Shown in pieces: positions 1 to 64,000 of a DNA stretch of 64,000 bases. A program made the translations under genes and the position numbers. The notes below the pieces were generated by a model. That model was not told the origin of the DNA and ran no database searches. It saw only the letters and a list, made by a program, of their open reading frames with translations. The stretch spans positions 8,399,003-8,463,002 of the forward strand of contig JAJEKV010000006.1 in the NCBI GenBank assembly GCA_021234155.1. The letters are read 5' to 3'. The first letter of the stretch is position 1. The number at the start of each line of letters is the position of its first letter. The DNA comes from Isoetes taiwanensis. Its lineage: Eukaryota; Streptophyta; Lycopodiopsida; Isoetales; Isoetaceae.

Positions 1-536
1 ATTCAATGCAGGAAAGCTCTGCTGGGCCATTATCTCTATTAGCTCCCCATACACCTGATCTGCTATTCCGCTTTATCTGCTACTTCAGTATGTGTTGCTA
101 TCATAAGTCTGAACCATGACAGTCACAACAATATTATCACTGCCCGCTATTACAAAATTACGCACTATATCCCTCATTGTTTTGTTATTAATCGCCACTT
201 TCAAAACTTCCCCCAATACTATATGCATGTCTGGCTTTATCTACACCACATTCAGAGTTTAATGAGCAAAAGAAGCAAAAAGAGAAATAGGCAAGAAAAA
301 GATCTGTCAAGAAATGAAAACAACATTTAGAAAAGTTGCCAATCCTATAGTAACTACAAAGTTCTTATAATATGTCAAAATGTAACAAAAAAATTGCTTA
401 CTCTGTCAAATTTGCCCATGGCTTTAATTTTTTCAATCTCTGCCCTTCTTATTCTGATCATTTTATAGGTGAATTCATCTAAACTTTTTGCAATTTGTGG
501 AGTAATGTCTCCTAGCTTATGTTAAGGTAGCGTTGG
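1..536 (-). pseudogene. exon-like remnants of an unrecognised gene
   Basis: Two stretches read well on the minus strand. One is an open segment from about 531 to 402, followed at once by a GTAAGC splice donor; it contains the residues DITPQIAKSLDEFTYKM and a basic IRIRRAEIEKIKAMGK stretch. The second runs from about 250 to 77 (KVAINNKTMRDIVRNFVIAG) and ends in a stop, with further open sequence in another frame down to position 1. I do not recognise the family. The order and donor site suggest consecutive exons of one minus-strand gene that continues left of the window. The change of frame near 77 suggests decay or sequence error. Confidence 0.35.
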
Positions 537-1227
537 ATTTTCTAGAAGGGCTAGAACATGTCCATAAACCTATGTGTGTGACAATGTCATTTGCATTGTC
601 AAATGCAATTGCAAATGGATTCTCCAGAAGAAATGGAGACAAAGTTCCTATTTCAATCCAGATCCAAGCTTGCATATAGAGCCCAGGATCATGCGCATAG
701 AAAGATCCTGCAAATCATCCGAGCATACGATCAGATGGATATAAAATGGTATAAAATTGTTCAAATAGAACATTGATATTTGTTGCTACACCTTCCATGT
801 TATTTGCAAACCATGTATACTCTATGCCAACCTTGTTTCTTACAGAAGTCCATGGCTGTCCTTCAAGGATATTTAAGATTAAATTGCTCACGAATGCCCA
901 AAGTACCAGAATTTAAAAGAGTAGTTATCAACCTTCAATGACCCAAGAGCATTATCATGAGATTATTCCACGGTCCAGAAGTAAATTGTGAATACATACC
1001 TATAAAAACATTCATGAGATAGAGGTTCACAAACAAAAAAGAACAAGGAAATCTAAAATTTGATCTTATGCAATATGCACCACTATGCACATGCAGACTG
1101 GATTTGTTGCCTAAGCTCTCAGAAAGAACAGATTGACTTCCAATTTGACATAGCCAACTTATGATCTTAATGCACGTTGCCATCATAATGCTAGATGGCG
1201 CTTCAAAAATACGAGCTTTTAAAAGGG

Positions 1228-1335
1228 AAAAAGTAGTCTCAAAACCAAACATTTTAACCTAGAATAGAGACAAAGAGGGCGAAAAAGTAATCTCAAATCC
1301 AAACATTTTAACCAAGAATAGAGACAAAGAGGGCA
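1228..1335. repeat. 54 bp tandem duplication
   Basis: Two adjacent copies with a period of 54 bp share the cores CCAAACATTTTAACC and AGAATAGAGACAAAGAGGGC. They differ at a few positions, so the duplication is not recent. Confidence 0.85.
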
Positions 1336-1527
1336 TACACGTTATAGGATAAGCCAGGTCGATCATGGTAGAATAATCACATATAGATACCAGTAGCACC
1401 ATCCAATTCCTTATGTTCAGTGGCTCACTTGTAAGTGTGATCAATGACTCCTTTTATCTATTCTTGCATAACCTGGCCACAAATGAAGATGATTCGCAAC
1501 TCAAGAAGTAGAAACATGCATAATAAA

Positions 1528-2510
1528 CCATTCTGGGAAGGGACTCGCAAAGAACACAAAACCGGCCATAGATAGGCTTGTCATTCATCACAGCAGCAGG
1601 ATACAATGTTTGAAGAATAGATAGGGGTAGCCGACCATAGGAACAATATCGGGCCACCCCAGAAAAAAGAAATGTGCACAGGCAGTATAGAAGGGTAATG
1701 GCGACAACTTCTCATCAGGGATAAAAAACCCTGCCCTTTCGGGTTTTCGAGGAAAACCCTAATGAGAAATGGTCGCCAACAACCTTGAATGTGTTGCCTG
1801 GAGAACCGAAGGAGATGGGTCGATGGCGAAGCCAAATAAAGCAGGACCTTGGAAGACGGCATAAAATCTGCAAGCAACACAAAGAACCCTAAAAAACACC
1901 ATGAATGGTTAGAGAAAATCAAACATGCATGGCAGTGACGAGGCAAGCCGCACAACAACAAGCCCTCAACAATATAAGCGATAGAAACATAGGAAGAAGA
2001 ACATAGCAGAAAAAGAGAAAGCATCACCCAATAGGGTGGAGAAAAGCATCATCCAAGGGGTGGAGAACAATCATGTAATAAGAAATATGCGTCACCCTCG
2101 AGGTGGAAAAAAACAGCATCACCCGCAGGTGGAGAATAATGCGGCATAATGCCGATGAAAAAAGAAAAACATTATTAGAGCGACACCCAAGGTGGACAAC
2201 AACAAAGAGTGCCGGAACCAAAACATAGATGAAAAATCACCCGTTAGACGTTAGGAACTGTAAACAAACATATATAGAAATAGAAACAGCACCGAGGTGG
2301 AAAAAGAAAAGTAGCATCACCAACAGACGAGCTCAAAATAACATATAAGGGCAGGTAGGGGGGGAAAGAGATGATGTTGTGAGAAGACGCCGATAACAAG
2401 CCACAAGAAGGATGAGCACATATATAACTGCCGTCCAATACCAGAATAGCGATCCGAGGGCTCGGATCGATGCCATTCTGGGAAGGGACTCGCAAAGAAC
2501 ACAAAACCGG
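1528..2510. repeat. 38 bp direct repeat, 945 bp apart
   Basis: An identical 38 bp sequence starting CCATTCTGGGAAGGGACT lies at 1528-1565 and 2473-2510. The two copies may be internal repeats of one element or remnants of a duplication. Confidence 0.85.
2022..2301. repeat. array of CACCC/GGGTG mini-hairpins
   Basis: Six short inverted repeats of the form CACC(C) - 2 to 5 nt - (G)GGTGG occur near 2025, 2050, 2093, 2120, 2183 and 2290. Most are preceded by GCAT or GCGT and followed by AGAA or AAAA. Spacing is irregular (about 25 to 110 bp), so this is a degenerate array and not a simple tandem repeat. Confidence 0.6.
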
Positions 2511-2912
2511 TCGACTACCAGAGAACTTCCTTACCTACAAGCCCAAGGTTAAGACAATGAAGAAAACGAAAAGGCTAAACAAAAAACGATATATAGGCAA
2601 GGGTATGGTTAGAAGGATAACTTGATCCAAAATAATAGGCTCACAAAAAAGACAGGCCTAACAAATGACATAAAAAGGGGAAAGCGAAGGCAATGTTAAC
2701 CAAAGTGCATGTGAAGGGTAGGACAAAAGGATAATTTGAACCTTTGGCTTCTACCTAGAGCACAAATGACAACGAACAAGAGGGCACCACACACGTGGAA
2801 ATTTGACATTTGGAAACCTAGAAATCCCTTAGGCAACACAAGCTAGACATAGAGAAAAATAAAGATGCGCTTTAAATACAACAAGGTGCTGCGCACGGAG
2901 GGTTGCCCTCTA
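2458..2912. repeat. segment shared with repeats at 24.5 and 29.7 kb
   Basis: The 18-mer GGGCTCGGATCGATGCCA at 2458-2475 recurs at 29710-29727. CGGAGGGTTGCCCTCTA at 2896-2912 recurs at 24541-24557. This suggests one dispersed repeat family present three times in the window in different degrees of truncation. Confidence 0.55.
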
Positions 2913-3212
2913 TGGCCGGAGAGTGAAGTGGCTTAAGTTGTAGTTGTAGAGAATAGAGTGTAAGAGTCGAAATTGCTATTTTGAAATATTTATATTTTGT
3001 GAAGGTGATGGTGTGCATTTGCATTACTAAGTTCTGCTTAGCCTAGGTGTTGAGGTGTTGTTGGAGTAGGATGCAGTTGGACATATGGACTTTGGGGTTT
3101 GAGTGCAAGGTATTGGCGATTGGTGTTTGGTATGGAATCGATATTCGCGGAGTTTATTATCCTTCTCGAAAAGAAAGATTCGAAGCCGGATTCGAAGTGG
3201 TTTATAATTCAC

Positions 3213-3720
3213 CTAGTGTTGACTGTAATACACGCGTACGCATATCAACAAGTTATGATGAAATAACTCCAATTTGACACTTAATGGATGATAAATAGTA
3301 TTTAGCATTGCATCATATATTGAAGCAAGATCAATATTTGCCATCTGACCCTCTTCGTCTTCTCCTTCATGTAATAAGATTTCCTCCTCAGAACTTGCAT
3401 TTGGAACAAATAAAAACTTTGGTGGAACATTTGATCTTCTTTTGGATGCTGAGATTTCCAGACTGTTTATCTGATGGCGCTCCCTTGCATAAGCCATCAC
3501 TTTCTCAAGCACCTTAACCATGGTATCTGCATACCTGGATTCTGTTCCTGGCTTTACAAAAGCATGTCATTGGCTATCATAACCAAATCCCCAACCTTGA
3601 TGTGCAAATAGACCTCTGCCTTTACCACCTCCGCCACCCCAGAGATGTCAACATCGCCCTCCGGAGATGTCACCGTCATATCTAGAATGTCTCATAAAAA
3701 GACACTTTTAACATGGAAAC
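3213..3720 (-). pseudogene. coding remnant, family not recognised
   Basis: Read on the minus strand from about 3687, an open segment (MTVTSPEGDVDISGVAEVVK, then a VGDLVMIANDML stretch) shifts frame near 3565. It continues as a 102-codon frame at 3213-3521 with an acidic patch (SSEEEILLHEGEDEEG). A single-base change would join the two. It may be an upstream part of the gene whose remnants lie at 1-536, but nothing in the sequence proves this. No domain was recognised. Confidence 0.35.
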
Positions 3721-4379
3721 AACTTGCTTCACATTCTGCTCCAAGTAATAACTTTTGAATTTAGGGTAAGAGCTTGAAATGCAGGGTCCAGAGATTGCGC
3801 GAAAAGCGATTGCGCGAAAAGGGGACTTTTGCTTCCCTTCACTACAAAATGTAATGTAGGGAGCCAAAGAAATTACCTGTTGCTATGCTTGACTCAATTG
3901 AGCACTGAATTCGAATCAACATGTTCCTTCACCGGATGGGCAAAATTGTTTGCCCAAGTTTCATTCCAGAGTATTGGCAACTGCCACATGGCTTCACCAA
4001 AACACTCTTCTAGGACAACGAGACAAGCAGCAAGAGCTTTTGTTGATATCCAAGGAAGGAAGATATGCAAAGGCAAAACTCAATGTTCACATCAGTTATG
4101 TTAACCGCTATAAAAGACCATTGTTTGAGAATATACCATTTGTTTTTTATTGGGAAAAATTGATGTCCTCTTGTATTCGTATTCGACTACGAAAACCAAG
4201 CATCATCGGCTGTTTTCACTTATAGCCTGATGTATTCTGATCAACACAACAAAAATTCCCTCAGCATAATTGTACATTATTTATTTCGATATACAAAAAA
4301 ATCCATTCTTGAGGAATCGAATCTTATCGTGAGGCAGACAAAAGAGAAATGCCCACTAATATCAACACTCCAGCCAAGA
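3721..4379. other. no gene seen
   Basis: Only short frames without recognisable content. A 13 bp near-duplicate (GCGAAAAGCGATT / GCGAAAAGGGGAC) near 3800 is the only local structure noted. Confidence 0.5.
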
Positions 4380-5225
4380 TTGCCACGAATAAACCATTCA
4401 AAAAGTTGTGTCTCTCAGTTCCACCTCCCTAGAATGCGTGTCCATAAATTGCCAATAACAAATACAATTTTACTATGCCATTTCAATTCATGTAATACTA
4501 ACTTGAAGTAAGGTATTAAGGCCATGTTCGCACCCTGTAGCAATATGACCCATATGTCCAGCCATTGCAATAGCACCTATATTGCAACATGGATTTTCTT
4601 AACACAAGCACAAAGTTATATATTAATGTTAATGCATTGGGGTGGAAAAGACGTACTAATACCAACAAGGATGATGAAGATAGCTACAATTGCTAGAGGT
4701 AAATTGTGAACATGTCCATGGGGATCGACATGCAAGCCTCCTAAAAATGACACTGGTGCAAGACCATAAACACACAAAATATGCTAGTTAGAAAAAGAGA
4801 ATGTTTGAAACATAAACAACCTACAGCCTTTTCAACTAGAAGCTTACCAACAACTGCAGTACCACACCACACTCCAGTGCCAACTAATGTTTTATTTAGT
4901 GAAAACACTTCATGATGCATGGAATTAAAAAAAGGAGAACGGATTGAGTTCTAATGAACTTGTTTCTAAATGCAGTACCTGAAACACCCATCATCCTTAC
5001 AGCCCGATAAGCATTGGCAGCAGAGAGGACAAAAATAAGACCACTAAGCAAGCCAGAGAGATGTCCAGACAAAATGGTGTTTGACGAGGACCAAGAAGCA
5101 ACTGAGGCCAATTCCGAGGCTGCAATAACAATGGCCAACTCAAAACTAAGACGGACTAAAAAAGGAGAAGTCAAATTGAAGGAATCATTTTCTTGGGACT
5201 ATATAAGACAACAAAGAATTCATTG
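4380..5225 (-). pseudogene. multi-pass membrane protein exons (unrecognised)
   Basis: Minus-strand reading gives a series of hydrophobic exon-like pieces. The first is a 92-codon frame at 4896-5174 after a pyrimidine-rich tract ending in TTTTTTAG; it carries two likely membrane spans (FELAIVIAASELAS and LSGLLSGLIFVLSAANAY) and a GTACTG donor. A short piece near 4850-4890 (LVGTGVWCGTAVVG) is followed by GTAAGC. Two similar segments at about 4620-4740 and 4330-4470 share the pattern HN-x(2-5)-AIxA-x(3)-ILVGIS. This looks like a spliced membrane protein gene, or a decayed copy. No family could be named; rhomboid was considered for the GHLSGLLSG motif but the catalytic residues are not visible. 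Confidence 0.35.
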
Positions 5226-5605
5226 AGGATGCGGTTGGCATTACATTCAGGATGCGGTTGGCATTATAGTGCTGAAATATGTGTAATGAAATGGCCACTA
5301 TCAATTGCTTGAGTCAATAAGACTTAGCAAAGATTGCAACCTCCTCTGACACCTTTCTTGTCATTAAGCAAGGCATAATAGTATTGGGCTGGAGGAGAAT
5401 GGATAAATGGCAGCAAGGAAGATGACGTGCGCCATTTTTCTTGATTTGTTTGTCCTTTTCCCGGATTTTTCAGTTCAAACTCTTTTCTTGGCAATTCTCC
5501 CTCGGAATTCATCAATTTCTGCTTGATTTGGCTTGAATTTGAGAGTGATCTGCTAGCTGCCCTTGTAGAGGGTCAGCTTCATCAAATTACTCATGCTTTG
5601 AGCTA

Positions 5606-5905
5606 TTGATGGACACTAAAATCTTCACAATTCTCAAACATGGCTCAAGATTTACCTGTGGTTTTCTCTCAGGTTCATCTTCAGAATTATGGAATTCTTT
5701 GATTACCAATACCTACTTCCCAGATTCCCTATTCCGGCAAGAGTATACATTTGTCCCAAGCTGCGTTGAATTTGAAACAGAGATGCTTAATTCATGGCTA
5801 GAGGAATTCATAGGTGACAGCAAGATTTCAGCAACAGGAATTTTCAGAGTTAATTGTGAATGGACAGAAGAAAAGATCATTGTGAAGGTTTATTCAGAGA
5901 ATTAG
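5606..5905 (+). CDS. short ORF in the LINE 5' region
   Basis: A 99-codon frame (contains EFIGDSKISATGIFRVN) on the LINE strand upstream of ORF1. It has no recognised domain. It may be LINE 5' sequence or an unrelated fragment; the LINE 5' end cannot be placed from sequence alone. Confidence 0.25.
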   Translation: MMDTKIFTILKHGSRFTCGFLSGSSSELWNSLITNTYFPDSLFRQEYTFVPSCVEFETEMLNSWLEEFIGDSKISATGIFRVNCEWTEEKIIVKVYSEN

Positions 5906-6013
5906 AAAATTGGGATTGATTTGTATTTGAACGGTATTCTTCGTAAAGATTTGATTTGCATGGCTTACGGTTTGGCAATCCGATCTCTTTTAGTTAATTT
6001 TGATTCTATCTAA

Positions 6014-6564
6014 TTGGCTTTCTCCCTTGTTTTCTTCTTTTCCTCTTTCTGGGCTTTCAATTCCGTCCGCGCTCTTTTGTTGTTTCAACCTGTGCTTTTT
6101 CCAATGGCCTTAAATTCCTCTGTAAACCCTAAAAATTTATCCTTTCTTCACTCCTTTGCCAAAATTCCTGCGCATGAACGCCCCGCTGTTCTTCAAAGCT
6201 TGATTTCCTTCCAAGAGAAGCCACAAGAAACTATCCTCTTCAGAAATTTTGCAAATTTACCAGCTTCTACTCCTGAAATGGATCCAATTTCGCATGAAGT
6301 CCCCTTCTGGGATAATCTTTCTGCTGATCTCGATCTGGGGGCACTCGCACCCCATTGATCCAAATACTTGGTATCCCACTGCGGTATGGAGTCATGAGAA
6401 TTCAACGGGAGCTGCGATCAGATGAAGATCTGGATGACAGACTAAAGAGAACTAGACCTCCTTATCTTCAGCAAAGCAAGATGAGGCTCTACAGTGGTAT
6501 TTCTCTTAATCTTCCTGTTGTTCATTCTAGAGTTGATGCTTTATCCAATTTAAATTTGTCATAG
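6014..6564 (+). pseudogene. LINE ORF1, N-terminal part (frameshifted)
   Basis: The frame at 6014-6358 reads MALNSSVNPKNLSFLHSF from an internal ATG near 6104 and ends near 6358. The reading continues to 6564 in the frame used by downstream ORF1. The segment leads directly into the 484-codon ORF1 body, so it is taken as the ORF1 N-terminus broken by frameshifts. Confidence 0.5.
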
Positions 6565-6672
6565 TCAAGGTCCAAAAATGTGGGATTAAGCTTGACAAAC
6601 TATGGGCTTTTCTCCTTAACCTAAATAAAGGTATCATAATTCAAAGTTTCTTGGCTTAATTTCCCTTACATT

Positions 6673-8127
6673 ATGCTTGAGTGTGGGAATGCTAGATCAG
6701 CTAATTTCTTTCTCAACTATGGTCCCCTGACTTTTGAAACCACTCAGCTGTCCTTTCTCAAATGGCATCCAAAACTTGATATTGAACAAATGAACAATCT
6801 TTGTACTGCCTCAACTTCACTTTTTGGACTTAATCCTATCTATTGGGACGAAGAATGTTTCAAACTTCTATTTAACACTATTGGCACCTATATTTCTACT
6901 GAATACTCTCCATCCAAACCTCCACGTGCCTTTGTGCAGCTAGACCTTTCCAAAGAAATTCCTATTTCCATTCCTTTCATAGATGCCTTTGGAGTAGAAT
7001 CTTCCTTAGCTCTTAGATGGTCTGGATTGCCATCCCAATGCCAAAAATATTTCCAAAGACATTTCTGGTACTCTGACTGTAAGTCTTCCACAGTTTCAAT
7101 TCAAAACAGCAAAGATAATGTGGTTGAAGGGGAGAAGATAGCAGGCTCTACTCAACTTCTTCCAGGTGATAATTCTAAGGAACACTCTGATAGTGAGGGT
7201 GTGATTCAAGCAAATGAATCCAAGGTTCTGGACACATTTCACAAATTGCCAGAGAATGACAATTTCAAATGGACCAAAGTCAATGGCAGCTACAAAAGGA
7301 TTCAGAAACAGAAAGCAGTAAGGGAGCAGATTAAAGCCAAGGAAAAAATCCTTGAGGACAACTCTTTCAGATATAAGAAGAACACTGGTATAACAATTGG
7401 GGAGCCAAAACTTTTGGTTAAAGGTACTGTTCCAGAAAAAGTTAATCATGCTTCTCATGACCTATGCTTGACTCTGACCAATATCATCAAGGATGCTAGA
7501 AAACAAGATAAGGGTCATTGTTATAGTCTTATGGACTTCCCAATCAAAAATGTCAGCAAGACCGGATCATTAACTATAAAATCTCAGGATAAAGCTAAAC
7601 AGAAAATGAATTCTTTTGGAAAGAATTCACAGACCTCTTCTGCTACTTCAGCAAGCCTAACTCAGCAAAATATAACTTCTAATGTGCCTCATTGTCAATC
7701 AGATTTGGTTTTGTCCAAATCTGTTTGCCATACCAATGAAGTCAACTATGATGGAAACAATCTGCAACAAGGGAGTGTGGCTCAACATCAAGATAAGCTG
7801 CTTATAGACTGTCAAAACACTTTTCAGGTATTATCTGACCCGGATATTAATTTAGATCCTGATTTACATAAGAGCAAAGTATGTTGCCCCTCTACTGCCC
7901 TTCCTACACCACAATCAACCCAGATTCTCTCACCCCCCAAACAGCCTATTCCTACCCCTCCAGTTCTGCCACCTCTGCCATCACTTATTGATTTGGACTA
8001 TCCCATCATAAATGTGCCCCTTAGTCCTCCAAAAATATCCAGTAAAGTTGCAGATCAGCTAGCTTCCCTGCAAATGGCTCTTGACTCAGAAGATAAGGAT
8101 CAATCACAGGAAAGTGAGGTCGTATAA
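6673..8127 (+). CDS. LINE ORF1 body (nucleic-acid-binding Gag-like protein)
   Basis: 484 codons. The first 135 residues have the layout of plant L1 ORF1 proteins: a hydrophobic and aromatic fold (FLNYGPLTFETTQLSFLKWH, then LDLSKEIPISIPFIDAFG), followed by a short motif GLPSQCQKYF where related proteins carry the zinc-knuckle lead-in 'LP..C'. Here the knuckle itself is degenerate. The rest is low-complexity and charged, with a proline-rich tract near residues 410-450. The known role of the family is binding element RNA in the ribonucleoprotein. It is in the same frame as the next ORF1 piece, with stops in between. Confidence 0.75.
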   Translation: MLECGNARSANFFLNYGPLTFETTQLSFLKWHPKLDIEQMNNLCTASTSLFGLNPIYWDEECFKLLFNTIGTYISTEYSPSKPPRAFVQLDLSKEIPISIPFIDAFGVESSLALRWSGLPSQCQKYFQRHFWYSDCKSSTVSIQNSKDNVVEGEKIAGSTQLLPGDNSKEHSDSEGVIQANESKVLDTFHKLPENDNFKWTKVNGSYKRIQKQKAVREQIKAKEKILEDNSFRYKKNTGITIGEPKLLVKGTVPEKVNHASHDLCLTLTNIIKDARKQDKGHCYSLMDFPIKNVSKTGSLTIKSQDKAKQKMNSFGKNSQTSSATSASLTQQNITSNVPHCQSDLVLSKSVCHTNEVNYDGNNLQQGSVAQHQDKLLIDCQNTFQVLSDPDINLDPDLHKSKVCCPSTALPTPQSTQILSPPKQPIPTPPVLPPLPSLIDLDYPIINVPLSPPKISSKVADQLASLQMALDSEDKDQSQESEVV

Positions 8128-8238
8128 ATTGGATTCTTGTGACTATGTCCTTGAGACTCCACAAGGTGCGTGAGAGAAGAACATATGGAGCAACATGAAA
8201 ATTCGGGCAAGTTAATCATTACGCTCCTTTAAATAATC

Positions 8239-8526
8239 TTGATATTAATTCTATGTTTCATTTTTTATCACGGTGGTTATTCCGATAATAGTGACCATAG
8301 TGATCATAGTGATGGTGAGGATCACTTAATTGACAAAGAGAATTGGGGAAAGGAAGAGTATCTTCTGGAAAATTCTACCAAACCATCTGTGCCTGACAGA
8401 GATCATCCAGCTAATAAATCTAGTAAAAAGGTTGTGAACAATAAAGGAAAGCCTATATCAGGGTTGAACAAAACTCCTGCTCAAAATACAAGGAGCAAAA
8501 AGAAATCAAAATCTTATAGATATTGA
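8239..8526 (+). pseudogene. LINE ORF1, C-terminal tail
   Basis: A 95-codon frame with an acidic repeat (DNSDHSDHSDGED) encoded by short GATAGTGAC-like repeats and a basic end (NTRSKKKSKSYRY). It lies between the ORF1 body and ORF2 on the same strand and ends 33 bp before the ORF2 ATG. It is probably the end of ORF1, separated from the body by a small deletion near 8127. Confidence 0.55.
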
Positions 8527-8559
8527 CTTTCCCCTTCTCTGCTTAATCTCTCTCTAGAT

Positions 8560-10563
8560 ATGAAGATTTTATCTTGGAATCTTAGAGGAATTAAAGGCCC
8601 TCTTAAAAGAAGAAGAGCCATTGCTCAAATCAGGTTGTATAAAGCTGATATTATTCTTCTTCAGGAGATCAAGCTTCCCTCCTTTGAAGCTAGTAACTTG
8701 GGTGATTGGATTTATCCAAATTCCTCCTCTATTTGGATTGATTCTGTGGGGGCGAGTGGTGGCCTTGCTATCATTTGGAGGGCTGACCTTAATCATATCT
8801 CTTGTTACAATGGCCCTTCCAGAACATGGCAAGCTGTTACTCTTTCTGTTTCCAATTCTGTCTTTGGTATTGTTAATATCTATGCTCCAACTAATCCAAA
8901 TGATAGAGAACCTGTTTGGAAAGAGATCAACTCTTGGCTAGCCTCACAAAATTTGGACAACTGGATTATTGCTGGGGATTTTAATAACACTCCTTCCTGG
9001 GATCTGAAATTAGGGAACAAAATAAATATGACTAGATCTGAGAGGCAAGCCTGGGACTCCCTCATTTCTGATAATGGCCTGATCTATATCCCCTCCTCGA
9101 CTGCCAATTATACTTGGTCAAATAAGCAAAAAGATAAAGCTAGAGTATATTGTACTTTGGACAGATTCTATGTCTCCAATCCTTCCACTTCCTTCTGGGA
9201 TAACAGTTTTGTCTCTAGTGATGAGGGAACTTCTATTTCTGATCATCAACCTCAATTTCTGCATACTTCTCATGTCACCAGGATCCAAAGGCAGGGTAGC
9301 ACAACTTTTAAGTTTAATTCATCTCTCCTGAATAATGAGAATTTCTGCTCACAGTTTTCTGCCTTCTATGAGGATCAGGGAAATATAGATATGCATCAGG
9401 GAAATCAGTTCTATTCTAAAATCAAAGCTATCAAGTCTTGGATTAAGAAATGGTCTAAAGATAGGCATCTTCAATGTGAAATGGAAAAAAATCAACTTCT
9501 CATGCTCATGAAGGAAATCAGATCTTTACTTCAGCAAGATCTAACAAATTTAAACCTGCAAATAGGAGAGGAGGTTTTAGAAAGGAAGATTAAAAACATT
9601 GAGGAGATAGAAGCTAAAGGATCGGCCATCAGATGTAAAATCAAATACACCAACCACATGGATTCTGGCAGCTCAAAGTTTTTCTTCAGGGTAGCTAAAA
9701 GTAGGGTGCTTTCGAAACTCTATAATGAAGTTGAGGATGATAATGGGGAAAAATACTCTTTTCACTCTGACATCTCTTCTTTCTTCAGAGACAAATATAT
9801 GGATATTTTTATGAGCAAACCTATTCCTGACATGGCCAAGGCAACTGACTTCAAAAATCTGGTGAATAATATCCTTCCTGCTGCTCCTGAAGTTATGAAT
9901 GCTACTATAAGTGACCCTCCTTCCCAGAATGAGATCCTAACTACCCTTTCTTCTCTCAGTAAGGGAAAATCCCCTGGTCCTGATGGGCTGCCAGCTGAGT
10001 TTTATGTCAAGTTCTGGGATATCCTTAAAGATGATATTACTTCCATGGTCCATGACTTCTGGAATAATGATTGCCTTCAGACTTCTATTGCCAGTGGATT
10101 CATAGCTTTGATCCCAAAAGTTGATCATCCAAATAAATTTCAAGATTGGAGACCTATCTCTCTCACTAATACTTCCTATAAGCTTTGTGCCAAGATTATT
10201 GCTCTCAGAATTAATAGCTATCTTCAAAGGAACATCAGTCCCAATCAGTCAGCTTTTCTACCCAAGAGATACATTCTGGATAATTATGTGGCAGCCATGG
10301 AGGGTTTACATTGGAACAAAATTTCAAACCAGAATTGCATTTTACTTAAACTGGACTTCAAGAGAGCCTTTGACTCGGTCAGATGGGATTTTCTTGAATT
10401 TGCTATGGTCAAACTTGGTTTTCATCCTAAGCTCATTAATCTCATCCTCGGGCTTAATCTCAGATCCAAATCAATTTGTGCTTATAAATGGTGTGCCCTC
10501 TGGTTTTTCTCTTTATCTTGTGGAGTTAGGCAAGGATGTCCTCTTGCTCCTTACCTTTTCTAG
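8560..10563 (+). CDS. LINE ORF2: AP-endonuclease and N-terminal RT
   Basis: 667 codons from ATG. Residues 1-235 are an APE-type endonuclease: WNLRG near residue 6, catalytic-type QEIK near 35, GDFNNTP near 137 and SDHQP near 223. Residues 430-667 are the start of the RT: SPGPDGLPAEFY near 470, IALIPK, DWRPISL, the motif A aspartate in LKLDFKRAFDSV near 598, and GVRQGCPLAPYLF at the end. The protein nicks target DNA and copies LINE RNA. The frame stops at a TAG directly after the GCP-LAP motif, before the catalytic xxDD box. In intact LINEs the protein continues for several hundred more residues. Confidence 0.9.
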   Translation: MKILSWNLRGIKGPLKRRRAIAQIRLYKADIILLQEIKLPSFEASNLGDWIYPNSSSIWIDSVGASGGLAIIWRADLNHISCYNGPSRTWQAVTLSVSNSVFGIVNIYAPTNPNDREPVWKEINSWLASQNLDNWIIAGDFNNTPSWDLKLGNKINMTRSERQAWDSLISDNGLIYIPSSTANYTWSNKQKDKARVYCTLDRFYVSNPSTSFWDNSFVSSDEGTSISDHQPQFLHTSHVTRIQRQGSTTFKFNSSLLNNENFCSQFSAFYEDQGNIDMHQGNQFYSKIKAIKSWIKKWSKDRHLQCEMEKNQLLMLMKEIRSLLQQDLTNLNLQIGEEVLERKIKNIEEIEAKGSAIRCKIKYTNHMDSGSSKFFFRVAKSRVLSKLYNEVEDDNGEKYSFHSDISSFFRDKYMDIFMSKPIPDMAKATDFKNLVNNILPAAPEVMNATISDPPSQNEILTTLSSLSKGKSPGPDGLPAEFYVKFWDILKDDITSMVHDFWNNDCLQTSIASGFIALIPKVDHPNKFQDWRPISLTNTSYKLCAKIIALRINSYLQRNISPNQSAFLPKRYILDNYVAAMEGLHWNKISNQNCILLKLDFKRAFDSVRWDFLEFAMVKLGFHPKLINLILGLNLRSKSICAYKWCALWFFSLSCGVRQGCPLAPYLF

Positions 10564-11433
10564 TTGCGGTGAATTGCTTACAAAAGTCATCACCTACTAC
10601 CGGGAAAATGGCTTGATTAATGGACTCAAGCTCCCCAACTTCGGATGAATATCTTACCATGCTTCAATATCTTTGATGATACTTTCTCCTTCCTAGAAGT
10701 TTGATTTGGCCAATATTATTTTGCTTCCTTAAAGTCATACATCAATTTTCAATTTTTTGCTTACGGTATTTATCTTAATGTCAATAAGAGCTTAATTATT
10801 GGTGATCTTCCTCATCGGCGGGTTCTTGATATTAATGTTCTCCCCGTGGGTCAAGCCACTAAGCTTTTAGGGATGCCTCTATCTATAAATCGAGCTTGAA
10901 AGGGCTTTGGGATCCTATCCTTGAGAGAATTAAGAAAAATTTGAATAATTATGGGAATTATCTCACTCTAGCGGTAGAACTATCATTGCAAATTCGGTTC
11001 TTGCTAGCTCTCATGTCTACTTCTCAACTGCTCTAATTGCTCCTAAGTGCATTTATCTTGAGCTCCAAAAGATCATCGAAACTTTATTTGGAAAGGCGGT
11101 CATTTGGTCAATTGGAGCTCTATCGCAAGACTAAAATAGCGGTGGTCTTGGGCGTAAGGACCTTTTTCTTCAAGCTCAATCTCTTGCGAGGGTAAATTTG
11201 TTTTGGAAAGCCATTTATGGTAGCCAATCTCCTCGCTCATAAGTTCATCGATCTTTGGATCAATCTTAGTCATCCTTACGGTCACCCATCTGTTCATCAT
11301 CACATTTGCCAAATTCAGCCTTTACTCATCCGAAATCTGCTCCTAATATCTCTCCTTTGATGAATAATCTGATTAAGGCTTGTAATTCTATTTCCCCACT
11401 TTCAATTCATTTCATCGATCATTTGCACTCGAT
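10564..11433 (+). pseudogene. LINE ORF2 RT palm and thumb, frame broken repeatedly
   Basis: Translation in changing frames still gives the RT sequence: VAVNCL, ENGLINGLKLPN, EYLTMLQY followed by a DDT box near 10660-10680, then TIIANSVLASSHVYFSTALI-like and LGRKDLFLQAQSLARVN-like segments. Each break lies at or next to a CGG where the protein expects CTG or CTGG (for example near 10568, 10972, 10995 and 11137). Either the element has decayed here or the consensus sequence is wrong at these sites. Confidence 0.75.
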
Positions 11434-12036
11434 ATGCCTATTTTACGGAATCCTATCTTTCTTAATCATAATTCCAATGTTACGGCGATCAAACACCCGA
11501 GATTTGCAAGAAATGGCATGATCTTTGGTCTGTTCTACATTAAAGATCTTTTCAATGGTGATAGGCTGATTTCTTGGACTGCTCTTAAAAATATCATCAG
11601 AGGTACATCTTCTAACAGGAAAGTATATCTCCTTATCAAGCCTTATTTGGCAAATCTTTCTCCTAACTCAGGAAAAGGTGATTGGTCTCTCAATGGCAAG
11701 TTTGATTATAAAGTGAGAGATATTTATAAGTGCCTTTCCCATGATCCTACTAATATTAAGGCAATGACCAAATGGGGTATCAATCTTACTCAGCTAAGAG
11801 ATCTCTTCAAGAATGTCTGGGACTCTTACTGCCCTCCCAAAATTTCCTACTGTATATGGCTTATTGCTAATGGCAGTTTAAGTAACTTACAATCCCTTTC
11901 CAAAATATATCCTAATATCATGCCAGACTGCCCTTTGGGATGCAATGATATTGAAGATATGTGTCACATCTTTAGCTGCACCAAACTGAATAGTTTTTGG
12001 AATTGGATTCTTTGGAAAATTTGGAATTCATTATGA
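11434..12036 (+). CDS. LINE ORF2 C-terminal domain with zf-RVT region
   Basis: A 200-codon open frame with the typical plant LINE C-terminus: a KGDWSLNGKFDYKVRDIYK segment, PPKISYCIWLIANGSLSN, then a cysteine/histidine cluster (CPLGCNDIEDMCHIFSC) matching the reverse-transcriptase zinc-binding region. It ends 7 bp before the next frame. It is continuous in sense with ORF2 upstream and is not a separate gene. Confidence 0.85.
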   Translation: MPILRNPIFLNHNSNVTAIKHPRFARNGMIFGLFYIKDLFNGDRLISWTALKNIIRGTSSNRKVYLLIKPYLANLSPNSGKGDWSLNGKFDYKVRDIYKCLSHDPTNIKAMTKWGINLTQLRDLFKNVWDSYCPPKISYCIWLIANGSLSNLQSLSKIYPNIMPDCPLGCNDIEDMCHIFSCTKLNSFWNWILWKIWNSL

Positions 12037-12043
12037 TGGAAAT

Positions 12044-12337
12044 TTGCTTTCCTTGATCCAAAATGGTGACACTTTTAATAATACTGTTATTTTCATTGCC
12101 CTTTGGAATATTTGGAAGGCTAGGAATCGTGTGTTACATGGGAAAAATAGACCTTCAGTTTTCTGGATCAAAATGAACTTCCAATTTGACTTTGAAACTA
12201 TTGCTACTGCTCATAAGAATAAAGTTGGAACTAATCATGACAGGAAATGGGAGCTTCATGGAGCTTACAGGGGATTTTATAATTTATTTGCTTCCAATTT
12301 AAACATTGTAGATTCTAATGTTTTATTTTTTCGATGA
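12044..12337 (+). CDS. LINE ORF2 extreme C-terminus
   Basis: A 97-codon frame with FIALWNIWKARNRVLHGK, the motif that follows the zinc-binding region in plant LINEs. A one-base shift near 12036 separates it from the previous frame. The TGA at 12335 is probably the true end of ORF2. Confidence 0.8.
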   Translation: MLSLIQNGDTFNNTVIFIALWNIWKARNRVLHGKNRPSVFWIKMNFQFDFETIATAHKNKVGTNHDRKWELHGAYRGFYNLFASNLNIVDSNVLFFR

Positions 12338-13169
12338 AACTAGAATATCTTGACTTCTGCGTGGGGAGGGAGCAAGAAAATTCAATGATACTTCGCCATT
12401 CAGCCCGGCACCAGTGGATTGATCATGAAAAATGATATTGCAACATCTATGGAGTCGTTTCTTATGAAAAGGCGACGCATGAGATATCTGAAGGAAAGTG
12501 AAGACCTTTGGGCATCTACCTTTTGCGGGGAAGTGGTTGGATCCTTTGCCTTTGGGCTTTCTTGGCCAATCATCACTTCATTCCACTTTGAAAGGCGGTG
12601 ACAAGATCTGAGAACCATGTACTACAATCATAAACTCATTTGCTGATCTGTATGGCTCGCTAGCGATATTCTTCGGAGGACAAAGATAAATTCAGGCTCT
12701 TTTACTCCAATAATTGGGGCCCAAACCAATACTTCTTTGGATCGACTGACCCTTTCAATGCCTACTTCAAAGATTGCTTCTTCACTGTTCATGGAATCCC
12801 TCTTCCATAGCCATCTGTTAATCACACCCTTGCTCTTATCTAATCTTGATCTATTTATGTTTCGGGAAGGATTTCCTTTTTGCAAGTTTTTGCAGCTCAA
12901 GCTCAAAGTGGCCTCCCTCATCAACTGAATTCAGATCTCTTGGACCTATTCACATTGAGGATCATTTTCTTACTGGCTTATTAGCATTTGCCACCTCTAC
13001 TGCGAATTTCTGGTTAGGCTTGTTATTCTTGAGCTCATATTCATAGTATGATGCTCTCAAGTGTTCTGTTACTTTTTCATGTGCTGCCTTATAAAGCACA
13101 GACATGCTATGTACCTGAGATTTTATAATTAATGGTAAAACTGACTCTTGCTATCAAAAAAAAAAAAAA
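12338..13169 (-). other. LINE/retroelement junction with an exon-like remnant
   Basis: On the minus strand a segment from about 13125 to 12975 reads openly after a pyrimidine tract and AG (SMSVLYKAAHEKVTEHLRAS, then YYEYELKNNKPNQKFAVEVA), stopping near 12970. More open pieces follow to 12628. It looks like an exon of a host gene with a 3' splice acceptor, but I do not recognise it. A run of 14 A at 13156-13169 adjoins the next element. Confidence 0.35.
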
Positions 13170-13244
13170 CCTTTAAAACCTGCATCAGCAGACTTCAATC
13201 TAATAAAAACCTTTGCAAGGTAGATATTAGATCCAATTGGCAGC

Positions 13245-13276
13245 CCTGATCATAATCAGGTACCATTATGATCAGG
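13245..13276. repeat. 12 bp perfect hairpin within the direct repeat
   Basis: CCTGATCATAAT at 13245-13256 and ATTATGATCAGG at 13265-13276 form a perfect stem with an 8 nt loop. The same hairpin is conserved at 19715-19746 with one loop change. It lies near the 3' end of the element on the coding strand and could mark a transcript end or a structural signal. Confidence 0.8.
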
Positions 13277-14693
13277 CCATGACCAGATAACCATTTACAT
13301 TAAGTTTACAAATGGCATCCATAATAGAATTTTAACAAAAACTGTAAGAATGCATACAAGTTGTTTCATATATATTTAGATAAATCCAGTTAACATAATA
13401 CTCATAGATATTGTTTTCCAAATGGAATTCACAACTCAACTAAAATTCTTACCAAAGTCAGTTGTTTACAAAAATGAATAGATTACCAAGCTTCTTTCAT
13501 GTTTATGTTGCAGATCTGGATCAAGGTGATCCATGCAAAACAGTAACATACTTTTGTAGTAGAATACACTAACAAAGAGTAAGGAAACCTGTTACCTGCA
13601 TCCACAAACCAGAACAAGCATTAGAATGGTTGGACAAGTAAGGGATAGCAGGTGTCATGGGTTTCCTTAAGGTCATCCCCTTCACCTTGCTAGCATTCAA
13701 TTGACAAATATGTAGCAAAGCAAAATAAAGAAACCTAGATTAAGTAGTTAACAATATCCTAAAAATTATAACCACTTTTCGTATGATCTTCTAGGCTTCC
13801 TTACTGTGAGCAATTTCCAGCTCGCAGAATAAATCTTAACCTCTATGTCTATTTTAAATCATTTTCCATATCTGTCTCTGTGCTCAATTTCTCAGTCAGC
13901 TTAATGCCCAAGGCATATTACCAATATCATGCCTGGGTTATATCACTATAATCAAAAGGCAAAGCCCATACTTATTCTAAGAACCATGTTTCATTTTATA
14001 AACATAAGTAATTTCAGGATCATGCATATCAGATCAGATATGTGCATTCTACCCCACCATTTCCCATACTTCTTTAAATGCCATTCATATGCATATTTTT
14101 ACCTTGTACTCTTGTATCTCATATGTCTATGCAATTTCAGCATCAAGCCTTACAGATCTACTTTATATTACCATTTCCCTTGCTACCTTTCAGATCTATA
14201 ATGCATATTCTTACCATGCTCAGTTATACCCCATACGCCAGTGCAAATTCTGAATCTACTTTATACATTAACATTGCTTATGATTTTCAGATCTGTCCTG
14301 CATATTACTAGCAGACCTGATTTGCCTACTAACTATGGCAAGGAACCATGCAATATCCTGCATCTACTTAAAGTCTACAGAATCAGGACGTTTTTTGGCC
14401 ATATGGATAAATCTAATCTAAGATTTATACTTCTAATTACCTCTGATTTATGCATTCTTCATCAACTTTTCCATGCTTCCTTTCATAAAATCCAGGTTAA
14501 TCATGCATATTATCTTGCATACTAAATTAGCAGAATATATCAGCAGTAATTCTATAGTTAGACTACCCATAATGGCAAGGCACTAAGCATAAGAAATACT
14601 ATATCTAATTTAAGTTCTTACTCATAAAATCTTTCTTAGTCATATGAACAGATCAAATCTAAGATTAATATTTACAAATGCATCTCATCAAAC

Positions 14694-15206
14694 CTTAGTA
14701 GAGCGCTCCTTGCTCTCTTGCTTCTCCTTAAGATTTGAAGAATTTCCTGGATCTTGCAATTGCTCAGTATCTCCAACAGCCTCATGTCTGCTGTTAGCAG
14801 AGCTGCCCATATCCATCTCCATAGAAGCCCGATTATTCTTAGCTTGCTCAGGCTTACTAAATCCATCAGCCTCCTCTTTATCATTACCAGCCCCTTCCAT
14901 CAGATTGCTGTTATTCCCAGCATTGCAGGCTTGAACACCATTCCTAATGACATAAGTACGAAATTGGAAAATCTTCTTAGTATTTCTGTTATCCCTGTTT
15001 TTCTCCTCTGCCAGTCTCTTGCGTGTTGCAAGATTCAAGTCACCTTTCTTCCTCACCATTTTCGGAGCAGGGCTTCTCTCCCTGCTCACAAAATCCACAA
15101 TAAAAGCTGCTCGCCTCAGTTCTCCTTCAGTTCTTTTATAGTCTAATTTTAAGGTGTGTTCATAACACCGACAGTACCTATCAACCACGTCCATACCTTT
15201 TTGCAC
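14694..15206 (-). CDS. basic/acidic leader exon in the left direct repeat (intact copy)
   Basis: The 172-codon frame has a basic stretch (KMVRKKGDLNLATRKRLAEE) and then a hydrophilic, asparagine- and glutamate-rich tail. After codon 171 (AAG, ending at 14694) the sequence is GTTTGATGAG, a usable 5' splice site in phase 0. The copy of this exon in the right (5') repeat lies upstream of the internal frames, whose acceptors are also in phase 0. I infer that it is exon 1 of the element's protein(s), possibly a nucleic-acid-binding leader. In this left copy there is no element reading frame downstream, so here it is an orphan exon. Confidence 0.55.
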
Positions 15207-15518
15207 TTTCTGTTATGCAATCACCTTCAGCCGATGCCACTTCTTGTGATCTTCAGATGCATCACGATGCTCCGCTGTTATCTCCAGCTCATATCTGCCC
15301 TAAAACATATCTCATTATTTCCACGAACCATATTTTCCTTAACCTAATTTTTCAGTTTAACAATATGCCCTTTTATATATACTATGCCATATGCTTCAAT
15401 ATTCCTATCCCCATAAGGGTTACAACAACAATACACCCATCTTCTCAACATGTGTTACTGGCCTGCATCAAAGCCCATCTACTTAAGAGTACACTTGTTA
15501 TTTATGATCTTTTATAAT

Positions 15519-15668
15519 AAAAAACCCTGCCTCCTACCGTAGGTCAGGGGGGCCAATTTCTAATTTAAAAACTCTCTGCTTTAGAGAGTGGCAATGGTGC
15601 CAGCAAGGAGAGTAGAGCCTTGCTTCACCGCCAAGGCCCTACCCTACCTATGCTTTCCTATTAGTTAA
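15519..15668 (-). other. internal 3' untranslated stretch of the retroelement
   Basis: About 150 bp between the RT stop and the left direct repeat. It holds a perfect 7 bp hairpin (ACTCTCT-GCTTT-AGAGAGT) near 15570 and no coding content. Confidence 0.6.
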
Positions 15669-17741
15669 TTACATTAAGCTTTTCAAAACTCTGATCATGT
15701 CAGTTATTGAATATAAAATACCAGGAAACTCCTCCTTTTCTAATATGTTCAAAACCATACCTGATATTTTGGCTTTGTGAAAACCATTTTTGTTGAAAGC
15801 TTCAATAAGCCCATAAATATCCTTGGCTGCATTCCATGCTTGAGAATTGGCATATATATATGGCATAATTTGAGATATGATAACTCTAGACGCCTGCCCA
15901 AATGGTCTGCAGCTGTCTGCTCTAATGAATCTGTGAACAATAAAAGGTAGTTTGCTCCTCTTGTCATATCTTGTGATGTTGAATATTCCCATAGTGTGAT
16001 CATTAACCTGTATGGTAATGTTTAGAAAATTACATTTCATACCTATTGCCGAATCATCATTGTCTCTATATGCATACTCGGTTTCATCCTTTATTCCCAG
16101 ATATTTCAAGTTGTATATTGTATGCTCAGCTCCATCAGTTAAAAATTCCATAACTTTTCCACCATTAATGATATTTAGATCATCAATATACCGTGCAGCA
16201 TGCTGAAATCTGTATACATCAGACATTCTACCATGATATGCCAATTTCAATATAAATCTGAGTTCAAACCATGCCAAATAAAGGTTGCACCATGCAGGGC
16301 TGCATGCAAACCCCATGGGTATTCCTTTCGTTTGTTTCCAGATATTATTTCCACTTTGCAAATAACAATTGCATAGAAGCCAAGTATTCATGTCTTTAAA
16401 TAGGTCTTTTGTAATCAGTCTCCAACTGACATGCTCTTTGTTTTTCCAGGATTTAACCCATTTGACCATGATATTATCATTTTTGCACTTAATCATCATG
16501 TCAAAATATCTTTTTTCTTCTCGCATATGCTGCCAAATCATGTCCGATATTTCATTACAAACCTCAACAATGCCTTCATCTCCATATAAGGGAATGTTCT
16601 CATAACATTTCATTATATCAGCTGAAAAAACACTATGTACTTTGTTCGGGAGGTTCAACGTCACATCATATGATGAATTGACCATCCAGCATGCCCTAAT
16701 CCTTTTGGTGCTCCAGATTCTGTATCTTGCTGTCATCTTGTAGCATATATCAGGCCAGGTTTCAATAAAATTGTTTAGGATGCTTGTGACTATGGCAGCA
16801 ATGTCCGTGTACAATGTATTGTGAGCATTGGTCAGCCACCGGTACTCCCCTTTGTGCGCTTTAAATGTTGCCATAAGGTATGGTAAATTTTGGTTCTGCC
16901 CTTGCATGTCACCAATAAAATTTTTTATATCTCTACTGCATTCAGCTTTTATGCATTCAGGATTCTTAGAACTTTTTTCAAAGTCTTCACTATCCAGTCT
17001 AATTTTAGCCATATCACTGATATGCTTGGGACATATGAATGCAGCATTATTTGCTGCTTTATCCAGCCCTGCAACATACAGATTTCTGTTCAACCACATA
17101 ACATTTCTCATGACCTCTTCATCTAACCACAAGAACCTTTTATTGGGAGCAGCTTTCTTTAGCTCCACAATCTCAGTATGAGCCATCCTTTGGAGCATTG
17201 TGCTGATTTCCTGTATATCCCTATCAGTAAGATCTAAAAGTTCATACTTCTGTACTCTGAAGAATTGTTGACACATTTCATCAAACTCTTCCATAAAAGC
17301 CTGAATGCTGAGACTATGATCAGGGATATGATTTAATCCATATGAGAATGCCTTCCTCAGTTTGGTATTATGGATAATCTCTAGGTTGGTAGTTCGAATG
17401 TGCCCAATAGATTTATCAATAAATTTCTTCAAATTTGGGTTACTGCAAGGGCATTTATTAGCAGACCCATCCGCAAACACCAAGTATGGTTTGTACACAA
17501 CATCTTTGATCTGGTTAATGTACTTCCATGCAAATACTGTTTTATCAATTAATTCAGTTCCTCTTTCTTGCATTACTTCATAGAAGACCGTATGAAAAAT
17601 CCTCTTAATACTGAGTGCATCTAGTATTTTAGACAAAAATGTCATATGCACTATTTTTTTATCCTTGTCTGCTTCAATAGTGCACAGTTTTTTATACCTG
17701 TTGCCATCCATAACAATGGTTCTGGTCTTGATTTTTTCAGC
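15669..17741 (-). CDS. reverse transcriptase of the long-repeat retroelement
   Basis: The frame is open from 17741, right behind TTTTTTGTAG, and includes an internal ATG at 17711 (680 codons from there). Residues are counted from that Met. A conserved N-terminal module has CPCSNPNLKKFIDKSIGHI and NLEIIHNTKLRKAF near 83-120. RT motif A is FSADIMKCYENIP near 366, motif B GIPMGFACSPAWCN near 462, and the catalytic box is RYIDDLNIIN near 506. A downstream YDKRSKLPF and GQASRVIISQIMPY region is typical of one widespread RT family with an NCAPL-type motif B. The motifs look intact, so this may be catalytically competent. The family is Penelope-like by layout; formal assignment needs a phylogeny. 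Confidence 0.85.
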   Translation of the reverse strand, partial: AEKIKTRTIVMDGNRYKKLCTIEADKDKKIVHMTFLSKILDALSIKRIFHTVFYEVMQERGTELIDKTVFAWKYINQIKDVVYKPYLVFADGSANKCPCSNPNLKKFIDKSIGHIRTTNLEIIHNTKLRKAFSYGLNHIPDHSLSIQAFMEEFDEMCQQFFRVQKYELLDLTDRDIQEISTMLQRMAHTEIVELKKAAPNKRFLWLDEEVMRNVMWLNRNLYVAGLDKAANNAAFICPKHISDMAKIRLDSEDFEKSSKNPECIKAECSRDIKNFIGDMQGQNQNLPYLMATFKAHKGEYRWLTNAHNTLYTDIAAIVTSILNNFIETWPDICYKMTARYRIWSTKRIRACWMVNSSYDVTLNLPNKVHSVFSADIMKCYENIPLYGDEGIVEVCNEISDMIWQHMREEKRYFDMMIKCKNDNIMVKWVKSWKNKEHVSWRLITKDLFKDMNTWLLCNCYLQSGNNIWKQTKGIPMGFACSPAWCNLYLAWFELRFILKLAYHGRMSDVYRFQHAARYIDDLNIINGGKVMEFLTDGAEHTIYNLKYLGIKDETEYAYRDNDDSAIGMKCNFLNITIQVNDHTMGIFNITRYDKRSKLPFIVHRFIRADSCRPFGQASRVIISQIMPYIYANSQAWNAAKDIYGLIEAFNKNGFHKAKISGMVLNILEKEEFPGILYSITDMIRVLKSLM

Positions 17742-17925
17742 CTACAAAAAACATCTTAGATCAGGATCTATGCTATAGAAAATTTTTCTATAATTAAAGC
17801 AAATTATATTACTGATTTATGGCCAAATGGCATATGACAAAATGTTTTACAGTTTTATATATTTCTTAGCACATAGGGTAAACTGTTAAAACATCCCATG
17901 GCTAGATTTCAGCAAAAAGGTAAAT

Positions 17926-19515
17926 TCATTGAGAGTCTGGAACAAATTCCATCTTAGAAGAAGTGCCATCTTCAAGAGAGATGATCTCATTACCCCCTTT
18001 TGTGATAGAATAATCTTCCATGTTCCTATTATTTTTATCTTTTGGAGGACCCTGTACCTTTTCCATCACCATACTTGGATCATAAGTAATCCTAGGTGGC
18101 ATCCTAGGCGTGATCATCTTGACATTTTCATTGGAGTTATTGGAACTTTTTGAGTACTTCTTATCCCAAAACTCAGATCTGTTTGCAGCATTTTTTGATT
18201 TCAGAAAACTGAGTGGTCTAATCATTTTCTCAGCAATGTCTGCCATTTTATTATTGCCATAAAGAACCTTCAGATTTTTATCAGGATAATTGGCAAAGGA
18301 TAATGCCATGTTGATAAGATTGCTTCTGACCTCCAGATAGGATATGTAGGCCAGAACAGCTTCCCTCATTTCTTTGTTGAGCATTTTGGAAATGATGACC
18401 ATTTTGGACATGGGGGATGCACCAGGGTAGAGCATTTCCATATGGTTAATCATAAACCATATGCCCTGATCAAACCATATAATACCGCATTTGCATTCAT
18501 CATCCCTGTTTTTTCTGAAGTTAAACTTGTTCTTCTCACATAAGCATTTAAAATAAGGGCAATGTGTCCTCCATATTCTTTTGAGGTAATAGTCATCCCT
18601 GGTGATATTTGGAAATGCCATATGGCCTTTCTGCCCAATTTCAATTGGAGAATTGACAATACATTTCTGCTCAAAAAAATCCATTCTGAAAGGTAGATTT
18701 ACCTCAAGATTTTCAAAAGTCTTCTCCAATTTTAATGCAGCATATTTGGCAGCCCTGATTTCCTCTTTAGAAATACCTGCTAAAGCAACCCAAGTATCCA
18801 TGTCTATAGGTGCCAAAGCACCAAAATTTTGACTTTTCCATATGGCGTGGTCATGCAATACAGCATAACATTCAACAGTTTGCTCAATAATTACTGGGAA
18901 GCATGTGGAATTGGATAATGTCAGTTCTGGTACTTTATCATTTCCCACTTCATCAGCCATGTCATTTTGTACGACCAATTCTTCCTTTTTGTATCCAATA
19001 CTCATCATATCTTCATCATTAAGATCCATGTCAGAAAAAAGGCAATCAGTCATGTCCTTTTTGGCCTTACTAGCTTGCTGTTTAGAGTCCTCATTTTTAC
19101 CAAAGGTAAGAGGTGAAATGTTATTGGCTTTTTCCAATGCCATGATGCCAATCATGAATTTTTTAGCTGCTTCATCTTCAAGGCATGTCCTCTGATAAAG
19201 GATTTGACTCATATTATTATATGTATCAGCCAAAATATCCCTACATTTAGAGAATTCAAAGTTTTCTTTCTTCATCATTTGGAATCTTGCAAACCAGCCA
19301 CTAAAACCCAAGTAGGAAACTGGGGATAGTCTTTTATCAAGAAGATTAGACTCTTTAAACGTGATGTAAGAGTGAACATCCTTACTTCTGATGCAACCAA
19401 TAATGGTTTGTACTGCAAAATTCGGACTGCTGATTTTGCACTTATCATATTCAAGCTGTATAAGCTCCTTGATCCATTGATTATATATGTCTTGTCCATC
19501 AGCAATTATATCATC
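17926..19515 (-). CDS. ORF1-like protein of the retroelement
   Basis: The frame is open for 530 codons from 19515, which follows TTTTTTTCATAG (a splice-acceptor-like sequence whose TAG is also an in-frame stop). The first ATG is at 19311 (461 codons). Near the middle is a cysteine cluster (HCPYFKCLCEKNKFNFRK, then DDECKC) that could bind zinc. The C-terminus is charged and rich in S, N and K. No known domain was recognised. It lies upstream of RT on the same strand with 184 bp between them. The phase-0 acceptor suits joining to the exon in the right direct repeat (donor at 21167/21166, intron about 1.65 kb). Confidence 0.65.
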   Translation of the reverse strand, partial: DDIIADGQDIYNQWIKELIQLEYDKCKISSPNFAVQTIIGCIRSKDVHSYITFKESNLLDKRLSPVSYLGFSGWFARFQMMKKENFEFSKCRDILADTYNNMSQILYQRTCLEDEAAKKFMIGIMALEKANNISPLTFGKNEDSKQQASKAKKDMTDCLFSDMDLNDEDMMSIGYKKEELVVQNDMADEVGNDKVPELTLSNSTCFPVIIEQTVECYAVLHDHAIWKSQNFGALAPIDMDTWVALAGISKEEIRAAKYAALKLEKTFENLEVNLPFRMDFFEQKCIVNSPIEIGQKGHMAFPNITRDDYYLKRIWRTHCPYFKCLCEKNKFNFRKNRDDECKCGIIWFDQGIWFMINHMEMLYPGASPMSKMVIISKMLNKEMREAVLAYISYLEVRSNLINMALSFANYPDKNLKVLYGNNKMADIAEKMIRPLSFLKSKNAANRSEFWDKKYSKSSNNSNENVKMITPRMPPRITYDPSMVMEKVQGPPKDKNNRNMEDYSITKGGNEIISLEDGTSSKMEFVPDSQ

Positions 19516-19639
19516 CTATGAAAAAAATCCATCATATTAGTACTTTATCTACTGGAGTCATACTAAACGTACCTGAGATATCTCATTATCATGATCATGG
19601 TTGTTAGTATAACTAACAAACTGAAATAAGATAAAAAAA

Positions 19640-21989
19640 CCTTTAAAACCTGCATCAGCAGACTTCAATCTAATAAAAACCTTTGCAAGGTAGATATTAG
19701 ATCCAATTGGCAGCCCTGATCATAATCAGGTACAATTATGATCAGGCCATGACCAGATAACCATTTACATTAAGTTTACAAATGGCATCCATAATAGAAT
19801 TTTAACAAAAACTGTAAGAATGCATACAAGTTGTTTCATATATATTTAGATAAATCCAGTTAACATAATACTCATAGATATTGTTTTCCAAATGGAATTC
19901 ACAACTCAACTAAAATTCTTACCAAAGTCAGTTGTTTACAAAAATGAATAGATTACCAAGCTTCTTTCATGTTTATGTTGCAGATCTGGATCAAGGTGAT
20001 CCATGCAAAACAGTAACATACTTTTGTAGTAGAATACACTAACAAAGAGTAAGGAAACCCATTACACGCATCCACAAACCCGGAACAAGCATTAGAATGG
20101 TTGGACAAGTAAGGGATAGCAGGTGTCATGGGTTTCCTTAAGGTCACCCCCCTTCACCTTGCTAGCATTCAATTGACAAATATGTAGCAAAGCAAAATAA
20201 AGAAACCTAGATTAAGTAGTTAACAATATCCTAAAAATTATAACCACTTTTCGTATGATCTTCTAGGCTTCCTTACTGTGAGCAATTTCCAGCTCGCAGA
20301 ATAAATCTTAACCTCTATGTCTATTTTAAATCATTTTCCATATCTGTCTCTGTGCTCAATTTCTCAGTCAGCTTAATGCCCAAGGCATATTACCAATATC
20401 ATGCCTGGGTTATATCACTATAATCAAAAGGCAAAGCCCATACTTATTCTAAGAACCATGTTTCATTTTATAAACATAAGTAATTTCAGGATCATGCATA
20501 TCAGATCAGATATGTGCATTCTACCCCACCATTTCCCATACTTCTTTAAATGCCATTCATATGCATATTTTTACCTTGTACTCTTGTATCTCATATGTCT
20601 ATGCAATTTCAGCATCAAGCCTTACAGATCTACTTTATATTACCATTTCCCTTGCTACCTTTCAGATCTATAATGCATATTCTTACCATGCTCAGTTATA
20701 CCCCATACGCCAGTGCAAATTCTGAATCTACTTTATACATTAACATTGCTTATGATTTTCAGATCGTCTCCGCATATTACTAGCGGACCTGATTTGCCTA
20801 CTAACTATGGCAAGGAACCATGCAATATCCTGCATCTACTTAAAGTCTACAGAATCAGGACGTTTTTTGGCCATATGGATAAATCTAATCTAAGATTTAT
20901 ACTTCTAATTACCTCTGATTTATGCATTCTTCATCAACTTTTCCATGCTTCCTTTCATAAAATCCAGGTTAATCATGCATATTATCTTGCATACTAAATT
21001 AGCGAGAATATATCAGCAGTAATTCTATAGTTAGACTACCCATAATGGCAAGGCACTAAGCATAAGAAATACTATATCTAATTTAAGTTCTTACTCATAA
21101 AATCTTTCTTAGTCATATGAACAGATCAAATCTAAGATTAATATTTACAAATGCATCTCATCAAACCTTAGTAGAGCTCCTTGCTCTCTTGCTTCTCCTT
21201 AAGATTTGAAGAATTTCCGGATCTTGCAATTGCTCAAGATCTCCAATCAAATACCTCATGTGCTGTTAGCAGAGTGCCCATATCCATCTCCATAGAAGCC
21301 CGATTATTCTTAGCTTGCTCAGCTTACTAAATCCATCAGCCTCCTCTTTATCATTACCAGCCCCTTCCATCGATTGTTTGTTATTCCCGGCATTGCAGGC
21401 TTGAACACCATTCCTAATGATGTATAACGAAATTGGAAAATCTTCTTAGTATTTCACGCTATCCCCATTTTCTCTCCTCGCGGTCTCTTGCGTGTTGCAA
21501 GATTCAAGTCACCTTTCTTCCTCACCATTTTGGACGGGGGCTTCTCTCCCCGCTCACAAAATCCACAATAAAAGCTGCTTCGCCTCGGTTCTCCTTCGGT
21601 TCTTTTATAGTCTAATTTTAAGGTGTGTTCATAACACAAGCAAGTACCTATCAACCACGCCCATACCTTTTTGCACTTTCGTTATGCAATCACCTTCAGC
21701 CGATGATGCCACTTCTTGTGATATGGGGATGCATCACGATGTTCATTTGTTATCTCCGGCTCATATCTGCCCTAAAACATATCTCATTATTTCCACGAAC
21801 CATATTTTCCTTAACCTAATTTTTCAGTTTAACAATATGCCCTTTTATATATACTATGCCATATGCTTCAATATTCCTATCCCCATAAGGGTTACAACAA
21901 CAATACACCCATCTTCTCAACATGTGTTACTGGCCTGCATCAAAGCCCATCTACTTAAGAGTACACTTGTTATTTATGATCTTTTATAA
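19640..21989 (-). repeat. long direct repeat, right copy (5' end of element)
   Basis: Second copy of the 2.35 kb repeat, upstream of the coding region on the minus strand. From about 20.76 kb, and most densely from 21.17 to 21.76 kb, it differs from the left copy mainly where the left has CAG or CTG, with CGG, CCG or CG here. Small deletions of 1-2 bases occur at the same sites. It ends in TTTATA followed by a run of A and then unrelated sequence from about 22000. Confidence 0.95.
21167..21680 (-). pseudogene. leader exon in the right direct repeat (frameshifted as read)
   Basis: Corresponds to the intact 172-codon frame of the left repeat and keeps the segments HTLKLDYKRTEGE and MVRKKGDLNLATRKR and the GTTTGATGAG donor at 21166. 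The reading frame is broken several times, each time at a site where the left copy has CAG or CTG. By position this is the copy that should serve the internal frames, so whether the breaks are real decides whether the element could be active. Confidence 0.55.
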
Positions 21990-22107
21990 AAAAAAAAGTA
22001 TTGGGCTGGTCAAATGGGAAACATCGTATTGTTGCTTAACAGTACACCAGCAAAGAATGCAAAGCCATGATTTGCAGCAACACCACTGCAGAGGCTATGT
22101 GGTTGGT

Positions 22108-24160
<2,053 letters not shown>

Positions 24161-24376
24161 AAACTTAAAATTTTCTTTCTTTTTCTCTAGTTCCCTTTTT
24201 TTCTGGGGAGAATCTTGATAAGATGGCAATACCATTCATTTCTGTCATAGCTCGTCATCTTTGATTCATCCCCAAACCTCACAAATCCATATCCTTTCGA
24301 TCGGATCCTGCCCCGTCAGATTAGCGCCGATCCCCGCCCTTGCCGCCACCCTGGTTTCGCTTCAAGAAAATCAAAG

Positions 24377-24600
24377 ATATCCTAGGGATATTCAAGAATA
24401 TACCTAGGATATGCCAAAAGCCCACATAAACAAGGGTTTGCCCCCCTAGGGCCAACCAAAAAATAGAGCTACATCAATTGGTGCAAACCTTGCTACTAAT
24501 AACGAGAAATAGCAAGACAAACAAGGTCTTTGTCGCAAGACGGAGGGTTGCCCTCTAGTGGCCTGAGGGTGTGTTTGCTTTTTTTTTTTATCTTCTAAAG
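24377..24600. repeat. dispersed repeat with near-perfect palindrome (copy A)
   Basis: A near-palindrome of about 16 bp arms (ATCCTAGGGATATTC / GAATATACCTAGGAT) is followed by CCCACATAAACAAGGGTTTG. The same arrangement is at 29506-29600. The unit ends in a segment shared with 2896-2912. Confidence 0.8.
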
Positions 24601-26898
24601 CATCCACAACAGTTCCAAGACTTAGATATGGCACGTTTAGGAATTATAGCCATATATGAGCATTGATGCAGGGTGCGGTGCGGTTTCTATATTCTAAGTT
24701 TGACTGGTGGATGGCCAAGACCAAGAGTGCTAATCTAGAATTTCATTGACATGGTGTGAGAACCGGAAACAATAAAGGGATTCTCATTTTGGTCGTTGGT
24801 GGTTCGAAATGCCACATGCACAAACCAACGACACTAAAATGAGGCACAAGGATAATATTAAATATGTAAAGAGATTTATTTTATAAGTATGCTTGCAAAG
24901 ATGCCAACATGATGTCACTTATGTATTGCATTCGCACCATGAAGGATCAAAACAACCATGTCATATCAAAAAGATTTGTTGATTCGCAAACAATGGTAGA
25001 ATAAAACAATCTAACTACTTTCTTATTTTCCCTAGATTTAAAATTCCTTATTTCTCTTAGATTTATAATTTGGTGCATAAGTGTCGATGCAAATAAAGCT
25101 ATTAGCAAGACATAGCAGGTCGCGTTGCCCTATCACGGCCGACCTTGAGAACGAGCACAGTAACAACATGTAACAAGTTAAAGACTTGGACCCCATGGCA
25201 ATTTGACCAAACCTTTTATCGTGGCAAACAAACGCGACACACGGTTGCAACATAGCATGACGCATTACCGACCCACAACATTCATGATTCCAAATGCAAC
25301 CAATTCTTTATTTCCATCAATATGGTAATCCTTGAGTGCTGCAAAGGTTCTTCCTATGGCAATTGCTTCCTAAAATGTACATCAAATTTGAGGGATCAAT
25401 ATATAGTTTGGTTCTTGATTCCTGAAAGAAATACATCAACTAACAACTAACAATCATTCGCATTTGATGAATGCACCAGCTTAAATAAAACTTTATAACA
25501 TTCTTTAGCCTTCTTTTCTTTACATGGACTGAGGATTTTGAATGATAAAACTGTATTCTAGATTTGATTTTATTAATTCCATCATCATCATGTTTGTGCT
25601 CTAAAATACAAAGCCAAAGAAACAAAATGGATAATTTGAATATCCTAATTTTGTCTATCATCCAGCGACTGCATCAAGCTCCAAGGTAATGATAACGAGT
25701 CCCTCACGCCCATGTCCTTCAAAGAGACTCCAAATGCAGAAGCCACTTGCAATCAATGACAATTTTCTAAGCCTACACTCTCTTCCGTGGCAAAACATAT
25801 ATCACAATCCTCTTCTATCTCGAAGTATTAAGAAATCATCCCTCACAGAGGTTTACAGCGTGGTTCCACAGAGGATATAATTTGCTTAACCTATGCGCAA
25901 ATTGGTCCTCAACAACAGGATATTCTGCTAAAGCAACACAAAAAAGTTCCTCAAAACAGATAAAACCTTAAGTATAAACTTTTAAATATAAAGCCACAGA
26001 TAGGCATAGATTATGGAGGATGATCCTGTTATTGTGCCATTGTTATGTGAGCATCTAGCCTACCCTAATATCATCAAGTAAAAGCTATGTGAACTCGCCA
26101 CCCTACTAGACATCGAGGCAACTATAGTTTCAAGAAAGATGCAGATCAATTTTCTTTTTTGTACGTCATTGAACTTACCTCTTTCAGGGATCAAGTGTAA
26201 AACATCATATGCAATGATCTTTAAGGTGATCAATGTAGAAACAAAAATAGAATAGAATAGAAAATTGTACCACATCACAAAACCCCATCCTTAGAGAAAT
26301 ATTGAATAGAATAAGACAATTAAGAACTCTTAAGATCTAAAGCCGTGTCTTCTAAACACAGAAAAGCCAAAGAACTCAAACAGACAATTTGAAAATCCAA
26401 ATGCTGTCATCAGCTGCATCAAGCTCAAAGATAATGACAATGAGTCCATCACACTTATGTGCTTCACAGGGACTTCCAAAATGCAGAACCACTTGTAATA
26501 CAATGAAAATTCTCTCAAGCCCTGCACTCTCTTCCTTGATAAACATTGCTAGTACTTGGCAGCTTCAACCACAATTCTGCAATGGCACATAATTTGCTTA
26601 ATATGCACAAGTTTTGGTCCTCAACAACATGACATTTTGCTAGAGCCACGTTAGTTCCTTACACAGATACGGATGAGATATTTTAAGTACAAAGCCCGAA
26701 ACAGGCATATCGTGTTTACTATGTCATTATCATCAAGTATTTTGTTGTGCATCTAGCCTAACTTATGCCAGAAAAATGATTGCCAACCTAGCAAAAATTG
26801 TGTCCCATATAATGGTTTTCTCCTAAAAGTTACAAATCAGTTTTCACATAGACCTCAATTTACATAGTATGCAAGAATGACAACTTAGCATTAAGGAT
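24601..26898. other. no gene seen; diverged duplication inside
   Basis: No convincing coding region. Two diverged direct copies are visible: 25610-25810 and 26365-26560, sharing GCATCAAGCTC, ATGATAACGAGTCC / ATGACAATGAGTCC, CAAATGCAGAA / AAAATGCAGAA and CACTCTCTTCC, about 755 bp apart. The minus strand of the second copy reads openly for about 55 codons (VLHFGSPCEAHKCDGLIVII), so the duplicated unit may be an old exon. Confidence 0.5.
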
Positions 26899-27340
26899 CA
26901 TCCTTCTTCATCTGCATCCTCATTTAGCAGATGGCTGAGCATAACCGGATTAGACTTTTTATTGGCGGCTGTGCTCTCATTGACCACTTTCAATGACCCA
27001 TTTGCTTCAATAGTTTTGTCTGTATTTTCTATCCCTTCACCCAACTGATCTAGCTCCTTCCTTTACGAAGAACTCTATGTGATTCCTGACTTTCTAAACC
27101 AGAAGTTTTCAATGCTTTTTTTTTCTGTTCAGGAACCTCTGCTTGCAATACATTGACAACATCTGCGTCTTTTGCAAGGTCAAACGGTTTCTTGCCAGCC
27201 TTTGTTTCCCCTGTTACATTAGCACCTTTCTTGATCAACAGCTTAGCCAGCTCCACATGATTCCCTTGAACGGCATAATGCAGAGGGGTCATATCTTTCC
27301 TAGTTTGTACAGCTCCGGCGAGGGCATGAAGGTGGACGAG
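26899..27340 (-). pseudogene. ankyrin-repeat protein, C-terminal fragment
   Basis: A minus-strand frame contains a full ankyrin repeat (MTPLHYAVQGNHVELAKLLI, then KKGANVTGETKAGKKPFDLA) and a lysine-rich tail. A shifted frame from about 27060 continues openly (LDQLGEGIENTDKTIEANGS) to a TGA near 26899, so the true C-terminus is probably split by one frameshift. Upstream it runs directly into PPR sequence in another frame, making a chimera on one strand. The rest of the ankyrin domain is absent. Confidence 0.7.
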
Positions 27341-28412
27341 GGTTGGTCTGTTCATGGATTAGTCTTCCCTGCTCCAAAGCGCCCACGCTGCCACATGCCT
27401 TCAGCATACCTGATAAAACAATGCTGTTTGGTTTTATTCCCTCATGTTGCATCTTTTTGAAAAGCTCTATGGCAGGAAGACCATCTCCCAATTCTGCATA
27501 TCCTGCTCCCCAAGCTACAATGTCTCTATTCGGCAACATATCAAAAATTTTACGTGCCTCATCCAGGTTTCCACATTTTGTATACATGTCTATCACCATT
27601 CCACTACTTTTAATACCTTCATGTACCTTCCTCCCCTGGTCTATGCATCCCAAGTGACCATATGCTTTCAAGGCGCTTGAAAATGTATATTTATCTGGTT
27701 TAATGCCTTCCCATTGCATCCTCTCAAAAAGTTTGATTGTCGAACATATTTCGCCATGCTGCGCATATCCAGATATAATTGCACTCCATGATATTACATC
27801 TCGACTTGGCAATTTGTCAAAAACTTCACATGCATCTTTTCGGCTTCCACACTTTACATACATGTCAACCAGTGTATTTCCAATGACAATATTAAAGTGT
27901 ATTCCACATTTAATAATATGATTGTGAATGAGCTTACCTAGATTAAGCGCTGATGTCACTGTGATTGACTTCAAAACGGCAAGGTAAACATACTTGTTGC
28001 TTTCAATATTTGATAGATCCATCCTATGGTACAACTCAAGGCCTCTTCTCCCTTGGCCAAGCTTGGCATTGGCTGAGATGAAGGCACACCATGTGTATTC
28101 ACTTGGTTCTGCAACTCTCTCAAATGCTTTACTTGCATCAAGTAGACATCCGTGAAAAGCAAATAAGCGGATAAGATGGTCAACCAAATTGGAAACTGAA
28201 TCTAGTCCATGGCGCACCATAAGGGACTGCACATGTCTACTGCATTCAAGACTGTTCCACTTTGTGCAGCCCCACAGAAGGCAGAATGCCTCCCTTCTGG
28301 ATATCCGAACTCCTTGCAGCTCGCAAAACTTTGCAGCTTCAATAGCCATCTCCAGCTGTCCTCCACAACATTTGTTGAGATCGCCAAAGCCCTGATACAA
28401 AAAAAGAATCAC
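27300..28412 (-). pseudogene. PPR protein (PLS type), N-terminal part fused to ankyrin sequence
   Basis: A 370-codon open frame. After a leader (FCLLWGCTKWNSLECSRHVQ) it has about seven PPR motifs: FNIVIGNTLVDMYVKCGS, VISWSAIISGYAQHGE, GIKPDKYTFSSALKAYGHLG, MVIDMYTKCGNLDEARKIF, GIKPNSIVLSGMLKACGSVG. The exon seems to start at about 28393 behind a TTTTTTTGTATCAG acceptor. A small open piece at about 28488-28530 with a GTATGAATG donor could be the preceding exon. PLS-type PPR proteins bind organelle RNA. Here one helix of a motif is shortened (SSGMVIDMY lacks part of a repeat) and the C-terminal E/DYW region is missing, replaced by ankyrin sequence near 27330. Confidence 0.85.
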
Positions 28413-28799
28413 TTAGAGAGAAGAATCTATTTCTAGGGTTCCTAGAATGCTCAGAAGCTTACTGAAGATAATTTCACATTCATACCTGAAGAAATGACTA
28501 CCATTTTTGGCCTGAACAGGTTCCTGCATAACATAGGAAGTGAAATGTCATCAAATATGCTGTGAAATATAACACATATCCAACTACCTTATATGGCAGG
28601 GATTTAGCAGGCAAGGCTTTTTAAAACCATGTTCAGACTCCCCAGAGTTCGAACATCAGGTGGACCAGCAAGGTTCGCAAGCCATTATCCTGTGCAGTAA
28701 CTTTGTAAGTCCAAGGAAAAAAGAATTCTGCAATACTGACGAAAAATAAGCTATTGCACAATAATCCTATGCACAATAATCCTATGCTAGATTGCTCTT

Positions 28800-29460
28800 G
28801 CATTCATCCTGCAAACATTTAGCCTTCTACATTCATAATGCTGTCTATCATATGGGTGCTAGCGTAAACATTTTCCATGCGCACATACACAGCCTCAGGA
28901 TTAGGATATGAGTGGATAATTTCATCAAAACATATTTTTGCTAGTTTTGCATTACCATGTAGCTGACATGAATTTAGTAAAGATGTCCAGCCAACGACAT
29001 TAAGCTGAATACCCGATTCAAGAAGAATTTCCATTCGTTCAAGTGGCCTGCACGTCCAAGCAGATCAAGTACACAAGAATCATGTCGGATATCAGGCATG
29101 ATGCCATGGTCTTTTTTCATTGATTTGTAAAAATGACTGCCCTCATCCACCAGGCCTACACAACTGCATGCCACAAGAATATTTGCAAATATCACCTCGT
29201 TTGGCTGAATTCTTTTTTGTTCCATGTCCTTAATACACTGAAAAACTGAAATTGCATCTCCATTGTGTGCATACCCTGAAATCATTGCACCCCAAGACAC
29301 CTCATCGCGGAGTTTTGACAGTTCGTTGAAAACCTTTTGTGCCTCCGCCAGACATCCGCACTTCACATACATATCAACAAGAGTGTTCCCCAAGGTAGAT
29401 TGGAGCTTTGGTCTGTCTTCCCAGTTAGCCGGTTCAAGCATCCCCGACCCACAACGCAGG
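28800..29460 (-). pseudogene. PPR protein, C-terminal fragment with E-type motifs
   Basis: Minus-strand frames at 28974-29441 and 28819-29034 read STLGNTLVDMYVKCGCLAEA, EVSWGAMISGYAHNGDA, RIQPNEVIFANILVACSCVG, DSCVLDLLGRAGHLNEWKF, then after a frameshift GWTSLLNSCQLHGNAKLAKI. The last parts match the final L2/S2 and E motifs of PLS PPR proteins. No DYW deaminase domain follows. On this strand it lies upstream of the N-terminal PPR fragment at 27.3-28.4 kb, so the two are not one gene in order. They could be two genes or a rearranged one. Confidence 0.8.
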
Positions 29461-29505
29461 TGACCGCCAATTTACAGGGAAGAATAGGTTTGTACCAGTC
29501 ACCAG

Positions 29506-29730
29506 CATATCCTAGGGATATTCTAACATATACCTAGGATATGCCAAAAACCCACATAAACAAGGGTTTGCCCCTCTAGGGGCAACCCAAAAAACACGAG
29601 GCTCTAAAAAATAAAAGCTATTGCAGATAATAGGGGTGGCCACATGCAATCTTTGTTGCGTCCACCTCCATATCTCAATTTGATGCGAGAGCGGATACAA
29701 AAGAGGTAAGGGCTCGGATCGATGCCAATA
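29506..29730. repeat. dispersed repeat with near-perfect palindrome (copy B)
   Basis: Matches 24377 onward across the palindrome (ATCCTAGGGATATTC / CATATACCTAGGAT) and CCCACATAAACAAGGGTTTG. It ends with the 18-mer shared with 2458-2475. It adjoins the PPR fragment directly. Confidence 0.8.
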
Positions 29731-29917
29731 GTAACTTAAAATAAGGCATTTTCCAAATGCCATGGCAGGAACTTGCAGTGTGAAAATGTGATCCCAGGTG
29801 ATTATATAATGTGCTAGGATTCTATAAAAAGGAGTTACTTACGATTAATGAAACACCTTATATTGCATTTCACTCATGATTTGGCTATCGATGATGAGCA
29901 CGATCACATAAACTTCT

Positions 29918-30376
29918 ATGGTAGCTCCTCCTGTAAAATCAAGAATACAGATAAATCAAAACAATACTCAAACTATTGGAAAAAAGAGACACAAGGAGTG
30001 GGGAAAAAAAATCATACAAAATGAATTTTTGCAAACAATAAATTTGTGCTCAAAGGTGCTCAAGGAAAACCTCCCTTCAATTCATAGGAAGGACAAAGAC
30101 ATACTCCAAAAGAATCAAGCAAAAAATTTCAAGAAAACAGAAGGCAAGAAAAACTCTGGCAATTTAAGAAATTTGACAGCAATAGAAGCAGGAAGAAAAT
30201 CCATGGCGCAGCAAAATGACTGGAACGTCATCAAACACCAAATAACCAGTAAAGATCCGGTGAAACTATGCAAAGATCCTTTGGATATTCTAACAATCTG
30301 CAATCTTAAATCGGCCAAGAATACAAAACGCACCTCAGAATGCCCTAATCCTAAAGTTAGAGAACAACCACCTTGA
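29918..30376 (+). other. 152-codon lysine/asparagine-rich ORF, doubtful
   Basis: A long open frame in A-rich DNA, with a hydrophilic product rich in K, N and Q and no recognised motif. A diverged duplicate of its 3' part occurs near 30701 (ATCGGCCAAGAA, then GCACCT-AAATGC) but is not open. Most likely a chance frame in biased sequence. Confidence 0.2.
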
Positions 30377-31120
30377 AGCGACTCTTCATAGATATAGGTC
30401 ATGCCTTCTTTTGTCTTTTGTAGCTTCTAAAACAACCTCTTTTCTCGAGTAATCTTGCTGCATTCCATATCTGATTTTCTTGTTGATTTGACACAAGCAT
30501 GGCCAGTTGATTTTGCCCTTCATCATTCCCTATCCGAACCCACTTAATTTTGTTTGGTTGTAAAATATTAGACTTTTCCAAAAGAAAAGGTCAGCCATCC
30601 TGGACTCTACAAGCCATTGTAGATTCCAGAAGAAAAGGTCAGCCTTTCAGAAAGAAACGCAGAACAGTTGAGCTCTAGTTAGGTAGCCGTCTACATCATG
30701 AATCGGCCAAGAAGGCAAAATGCACCTGAAAATGCTCTAAATGCAAGCACCTAACGCCCAGAATCCAAAGAACTATAGAAGAGTGCAAAGCCAAAGCAAA
30801 ATACAAGCAAAATACAACCGTCTGATTCACGCTGCCAACAACTCGGCACACAAAAATAACCCTGCGAATTTTGTTCAAACCCTGCAAATGATTCTGAGCA
30901 AACGGCACACAAAAAACATTCTTTGCTGTCCACGGATGATAAAATGAAAAGCACAGACATGGCGGTTGTTCAAGGAGCAACGATTTTGTGAACCATACAA
31001 GCAACAACGAGAGGAAGAAGATGAAAACGGTGTTTCCATAAAAAAATCTTTCAAATGGGTTGCATCTTTTCACACGCATAATCCAATGGACCACAACAAA
31101 AAAAATTTGCCACAATAAAA
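30377..31120. other. no gene seen; internal duplication
   Basis: Contains the diverged second copy (from about 30701) of sequence at about 30307, and a short repeated AGAAAAGGTCAGCC motif (30581 and 30632). No coding content recognised. Confidence 0.5.
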
Positions 31121-31183
31121 TCAACGGTCAAGATCACGCACAAACTATCATCTTATTTCGATTTTAGTAGTACTATATATAGA
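31121..31183 (-). mobile_element. Helitron 5' terminus, minus orientation
   Basis: On the minus strand the sequence begins TCTATATATAGTACTACTA directly after an A, as expected for a Helitron 5' end inserted between A and T. About 35 bases further in it has ATGATAGTTTGTGCGTGATC. The same subterminal block (ATGATAGTTTGTGCGCGATC) sits behind another TC-start at 46356, so the two ends belong to one family. The element would extend toward lower coordinates. Its 3' end was not found. Confidence 0.5.
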
Positions 31184-31700
31184 TTCTAATATAATGGATT
31201 TTTAAATCTGCCTTCACACTATAATCCATTATTAGTACATAACAATATTGGTTAGAATGAGTTCACACATAATTTCTAGAGTAACATAATAGTTCCAGCA
31301 TGACTTTTAAAACATATGCTCAGTTAAAGGTTTTTCTTGAAATGCTATAAAACACATATACTATCTACTATTAAATTTTCATTATTGAACCTGATAGCAA
31401 TATATCTTAATGGAATTATACACTATCTTCTTCTTCTTCTTCTTCGGGGCGGGGGTTTTTTAATCCTGACAGTAATATGCTTGCTGCTCTCTTTTTGTTT
31501 GGGTCCCATAAACCAATCGGTCTTCGTGGGCGATAAAAAATCTATTCTATTCTATATTATTTGTGTTAAAGTAAATACAACATATTTTGTGGATAGTTGC
31601 AGCTAACAAGGTGCATAAAAACCAAGTGTAGCAACAAAGAGAATAAAGGACAAAATAAAACCCAATAGTTAAATAATGATTAAAAGCTTAAAAACGATTT

Positions 31701-32037
31701 GATTCTCAGCTTAAAAGGATGGTTGTTGTGGTCTATCTGGAAACGCAGAAGATTGTGTATCTTTCAGGGTTTGGATATTCCTCCTGCAGGTGTCCTCCAG
31801 GACGCACAAGCTAGAATCGCTAAGGCCTACTATTTTCTTCGTTTGCTCCCGCCAAGCGACAGTTGATATTTGAGTCCTATTTGAGTGTGTTGTCTTATGC
31901 ATACGCTGGTGGTTCTACTCAGTGGATCATGATTATCCTCTGAGATTTTATTCCCGGCTCTGCATTTGTATCCGTCTTTTGGCTTGGAGTTTCAATAAAG
32001 TTTGTCGTTTTTCAAAAAAAAAAAAGATTCTCAGCTT
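31701..32037 (+). mobile_element. 5'-truncated LINE with 12 bp target duplication
   Basis: GATTCTCAGCTT occurs at 31701-31712 and again at 32026-32037, flanking a 313 bp insert (31713-32025) that ends in AATAAAGTTTGTCGTTTTTC and 12 A. Near its start the insert encodes WLLWSIWKRRRLCIFQG, matching the C-terminus of the minus-strand LINE at 59.1-59.2 kb (WLVWLIWKRRLWIFRGF). It is therefore the tail of a plant L1 LINE inserted by target-primed reverse transcription. Confidence 0.92.
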
Positions 32038-32285
32038 TTTGAATTCTGTTAACTGGTCAACACAGGCACAACCACCTTGATTGCATATAGCACGAACCAA
32101 CTAAGCAAATCTCCAAGGCTAGAAAAAAAAAGTAATCATTGCACAAGCTTTATGCCCTTGAATTCCAATTTTTAATACTCCTGCATGTCCTTTCATGTCC
32201 TCATCACTTAATTTAATAGTATATCTCACAGCTTCATTGTTTTGGAACTTATCTAACCTTTGGATTGCCCCAAACTGCCTAATTT

Positions 32286-32680
32286 CACTACAAGAGAATG
32301 ACTACTAATAGTCAAAAAATTCGTCAAAGGGTTCAAACCTATTGGCTAAATGTATATCTGACTGAATAACTGACTATTACACTGACTAAAATGTTGACGT
32401 TTGAATCTGACGAAAAATATGACTAAAGAGCTGACGTGTAGCTGTCTGTCGAATCATACGTATACTACATGACTAATAAGGTGCCTAAGAAGGTGATTAA
32501 TAAGTTGACGAGAATTCTGACTAATTGGGTCTGACGGTTTGACTGACGCATAATCTGACTAAATATCCGACTCACTGTCTAATTAAATGCCTGAGTAATA
32601 TGCTGACCAAAACACTAACTAATAAGTTGTCTAAAGTTCTGACTAATTCTTTGATAAAAATGTTGACTATCTTCTTATAT
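32286..32680 (+). mobile_element. CACTA-like terminus with subterminal repeats
   Basis: Begins CACTACAAGAGAATGAC, the usual start of plant CACTA (En/Spm) elements. It is followed by about 370 bp packed with degenerate TGACTAA / CTGACGA / GACTAATAAG units about every 12-20 bp in both orientations. Such subterminal arrays are transposase binding sites in CACTA elements. No matching TAGTG terminus was found to the right and no transposase is visible, so this is a lone or deleted end. Confidence 0.6.
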
Positions 32681-33107
32681 TCGTCAGAACACTAGTTGTA
32701 TATGATGTATTAAAGAATCTAGAATTTTTCCTTTGATCTCTATAACTCCATTGCAAGGGGGAAATATATAGAGGTTGATAGTAATTATTTGTGTTTGTTT
32801 AGGTGTTGTTTACTATAGATTTTTTCTCTATCATGTAACTTTAGACTTGAAAGCAATCAAGTATATCATATCCAAGGGAACATACTCTGAGTGACCGAAA
32901 TAGGAAGAAGATATATGTGCCTTGCTCCCAACAAGGTCTAGAAGCATATACGTATGATAGTAGCCAAATAGAATGGAATTCAGGCATCAGTACCTAATCT
33001 TAGCACACAGCTCAAATGTAACAGTAGCTGAGCAGACCATATCCAGTTCACACCAGGTGTGAAAAGGCACTCTATTTTGAAGGGTTAGTGCTTTCCTAGT
33101 TTCTTAT

Positions 33108-33176
33108 AGTCACACAAACCATTTAACACACAACTACCATTAACATTATTAACATAAACCATTGCATTTGACACAT
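33108..33176. repeat. 69 bp inverted repeat, left arm
   Basis: The sequence starting AGTCACACAAACCATTTAAC is the reverse complement of 38108-38175 with two or three differences. The 5.07 kb between them includes a Helitron 3' end and a MITE that abuts the right arm. Confidence 0.9.
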
Positions 33177-36100
33177 CCTATTGTTTAAGTTTGGTTTTTC
33201 CAGGGTTTCGGAAACTTTTTTTTTTTTTTTTCCAGATTAATTTCCTAAGGTTTTGAAGCTTTTAACTGCCTGAAATTTTTTCAGGTAATCCATAAATCGG
33301 GTTTGTGGCTTCTGCTATAATTTCCAAATTCTGGATTTCGAGGTTGCTATATCCATTCCGAGCCTGTAGCGGATGCGTTATCCCTTCCTGCAGCTGTCGA
33401 CGGATGCATGCTGGCCAATTGGATTGGCATGCATTTATATTTCTAAGCCTTTGTGTTTATTAATTTGGCAATTTAGGTTTCTTCGTCAAAAGAGTGGATA
33501 AAAGGGTATATGCGAACTTGCGCCGACATTTTTTTGAGCTTCATCAAATATTGATGGATGCCCTGAGGTGATTGCTTGGATTTGATCATCGGTTTTCTCT
33601 GCTATGATAGACTATCGGAACAGAAGATTGTTGTTATTCATCTAACTACGGAGGTTTTTGGCTTTGTTGATATGTTTGATCCATCTTTCATTATTGCAGG
33701 TGTTTCATATTCAAGGACCTGATTTTGGTACGTTGCATAGAGCTCCGTGGATTTAGAGAGTCAGCCTTTCCAATCATCAAATTGGTCACTAGAAGTGCTA
33801 TTTGGTCTTCAAATCATGAATCCCGAGTTCTATTTTTGTTGCATCCTCCAAGCCAAGTCCTTGATACCTGGAGATTCAGAGGTGAGGCTTTGATTTTTAA
33901 TAGGATCAGATTCAAATCGTAAGAACATCTCTTAGTAATCAAGATTTTTGAAGCTTTTGTTTATGCCGCAGTAAGGGAAGATGGCTCTGCTTGCAGATAT
34001 ATTGGAGCGGCACATAGTGATGGCAAAAAGCATTTAGCACTCCAGCCTAGACTGTGTTGAATCTAGGCATTTGTTGTGTTTGTTATGAATGCAACATTTT
34101 GTGTTATGTGCCCAAAGGTAAAATATAATGCTTCTTTTACATATTCTGGATTTTATTTATGCAAATGAATGAAATGATGAATAATGCCATGTGTATAGCT
34201 TCAAGGAATGGATCAGTTTTGAACAGGATACAGATCAATATTTGATCCATGTAAGTGAAGTTCTTTAATGCATTTAATGCTTGAGTTGTTATTGTAGATA
34301 AGGGCCTGGACAATATAGATTTCTTATTTTAAGGTTACCTGTTTGGACATTGTAAGTTTCTTAGTTCTTGAGTCGAATTCACGGAAGTGCTGAAGTTGCT
34401 GATGTATATTTGAAGAGAGGAAAGAGTATGAACAACCCTGACAATCAGGTGATCCATCTATACACAAATGATTCATGGAATTTTTAAAATATGACCGCTT
34501 ACTTTAGTACGCACCATTTTTGTGCTCTTTATGAACAGGTGTTGGACTATAGTCAAAAGAATTATGTCGAGAAGGACATGTATCCCCAAGGGCATTCTGA
34601 AGAACTTTTACTAGCCTAACAGATGTTTTAAGGATGGATCATCCCTGTCCTTTCCATTCGAAAAGCTTTTGCTAGCTTCAAAGATGTAAGGAGATATGTC
34701 CTTCCCATTTATGGTTCATCAACCAGGTATGCTTATTCTTTACAATTGCTCTGACACTTTGAGTCCAGTTTTGGTCCTGATTAGTCTTTGTTCTCAAGCA
34801 ATCGTGATTGCTATATATTATGTCCTTATAATGTCAGATTAGAAAGATGCATGCTACAGTAGATACATTTAAGAGGGTGGGTTAGGACATCCATTGCCAT
34901 GTGTATATACTGCACGATGCTATTGTGTTCTTCTTCAAGATAGAACATTCTGTTATTGAGGTGAGAGGCATTGGTGTAATGTACATGTATCTTGAAAATG
35001 TTGCCCAACCAAACTATCTTAAAGCCGGGTGGACCCTGAGTTGCAAGTTGTTACAGCTCCAATTCAAACTTTGTTTTGCTTATTATGGCTGGGTGAATGA
35101 AAATTCTTTGTAATATTCAACTGCATTGCCTTTAGTGTAGATGATGAATTCATTTGATTTAGACACGCATTGATGTCTACATTGCTCTAAGATGCGCAAA
35201 GCGCATGGAAATTTGTTGTATTTGCGCATGGAAATTTGTTGTTACGGGCCCATTGACATTGAATATTTTACCTGTTCATATTTCCATGCAATCTGGGTTT
35301 TCTTAGGAAAATAAGGTGAATCACGGAGGGTTAAAGGGCTGACATTTAAAGAATGTTGAAGAAATGGACGCCTGAAAGGTCAGTCTGCTTGCATTTCTGT
35401 ATTTCTATTTCAACAATGTTAATAAATACGATCGCCTTAATACTAGGTTCTTTACAATTGCATAGATGTTGTCAATGGCATGATCTAATAAAGGTATATT
35501 TGTAATGCACGTGATGCTTTCTTCATTTCAAAAACTGACCATTCTAGCTTTCGGTCATGTTTCACTCTTATATTCTTTCAAGTACATGCATTATTTGTGG
35601 TTTGCCGCGACACGTTATTCACGAATAATTTCTGTGACAGAGTGAAGTCGATTCCATTCAACAATGGAAGTTAATATATTGACATTGAATATAAGTAGGC
35701 AGTATTTCTTCTCGAATATATGGACATAGAATATGCATCTCCAAGATTTATAGAGCTGAGCAAAATGATGTGCAGATGGGTTAATACGTAGACCACGAAT
35801 ATGGCACATGCTTTCAAACTAGCTGGGGTAAACCCTTAGGATCTAGATACTGCTACATTTCTGTAGCTTTTTCAGTTTCATAGCTTTGTGTGCATGCTTA
35901 ATCCCATATCTGAGGTTTTGATTTTGTGGGCAGTGTCAAGTGATGAATATAAACCAGAACAATCATTCCAAATGGTAGTTGCACCACTAAATGTAAGTTG
36001 TTCAGGAAAATTTTTGCATCATTGAGGATTTAATAATCATTGTTCACTCCCTCATAGATTATGCATTATCAACGGTGGCAGTAATATTGTTTGCAATGTT

Positions 36101-37742
36101 GTAACTAGATTCTCATTTTTGTTTTGTAGCAAACAAGGCTGTGGATGAACCATCAAGCATTGCTCAGCCTACTAAGGAAAGCTCGATTCACCAAAAATAT
36201 CAGCGCACTGATTATAATAGTTTCTATGCATTAGCGTGGACTCTCTGATCAGAGCAACATTGTCTTTGACAATATAAAGTTGTGGTAAGACATTCTCATC
36301 TGCTGGATAGACATTTTTATATGCCAATTCGGGTATTGATATTTGATATGCAGCATGTTTGAGATTCAATCGGATGCAAATGGGTGCTACGAAGCTGGAC
36401 TATGCTGGACTATGATAATTTACTGGTGATCATCATAGGATTGGACCGTTACCTTAAAAAACCTAATGGTATTCATTACAGCGGAATATCCAAGTTCTCT
36501 TCAGGTATAATACTCCTATCCTAGCGTATGGTGTCTTTAAGAACTTCTGACAGAAATAACTTTTTAGTTTAAAGCCACCACAATGTCTTAAAAATTCTAT
36601 TGCAGACAATTAGTGCATCTTTTTATTGCTGAACTATTTTGTAATTTTTCTGATTGTACAAAGGAACTAACAACATCCTCAAAAATACTAAGACCAAGTT
36701 CATCATTGATTATGCTTGGGATGACTTGAGCTTGCCCCATAGGCTACAAATGCAGGTAGGCCGCGGGCAATATATCTCTATGTCATTTTCTGTTTTAAAG
36801 CCTTTGCTGTGTTTTTTCACTTTTCAACGTTTGTATTCTAAGTGACTACCCTCTTCTGAAGCAGGAACACAAGTGAAGGAGAACTAGAGTGATTTTTGTT
36901 GCTAATGTATTTTGAGAAATGGTTGTGGACTATGCAGAGTTTACCTTAGTTGCATCGACCTTTTTTCCTTGAATAATGGTAATCTTAGGATAACATATGT
37001 ATCTTGAAAATACGGGGAGCAATGGGCTCCATGAATGGTGTACACATTAGCCCAGTCACCTTCCTTCCATGGAATGGAATTGTATTACATCTTCAGCTAC
37101 GACTCGGTATTGAATAAGAAAAAAAAAATGTTGGGAGAGTAATAATGCTATCCAACCGTTTAAAAACATATGCACTTGCACTTAATGCAAAATAATAAGG
37201 TTGCAACCATTTAAGTTTGTAATATTTATGATATTTAGGTTGTATATGTTTCATATAAATTGTATAATCATAAGATCAAACATTCACAGGAGTAGCATAA
37301 CTTGAAATGAGCATAGTCTTGCAACTCTTTATATTTTCTGTCAATAATCGTAAGATCAAACATCCAAAGATTACCATAATGTCAAATATCGTAAGATTAG
37401 CCTAATTTAAAAAGACATACTCTTGCAACTCTTTATGATCTCATCAGTTACATGACTCTTTGTGCCTACATAATTGTTTACCTTTGCCCTTATAGTTGGT
37501 AGTTTTAACTTCATACACTCATTACCATTATACTTTTGTTACATAATATATACATACCATGATATCTTCGTTATGTAACAATTAAAAGGGACTTACATCA
37601 AGCACACTACACAAACATGCCTTTGTGCCATTGTACCTTTACATGATGGTCATTTTCATACCATAATGACAATGCTCTTTCAAAAATAGCATTGTATAGA
37701 TGTCTATAACTTCATACATACCTACAACAAAATTGTATTTAT
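33177..37742 (+). other. gene-like but unrecognised 4.6 kb region
   Basis: Plus-strand sequence with several intron-like borders. One example is an open piece near 35938-35990 (DEYKPEQSFQMVVAPLN) ending at GTAAGT; another near 36130-36230 (ANKAVDEPSSIAQPTKESSI) follows TTTTGTAG. A T18 run lies at about 33215. No domain was recognised and stops interrupt each piece, so it may be captured or decayed gene sequence inside a Helitron that ends at 37771. Confidence 0.35.
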
Positions 37743-37772
37743 GCGCGGCAACGCCGGGCACCCGTTACTAGT
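37743..37772 (+). mobile_element. Helitron 3' terminus, plus orientation
   Basis: GCGCGGCAACGCCGGGC (37743-37759) forms a 7 bp stem with one mismatch and an AAC loop. It is followed after 8 bases by CTAG at 37768-37771 and then T. A hairpin followed by CTRR and a host T is the standard Helitron 3' end. The same hairpin design (loop AAC, then GGGCAC) is at 39494-39510 in the opposite orientation. The 5' end of this element was not identified. Confidence 0.65.
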
Positions 37773-38108
37773 TTAAATTAAAATCCCTCTTAAACCCCCT
37801 TTGGTTTGGGTGCATATTCACACGGGGGGTTACTCCGGGCAACGAGAGCTGTCGGATGGGCATATTTGCCATTTATTCCAAGATCTGGACCGTACATAGC
37901 GATCCTCGTTTGTGGGGTATGCATGTACAAGTTTTTGTATACTGTATATTAAGGTTTGCAAAATACTATAAGGTTTGAGAGAATGTACTTAATGGTGTTA
38001 ATTTTGTACATGTATTGTAAATTTTTTGGGGCTCTTCTTTGCCCCACGTAACCCCCCCGTGTGAATATGCACCCAAACCAAAGGGGTTTAAGGGGATTTT
38101 AATTTAAA
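37772..38108. mobile_element. 337 bp MITE with 62 bp terminal inverted repeats
   Basis: Left arm 37772-37833 starts TTTAAATTAAAATCCCTCTT; the right arm 38047-38108 is its reverse complement with a few differences. The arms share TTTGGTTTGGGTGCATATTC. The interior has no ORF. The target duplication cannot be separated from the A/T-rich palindromic ends (TTTAAA), so the superfamily is open. It begins exactly at the Helitron end and stops exactly at the 68 bp inverted repeat. Confidence 0.85.
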
Positions 38109-38175
38109 TGTGTCAAATGCAATGGTTTATGTTAATAATGTTAATGGTAGTTGTGTGTTAATGGTTTGTGTTAAC
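38108..38175. repeat. 68 bp inverted repeat, right arm
   Basis: Partner of 33108-33176. Outside it lies AAAAAATTTTTT and then a perfect 6 bp hairpin. Confidence 0.9.
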
Positions 38176-38188
38176 TAAAAAATTTTTT

Positions 38189-38203
38189 GGCCCCTTCGGG
38201 GCC
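38189..38203. repeat. GC-rich hairpin GGCCCC-TTC-GGGGCC
   Basis: A perfect 6 bp stem with a 3 nt loop next to AAAAAATTTTTT. On the minus strand the hairpin is followed by TTTTTTAGT, which resembles but does not match a Helitron 3' end (TTAG instead of CTAG). Confidence 0.6.
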
Positions 38204-38419
38204 TTAAGGATGGTGTAGGGTTGCATGAAGTTTCCTTAGTGCATGTAATATTGTGCATATAATATCTGTGCATGGAGATTCCTTAGTGCATATGAATCAT
38301 AATAGAAAATGGTAGTAGAACAAGCCATTACATTCGAAGTCCTAATATTAAGTGTGACATAATACCATAATAGATAATAGACTCTGAAATCTAAAACGTG
38401 ATTACTCTCTGCAATGGCT

Positions 38420-39401
38420 TCATGGACCACTGTTAAAGAAAGAGAAATTACCATGAGGCCAGAAAAGGGGCCAGTTCAAGCCATCTGTTAGAGCTGCCAG
38501 ATTGGCACATGCATCCAAAGCAGTCGCATAAGTGTATTTATCTGGTTTCACCCCTTCAGCATTCATTTGATTGAAAAACTCCAAAGCCTTCTTATTATTT
38601 CCATTCTGCACATATGCTCCAAGCATACTTGTCCAGGAGATAACATCACGGTAATGCATTTCATCAAACAATTGTGTTGCATTCTTAACATCTCCACAAT
38701 AAGCATATCATAGCAGCACAAGCGTCAAGAGCACTCACATAAGTGACTTTATCAGGGACTATACCCTCCAGCTGCATTTGCCTAAAAAATTCAAGTGCTT
38801 GATTCTCATGTCCATTCTGTGTACATGCTGCAATTATGGAGTTCCATGACACTAGATCATGCAGAGGCATTTTATGAAAAATATTCCGGGCCTATTGGAT
38901 GCTCCCTTGCTGGGCAAATGCTGCTAACATTGAATTCCAGGAGACTACATCACGATGGGGCATCTTTTCAAATACCATTTTAGCACCATCTAGGCTTCCA
39001 AGCCTTACATAGACCCTAAGCATAAGGTTCCAGGAGAATACATTGGGTTCCTGAATAGACTCAAATACTGCCTGAGCATCCTTCAAAGCTCCACATCTAC
39101 CATACATTTCTACAAGAAGGTTTCCCAAAAACCTAACTTTTCCATATCCATACTTATCAATATCCTTCTGAACCCTTCTGCCTCCTTCCAAATCCTTAGT
39201 GTTACCACAATGCCGGATGATAGAAGCAAAATCCATGCAATGCAATCTATAGACGCGTGTTTTCCCTGAATCAAAAGCTTGAAATGTGATAGTCTTACCA
39301 GTAGAAGCTGTTCTGCAAGCGCTAAAGAAACTTCGGCCCAAAACGATTGTTTTACCCCTCGAAACCTGGAAACACTGATCGTTTAAGTCCGGCCATTCCA
39401 A
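38420..39401 (-). pseudogene. PPR protein, N-terminal half, broken
   Basis: From the ATG at 39401, 169 codons give a leader (GKTRVYRLHCMDFASIIRHC) and PPR motifs (RFLGNLLVEMYGRCGALKDA, NVFSWNLMLRVYVRLGS, HRDVVSWNSMLAAFAQQGS). An in-frame TAG at 38892 is followed in the same frame by HDLVSWNSIIAACTQNGHEN and GIVPDKVTYVSALDACAAM. A deletion/frameshift near 38690 is followed by RDVISWTSMLGAYVQNGNNK and GVKPDKYTYATALDACANLA. Motif order P-L-S is normal. The sequence ends abruptly near 38460. It is a pseudogene unless the TAG and the shift are sequence errors. Confidence 0.85.
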
Positions 39402-39482
39402 GTTTCTTTCCTAAGCTTAAAGCTCTTAGGAGATGTCTTAGGGGCACTAAAAGCTCAACAAGCTTCCCACCATCAGGCTCTA

Positions 39483-39510
39483 CTAGAAAAAGTGCCCAGC
39501 GTTGCTGGGC
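39483..39510 (-). mobile_element. Helitron 3' hairpin and CTAG terminus
   Basis: Perfect 7 bp stem (39494-39500 with 39504-39510), loop GTT on the plus strand, then 7 bases and CTAG. This is the clearest Helitron terminus in the window. Confidence 0.8.
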
Positions 39511-42405
39511 TTTTCGTCAAGTGTAAGTTAAAAATTAATTGAAGGTAGTAGATTTAAGTTGAGAACATCTAAAGAGCAAAAAATATATAAGTACGATGTT
39601 TAGTGTCTCGGAAATGCGTCATTTGTAACATTCAAACTCAACCTTTTTCCTTCTTCCACTTTTTAGAGCTAATAAATTTAGCGACTATGCGTGACAAAGT
39701 ATATATAAAATGTGTATTTGAGATTCTAGGATTGTATTCCTTGTTGTATTGCAATGAATGCTTAATTTTAATGCAAGGTCTTGTGAAAGCAAGTTCGACG
39801 ATGTTGGGCAAAGAATAGAAGAGAAATTTTCTATTTATTAACCCCTTTACCATTCTCAAATATCAAAATAGTTGTATAACACGCCAAAAAGCAAATATTT
39901 TGTAATACATCCTACATTTAAAAGAAGTTAACATAATTAATTGAAGTGCTTAAACAGAAGAAATATATTACTTCATGAGCGCAAGTAATCCTTCACAATA
40001 ATTATATTCAACTGGAATGTTCTAAATATGTTGCAGCACAAAAACAAGGCAAATTTTTGGTGTACTCCTTCACAGTAATAGTAATATGTTGAGTCAAACT
40101 AAAATATATTGCAGCACAAAACTTGGCATTTGTTTGGCATGAAGAAATCTCAATTTAAGGACAATACAATATTTAATCACATCAATGATGGTATTAGCTA
40201 AATCTGCATAACGCAAAAGATTATTTTCATTCACTATGCTCACCTTGCCTTCACAATGGCCCGAATACATAATTTCCATATTAAGAGCAACTTGAGGAAC
40301 TTTTTTAACTGGTCAAATCCAATAATGCTCAGAAATATGCTTTCCGCATGCCATCTCGGTTTTGATATGAATATTCATCATATTGGTTTCCATGTGAGTC
40401 AGATGTTAAGTATTCTTTAGCGATAGAAGATGCATCATATTTTATCACTGCATAGCTTTATGACTTGATCTATAAGGATATACATAGAATCATAAGGTTT
40501 GAAGGAGAACCCAAGTTGTAATTTTTCAAAACAATATTCTAGAGAAGGTATACATCCTAGAATATACATAGAGAGGGTATACATCCTAGAATGTGTCAAA
40601 TTGTTACTTTTAGAACCAAATACATAAGCAGAGATGCAGATTTTGGTTCAGAGCAAAGCAAATGCAACCTGACATAGACAAGAACTGCAAGAAAATCTGA
40701 GAGGCTTGAAGAGCGAAAAAAACATGAAGTTGACGGCTTCATGATTAGTAGAGCTTGTCTGGGAGACTGGTTATGCTTTCACCAAGCACATAATCGTTAA
40801 CATTAAATTCAGAACACATAATAAAACATGTCTTTTGAAATAATAAAAGAAATGGTCTTACAACGTTTTTATCTTTGCTATCTAACATAGCTAATGACCT
40901 TGCTTCTACTCGTCTCCCAGCATTCCAGACTCCATTGCAGCTCTTATCTCTTCTCTTGCAACTCTTATCTCTTCTCTGCCAGATTCCATTGAAGTTTTGC
41001 ATAACAAAATTTGGAGGTGGAAAAGTTGCAACCCAGAATATATTTGATGGATCATGAACTCATAAGAGTATTTTCTTTTCCAATCCGGTTACTTGTCATT
41101 TCAAGCAATTTGAAAGCCTTGTAGAAGCCATAAAGAATAAGAGATAATGTTAAGAATTTAATGAGTGCTGAAACAATAAGTAATATATGGAGTCAAATCA
41201 GGACAAGAATTTAAAAGAAAAGCAATCATAGAAACAACATAAAATGCTTCTAAACAACATAAAATGCTTCTAGTACAATATAAGTGGCCAAAATGCATTG
41301 TGTGATAAGTTCACAAACTTAATCAAAAAGCAAGCTACAAAAATTTGGTGAAATGAAGCAAATCTGAACACCGCCTCTAATTCGAGACAAGAAAATAAGT
41401 GCTACTATTTTGAGGCCACTGATCGTTAGTGGAACCTAATTTATACAAGACAAAAAAAGAGATTTCATCTATTACAAACAACCAAATATGGCTTTTATAC
41501 CACAGCATGTGTAGTTAGCTAACTTATGTCCAAGTCATTAGCTTGTCCACATCAAAGATATGTGTACATGCGACTAGCTTGTTCCCAAGTCAGCCTTGTC
41601 CACATCGGTTTGGTTACAATAGATGAGGCTGTTGCATTGTTTCTTCTTGATGTTTATGGTCCTTTGTTTAGATTGTAAAGGGTAACTTATTTTGTAGGCA
41701 TCATTTGGAGTAATCCTTGCGAGAAACATGTGTAGTAAGCAATACTTTCCTTAAGGTGAGAACTTAATGTTCATTATGCGGTTTAGGTTCTTTTTTTCCA
41801 TCTGTTTTAGCTGAGCATTACTTACCAATAACCAAGCCAATTGTCCGAACCTTAAGAAGTCGCATAGTGATTGGACAATAATGTGATAATAATATTCGTA
41901 CCCATCAAAATAAAGTGATGAAAGACATAAAGTGCATCTAAGCATCTTTTAGCAACTCGTGTTGGGTTGAAAATGCAGAATTTGCATATTAGTTCCATAA
42001 CGAATCCTACCAAGAACTCTTCAAACGAAAAATGTGGAATTCATTATGAAATGAAATATGATCAACAGAAAATTGAATGAAGGCCAAGAAATAAGCTCTG
42101 TTATGGATGTCTGCTAGGTAAGCATGTAAGATTACCGTTTCGTAAATATGGTAAACAGAAATTGATGCAGTAATCCAAGCATTATATACCATCAGCATAT
42201 GGTATCTTAAATGATGATGGGTCAGATTATCACCACGTGAGTGTGCATTAAAGAACCATATATTCCTGTGAGCAATGATATTAGACACACTCCAAGTTTG
42301 CTCTATGTTCAAACACAAAGCCTTTTTCCATTAATTATCTTATGAACATGGCAACGCTCTTTTCCCAGTATTAAATTTCACATGCCATCTTTTATAACTG
42401 AAGTT
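39511..42405. other. 2.9 kb without a supportable gene
   Basis: A/T-rich sequence with short frames only. Small local duplications are visible (CTCTTATCTCTTCTCT near 40935; AGGTATACATCCTAGAAT near 40545; AAACAACATAAAATGCTTCT near 41240). Interior of the proposed Helitron. Confidence 0.5.
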
Positions 42406-42409
42406 TAAG

Positions 42410-43080
42410 TCATGCATCTCAGGCAGTTACAGAAAAGTTTGAAGTAGAGCCAAGGAGTTTACATGGACCATGTAAAAGAGATGAGTTGTCAGATAGATTT
42501 GAGAAAATTAAAGACATTGAAAGTGCAAACGAAAACATTATGTCAGGAGCAGATGCAGATCATGATAAGGAGATTGTCAGTATTCAGGAGACCATGCAGA
42601 AAAAGGACAGTAAGAGACAAAGGGCACCAAGTTTGGTGCCGCGACATGTGGCAGAAGATACAATAGAAAATATTGTGAGTGGAAAGGTTGGAAAAGGGAG
42701 GCAGATCTGGTAAAATCAAAGGGAACAAAATCATCAATGAAGATAATCAAATCACTTATCATAAATCAAAAGGAAAGGCAGTGGATGAAGGGGATGCCGA
42801 GCATTTATCTGAAGTGCAAATGGCTCAACAACTTTTGGAGTGGTTTCCGGAAATGGAAAATGCTGGAATAGGTACTGTTATTTTCCGTAGGCTGTTTTCT
42901 AAAGTCTGGATTTTTACTGCACATGTTTTGTTTGTTAAATATGGAGATTGCAGGGGCATTATCAAATGCAATTGCTGTACATGTGAGACCATTTGTGGTT
43001 TTGTTTTGGTCACAAAGGAAGCTTGCAAGTGCGAAGAAGAAAGCTGATGTGATACATCAACATCTAGATGTTTTGGGCTA
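42410..43080 (+). pseudogene. two-exon host gene fragment, family not recognised
   Basis: Exon-like block 1 (about 42415-42873) reads RDELSDRFEKIKDIESANEN and, after a one-base shift near 42700, NKIINEDNQITYHKSKGKAV and QMAQQLLEWFPEMENAGIG before GTACTG. Block 2 starts after TTGCAG at about 42955 (ALSNAIAVHVRPFVVLFWSQ, then RKLASAKKKADVIHQHLDVL) and ends in TAA at 43080. GT-AG borders and protein-like composition support a real spliced gene end. I do not recognise the family. It lies opposite to the proposed Helitron strand. Confidence 0.45.
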
Positions 43081-43190
43081 ACTGTTGTTGAAACGTGGAT
43101 AGAGTAACATGAGGCAAACCAGATACTTATGCATGGCGGGATCTTAGAACATGGATGAATGTATTGCTAAGGCAAATGTGCCTAAACGAA

Positions 43191-44353
43191 GCAGGGGGTG
43201 CTGTAAAGGTGGTCCATGATATGAAATATTGGAATGCAAAAGTGGACGTGCATATGCTGGATGTAGAACAGAGTTACAAGCATGAACATATGAGCAACTT
43301 GATGCTAGAGCCTGTAGATGTCATCCTCCATAGCAAAATTGTTTTCTCTAGTCAATCTTCTGAAAAAGCTCACTCCACCATCTATATATAATATCTGGTA
43401 TAAAAAGACTATATTCTTTAATCGTCTTGAATATCCACACTCGAAATTTGCACATGGATAATTTGCACTCATCAGACTTGCAATGGGATTTGAAAACTGA
43501 CCTGAGAGTGTGAAGTCCAATCTGGAGATATTGAAGGATGCTGGAATGCTTGTATATGAGAAGAGGGCTGCTGATAATTTGCTGTGTGCATCATAGCTTG
43601 CTGCTCTAAGGAAAAAGGCGCAGCTGCATATGGAGCCTGTAATCTTGCTCTCATGTGTTCATTGGACCCGATTTGCTGCTGAGGAAAGTCACCTTAATAG
43701 AAATTTCCTGCAGGAGACCTCTGCCAGAGCTGCGGAGGTGACGGTGGAGCAGAAGAGGGATGTCCTTGCTCAACCTGAAGTGTAGGATATTGCCAACCTT
43801 CTGCATGCAGACTTTCATTATATAAATTCTCATGTGTTGCATAAGAAGTAGGACCTAACTGCCTAGGAGCCTGGCTCTGAACTGCAAATGACTGAGGATA
43901 GTGTGGTTTTGACCTTGCATGTCCAGTACTTTGATGTTGGACTGGGTTTAGCCTTGTATAAGGACTAATTTCACCCCTCTGATTTGGCATGCAAGGTTGA
44001 TTCAGTGTTCATGATTCCTCCCAATAAGGAAGGTGATTTCCTCGTGGCATTGTATGTACCCCAGCTTGTTCTGAATTATAGGCATTTTGTCCTGGAGGAG
44101 GTCAGGAGATCATGAGAATACTGTGTGCTTGATGTAGGAAATCTTACCACCTGAGACCAATCTGAAGCATACATCTGCTGCTGTAAAGGTGGTCCACGAT
44201 ATGAAATATTAGAATGCAAAAGTGGAGGTGCATATGCTGGATCTAGAACAGAGATAGAAACATGAACACATGAGCAGCTTGATGCTAGAGCCTGGAGATG
44301 TCATCCTCCATAGCAAGATTGTTTTTTTCCAGCCAATCTTCTGAAAAAGCTCA
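43191..44353. repeat. direct duplication of a ~180 bp block, 985 bp apart
   Basis: 43191-43373 and 44178-44353 match over the whole block (GCTGTAAAGGTGGTCC, ATATGAAATATT, AATGCAAAAGTGGA, CATATGCTGGAT, TGTCATCCTCCATAGCAA). Differences are scattered. The block lies inside exon-like sequence of the minus-strand gene described next. Confidence 0.9.
43472..44260 (-). pseudogene. proline/glutamine-rich protein, exon fragments
   Basis: Minus strand: a segment near 44250-44165 (APPLLHSNISYRGPPLQQQM) ends before GGTAAGATT. Then a 98-codon frame at 43694-43990 (EISPYTRLNPVQHQSTGHAR, EQGHPSSAPPSPPQLWQRSP) and a 60-codon frame at 43472-43654 (PFSLEQQAMMHTANYQQPSS, then HIQAFQHPSISPDWTSHSQV). The composition resembles disordered regions of plant transcription or chromatin regulators. 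Stops and shifts make it a remnant. Confidence 0.45.
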
Positions 44354-44769
44354 ATTTATGGTCACGGACCCAAAGTTCAATATCTGGTGCATGCAAATCA
44401 CTAAATACTACTTTAAAGCATTTTTAGAAGCAAAGGGTAAAAATATGTTTACCTTAGGTATGCATTCTTTCCGCCGGTGGCAGCAGGACATTGCTTTAAT
44501 AAATTGTACGGACCAGAACTTCAAATATTAAAGGTCGGATAATATATGCATGGTCAAGATGATGTGGAAGCCTGGCATACATTAGAAACATGTGTCCATG
44601 TTATAAATCTACACATACATAGTTACAAAGTTGACATCTTATACAAATTAACACTATCTTTAGAAAAGATGTTAACACTATCTTCTAGGAGTATAAGCTT
44701 TAGCATAATCATATCTAGACTTATGGTATAAGCTAATCCATTTGCTGCTGGAAAGAGCTGATGTGTTGG

Positions 44770-45300
44770 TTATGGTCTTACACATATCACATTTGTGTAA
44801 GACATCCAAACTTCCACACTTACTATAATATCAATAAGGGTGCTTCCTACCACGACGTCCAATTGAAGCCCACTTCCAATAATTTGCTCATGGATACACC
44901 TCATCTGCTCTAATCCCCCAATACTGCCACAAGCTTTCAAGGCACTTGAAAATGGACTGCTGTTTGGCTTGATCCCCTGATTCTGCATATGGCAGAAAGC
45001 TTCTAAAGCAAGATCGTGTTTGCCATGATGCACATATCCAGCCATCATCACCGCACAGAGATAACATCTCGATTATGTGAAGTATCAAAGACTGCACATG
45101 CCTCTGACAAGCTACCACATTTGGCATACATATCTATCAGTGTATTCCCTACAATAATATCAGATTGCATGCCACTATTGATGATGTGCCTATGTACATA
45201 CCTTCCAGTGATGAAATTTGCTCTTGCAGTGCATGCTAGCAAGGTAACCACGTAGGAACCTATACATTGAATTGAATGGTTCTAATGTGACAGACTGCAA
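44770..45300 (-). pseudogene. PPR protein fragment inside the Helitron candidate
   Basis: Frames at 45048-45251 and 44770-45051 overlap and read VTLLACTARANFITGRYVHR, SDIIVGNTLIDMYAKCGSLS, then after a shift MMAGYVHHGKHDLALEAFCH, GIKPNSSPFSSALKACGSIG and LQLDVVVGSTLIDI. That is about four PPR motifs in order, with frameshifts near 45050 and 45250. Both ends are cut off. Confidence 0.8.
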
Positions 45301-45737
45301 CATGATGCCCTTTGTACATAAAATTGGAACATGTACAGCTCAAGTGTGTAAGGGAACCTTGTCTAAAATTGGAAACATAGAGCAAAGGGAGAAATTCGTT
45401 CACTCAACAGAAACTGGGTTCGATGGGCAAAATGATAGCATTTGAATTGAATTGTTTGTCTTAAAAAAATGCACCCTGGATCAGAAATTGCAGGAGCTAC
45501 GGATTTATCCCAAGGCCTCAATCAGATTGTTAAGTTTTGTTTTATCATGGATCAGAAAATCGCTGAAATTAACCTGTGTTCTGGAAACTTGGTTGCCTCA
45601 AGAAATTCACTGGCCTTACCAAGCCAGCTTCTACTAAGAAAAGCTCGGGGCATTTCTCCTATGCATTTACTCCCTAAGGTATAAAACAAAGACTACACAT
45701 TGTTTGAAGCTTGCAGGGCCTTCTATTTGCAACTTAC

Positions 45738-45850
45738 CTGGGCATGCGACCATCGAGCTGAGTGACATGCTCCAAACAGTAAAACTCCCAGTAGGCATTG
45801 CCGACCTAAATACCTGCCTGACCTATATGAATATTAATAACATCTTTCAT
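45738..45850 (-). pseudogene. alpha-tubulin first exon, captured fragment
   Basis: From an ATG at 45850 the sequence reads MKDVINIHIGQAGI, a stop, then VGNAYWEFYCLEHVTQLDGR and MPR. This is the universally conserved N-terminus of alpha-tubulin, the guanine-nucleotide-binding region. The stop is a TAG where alpha-tubulin has glutamine 15 (CAG). The exon ends in CCCAG followed by GTAAGT, the normal position for a first intron shortly after 'MP'. Upstream sequence to about 46090 could be its 5' leader. No second exon was found, so this is exon 1 only. Confidence 0.85.
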
Positions 45851-46349
45851 GTCTGCGGCTTTAATCTGTAAATCTGCAGAGACATATGCATAGAAAAGGG
45901 TAAGCAGAATTTCTGGCTTGAATATTGCCACCAGACCAAACCGTCTCTAAAAAGCAACCATTACACAGTGATAAATTATGCACAGGCGAATGAATTTTAA
46001 GCAAACCTTTGCTTGATCCTCCCAAGAATAGTCGAAATAGAGTAGATCTGGGACGGAATCCATTTTCGCGTTTAATCCTCTTGAGGTGCAAAAATGGGAC
46101 GATTTAGATGGAAAACCCATCACCGAACTTCGGATTTCGCTGTCCGATTAGGGATCAAAGGATTAATGGCTCTATCTAACTCTCCCAATTTCGCATGCAT
46201 AACCGACTCCGTCGCATCAAACAAAACCACAAAAATCAACGGATGAAAATGGTTAAAAAATTCAATGGCCAAGATCGCGCACAAACTATCATAAAACGCC
46301 ATTATTATTATATATATTATATATTATATTATATATTATCCTTCCTATA

Positions 46350-49293
46350 TACAAGAATTTAGCGCCGGCAGAGCCGGCGCCATAGGCATTCCTGAAGGTC
46401 AAATCCCAGTGGGATCAATTTTCATATATGAATGTTGATATGGTTAAATTTTCAAGTTCGTTCTAGTTAATTCTTTGTCACTTGCAGTTTGGCCTGATAT
46501 GAAAGATGAGCACGATGAATTTGGCTTAACTTTTTAGCCTCTAGGCGCGCAAGTGAAATGGCTAGATTTGTGATATTCAGTCTATTAGGAATATGAGTGT
46601 ATCTATTATGCAAAATTAGAGTAATTCCATCACAAGAATGTGTTGTTTTATTGTTAAGATGACAGGCTAGAGATGATTAAGTCTTAACATAGAATTACGC
46701 AATGAATTTGCTCAAATTTATTTTGTTGTTGAACACCATATATGTTAAATTTAAAGCAAAGAGATGATGGCAATATTTATTTTGAAATTGAAAATGTTGA
46801 GTGGTGACATAAAATCCTACAAATCACAAATTGAGATTCCACTCTTACAGTTTTAATACTCATATAGATCAAGACATTTGTTATTAGAATTCATATTCCT
46901 CAAATTGCAATCTGGAATCTATATCAAGCTCCCTTGCAATGTCCCTAATGATTCATTCAATTTCTGTCCTGAGATCCTTTTTTTCTTGCTCAATTTCTGC
47001 TTTCAAATCTGCTTTGGCCTGCTAAATTCAAGTCAATTTTTTCCACTTTGGTTCTCTTGAAAATCTGTTGGCATCTCCTTCGCAGAGTTAAAAATATCTT
47101 TTGCATCATTCTTCCTGCTTATGATTAAGATATCGGCCCATTTGGATGTCGAAAATGAACATGAATTTCCATTAGGACTAGAGTTTCTTTTGGCAATGTT
47201 TTTAAGGCTTCTAAAAAAGTGGGTGAATGGGTGAGCGAGGAGATGAGTGTGTGTGTGTGTGAGGGAGGGATGGACAGTGAGAGAGGTGAAGTGAATTGTT
47301 TGTCAAAACCATTAGGTCTATAAGACATATTACATTACAAACAAAAAGTCTTATCATCGGGTATGAAGTTATTACTTGTCGTTCTCTCCTTCTCATCGCC
47401 ACTATCAACTCCCACAAGTCCAATATATCAATGAGAAATCTATCTACTACAATGGGTGGTATGTTTTAGATCAAAATTAAAGCTATTCCACAAAGCCTAG
47501 TATGTTGAACAATGTATTGTTCTTAAGAACAAAAGAGGTATTTTAGTATATTCTTTGGCCTCTATTTCATAACATGCCCGACATGTCCTGTACTTCTGTT
47601 GTACCATCTATCAACATACACATTATGCATCTTGCAAACAGCATGCCTTTTTGTAAAAAGGTTTCCATTCAAGTGCTTCAGTTTGTATAGTGTTGGATAT
47701 CTACTTCATTTGTTGAAACATCCGGCATGTCTCTCTGATATATTTACTTCATCCTTACCATTTGGAATACATATTTAACAAAGCATCTTCTATTACGTTT
47801 GCAAATAAACGACAATGACTAAATTTATCTGTAGGTAAATCTTCTAAAGAAAGGCACACGCACCAACAATAATTGTAAAGCTGATACGATTTGGTTCTAT
47901 CTGATGAACCAACTGTTGAAATGGTTGAAAGACTTTGTTAGAATCATGTTTCCTATATGCAGCGATTACATTGTTGCAAAAAAAAAATTGTTGAGGGATT
48001 ACATGAAACCTGCTCAAGAGGTGCTCCAAACTACCACAAGTACTATAGATGTTTAGCATGGCAGATGCTACCACATTTTCTGTCACAATCCCTCTTTCAA
48101 TATAATGGAATGAACAAAGTTAGCTGTGCCTAATGCTGTCAAGCTTAAGAATGTCCTAAGAATGGCAATAATTATAGATTTGTTGGGCTTCATCCCTTCA
48201 AAAAGTCTGAATAGTAGGATTGCATCATTATTATGCTTTTTCTGGGCATATGCTTGAATAATAACATCTTTCCTTTGCATTCTTACAGTCATGTTTTGAG
48301 ATTCCGACAGATTTCCAACCTTGCTGTACATATTCAGCCTAGTATGATAGCTGTAATCATACTGTAAATGCAGTAATCATTGTTGTCCATGACACCACAT
48401 CTTGTTTCTCCATTTTGTGAAAGATGCTTCTTGCTTGTCCTGTATACCCACACATGCAAGACATATGTATAATGTTATTGGCAAGTATTACACCCACACA
48501 TGCAATACATATATATAATGGCATGGGCAAGTATTATACCTGGAACAATTTTGGCATGGAATAGTCTACCCCCTGCTATTTGCCACGTAAGAGTATATCC
48601 CCTGCTAGACATGTAAGAGATAAAAATGAATTATAAATGTTGGTATATGTGATCTCATTTTGACGTACTCCATCATTCTGATAAAAAGTTGGTAAGCTTT
48701 TTTGATCTGTCCATGAAGGCAAAATGTATATGTTATGACATTCTATATTATACTGCTCTTACAGGAAAAATTTGTTGAAAACATCCCAGATACTTTGCAT
48801 ACTTCCACATTTTGTATACATGGTGGTAAGTGCACAAGCCACATCGTTATTAGTTTCAAATCCAGTACCAATAATACCACAATAGATGGACTTACACTTC
48901 TCTGAAGCTGTTAAGGCAGAGCAGGCTTTGAGGAAAATTAAAAAGACAACTTTATCTAGTTTTAGTCTTTCTAGTTGATTTCGCAAAACAGTTGGAAAAC
49001 CACTCTCTCATCGTCCATGGATGATAATTCTGGTGTGGATTATGCTTGCCTTTGTGACAAACCTTTGATATGATCATAATTCCGTAATTCAGAAGCATAA
49101 CTAGCGGTATCACGAGAATAATTACAAAGACAATTTTACGGTTTTAATCCTTCCAATCGCATTCTATAAAATAATTGAAAAGCGTCTCTCTCATGGCGGT
49201 GTTCATACAACTTTGCAATCATGGCAGTCTATGAAAACATGTTCCTAGTCTTAAGCCACATAGATCAAAGACTAAACGAGCATCTTGTAGAGC
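46350..49293 (-). repeat. large inverted repeat, left arm
   Basis: Collinear with the reverse complement of 50738-53750. Shared landmarks run from the PPR remnants through a GT/CA microsatellite to the block GGTCAAATCCC near 46400. Differences are substitutions and small indels, with many CAG/CTG to CGG/CCG/CG changes in the right arm. Confidence 0.93.
46362..46380. repeat. perfect 8 bp GC-rich hairpin at the Helitron/inverted-repeat border
   Basis: GCGCCGGC-AGA-GCCGGCGC. On the minus strand it is followed by TAAAT and then the proposed Helitron 5' TC. It could be the 3' hairpin of a second Helitron-like unit lying head to tail. It is absent from the corresponding place in the right arm of the large inverted repeat. 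Confidence 0.75.
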
Positions 49294-49410
49294 CCCGAGC
49301 ATCAGAGCTCCGTAATAGAAAAGCATAACTAGCAGCATCATGTGAATGGATGCAAATATAAATAATGAGTTTTTGAGAAGCAAGATTGAGGGAGCTATGA
49401 CAACCACAAT
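47844..49410 (-). pseudogene. PPR protein pseudogene, left-arm copy
   Basis: Minus-strand pieces in order: a start-like segment near 49407-49219; KLDKVVFLIFLKACSALTAS and NNDVACALTTMYTKCGSMQS at 48986-48759; VGNLSESQNMTVRMQRKDVI, IIAILRTFLSLTALGTANFV at 48331-48083; NVVASAMLNIYSTCGSLEHL at 48086-47844. PPR motif order is preserved but each junction is frameshifted. It is older and more damaged than the PPR fragment at 38-39 kb. Confidence 0.75.
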
Positions 49411-50700
49411 CTAGGATGGCATGTTATACATGAGATCATGTGTGAAGGTCATAAAATCCATAACAAAGCAAGACTGCGGAATTGTAGATCTATCTATGCT
49501 TTGGTACAACATAAGCTTGAATTTCAGCCATTATAAGAAGATTAGCGCTATGACTCATTATTAAAAAAATGTGATGAGGGGGCGTTTGCTTTAATCCTGG
49601 TAGTATGAAGGTTCCCAAGGCAACGGTGGAGGCTTGAAATTATCTTGCCATAAATCCTTTGTAGAAACCAGCATGTCAAGGATCTCTTTCTCCAACTGTC
49701 CTTCCATTGTTCAACATGCATAATAGCTAAGATCGAGAGGAAAGATACGATTGAATGTGCTAAAACAAAAGGGAAAGAACCGAATTTACCTAGAGCTTAA
49801 AAGCTTATTGTTACAACGATTCGTGCTTCAAGTGAGCGGCTCAATGGCGATGGCGCGGAGATTGTCGGCGCCTCCACGGTTGTTCACGCAAGCGACAATA
49901 GTGCTTCAAATTTGCACTTTCGGCAAGTATCCTACTCTCTGCAAGTGCCTAGGAAATCGAGAACCTTGCCATAAAATAGATCATAGTTCATCACCTAAAT
50001 TATTTTTTATGATCCTTTGGATATGATTGTCACGATTAAGCCTCCTAATTAAGCTTACACAAAATAGCTCCAACAAATTTGCATTTCAGTAGTCTCTGCT
50101 CAACTTTGGTCTTGCGGGTGGATGCCTTGAGCTCACCACAGGAAAGCGAGGGGCCACAAAAATCTTTATCCGCATTCTTTTATCTTTAGGGTTTTAAGAT
50201 TGCTCTTCCGGTAACTCTAGCACAAAGAGGCATGCTGCGGCTATTCTTTCCCAAAAAGAGGCATGTTTACTCGGGGCTTGGTCGCCATCTAGTGGAGTAG
50301 CAACTAAAGGGGCTTGAAAGTCGATATCCAGGCATACTCGGCGGAAAAATCCATCCCCTTTGAGGACCCATCTATCTTTGATTGCTTAATTTGCTTCTTG
50401 CTTTATTGGAGAAAGAGATCCTTGGGAGGAGGCTTCTCAATCAATCGATGCCTTTTAAACCCCTTAGCTCTTTGTTGGAGCTTTGCGGGAGGCGTTAAAG
50501 AGATCGCCATGAAGCATGTCCTAAAAGAGTCTCCCGGTACTATCGTAAGCGAGGGCGTTTGTTAAAGATAGATAGATCTACAATTAGGAAAAACCGTTAC
50601 AAAAACTTAGATAATTCCAAAAACCAATTTTACTCTACATTTTTTGCATAGGCAAATAGATATACATAATTGAAATCGCCATTTTGGGCAGTTTTTTTTT
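49411..50700 (+). other. spacer between inverted-repeat arms
   Basis: Mostly noncoding. An 83-codon plus-strand frame at 50314-50565 (SIPFEDPSIFDCLICFLLYW) is protein-like but unrecognised. The surrounding 50.1-50.56 kb is rich in CGG/GGCG compared with its neighbours, as in other stretches suspected of CWG consensus errors. Confidence 0.4.
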
Positions 50701-50705
50701 AATAA

Positions 50706-50728
50706 TCTTATATATAGGAAGGATAAGA
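50706..50728 (+). mobile_element. possible Helitron 5' terminus at the inner edge of the right arm
   Basis: A|TC start followed by TTATATATAGGAAGGATAA. The TATATAGGAAGGATAA core is the same as at the 5' end of the Helitron candidate at 46356 (minus strand). The right arm of the inverted repeat begins 32 bp further on. Only this short stretch is shared, so the call is weak. Confidence 0.3.
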
Positions 50729-50737
50729 TTATAAAAA

Positions 50738-52248
50738 GGGCTCTACAAGATGCTCGCTTAGTCTTTGATCTATGTGGCGAATTTTAAGACTAGAACATAT
50801 TTTCATAGATCGCCATGGAAATTTTCTGTATGAACATTTTTGGCGCCATGAGAGGCAGCTTTTCAATTATTTTATAGAATGCGATTGGAAGGATTAAAAC
50901 TGTAAAATTGTCTTTGTAATTATTCTCGGGGATACCGCTAGTTATGCTTCCAGACACGGAATTATGATCATATCAAAGGTTTGTCACAAAGGCAAGCATA
51001 ATTACACTTAATTATCATCCATGGACGATGAGAGAGTGGTTTCCAACCGCTTTGCGTAAATCAACTAGAAAGACTAAAACTAGATAAAGTTGTCTTTTAA
51101 TTTTCCTCAAAGCCTGCCTCCGCCTAATGTTCTCAGAGAAGTGTAAGTCCATCTATTGTGGTATTATTGAAATCGGATTTGAAACTAATAACGATGTGGC
51201 TTGTGCACTTACCACCATGTATACAAAATGTGGAAGTATGCAAAGTATCCGGGATGTTTTCAATTACCTTTCCTGTAAGAGCAAGATAATATAGAATGTC
51301 ATAACATACATTTTGCCTTCATGGATGATCAAAAAGCTAGCCCAACTTTTATCGGAATGATGGAGTACGCATTATAAAAATGAGATCACATATACCAACA
51401 TTTATAATTCATTTTTATCTCTTACATGTCTAGCTTGGGATATACTCTTACGTGGCAAATAGCGGGGTAGACTATTCCATGCCAAAATTGTTTAAAGGGT
51501 ATAATACTTGCCCATGCCATTATATATATGTATTGCATGTGTGGGTGTAATACTTGCCAATAACATTATACATATGTCTTGCATGTGTGGGTATACTGAG
51601 GACAAGCAAGAAGCATCTTTCACAAAATGGAGAAACAAGATGTGGTGTCATGGACAACAATGATATCTTGCATTTACAAGATGATTACGGCTATCATACT
51701 AGGGCTGAATATGTAAAAGAAGGTTGGAAATCATTCGGAATCTCAAAACATGACTGTAAGAATGCAAAGGAAAGATGTTATTATTCAAGCATATGCCCGT
51801 AAAAGCATAATAATGATGCAATCCTACTATTCAGACTTTTTGAAGGATGAAGCCCAACAAATCTATAATTATTGCCATTCTTAGGACATTCTTTAAGCTT
51901 GACAAAGATTAGGGGCAAAAAACTAACTTTGTTCATTCCATTATATTGAAAGAGGGATTGTGACGAAAAATGTAGCATAGCTCTGCCATGCTAAACATCT
52001 ATAGTACTTGTGGTAGTTTGGAGCACCTCTTGAGCAGGTTTCATGTAATCCCTCAACAATTTTTTTTTTGCAACAATGTAATCGCTGCATATAGGAAACA
52101 TGATTCTAACAAAGTCTTTCAACCATTTCAACAGTTGGTTCATCAGATAGAACCAAATCGACGCCTTTACAATTATTGTTGTGCCTTTCTTTTAGAAGAT
52201 TTACCCTCTGAGATAAATTTAGTCATTGTCGTTTATTTGCAAACGTAA
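50738..52248 (+). pseudogene. PPR protein pseudogene, right-arm copy
   Basis: Same remnant as in the left arm: ETNNDVACALTTMYTKCGSM-like sequence near 51180-51240, then MLNIYSTCGSLEHLLSRFHV and QFFFCNNVIAAYRKHDSNKV at 51988-52248. It has additional stops and shifts relative to the left copy. Confidence 0.75.
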
Positions 52249-53750
52249 TAGAAGATGCTTTGTTAAATATGTATTCCAAATGGTAAGGATGAAGTAAATA
52301 TATCAGAGAGACATGCCGGATGTTTCAACAAATGAAGTAGATATCCAACACTATACAAACTGAAGCACTTGAATGGAAACCTTTTTACAAAAAGGCATGC
52401 TGTTTGCAAGATGCATAATGTGTATGTTGATAGATGGTACAATGTATACAGGACATGTTTCTGCATGTTATGAAATAGAGGCCAAAGAATATACTAAAAT
52501 ACCTCTTTTGTTCTTAAGAACAATACATTGTTCAACATACTAGGCTTTGTGGAATAGCTTTAATTTTGATCTAAAACATACCACCCATTGTAGTAGATAG
52601 ATTTCTCATTGATATATTGGACTTGTGGGAGTTGATAGTGGCGATGAGAAGGAGAGAACGACAAGTAATAACTTCATACCCGATGATAAGACTTTTTGTT
52701 TGTAATGTAATATGTCTTATAGACCTAATGGTTTTGACAAACAATTCACTTCACCTCTCTCACTGTCCATCCCTCCCCCCACACACACACACACACTCAT
52801 CTCCTCGCTCACCCATTCGGTCACTTTTAGAAGCCTTAAAAACATTGCCAAAAAGAACTCTAGTCCTAATGGAAATTCATGTTCATTTTAGACATCCAAA
52901 TGGGCCGATATCTTAATCATAAGCGGGGAAGAATGATGCAAAGATATTTTTAACTCTGAAGGAGATGCCAGATTTTCAAGAGAACCAAAGTGGAAAAAAA
53001 ATTGAGTGAATTTAGCAAGGCCAAAGCAGATTTGAAAGCGAAAATTGAGCAAGAAAAAAAAGGATCTCGGGATTTAAATTGAATGAATCATTAGGGACAT
53101 TGCAAGGGAGCTTGATATAGATTCCAGATTGCAATTTGAGGAATATGAATTCTAATAACAAATGTCTTGATCTATATGAGTATTAAAACCGTAAGAGTGG
53201 AATCTCAATTTGTGATTTGTAGGATTTTTATGTCACCCTCCAACATTTTCAATTTCAAAATAAATATTGCCATCATCTCTTTGCTTTAAATTTAACATAT
53301 ATGGTGTTCAACAACAAAATAAATTTGAGCAAATTCATTGCGTAATTCTATGTTAAGACTTAATCATCTCTAGCATCATCTTAACAATAAAACAAATACA
53401 TTCTTGTGATGGAATTACTCTAATTTTGCATAATAGATACACTCATATTCCTAATAGATTGAATATCACAAATCTAGCCATTTCACTTGGCGCCTAGAGG
53501 AGGCTAAAAAGTTAAGCCAAATTCATCGCGTGCTCATCTTTCATATCGGGCCAAACGCAAGTGACAAAGAATTAACTAGAACGAACTTGAAAATTTAAAT
53601 CAAATTTAACCATATCAGAAATGGAAAACAACATTTTATTAATGTAGATCCATATTCAATCGGGATTTGACCTTAGGGAATGCCAGAGCGGAAAATTTAA
53701 CCGTATCAAATTCTTGTATGCCCTCTAGAAACTTGGCGTGTTTAAATTCT
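50738..53750 (+). repeat. large inverted repeat, right arm
   Basis: Begins GGGCTCTACAAGATGCTCGC, matching the minus strand of 49293 and below, and runs to about 53750. It carries the same PPR remnant in the opposite direction and a (CA)n tract near 52782 matching (GT)n near 47248. Confidence 0.93.
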
Positions 53751-53760
53751 TTTTTGTATA

Positions 53761-53773
53761 TAGATTATTATTA

Positions 53774-53829
<56 letters not shown>
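53761..53829. repeat. (ATT)n microsatellite
   Basis: About 20 ATT units followed by ATATATATAGATAGAT. It adjoins the outer edge of the right arm. The left arm has a shorter A/T-rich tract at the matching place (46300-46345). Confidence 0.95.
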
Positions 53830-53834
<5 letters not shown>

Positions 53835-56800
53835 GATAGATGAGACCTGCTTGAATCCGACCCACAAAACCACGCCCCCTGTTATAAGATCTGCCACCAT
53901 TTTTTATGAAGAAGCTTCTCTCCTGCAACGACGATCTCTTTAAATGGTAGCTTAATCTTATACATATTCTTGCTAATCCCTGTTGTTGCAGATTTGCAAG
54001 CCCTGTTTCGTGCCCTAAAATGCTATCCACGAGGCTTGCATGTTCAGCCCCTAAAATAAAAAGAGGGATTTTGTTGTGAGCCCTTGGATGTTGGACCATT
54101 GGGAAAAAAAAGCTAAATCAACGACTAAGAAATGGTGCACTCTAGATGTACGCATTAGTACGTCCATTCAAATACGCCACGAAATCTTAGGAAAACCTTT
54201 GTGAAAAGCGTACAAAAACACAAAGAATACCCCCTGTTGTTATGCTACATATTATTGCTGGACCATTAACTATCACCAAAAATGCCTGGAATCATGAATG
54301 AGCTGGTGGGGGAGGCGCCCCTGAATCACACTCTAGCGTGAACTCAAATTGGGGAGCCACACACGCCTGGTGCGCATTCCATTGAAGTTTCTCCTTTGCC
54401 AGCTGGAGATTTTGTGTCCCTCCCTTCCCCTCTCTCTCCAATGCCTTTTCTTCGATCTCGGTGAAGGTGCGGAAATTTATTGCCATATCGACCCGTTATT
54501 GTTGAGCTATGTTTGGGGATGGCCACGAGCATGGGGTTTTATGCTGAACAATTACATGGACCTCATTAATCATCTAGTAAGCCTTGAACTGGAGAATGCT
54601 CATATGAGGATCAAAATTGCAGAGCTCGAGCGCACTTAGATTGCCATTCTGCAGGAGCCCAAATCCCAATAGCTTCACAACATAATTTTCCAATTTCTAT
54701 TGTGTCTACTTCTGTTGTGCCAGCAGATGAACAAAAGAAGAATATTCCAAGATCTTTATAAATAGATGAATGGACGGATGGTGAAGGTGGAACCAACATG
54801 TTTTGATATTTTGAAAAACTCTTGTTATATAAATGGGCTGGTCTACGGGCCCCAATTTTGTAAAAGTAATGAAAAAGGCTCTTTCATCATCATTACGAAG
54901 CAACTCTTAGTGTAACAGTTTCTTATGAATGAATGAAAGCAACTTAGTCTATATCCATTGAAGCAATGAAGTGCATAGCTTTTTCAAACGATTATTGGCC
55001 ATGCAACAAAGGTTCCAACGCTTTCTCTGGGTGTCTCCACCAGGATGCCTTCTGGGTAATGCTTCATCATTAAAAAGACTAGTGATTATTAAAATCTTTA
55101 CATGATATCTTCCCAGTCAAACTCCGGGTCGATCGATTCTATCTTGCAACTTCCTACCCTCCTTTTCAAGTTTACCGTCAACATGTAACATTTCTCTCCA
55201 ACGCTGTCGAATTCAGTAAGATAATGAAATTGGATAACAACAGTAGTTTTGGGATTAAAGGAACAACAGAACTTCGTGAATCTGCTCGATATGGCTGAGG
55301 CGCAGATTATCATCTTTTCCAATTCTTGGTATCGGTGGTTAAATATAAAGAAAGGCTAATTGCACGGCATTTTATTGGCGAATGAAACTAAAATTTGATT
55401 CCTTTGCAATGATTACACAGGTTGTTACACGTTTAGCTGTTGGTTCAATCATGTGCCATCGATTGAGCGAAATCGTGGCTGGGGCCATCGATCTCAAGTC
55501 GATCCACGGCCTAAACTTAAGCGCCAACATTAAGCTATACTTCACGGGCGTCGATAGAAATTAAATCCTCCCGTCGATTCTTGAGCAAAATCTATATAAC
55601 CTTTGAATTTTTTTTTTTTTGCTTTCTAATCGCAGATATTCGATGTGTGACCTTGTATTATTTCTTCGGAGGCATTTGAAGAACCAAATTCTTCTCCAAA
55701 CTTCGGGCATAGCTCGCCGCGACTCTTGATTCCAATCGAGAGCTACGAGGAAGTGAAAGAGGTGAGTTTATGTTTTTCTATTTCTCCGTGTAGAAATCTT
55801 CTGTGTGCATAAATGTTTTGTATGTGTGGTAGAGCTGGTCGCTCTGTATAATTGATGTATTGTTATCTGTGTAGCTGCTCTGTAGTGGATCTATTTAGCT
55901 GTTGGATTCGTTTTGCTGCTGTGGTCCTATTTAGCTGCGGGACCCATTTAGCTGTGTGTTAGAATCCTCCAGTCGTTGTGTTCCTTTTGATGTTTTTCTT
56001 TTCTTTTGTCTCCTTTTGCTTTAGAGTTATTAGCTTAAGTTTTCTAGTTGTCATCTAAGGCATATACAAGACCCTTAATGCTAGCATGAAATCACCTTAG
56101 GCTTAGTTTTTTTTTGTCTGTCCTGTTTGATATATCTAAAGTGCCCCTTAGAATGAGTTAGCTCACTCATTGTAAGTGGTAGCACTTTAGATTAGCACAT
56201 CTGACATGACAAAATGGTAACTTTCAAACTCTTTGTGGGTAATCTGAGCATGTAATTCTCAACCCTTATCTAGTGCTCCTAACTGCCCACAAGCTTTCAA
56301 GCTGTAAAGGAGTGTGACAGAATTGGGAGCTTCCCCATCTGTTCAAGACATTCTAATACTTCCCCATGAAGACCTGTTTTCACGTAGCATGCAATAAGAA
56401 TTGAAATGAATTGTCTTTTATCGTCCACGGAGACCAGATGGTCTATGGGACCCAAGACAAGTGAACAAAGAACAACGACAGATTAGTATCCAGGATTAAA
56501 AAACACTGCCCCGAAAGGAGAAAACCTCAAAGAGAATTCCATGATATGGAGGGAAAATTTCAAATATACCCCTCAACTTTACAAATATTCCGAAAATACC
56601 CTTAGAAATAGGGTATTTAGCTTAAATGGCAATAACTTTCTTGTGATCATCCAACTTAAAAAGTGCACTTCATTAAACTTGTAGATAAGAGTAGGACAAT
56701 TTAATAGCATTAGAATCGTCTAAAATGGAGTTGGAATCTTTAAGTTATAGTGTTTTAAGTGTTGGAATCTTCAAGTTATAGTGTTTTAAGTAAGTGTTAT

Positions 56801-57024
56801 ACAAAACGACGTAAATAAGTATAATTTGTGAATTTCAACTCCAATTTCGATGAATTTGACGTTGTTCGAAAGATCTTATTGTAATCTATAATGTTTATAA
56901 AGACAACTTTTGAATTTGAGGAGCAACAAAAACTCTATTACCATTTTTCCAAAAATGCTCTTCATTTGGAGGGTGTTTTTGGAATTTTTGCAAACGAAAT
57001 GTTAGGGCAGGCCACATTTCTCCA
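53830..57024. other. 3.2 kb without a supportable gene
   Basis: Short frames only, none recognised. A T12 run lies near 55609. The TAGCTG pentamer-like unit recurs near 55870-55960 (TAGCTGCTC, TAGCTGTTG, TAGCTGCGG, TAGCTGTGT). A 25 bp tandem repeat of GTGTTGGAATCTTCAAGTTATAGTG type is at 56725-56790. Confidence 0.5.
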
Positions 57025-57103
57025 TATTTATTTATTTTATTAATCAAGCCATTTAGGCCCCCAGTCCTCTATGGCAAAATAATACAAATTAGTACTTTGG
57101 CAC

Positions 57104-57870
57104 TTAATTCAGAGCGCCATCAATATCAAAATTACTCATAAGAGTGAAAAGCTCAGTTATATCTTCTCTTTCTTTCAAAATAGCTCTAAAATACGAATAT
57201 AAAGTATGTGCAGGCAAGAGGAAAAGTTCACCAAGTGTTGAAGCTATAATGCCATAATGAGCCCTTACCTGTTCGTATGCTGCACATTTCAAGAGTGCGT
57301 GTTCATCATCTTCAATAGCTGGATCTAGGCAACTTGGATAAAACTGCTCCTTATGGGGTCTTTCATCCCACCTATCAGTCTCAATTCGCAAATTGTGAGA
57401 TGACAATCTCATTTGAGAAATAAGCATGCGTTTCTTTATGCTGATGCATGAGAGTAGATAAGGCTGCTCTTTATACTTTGCCAGATCATTTAGTTTAATA
57501 ATAGTCAAGTAAAACTTTTTTTTATATCCTTATCCTCGTCTACTCGCCAAAATTTACGAATTGCTCGTGCAGCCACATAATCACATATCTCTTCAAATTT
57601 CTGGGATAGCGGCCAATTGTCATCGTCAAGCCATTTCCTTGCCCATCGCTTGACATCAGCGTACCAACCTTTTGTGCTATGCATAAGGGCTTGATAGGGT
57701 AACCGGTTAGTGTCCATATCTAGAACCCTGTTAACAAGTTCTGCTTCAAGAGGTAATAGACATGCTCCAGCCAATATCATGCAATAAGGAGTTTGCACCT
57801 TCACTCCCAATTCACGTATCAAGAATCGTTTTTGTATCTTCTCTATATCGCTCCACCCCTTTAAAGACAA
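57104..57870 (-). CDS. C-terminal region of LINE copy 2 (two overlapping frames)
   Basis: 57505-57870 reads IEKIQKRFLIRELGVKVQTP and KGWYADVKRWARKW. 57104-57508 continues with MRLSSHNLRIETDRW and CLDPAIEDDEHALLKCAAYE, a degenerate zinc-ribbon-like C-terminus typical of LINE RT proteins. A one-base shift near 57506 separates them. The final stop at 57104 is probably the natural one, being 80 bp from the tail. Confidence 0.75.
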
Positions 57871-57879
57871 ACCTGGCCC

Positions 57880-58452
57880 TTAAACTGGGCTTCCATAAAG
57901 AACCACTGTTTTTAATTGTATTTCAAAAAAGAGTTTCCTTAGTTGCCAATGTTCACAATTGTTGATTTTGCACTGATTCATCATACTGTAAAACGCTCTG
58001 AGACCACCTGATACACGTTTCTGAGCTGCCAATGTCCACTTATAATTATTTGACACTTCAATTCCCAAATACTTATAATTCATGACCTGCTCAAGCGGAA
58101 CGCCATCTACATAAAATATTGTATTATCCTGGCCTCCTAGCACCATTATCTTTGATTTATCAGGATTAACCCTCATGCTTTTTTCTTCACAAAAGCCACA
58201 TAACACATCTAGATGGCGTTGCAGTCCAGTTGGATTCTTTGAAATTAACACAATATCATCAGTAAAAAGCAAAAGCTGTAAAATATACCTTCCCAAATGG
58301 ACTCCTAAACCCCCAAGTCTCGTCATCCAATTTTCTAGTTCATCTATGAACAATCCAAAAAGAGTTGGAGAGGAGGGACAACCTTGCTTTACCCCAATCG
58401 TATTCTGCACTTTTTCTGGCCCTGTAAATGGGAAAGATATTTCTACTAGCAC
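57880..58452 (-). CDS. RT palm domain of LINE copy 2
   Basis: 190 codons: motif B region GVKQGCPSSPTLFGLFIDEL, catalytic box LFTDDIVLIS near residue 63, then NPDKSKIMV and LGIEVSNNYKW. The N-terminal half (endonuclease and fingers) is missing. The frame ends at a stop (GSPV*) 10 bp before the next frame; the stop may be real or a single error. Confidence 0.85.
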   Translation of the reverse strand: MLVEISFPFTGPEKVQNTIGVKQGCPSSPTLFGLFIDELENWMTRLGGLGVHLGRYILQLLLFTDDIVLISKNPTGLQRHLDVLCGFCEEKSMRVNPDKSKIMVLGGQDNTIFYVDGVPLEQVMNYKYLGIEVSNNYKWTLAAQKRVSGGLRAFYSMMNQCKINNCEHWQLRKLFFEIQLKTVVLYGSPV

Positions 58453-58484
58453 CCTGTCATATAAGCACGCAACTGCACGATGAA

Positions 58485-58904
58485 GTTCCTATGGAGCTTG
58501 TAGCATTTCCAACCTGCAAGCATAATAATCCTTTGGCTCTTCCTCAGGGTCCTGCATATGAAGGAGGGGAATCTAGATTCTCTCCTTTAGATGATTTCCC
58601 ACGAGGCCATGTTTCTGATATTTCTGCACCTATTGTTGCTACTGCGGGTCAGATTGCATCTTCTGATAATGCTTCTACTCCCCCTTTTCCTCCACCTTCA
58701 GCCTCTGCGCCTGCCTTACTTTGAAGAGCAGTTGCCACTGCTAACAGAAATACATGCGAGCGTTTTGGTGAGTGGATTAAGAAAGACATGCCTTCAACAG
58801 TTCTTCTGGTCGTGTCTCTGCTGCTATTGATATGATGGTTCAGAATAATAGAAAAGATATTGGTAGTTTGCTTGGTTAGCTTCAAGCAAAGGAGAGTCAA
58901 CTTG
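58485..58904 (+). pseudogene. left remnant of plus-strand LINE copy 4 (ORF1 region)
   Basis: An open plus-strand segment (DEVPMELVAFPTCKHNNPLA, then STPPFPPPSASAPALL) and, after a shift, ATANRNTCERFGEWIKKDMP and VSAAIDMMVQNNRKDIGSLL. It looks like the N-terminal part of an L1 ORF1 that resumes after 61803 beyond the minus-strand LINE. The left edge is truncated at the junction with LINE copy 2. Confidence 0.45.
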
Positions 58905-61803
58905 ATTTTTTTTTTTTTTGAAGAACTGTGTCAGCAATATATTAAAAGAATGGTAATGTTACAAAGCAAGTGAGGAGGAAGGAGAACTGCCCCAAAGAGA
59001 CAGTGATACCTCGACACTCCACAACAACTGCAACTCTACTGCTGTACAAACTGACCATCACCATCTACCACACCCAAGAAGTCCCGCCAAATGGAAAACT
59101 TCCGCTCTACTAATCCAGGGAACACCAAAAGCTTTGAAATAGCTTGTACCGAGTCGAGGAATCGAGGAGAGATTTTGCGGTCGCTGAATCCCCGAAAGAT
59201 CCACAACCGCCGCTTCCAAATCAACCACACCAACCAAGCCACGACGGATGCAAGGCTTGCTGCCGTCTGGCGCCAAACACCGGGATACACATGGGCGGCA
59301 ATTGTTGGCTATTCAATCTCACGAACAGAGCCCGACCCAATCCGGGCAACCCGCAAATGAGGGCATAAAACCAAACAATGCTCCACAGTCTCACGATGAA
59401 GGCCACAACAAGGGCAAAGAGGGCTCACACCGGCCTAAAGCCCGACTCACAAGGACATTCACCCACGGGGCGGTGCACCACCGCCACATAAGCACCCGAA
59501 CCCGGTGGGGGAAGTGAGCTCCATGTCCACGTCCAAACCGGCGCCATCGAGAACCCGGAAGCTCGCGAGACCACTTGCACCTGGGGGGGTGAGTGTCATG
59601 AATAGCCAACACCCGGTAACAAGACCGCACAAAACAAGAAGATACAACATCCGGATGAACCTTCCAAAACCGCACCACCACATCACCCGAGGGACTATAG
59701 GTATATGTAGCGGAATACTCCCGCCACTTGTTCCCGTGATAGCCCTTGGCCGTCGCCCTTCAAAGAAAAGCGAGCTCGAAAGAACTCCCACGGCTAGTCT
59801 GACCATCCCAATACCAATCCTCCAAGGTGAGCACAAAGGCTTCGCCTCCAACGGGCTCGCGTCCCGAGCATGCACTGGCGCCAAGGGCAAGGGCAAATAC
59901 GCAGGAGGTAGAGGAACCCACAAGAAAGGAGAAGAGTGGTGATAAACCGAGGCATAATCTAGTTGAAAAGAGCACACGACGTGATCCCAAGCCCGCAACA
60001 CCCCTGATGAGAAAAGGGGGACGATGTGGGAAAGGCGAGGAGACCATACAACAGTGCCCAGGGCAACTCTACATGCACAGACGACTTTCCAAATGCCACA
60101 CAATGGCGAAGAGATTGCCACAATAGTGCCGCACCAGGAGAAGATGCTCCATCCTGCAGAGCCTGGAGAATGCTCCAAATAAACTTAGAGACCAACACCT
60201 TACTATGCAGTGCCAAATCCAGAATGGCCAAGCCCCCATCCTCCGGGGGGGAGACACTTCCACCAAGCCACTTTAACAACCGCCCCTTCATCATCCCGCC
60301 CCACACAAAATTTCGAACAATCTTATCCAAAGCCTGTATCTTACCCTCAGGAGCTAACATCGCAGAATCTTTGTATACACATGAGTGCTACAAAATCGCG
60401 ACTTGGCAATAGTGATCCTACCTGCCATGGACAACTTGCTACCCTTCCACCAATTGAGGTGTTTCTGCAACCCCTGCAAAATCTCATCCCACACCCTCCC
60501 CATGGAAACATCCCCTCCAAAGGGAATACCCAACAGCTTAGTACACACATTACCTGGAAGCACCTTCCAGGGAATAGAGCCAAACAAGGGGGGCGGAGTC
60601 AATCGGGCCCATAATGCGGGCATTTACCCCAATGAGAAGAATGCACGAGGCCAAGGAGAAAGTATCCAGCAAACCCTTCACATTCCGCAAATTCCTCTCT
60701 TCTGCCACCAAGAAGAGAAAAGTGTCATCGGCGAACTGGTTAATAATCTGCTGACTACCATCCTGCATCCGAAGCCCATCCACCACCCCCTCCTCCACTT
60801 TGCAGCCAAAACAAGCGAGGCAAGGTGCCTCCGCCACAATCGTAAACAAAAATGGTGCCAAAGGGCACCCCGGCGACTACCCCCGCCCTAAGGAGAAAAA
60901 GGCGGAGGGTTCACCACGGCACACCACCGTAGCCCGTGCTGACCTATGCGACTTCATGATCGTTGTCTCGTAAAGCGTGGACCACGCCCAGCGCTAACAT
61001 CATGGCGGCACAAGAACTCCCAAGCGGACACTATCATAAGCTTTGGCAAAGTCAAGCTTAAGATAGGCAATGCTTGACTGTTCTCCTGGCCCAATAAAGG
61101 CCCTCATAAAGCTGCGGCAACATTAGTCAAAATGTTCCTCCGGGAACAAACCCGGTACACCTTACTAATGGAAGAAGTCAACACAGGCTTCAACTTCTCG
61201 GCGGGGCTTTCGCTAATAATCTTGTACCGAGAGGGACAACAAGGATATAGGCCTCAATCATTAATAGTAGAAGGCTGCTTAACCTTAGGAATCAAGGAAA
61301 TGCATGCGGTATTCAAGATCCTATCCATGTGAGAAGACTGCAAAGCAACTCAAGATACACACAGTAATGCAGACTCACCAGCCCACTCCCAATAAGTCCG
61401 AAGAACTCCACGGGGATGCCATCCAGCCGGGACATTTATCCTTGGCCATGCACATACATGCCTCCGCTAAATCCTCTGCGGAGAGCTCTGCTCCAAGCTC
61501 TCCGTTGGTGAGGCAAAATAGATGGCTTAACAGCCCCCAAAACAAGCTCCTGCATCTCTGCTCATAGGGAAGAGTGCATTGCGCAAAAACCCCGAGAAAT
61601 GAGCATGCACATACTGCAGCTTCAGCGGGATCCTCCAAAGTCCGGCCATCAGGCAAAGCAAGGGACGCCATAGATGCTGCATATCGCCGCTGCCTAGCTG
61701 CTCTGAAGAACACCGACGAACTTGTATCCCCCTCCTTCAACCAGGTAAGGGCTGCCTTCACACGCGCCTCAAACGGATTTTTCCTGTGGATGTCTTCTAT
61801 CAA
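58905..61803 (-). mobile_element. 5'-truncated L1 LINE (copy 3) nested in copy 4
   Basis: Minus strand. It ends in a run of 14 A (T at 58906-58919) and its 5' edge lies near 61803 inside ORF2. In order: the connector and RT start (RVKAALTWLKEGDTSSSVFF at 61375-61803), the catalytic box FADDTFLF at about 60735, MVEVSPPRRMG / LKWLGGSVSPPEDGGLAILD near 60270, and the C-terminal WLVWLIWKRRLWIFRGF at 59036-59290. All frames are heavily shifted. The G+C content is higher than in neighbours and CGG/CCG are common, as in other stretches suspected of CWG error. No target duplication could be matched. Confidence 0.85.
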
Positions 61804-62741
61804 ACGGAGGTGTGTAAAGATACTCTAACAGCATCTGGCTACAATGTTGTGCAGATTGATCATGATTTGCACAAGAGATGTATCAGTAACTTGATGTCAT
61901 TTGGTGTGGTGGGCCATTATACCGGTGCATATCTAGATATTAGGAAGCTTGGTTACTGGTTCACAGGCCATCTTCACAGGATTGGTCTTCCCGCGTATCG
62001 CACCTTGAAAATGCTTGGCAAGAACTTTTTTTTGGTTATGTTTGATGACGCTATTGTTGTTGATCAATTGGTGGCCCGAGGTGTTGATCCTATGTGGAGT
62101 GATTATTATTATACCAACCTTATTCTCGGCTTCTCACACGCAGGGTATGAGTAATGCTTTAAAGATGCCTTGTTGGTTTTCTATTTTAAATCTTCCACCT
62201 GACCTTCTTGTGTCGGACTTTCTTGTGTGTGTTGCTAATGGTTTGGGTACTCACTTGGCTCATTCTATAGTTGATGATGCTAAGATTTGTGTTTCTCTGC
62301 CTTGTGGCCAAGCTCTGCCTAGTTCATTATCATCAATAGTGGCCATACTGAATGGTCCTCAACTTGCTGATTTGTTTCCCCAACTTGAACTCTTTGCAAA
62401 TTTTTGTGCTAAGCGGGATCGCCCTGCCAATGTTCCTATTTCCTCTTCGCCTCTCACTTCTGCTTCCCCCAGAGCTATACCTCCTCAGTCCACGTCCTCT
62501 AATGATGCAACTGGTAAGGATGTTGATATGCCCTCTGCCTCTAAATATGCAGTCTGCACCAGTTTTTAGTGCTGATGCTAGAGCTAAGTTGCAAAGGATT
62601 CAAGAGCAGCAGGAACGGCGTGAGAGAGCTACAGATGGCTGGACAAAAGTTAATTTGAAGAAAGCTGCCCATAATAAATTTGCTCAGTCTGCCTCTCAGG
62701 CAGCACATCCTAGTGGAGACGGACATGGTAGTGCACAATAA
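61804..62741 (+). pseudogene. ORF1 of L1 LINE copy 4
   Basis: Plus strand: TLTASGYNVVQIDHDLHKRC, GYWFTGHLHRIGLPAYRTLK, KNFFLVMFDDAIVVDQLVAR (61786-62154), then in another frame LNLPPDLLVSDFLVCVANGL and a serine/proline-rich linker (to 62569), then RAKLQRIQEQQERRERATDG and WTKVNLKKAAHNKFAQSASQ to a stop at 62741. This is the DUF4283-like layout of plant L1 ORF1, with frameshifts at about 62150 and 62560. Confidence 0.7.
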
Positions 62742-63012
62742 CATGCCATCACTCCTCTATCAGAAGCTGAGATACTCTGTGGAGGGCCAGAGCAGAAAAG
62801 AGGCTCTCCCTTGCCACAATCTGCACATAACATGGAGAGGTTGGAGCAGAGCGGAGGCTCCCCTCTGCCAATGGGTCTAGGACACAATGGAAGGGTGGAA
62901 TAGAGAAGAGGCTTCCCCTTGCCACTTATTCGCACACGGTGGGCAGACCTCTCAGATGCAGTTAATCTTCTAGGGGTCACTGAGATGGATGTGGAGCATC
63001 CTCAACTGCCCA
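62742..63012 (+). repeat. ORF1-ORF2 spacer with degenerate 60 bp repeats
   Basis: Three or four copies of a unit with GGAGCAGA-GAGGCTCCCC-TTGCCA, period about 58-62 bp, at 62780-62930. It lies between the LINE ORFs. Confidence 0.6.
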
Positions 63013-64000
63013 CATGAATATTATTTCTTGGAATGTTAGGGGAGTGGCTTCTTCCCCAAGCAAAAAGAGTAGGCTTTCCCTCTATCTATCTAAGTTCTCT
63101 ATGGATTTATGTTGTTTTCAGGAGCACAAGTGTCAGTAAAGCATACACGTTCAAAAACCTGGCTAACATTTTTTGAGGCGTGATTATAATGTGCTTGTGG
63201 TGGCTACTGATTCTACTAAAGCAGGTGTTCTTACTGCATGGAAGCCCTCTTTGAATGTCACTTTCACTCAAGTGGACAGGTTTGGTCGTTGGATAATTGT
63301 TAAGTGGAAAGAGCGGGGGCAAGAATGCGGTTTAGTAAATGTTTATGCTCACAATTATCCACGTCAAAGGGGAGCTTTGTGGGCCTCTCTTCGTAGCAAA
63401 GTTCTCAGGCTAGGCAATAATGTGGCATGGTTGCTCATAGAAGATTTTAATATGGTGAAAAATTGAAAGCAGGCGAGGTGTGTGGCACGGGATCCGCAGT
63501 GGTTCGGGGGATTTGAGCGGGAGCAATGGCAACGTCTGGCGCATGATTGTGGCTTTGTGGAGGTCGAGGATGATCAATCCTTCACATGGTGCAATGGATG
63601 GATGAGCGCAGGGTAGAGCTTACACCGACATGATCGTGGCTATTATAATGCAATCATTTGCTGATTTTCTTCGATTGCGGATAACTAATTTTGGTTGGAT
63701 AGTGCAATCTCAGATCATAATCCACAATGGTTCTCCACCGGACGACCTTTATGGTGAAGAGCTACAAAAACTTACTTCAAGCTCAATACTAAGCATTTGA
63801 AGGATAGTGAATTCATTGCAGGTTGTAGGAATGCGTGGTCATCTTGACAGAGATTAAAGCCATTGGGACGGCTCATGTGAATCAAGCCAGGATAAAGGCA
63901 GGACTAGAATGGTTTAGATCTGGTGATAGATGCTCTCACTTCTTTTTTCGGGCTGCTAAGAGAAGGCGTATGATGGCCTCTATTAACTCCCTTATCTTGC
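63013..64000 (+). pseudogene. ORF2 of L1 LINE copy 4 (endonuclease region, continues beyond window)
   Basis: Begins MNIISWNVRGVASSPSKKSR with the endonuclease motif WNVRG and QEHKC near residue 37. After a frameshift near 63140 a 97-codon frame (63173-63466) reads GVLTAWKPSLNVTFTQVDRF and CGLVNVYAHNYPRQRGALWA, then LLIEDFNMVKN where GDFN is expected. Later pieces include LAHDCGFVEVEDDQSFTWCN and, near the edge, EWFRSGDRCSHFFFRAAKRR. At least three shifts or stops break it. Confidence 0.8.

Follow-up and report, generated by a model that had tools for sequence, protein, structure and literature searches.

To our knowledge, the way in which Penelope-like elements (PLEs) make their terminal repeats and choose their targets is largely unknown. 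The endonuclease-less PLEs include Athena and Coprina, and members of the Naiad/Chlamys clade reportedly show a microsatellite bias and an in-fingers insertion. As cited in PMC12477314, the endonuclease-less PLEs of Gladyshev and Arkhipova (2007) are telomere-associated and have been reported from the lycophyte Selaginella. Canonical Penelope elements have pseudo-LTRs with a putative promoter and coding start, tandem copies, and a stem loop at the start of reverse transcription, and intron retention is discussed for them (PMC11167929, PMC3846280).

The window analyzed here, a stretch of 64,000 nucleotides from Isoetes taiwanensis, contains an 8.8-kb retroelement with the minus strand as sense and the unit structure LTR-ORF1-RT-LTR. 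By blastn, its terminal direct repeats of 2,364 and 2,362 bp are 96.9% identical, and their coordinates agree within a few bases with the two near-identical repeats of about 2.35 kb described in an earlier note on this DNA. The proteins reported there, a reverse transcriptase (RT) with GIPMGFACSP and RYIDDLN and a second large protein with a cysteine cluster (ORF1), are likewise present. The features of the element, in window coordinates, are the following:

13156-13169, no strand: A14 (sense T14), formed by the target poly(A)/(T) tract and the element's own 3' terminal T7 (from the sequence; A31 at the empty site)
13163-15524, minus strand: 3' terminal direct repeat (LTR or pseudo-LTR), sense start TTTTTTATTAT, end AAAGGTTTTTTT; exact edge indefinable within the A-runs
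14694-15059, minus strand: leader exon copy of the 3' LTR, 122 codons, MVRKKGDLN...ERSTK, ending at the predicted donor AAG/GTTTGA (cut after AAG)
15525-15554, minus strand: G-rich tract or imperfect hairpin GGCCCCCCTGACCTACGGTAGGAGGCAGGG adjoining the 3' LTR (sequence and genome-wide pattern search)
15669-17741, minus strand: RT exon, 690 aa, with the CxC module and motifs A (ADIMKCYENIP), B (GIPMGFACSP) and C (RYIDD); phase-0 acceptor TTTTTTGTAG, then GCT
17926-19515, minus strand: ORF1 exon, 529 aa, with a conserved Cys cluster and WFDQ..W..NHM; phase-0 acceptor TTTTTTTCATAG, then GAT
19601-19619, minus strand: covarying hairpin TTGTTAGTTATACTAACAA directly 3' of the 5' LTR
19633-21996, minus strand: 5' terminal direct repeat (LTR or pseudo-LTR), outer edge inside an A10 run (sequence comparison)
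21167-21528, minus strand: leader exon copy of the 5' LTR, apparently disrupted by CAG/CTG-type changes (likely sequencing error)
21988-21997, no strand: A10 (sense T10), formed by the element's own 5' T6 and the target tract (sequence and empty site)

The two LTRs of the window differ in large part because CAG/CTG sites have disappeared from the 5' copy: 28 of 82 are lost there vs. 0 of 54 in the opposite direction, the GAC/GTC control giving 5 of 24 and 2 of 21. Probably, this loss is nanopore base-calling error, and the insertion is therefore perhaps younger than 96.9% identity suggests. The element is a young copy of a large Isoetes family.

A search of the genome for other copies, proposed in the earlier note, yielded many. 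The RT search gave at least 66 matches with 57-100% identity, 51 of these 66 without an internal stop (of 4,771 first-look candidates, 65 received a score), and the ORF1 search gave at least 82. The terminal repeats measure 1.7-2.7 kb and have fixed ends; such repeats were found in 17 of 20 fetched ten-kb loci holding copies and relatives. The family comprises three subgroups, whose terminal repeats are bounded by, and sit in, (T)n, (TA)n or (CA)n, and the window RT is 30-42% identical to RTs outside its own subgroup. All 12 further T-subgroup loci have terminal repeats of their own, in interrupted pieces only in L005, while LTRs were found in two of five CA-subgroup loci and none were obtained for L028, L029 and L032. 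Tandem arrays are present at L003 and L007, L042 is preceded by the RT of another unit, and on C1055 junction matches lie 7.7 and 6.5 kb apart.

The RT is under strong purifying selection (dN/dS 0.04-0.09 in five RT pairs), has a Pfam RVT_1 match (E=1.3e-7), and carries a conserved CPC motif. Among RTs, profile comparison places it on the telomerase/Penelope side. The best hmmsearch match of the RT profile is the Isoetes TERT (E=2.2e-6), whereas the resident PLE, searched by itself, gives no significant match (E=0.87); sequence similarity to the resident PLE-like L021 is no more than remote. In hhalign, the matches to TERT (E=3.8e-5, 60 columns, probability 71%) and PLE (E=9.3e-4, 38 columns, probability 23%) are short, and two group II introns taken together gave E=0.0054. 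The spacing of motifs A and B is 93-99 aa in the family vs. 60 in the resident PLE. Other libraries gave a weak group II RT match far below the cut-off (NCBIfam, 8.3e-5) and a weak CRISPR-associated RT match (PADLOC, 6e-6). Nothing convincing was found for the element proteins in PHROGs, no match in a PDB profile search, no telomerase RNA-binding domain in Pfam, and no relatives of the family in the viral, bacterial/archaeal, plasmid and phage collections searched.

The earlier note had also proposed placing the RT in a tree. The 249-column tree, built on 20 of 27 core sequences (row PLE_L023 was left out of the core alignment) with no Naiad/Chlamys references among them, separates the family from all references (89.2/90) and leaves PLE, TERT and the others without resolved order. 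The proposed Penelope-like nature holds for the TERT/PLE-side profile, the pseudo-LTR-like repeats, the likely introns and the lack of a recognizable endonuclease, and is not borne out by the tree, which does not join the family to PLE. The proposed likeness to an NCAPL-type RT family, which is probably Naiad, stands as far as an approximate probe can show: its best match has E=6.9e-21, L026 is 41% identical over query positions 7-195, and the matches examined are TA- and CA-subgroup places.

That the element is no standard plant LTR element or LINE, as the earlier note had stated, agrees with the lack of RT similarity to Gypsy (hhalign E=0.23) or to the resident LINE (E=0.35); a LINE was also rejected on account of the LTRs. 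Models for integrase, RNase H, protease, GIY-YIG and recombinase were absent from the Pfam listings (E up to 1). An ordinary LTR retrotransposon was rejected for want of the first three of these models and of a target duplication at one empty site, and a DIRS element for want of a recombinase model and of inverted repeats of at least 30 bp. Domain scans, which a strongly diverged domain could escape, found no GIY-YIG in the RT, ORF1 or leader. The 150 matches listed of 263 GIY-YIG candidates are all more than 20 kb away from any listed RT or ORF1 place, the nearest being at about 20.4 kb, by eye. A GIY-YIG supplied from nearby was rejected; L033 and L034 have GIY-YIG exons and no family RT match. 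An Rfam scan of 13100-22100 (E<=5) listed no hammerhead ribozyme.

Pseudo-LTRs and tandem copies, typical of PLEs, are seen here in 12 of 12 T-subgroup loci and at L003 and L007, respectively. With the Naiad/Chlamys clade, the family appears to share the NCAPL-like RT core, the CxC module before the RT, the A-B insertion, pseudo-LTRs, tandems and microsatellite bias. It differs in having a separate ORF1, a leader exon that lies in the LTR and is followed by two acceptors, repeats 1.7-2.7 kb long whose fixed ends are the target repeat of each subgroup, and no GIY-YIG found. Telomerase RT is similar in being the best profile match, in its long motif A-B spacing and in priming by a short DNA end on RNA, as proposed below for Isoetes, whereas the Isoetes family is a mobile element with ORF1 and LTRs. 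Endonuclease-less PLEs also lack the endonuclease but are telomere-associated (as cited in PMC12477314), whereas the Isoetes elements sit in internal simple repeats; judged from junction sequence, their junctions are T, TA and CA tracts, and the telomere-repeat junctions of telomeric PLEs were not found. Canonical Penelope differs by a C-terminal GIY-YIG, short pLTRs (181-218 bp in an Adineta family; PMC3846280), a hammerhead ribozyme (Anolis) and 8-10 bp duplications in some copies (PMC11167929, PMC3846280).

Neither ORF1 nor the LTR leader has a Pfam match above cut-off, and the CA-subgroup ORF1 homologues have RG/RGG-rich tails. In all 13 T-subgroup loci, at least one LTR carries the leader with an in-frame donor, AAG or CAG followed by GTTT (in L009, the later of two possible donors was counted), and ORF1 and RT each directly follow a phase-0 acceptor. 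Judging from these signals, it is likely that the leader exon is alternatively spliced, to ORF1 in one case and to RT in the other. AlphaFold models of RT and ORF1 are of low confidence (pLDDT 41 and 36), so a nuclease hidden in ORF1 is possible.

The insertion sites are simple repeats, and in each subgroup the terminal simple repeat of the element is that of its site. In the 13 T-subgroup loci, every visible end, 12 on the left and 9 on the right, adjoins a run of at least ten T, always with T in the sense strand; such runs make up 0.1% of the window. The run lengths include the element's own T6-T8 (T12 in L009); L003 contributes neither end to the counts, and L001, L005 and L007 contribute their left ends only. 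The left run of L006 is long, while at the 5' ends of L012 and the window element only about four T lie beyond the element's own. Both ends of L040 lie in (TA)n, the left flank of L041 being just short and TA-rich; both ends of L030 and the right end of L031 lie in (CA)n. Three junction patterns, derived from loci already seen, gave 69 and 21 matches and 10 rows (in 8 places) genome-wide vs. 0 each in the reversed control. One paralogous empty site, L043 (perhaps a duplicate or haplotype), reads ...GCTATC(A31)GTATTGGG..., with no loss or duplication outside the A-run.

The internal borders of the LTRs are also conserved. Each LTR has a short copy of its own terminal simple repeat at the internal junctions. 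The hairpin just 3' of the LTR occupies the usual place of a tRNA primer site; 96.6% of its cells are paired, four of eight pairs show two-sided changes, and its covariation score was reached by 0 of 500 shuffles. Members of all three subgroups have the G-rich tract directly 5' of the 3' LTR, and the junction pattern with 69 genome-wide matches vs. 0 in the reversed control consists of this tract together with T6ATTA (one mismatch). The nine visible right ends continue into the flank, with no hairpin 3' of the 3' LTR.

We consider it fairly probable that the element is an endonuclease-less retroelement of the Penelope/telomerase side, from a large Isoetes family that uses simple-repeat-primed reverse transcription. 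The transcript would begin in the LTR, its leader exon being spliced to ORF1 or RT, while the unspliced RNA would serve as template and be coated by ORF1 (RG-rich in relatives). The RT would bind the hairpin, its position resembling that of the Anolis PLE protein close to the internal start site of that element. A target 3' end in an A-, TG- or TA-run would pair with the U, CA or UA run immediately 5' of the hairpin and prime cDNA inside the RNA. Stem-loop internal initiation has been published for a PLE, Anolis Poseidon, where the initiation site shares no homology with the cut DNA and thus differs from the annealing suggested for Isoetes (PMC11167929). On reaching the RNA 5' end, copying would jump to the other LTR copy or proceed round a tandem RNA, and both repeats would thus be renewed. 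It would stop at the simple repeat of the LTR start, and this repeat would pair with the opposite side of the target tract. An integrase would not be needed, and any target duplication would be concealed in the simple repeat. Because the right ends have no hairpin 3' of the 3' LTR, initiation there would require either an RNA in tandem or circular form or a jump of the strong-stop type. Against this reading stand the tree, which joins the family to neither PLE nor TERT, the non-significant hmmsearch match to the resident PLE, the shortness of the hhalign matches, and the weak bacterial RT matches in general libraries. The same holds for the few additional T at the 5' ends of L012 and the window element, the left flank of L041, the three CA-subgroup loci that gave no LTRs, and the number of empty sites, which is one.

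A slightly less than even chance is given to a divergent Naiad/Chlamys-type PLE whose N-terminal GIY-YIG was lost or is carried elsewhere, with otherwise ordinary PLE biology (pseudo-LTRs, tandems, microsatellite bias). The CxC module, the NCAPL-probe matches in the TA and CA subgroups, the A-to-B insertion, and the tandem arrays and paired C1055 junctions all agree with it, but the additional ORF1, the leader exon and the long fixed-end repeats do not, and no GIY-YIG was found in the three proteins or, among the matches listed, within 20 kb. It is unlikely that the family represents a true LTR retrotransposon that lacks integrase, RNase H and protease, with the G-rich tract as polypurine tract, the hairpin in place of the tRNA primer site and ORF1 as gag. 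The position of the G-rich tract would fit, as would the RG/RGG tails and repeats near-identical within a copy and different between copies; however, the RT is not similar to Gypsy, no integrase model was found, TG..CA ends are absent, the termini match the target repeat, and the one empty site shows no duplication.

Quite improbable is that the elements make the simple repeats at their ends by slippage at the termini instead of choosing them as targets. The short repeat copies at the internal LTR junctions are in line with slippage, but A31 is present at the one empty site without an element, the tracts are long at both ends, and the T-subgroup strand is matched at 12 of 12 left ends. An assembly duplication or single odd locus, which the window by itself does not exclude in an assembly with CAG/CTG-type errors, is practically negligible: the 12 further T-subgroup loci with their own repeats and differing flanks refute the duplication raised in the earlier note, and the repeats in 17 of 20 fetched loci, the purifying selection on RT and the empty site speak against it as well.

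More tentatively, and with some doubt, the priming reading may be extended to a separate order of LTR-bearing, integrase- and endonuclease-free retroelements with subgroup termini matching one simple repeat. Their targets would be chosen by base pairing of the template RNA or cDNA end with an (A)n, (TA)n or (CA)n tract already present, and their LTRs renewed by target-primed strand jumps. Such a mechanism would be intermediate between those of telomerase, Penelope and retroviral replication.

In summary, three features go beyond the earlier note: the targeting of simple repeats, the hairpins, and the leader exon carried by the LTR. One plant genome contains three related subgroups with ends matching three different simple repeats, a natural series for RNA-target pairing, and the family has intact genes, a site known without the element, and RNA structures that are conserved at the borders. 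It is a large plant lineage that annotation based on integrases and endonucleases could overlook or misname. The Isoetes family may connect telomerase-like priming with LTR formation, and it sheds new light on the way in which such elements may locate their targets.

The retroelement in the window is read on the minus strand, with ORF1 (529 aa) and a reverse transcriptase (RT; 690 aa, RVT_1 by Pfam, E=1.3e-7) between two direct repeats (LTRs) of ~2,363 bp that are 96.9% identical. These are the near-identical ~2.35 kb repeats, the RT and the second large protein that the earlier note had reported. The cysteine cluster of ORF1 is conserved, together with WFDQ..W..NHM. In a Pfam scan, neither ORF1 nor the leader, a putative exon borne by the LTR, had a match above the cut-off. 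The element and other features of the window are:

13163-15524 and 19633-21996: the two direct repeats of the minus-strand element
11386-12337, plus strand: two overlapping ORFs adjoining the insertion, which we take to resemble a plant LINE in its C-terminal part
31443-31561 and 56396-56518: a short dispersed repeat, common also to the left flanks of loci L006, L011, and L012
58001-64000: G+C content up to 0.45-0.51, against ~0.38 elsewhere

The genome search covered 1,658,258,908 bases in 1,110 sequences; the nanopore-based assembly is described as 1,658.30 Mb in 204 scaffolds and 909 contigs (PMC8566536). Further copies, proposed as a check in the earlier note, were found: at least 66 matches to the RT, which are 57-100% identical and in 51 of 66 cases free of internal stops, and 82 to ORF1. 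Scoring extended to only 65 of the 4,771 candidates from the first look, so the true RT copy number is probably larger. dN/dS was 0.04-0.09 across the five RT pairs computed (dS saturated in one). The loci fetched for comparison form subgroups named after the simple repeat at their ends: T (the window element and 12 loci), TA (L040-L042; L037 belongs to the L042 place), and CA (L028-L032). The TA and CA RTs are 39-42% and 30-32% identical, respectively, to the window RT. An upstream ORF1, 22-31% identical, is present in all three TA loci and in four of the five CA loci (not L029); in these four it has RG/RGG-rich tails, which are frequent in RNA-binding proteins. Direct repeats are present in 17 of 20 ten-kb loci, namely 12 of 12 in the T subgroup (interrupted pieces in L005), three of three TA, and two of five CA; an LTR pair was looked for in L028, L029, and L032 and not found. 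L003 and L007 run on into a second unit, a tandem arrangement.

The ends of the elements lie in simple repeats. In the T subgroup, a T-run opens the LTR and passes into A/T-rich sequence, in most cases TTTTTTATTA; the LTR closes with GGTTTTTTT or near. Counting the element's own T's, runs of 10 to 28 T flank 12 of 12 visible left ends and runs of 13 to 24 T flank nine of nine visible right ends, T being in the sense strand every time; runs of at least 10 T make up 0.1% of the window. Among the TA loci, both ends of L040 lie in (TA)n and each of its LTR borders carries TA repeats, L042 has its right end in (TA)n and its left end within an array, and the left flank of L041 is merely short and TA-rich, its right end lying outside the fetched sequence. 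In the CA subgroup, (CA)n is found at both ends of L030 and at the right end of L031, and in L029-L031 GGTGGGC|CACACA follows the RT gene on its 3' side. Junction patterns derived from the loci already examined were searched in the whole genome against the reversed pattern as control: 69 versus 0 for T (one mismatch allowed), 21 versus 0 for CA, and 10 rows at 8 places versus 0 for TA. Since the sense strand is the CA strand in L030 and L031 and T is in the sense strand in 12 of 12 cases, the data argue for strand-specific pairing.

One empty site was found. When the two flanks of the window element are joined, they align without a break to another place of the same contig (C1067:8506339-8506698), at 86% over 338 of 338 bases. 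This place reads ...GCTATC, 31 A, GTATTGGG...; in the window, these flanks are separated by A14, the element, and A10. At this one site, the junctions differ by gain or loss of A alone. The empty site could have arisen by recent duplication or could represent a haplotype left uncollapsed; with either, the A-tract occurs without the element.

The borders of the LTR carry two further signals. Directly 3' of it, where a tRNA primer site would be, stands an 8-bp hairpin (11 distinct sequences from 12 T-subgroup loci), with 96.6% of cells paired. Two-sided changes affect four of the eight pairs, a count reached by 23 of 500 shuffles; the covariation score is reached by none of 500 and is lost on sliding the partner. 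By eye, a hairpin is seen at the same place after CTTCAG in L040 and L042, and one with a common TTGGCCG loop in L030 and L031. A conserved G-rich tract abuts the LTR on its 5' side; it reads GGTAGGAGGCAGGG, or nearly so, in the T subgroup, GGTAGGAGGTAGG in L040/L041, and GGAGGTGGGC in L030/L031. An Rfam scan gave no hammerhead ribozyme and no other convincing match.

ORF1 and the RT each begin directly after a phase-0 AG acceptor candidate, usually preceded by an ACTAA/CTAAC-like branch point (10 loci, by eye); in the loci compared, no conserved start codon stands at either opening. The leader (M.RKKGDLN..TRKR.AEEK or near, 113-128 codons) ends at AAG|GTTT (CAG in L012) and is found in at least one LTR of all 13 T-subgroup loci; comparison of the window leader with the TA and CA loci gave no match. 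The simplest reading is that a single leader exon would be spliced to either acceptor. At many loci just one of the two LTRs has a broken leader. Of the 82 CAG/CTG sites in the 3' LTR of the window element, 28 are altered in its 5' LTR, against 0 of 54 in the reverse direction (GAC/GTC control, 5/24 and 2/21). The corresponding counts are 27/64 and 3/40 in L006 (control 0/29 and 2/31) and 12/52 and 0/40 in L008 (control 0/27 in each direction); L009 and L011 have losses in both directions. Alteration mainly in one of two near-identical repeats is seen in the window (19633-21996 versus 13163-15524), L004, L006, and L008, and the same type also occurs between the empty and filled sites. These changes are probably systematic errors of base calling, and they disrupt reading frames in the assembly's repeats. 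Because A-to-G change at CWG sites is not deamination, we infer nanopore errors at methylated sites.

A family profile built from 19 RTs was searched against resident references. In hmmsearch, the Isoetes telomerase (TERT) was best (E=2.2e-6), followed by a Penelope-like element (PLE; 0.87), with the best shuffled control at 2.1. By hhalign, the E values were 3.8e-5 for TERT (60 columns, probability 71%), 9.3e-4 for PLE (38 columns, 23%), 0.0054 for two plasmid group II introns together, 0.23 for Gypsy, and 0.35 for LINE; weak RT matches were NCBIfam group II (8.3e-5) and PADLOC CRISPR-associated (6e-6). The motif A-to-B spacing is 93-99 aa in the family versus 60 in the resident PLE. In the ML tree (20 sequences, 249 columns), the family stands apart from every reference (SH-aLRT 89.2, UFBoot 90), and the relations of PLE, TERT, group II, LINE, and Gypsy are not separated. 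Of the Penelope-like placing suggested in the earlier note, the profile matches thus retain an apparent position on the telomerase/PLE side, which the tree does not prove. An NCAPL-type probe, for the family that we believe to be Naiad, gave at least 150 places from 1,875 candidates; the lowest E was 6.9e-21, and identity to L026 was 41% over query 7-195. The places examined are TA- and CA-subgroup members; no T-subgroup RT place was seen among the matches listed. The PLE reference itself (L021-L024), located with a Penelope-type probe, is a resident Penelope-like RT with GTAMGSNFAVVYA and RYIDD (L021 1099-3159, G000:C957:1436050). In L021 a basic ORF precedes the RT, whose 685-aa frame has no GIY-YIG in the Pfam list; two copies lie on one contig. 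This is possibly an endonuclease-less PLE of Isoetes.

The absence of GIY-YIG stated in the earlier note was borne out by Pfam for the window RT, ORF1, and leader. None was found by Pfam in the further RT/ORF1 proteins scanned (L026, L028, L030, L040) or by motif in 19 family RTs. Across the genome, short frames gave at least 150 GIY-YIG matches from 263 candidates; among those listed, none lies within 20 kb of a listed family RT/ORF1 place (nearest ~20.4 kb, C985, by eye), and two fetched GIY-YIG loci have no family RT match. The short GIY-YIG exons, seen in L033 (968-1312) and L034 (1410-1796), make up a dispersed family; they stand beside a second similar exon, with no RT match of the retroelement family nearby. 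Such exons could in principle act in trans. The Cys cluster/WFDQ..W..NHM region of ORF1 could hide a nuclease of unrecognised type.

Published work on a PLE shows that initiation is internal, at a stem loop close to where the ORF starts, and its authors suggest a multi-copy RNA (PMC11167929). In the present family, insertions have their 3' end, the LTR end, directly 5' of the conserved hairpin, an arrangement that fits this published geometry. In the mechanism proposed here, the target tract might be opened by a break where the repeat is unstable, by a gap in replication, or by a nuclease hidden so far. Its free 3' end would pair with the simple repeat at the LTR-end/hairpin border and prime cDNA. 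Both terminal repeats would then be renewed by strand jumps within or between RNAs, a process that would end once the tract's other side is paired with the simple repeat of the LTR start. The Anolis PLE start site is described as not homologous to the cut DNA (PMC11167929), whereas here the tract is proposed to pair with the border repeat. No description of the family was found in literature on plant PLEs, Isoetes, Naiad/Chlamys, and microsatellite-directed retroelements, a scope outside which lie the main Naiad/Chlamys paper and most subscription papers and preprints. The family may form a separate order of retroelements.
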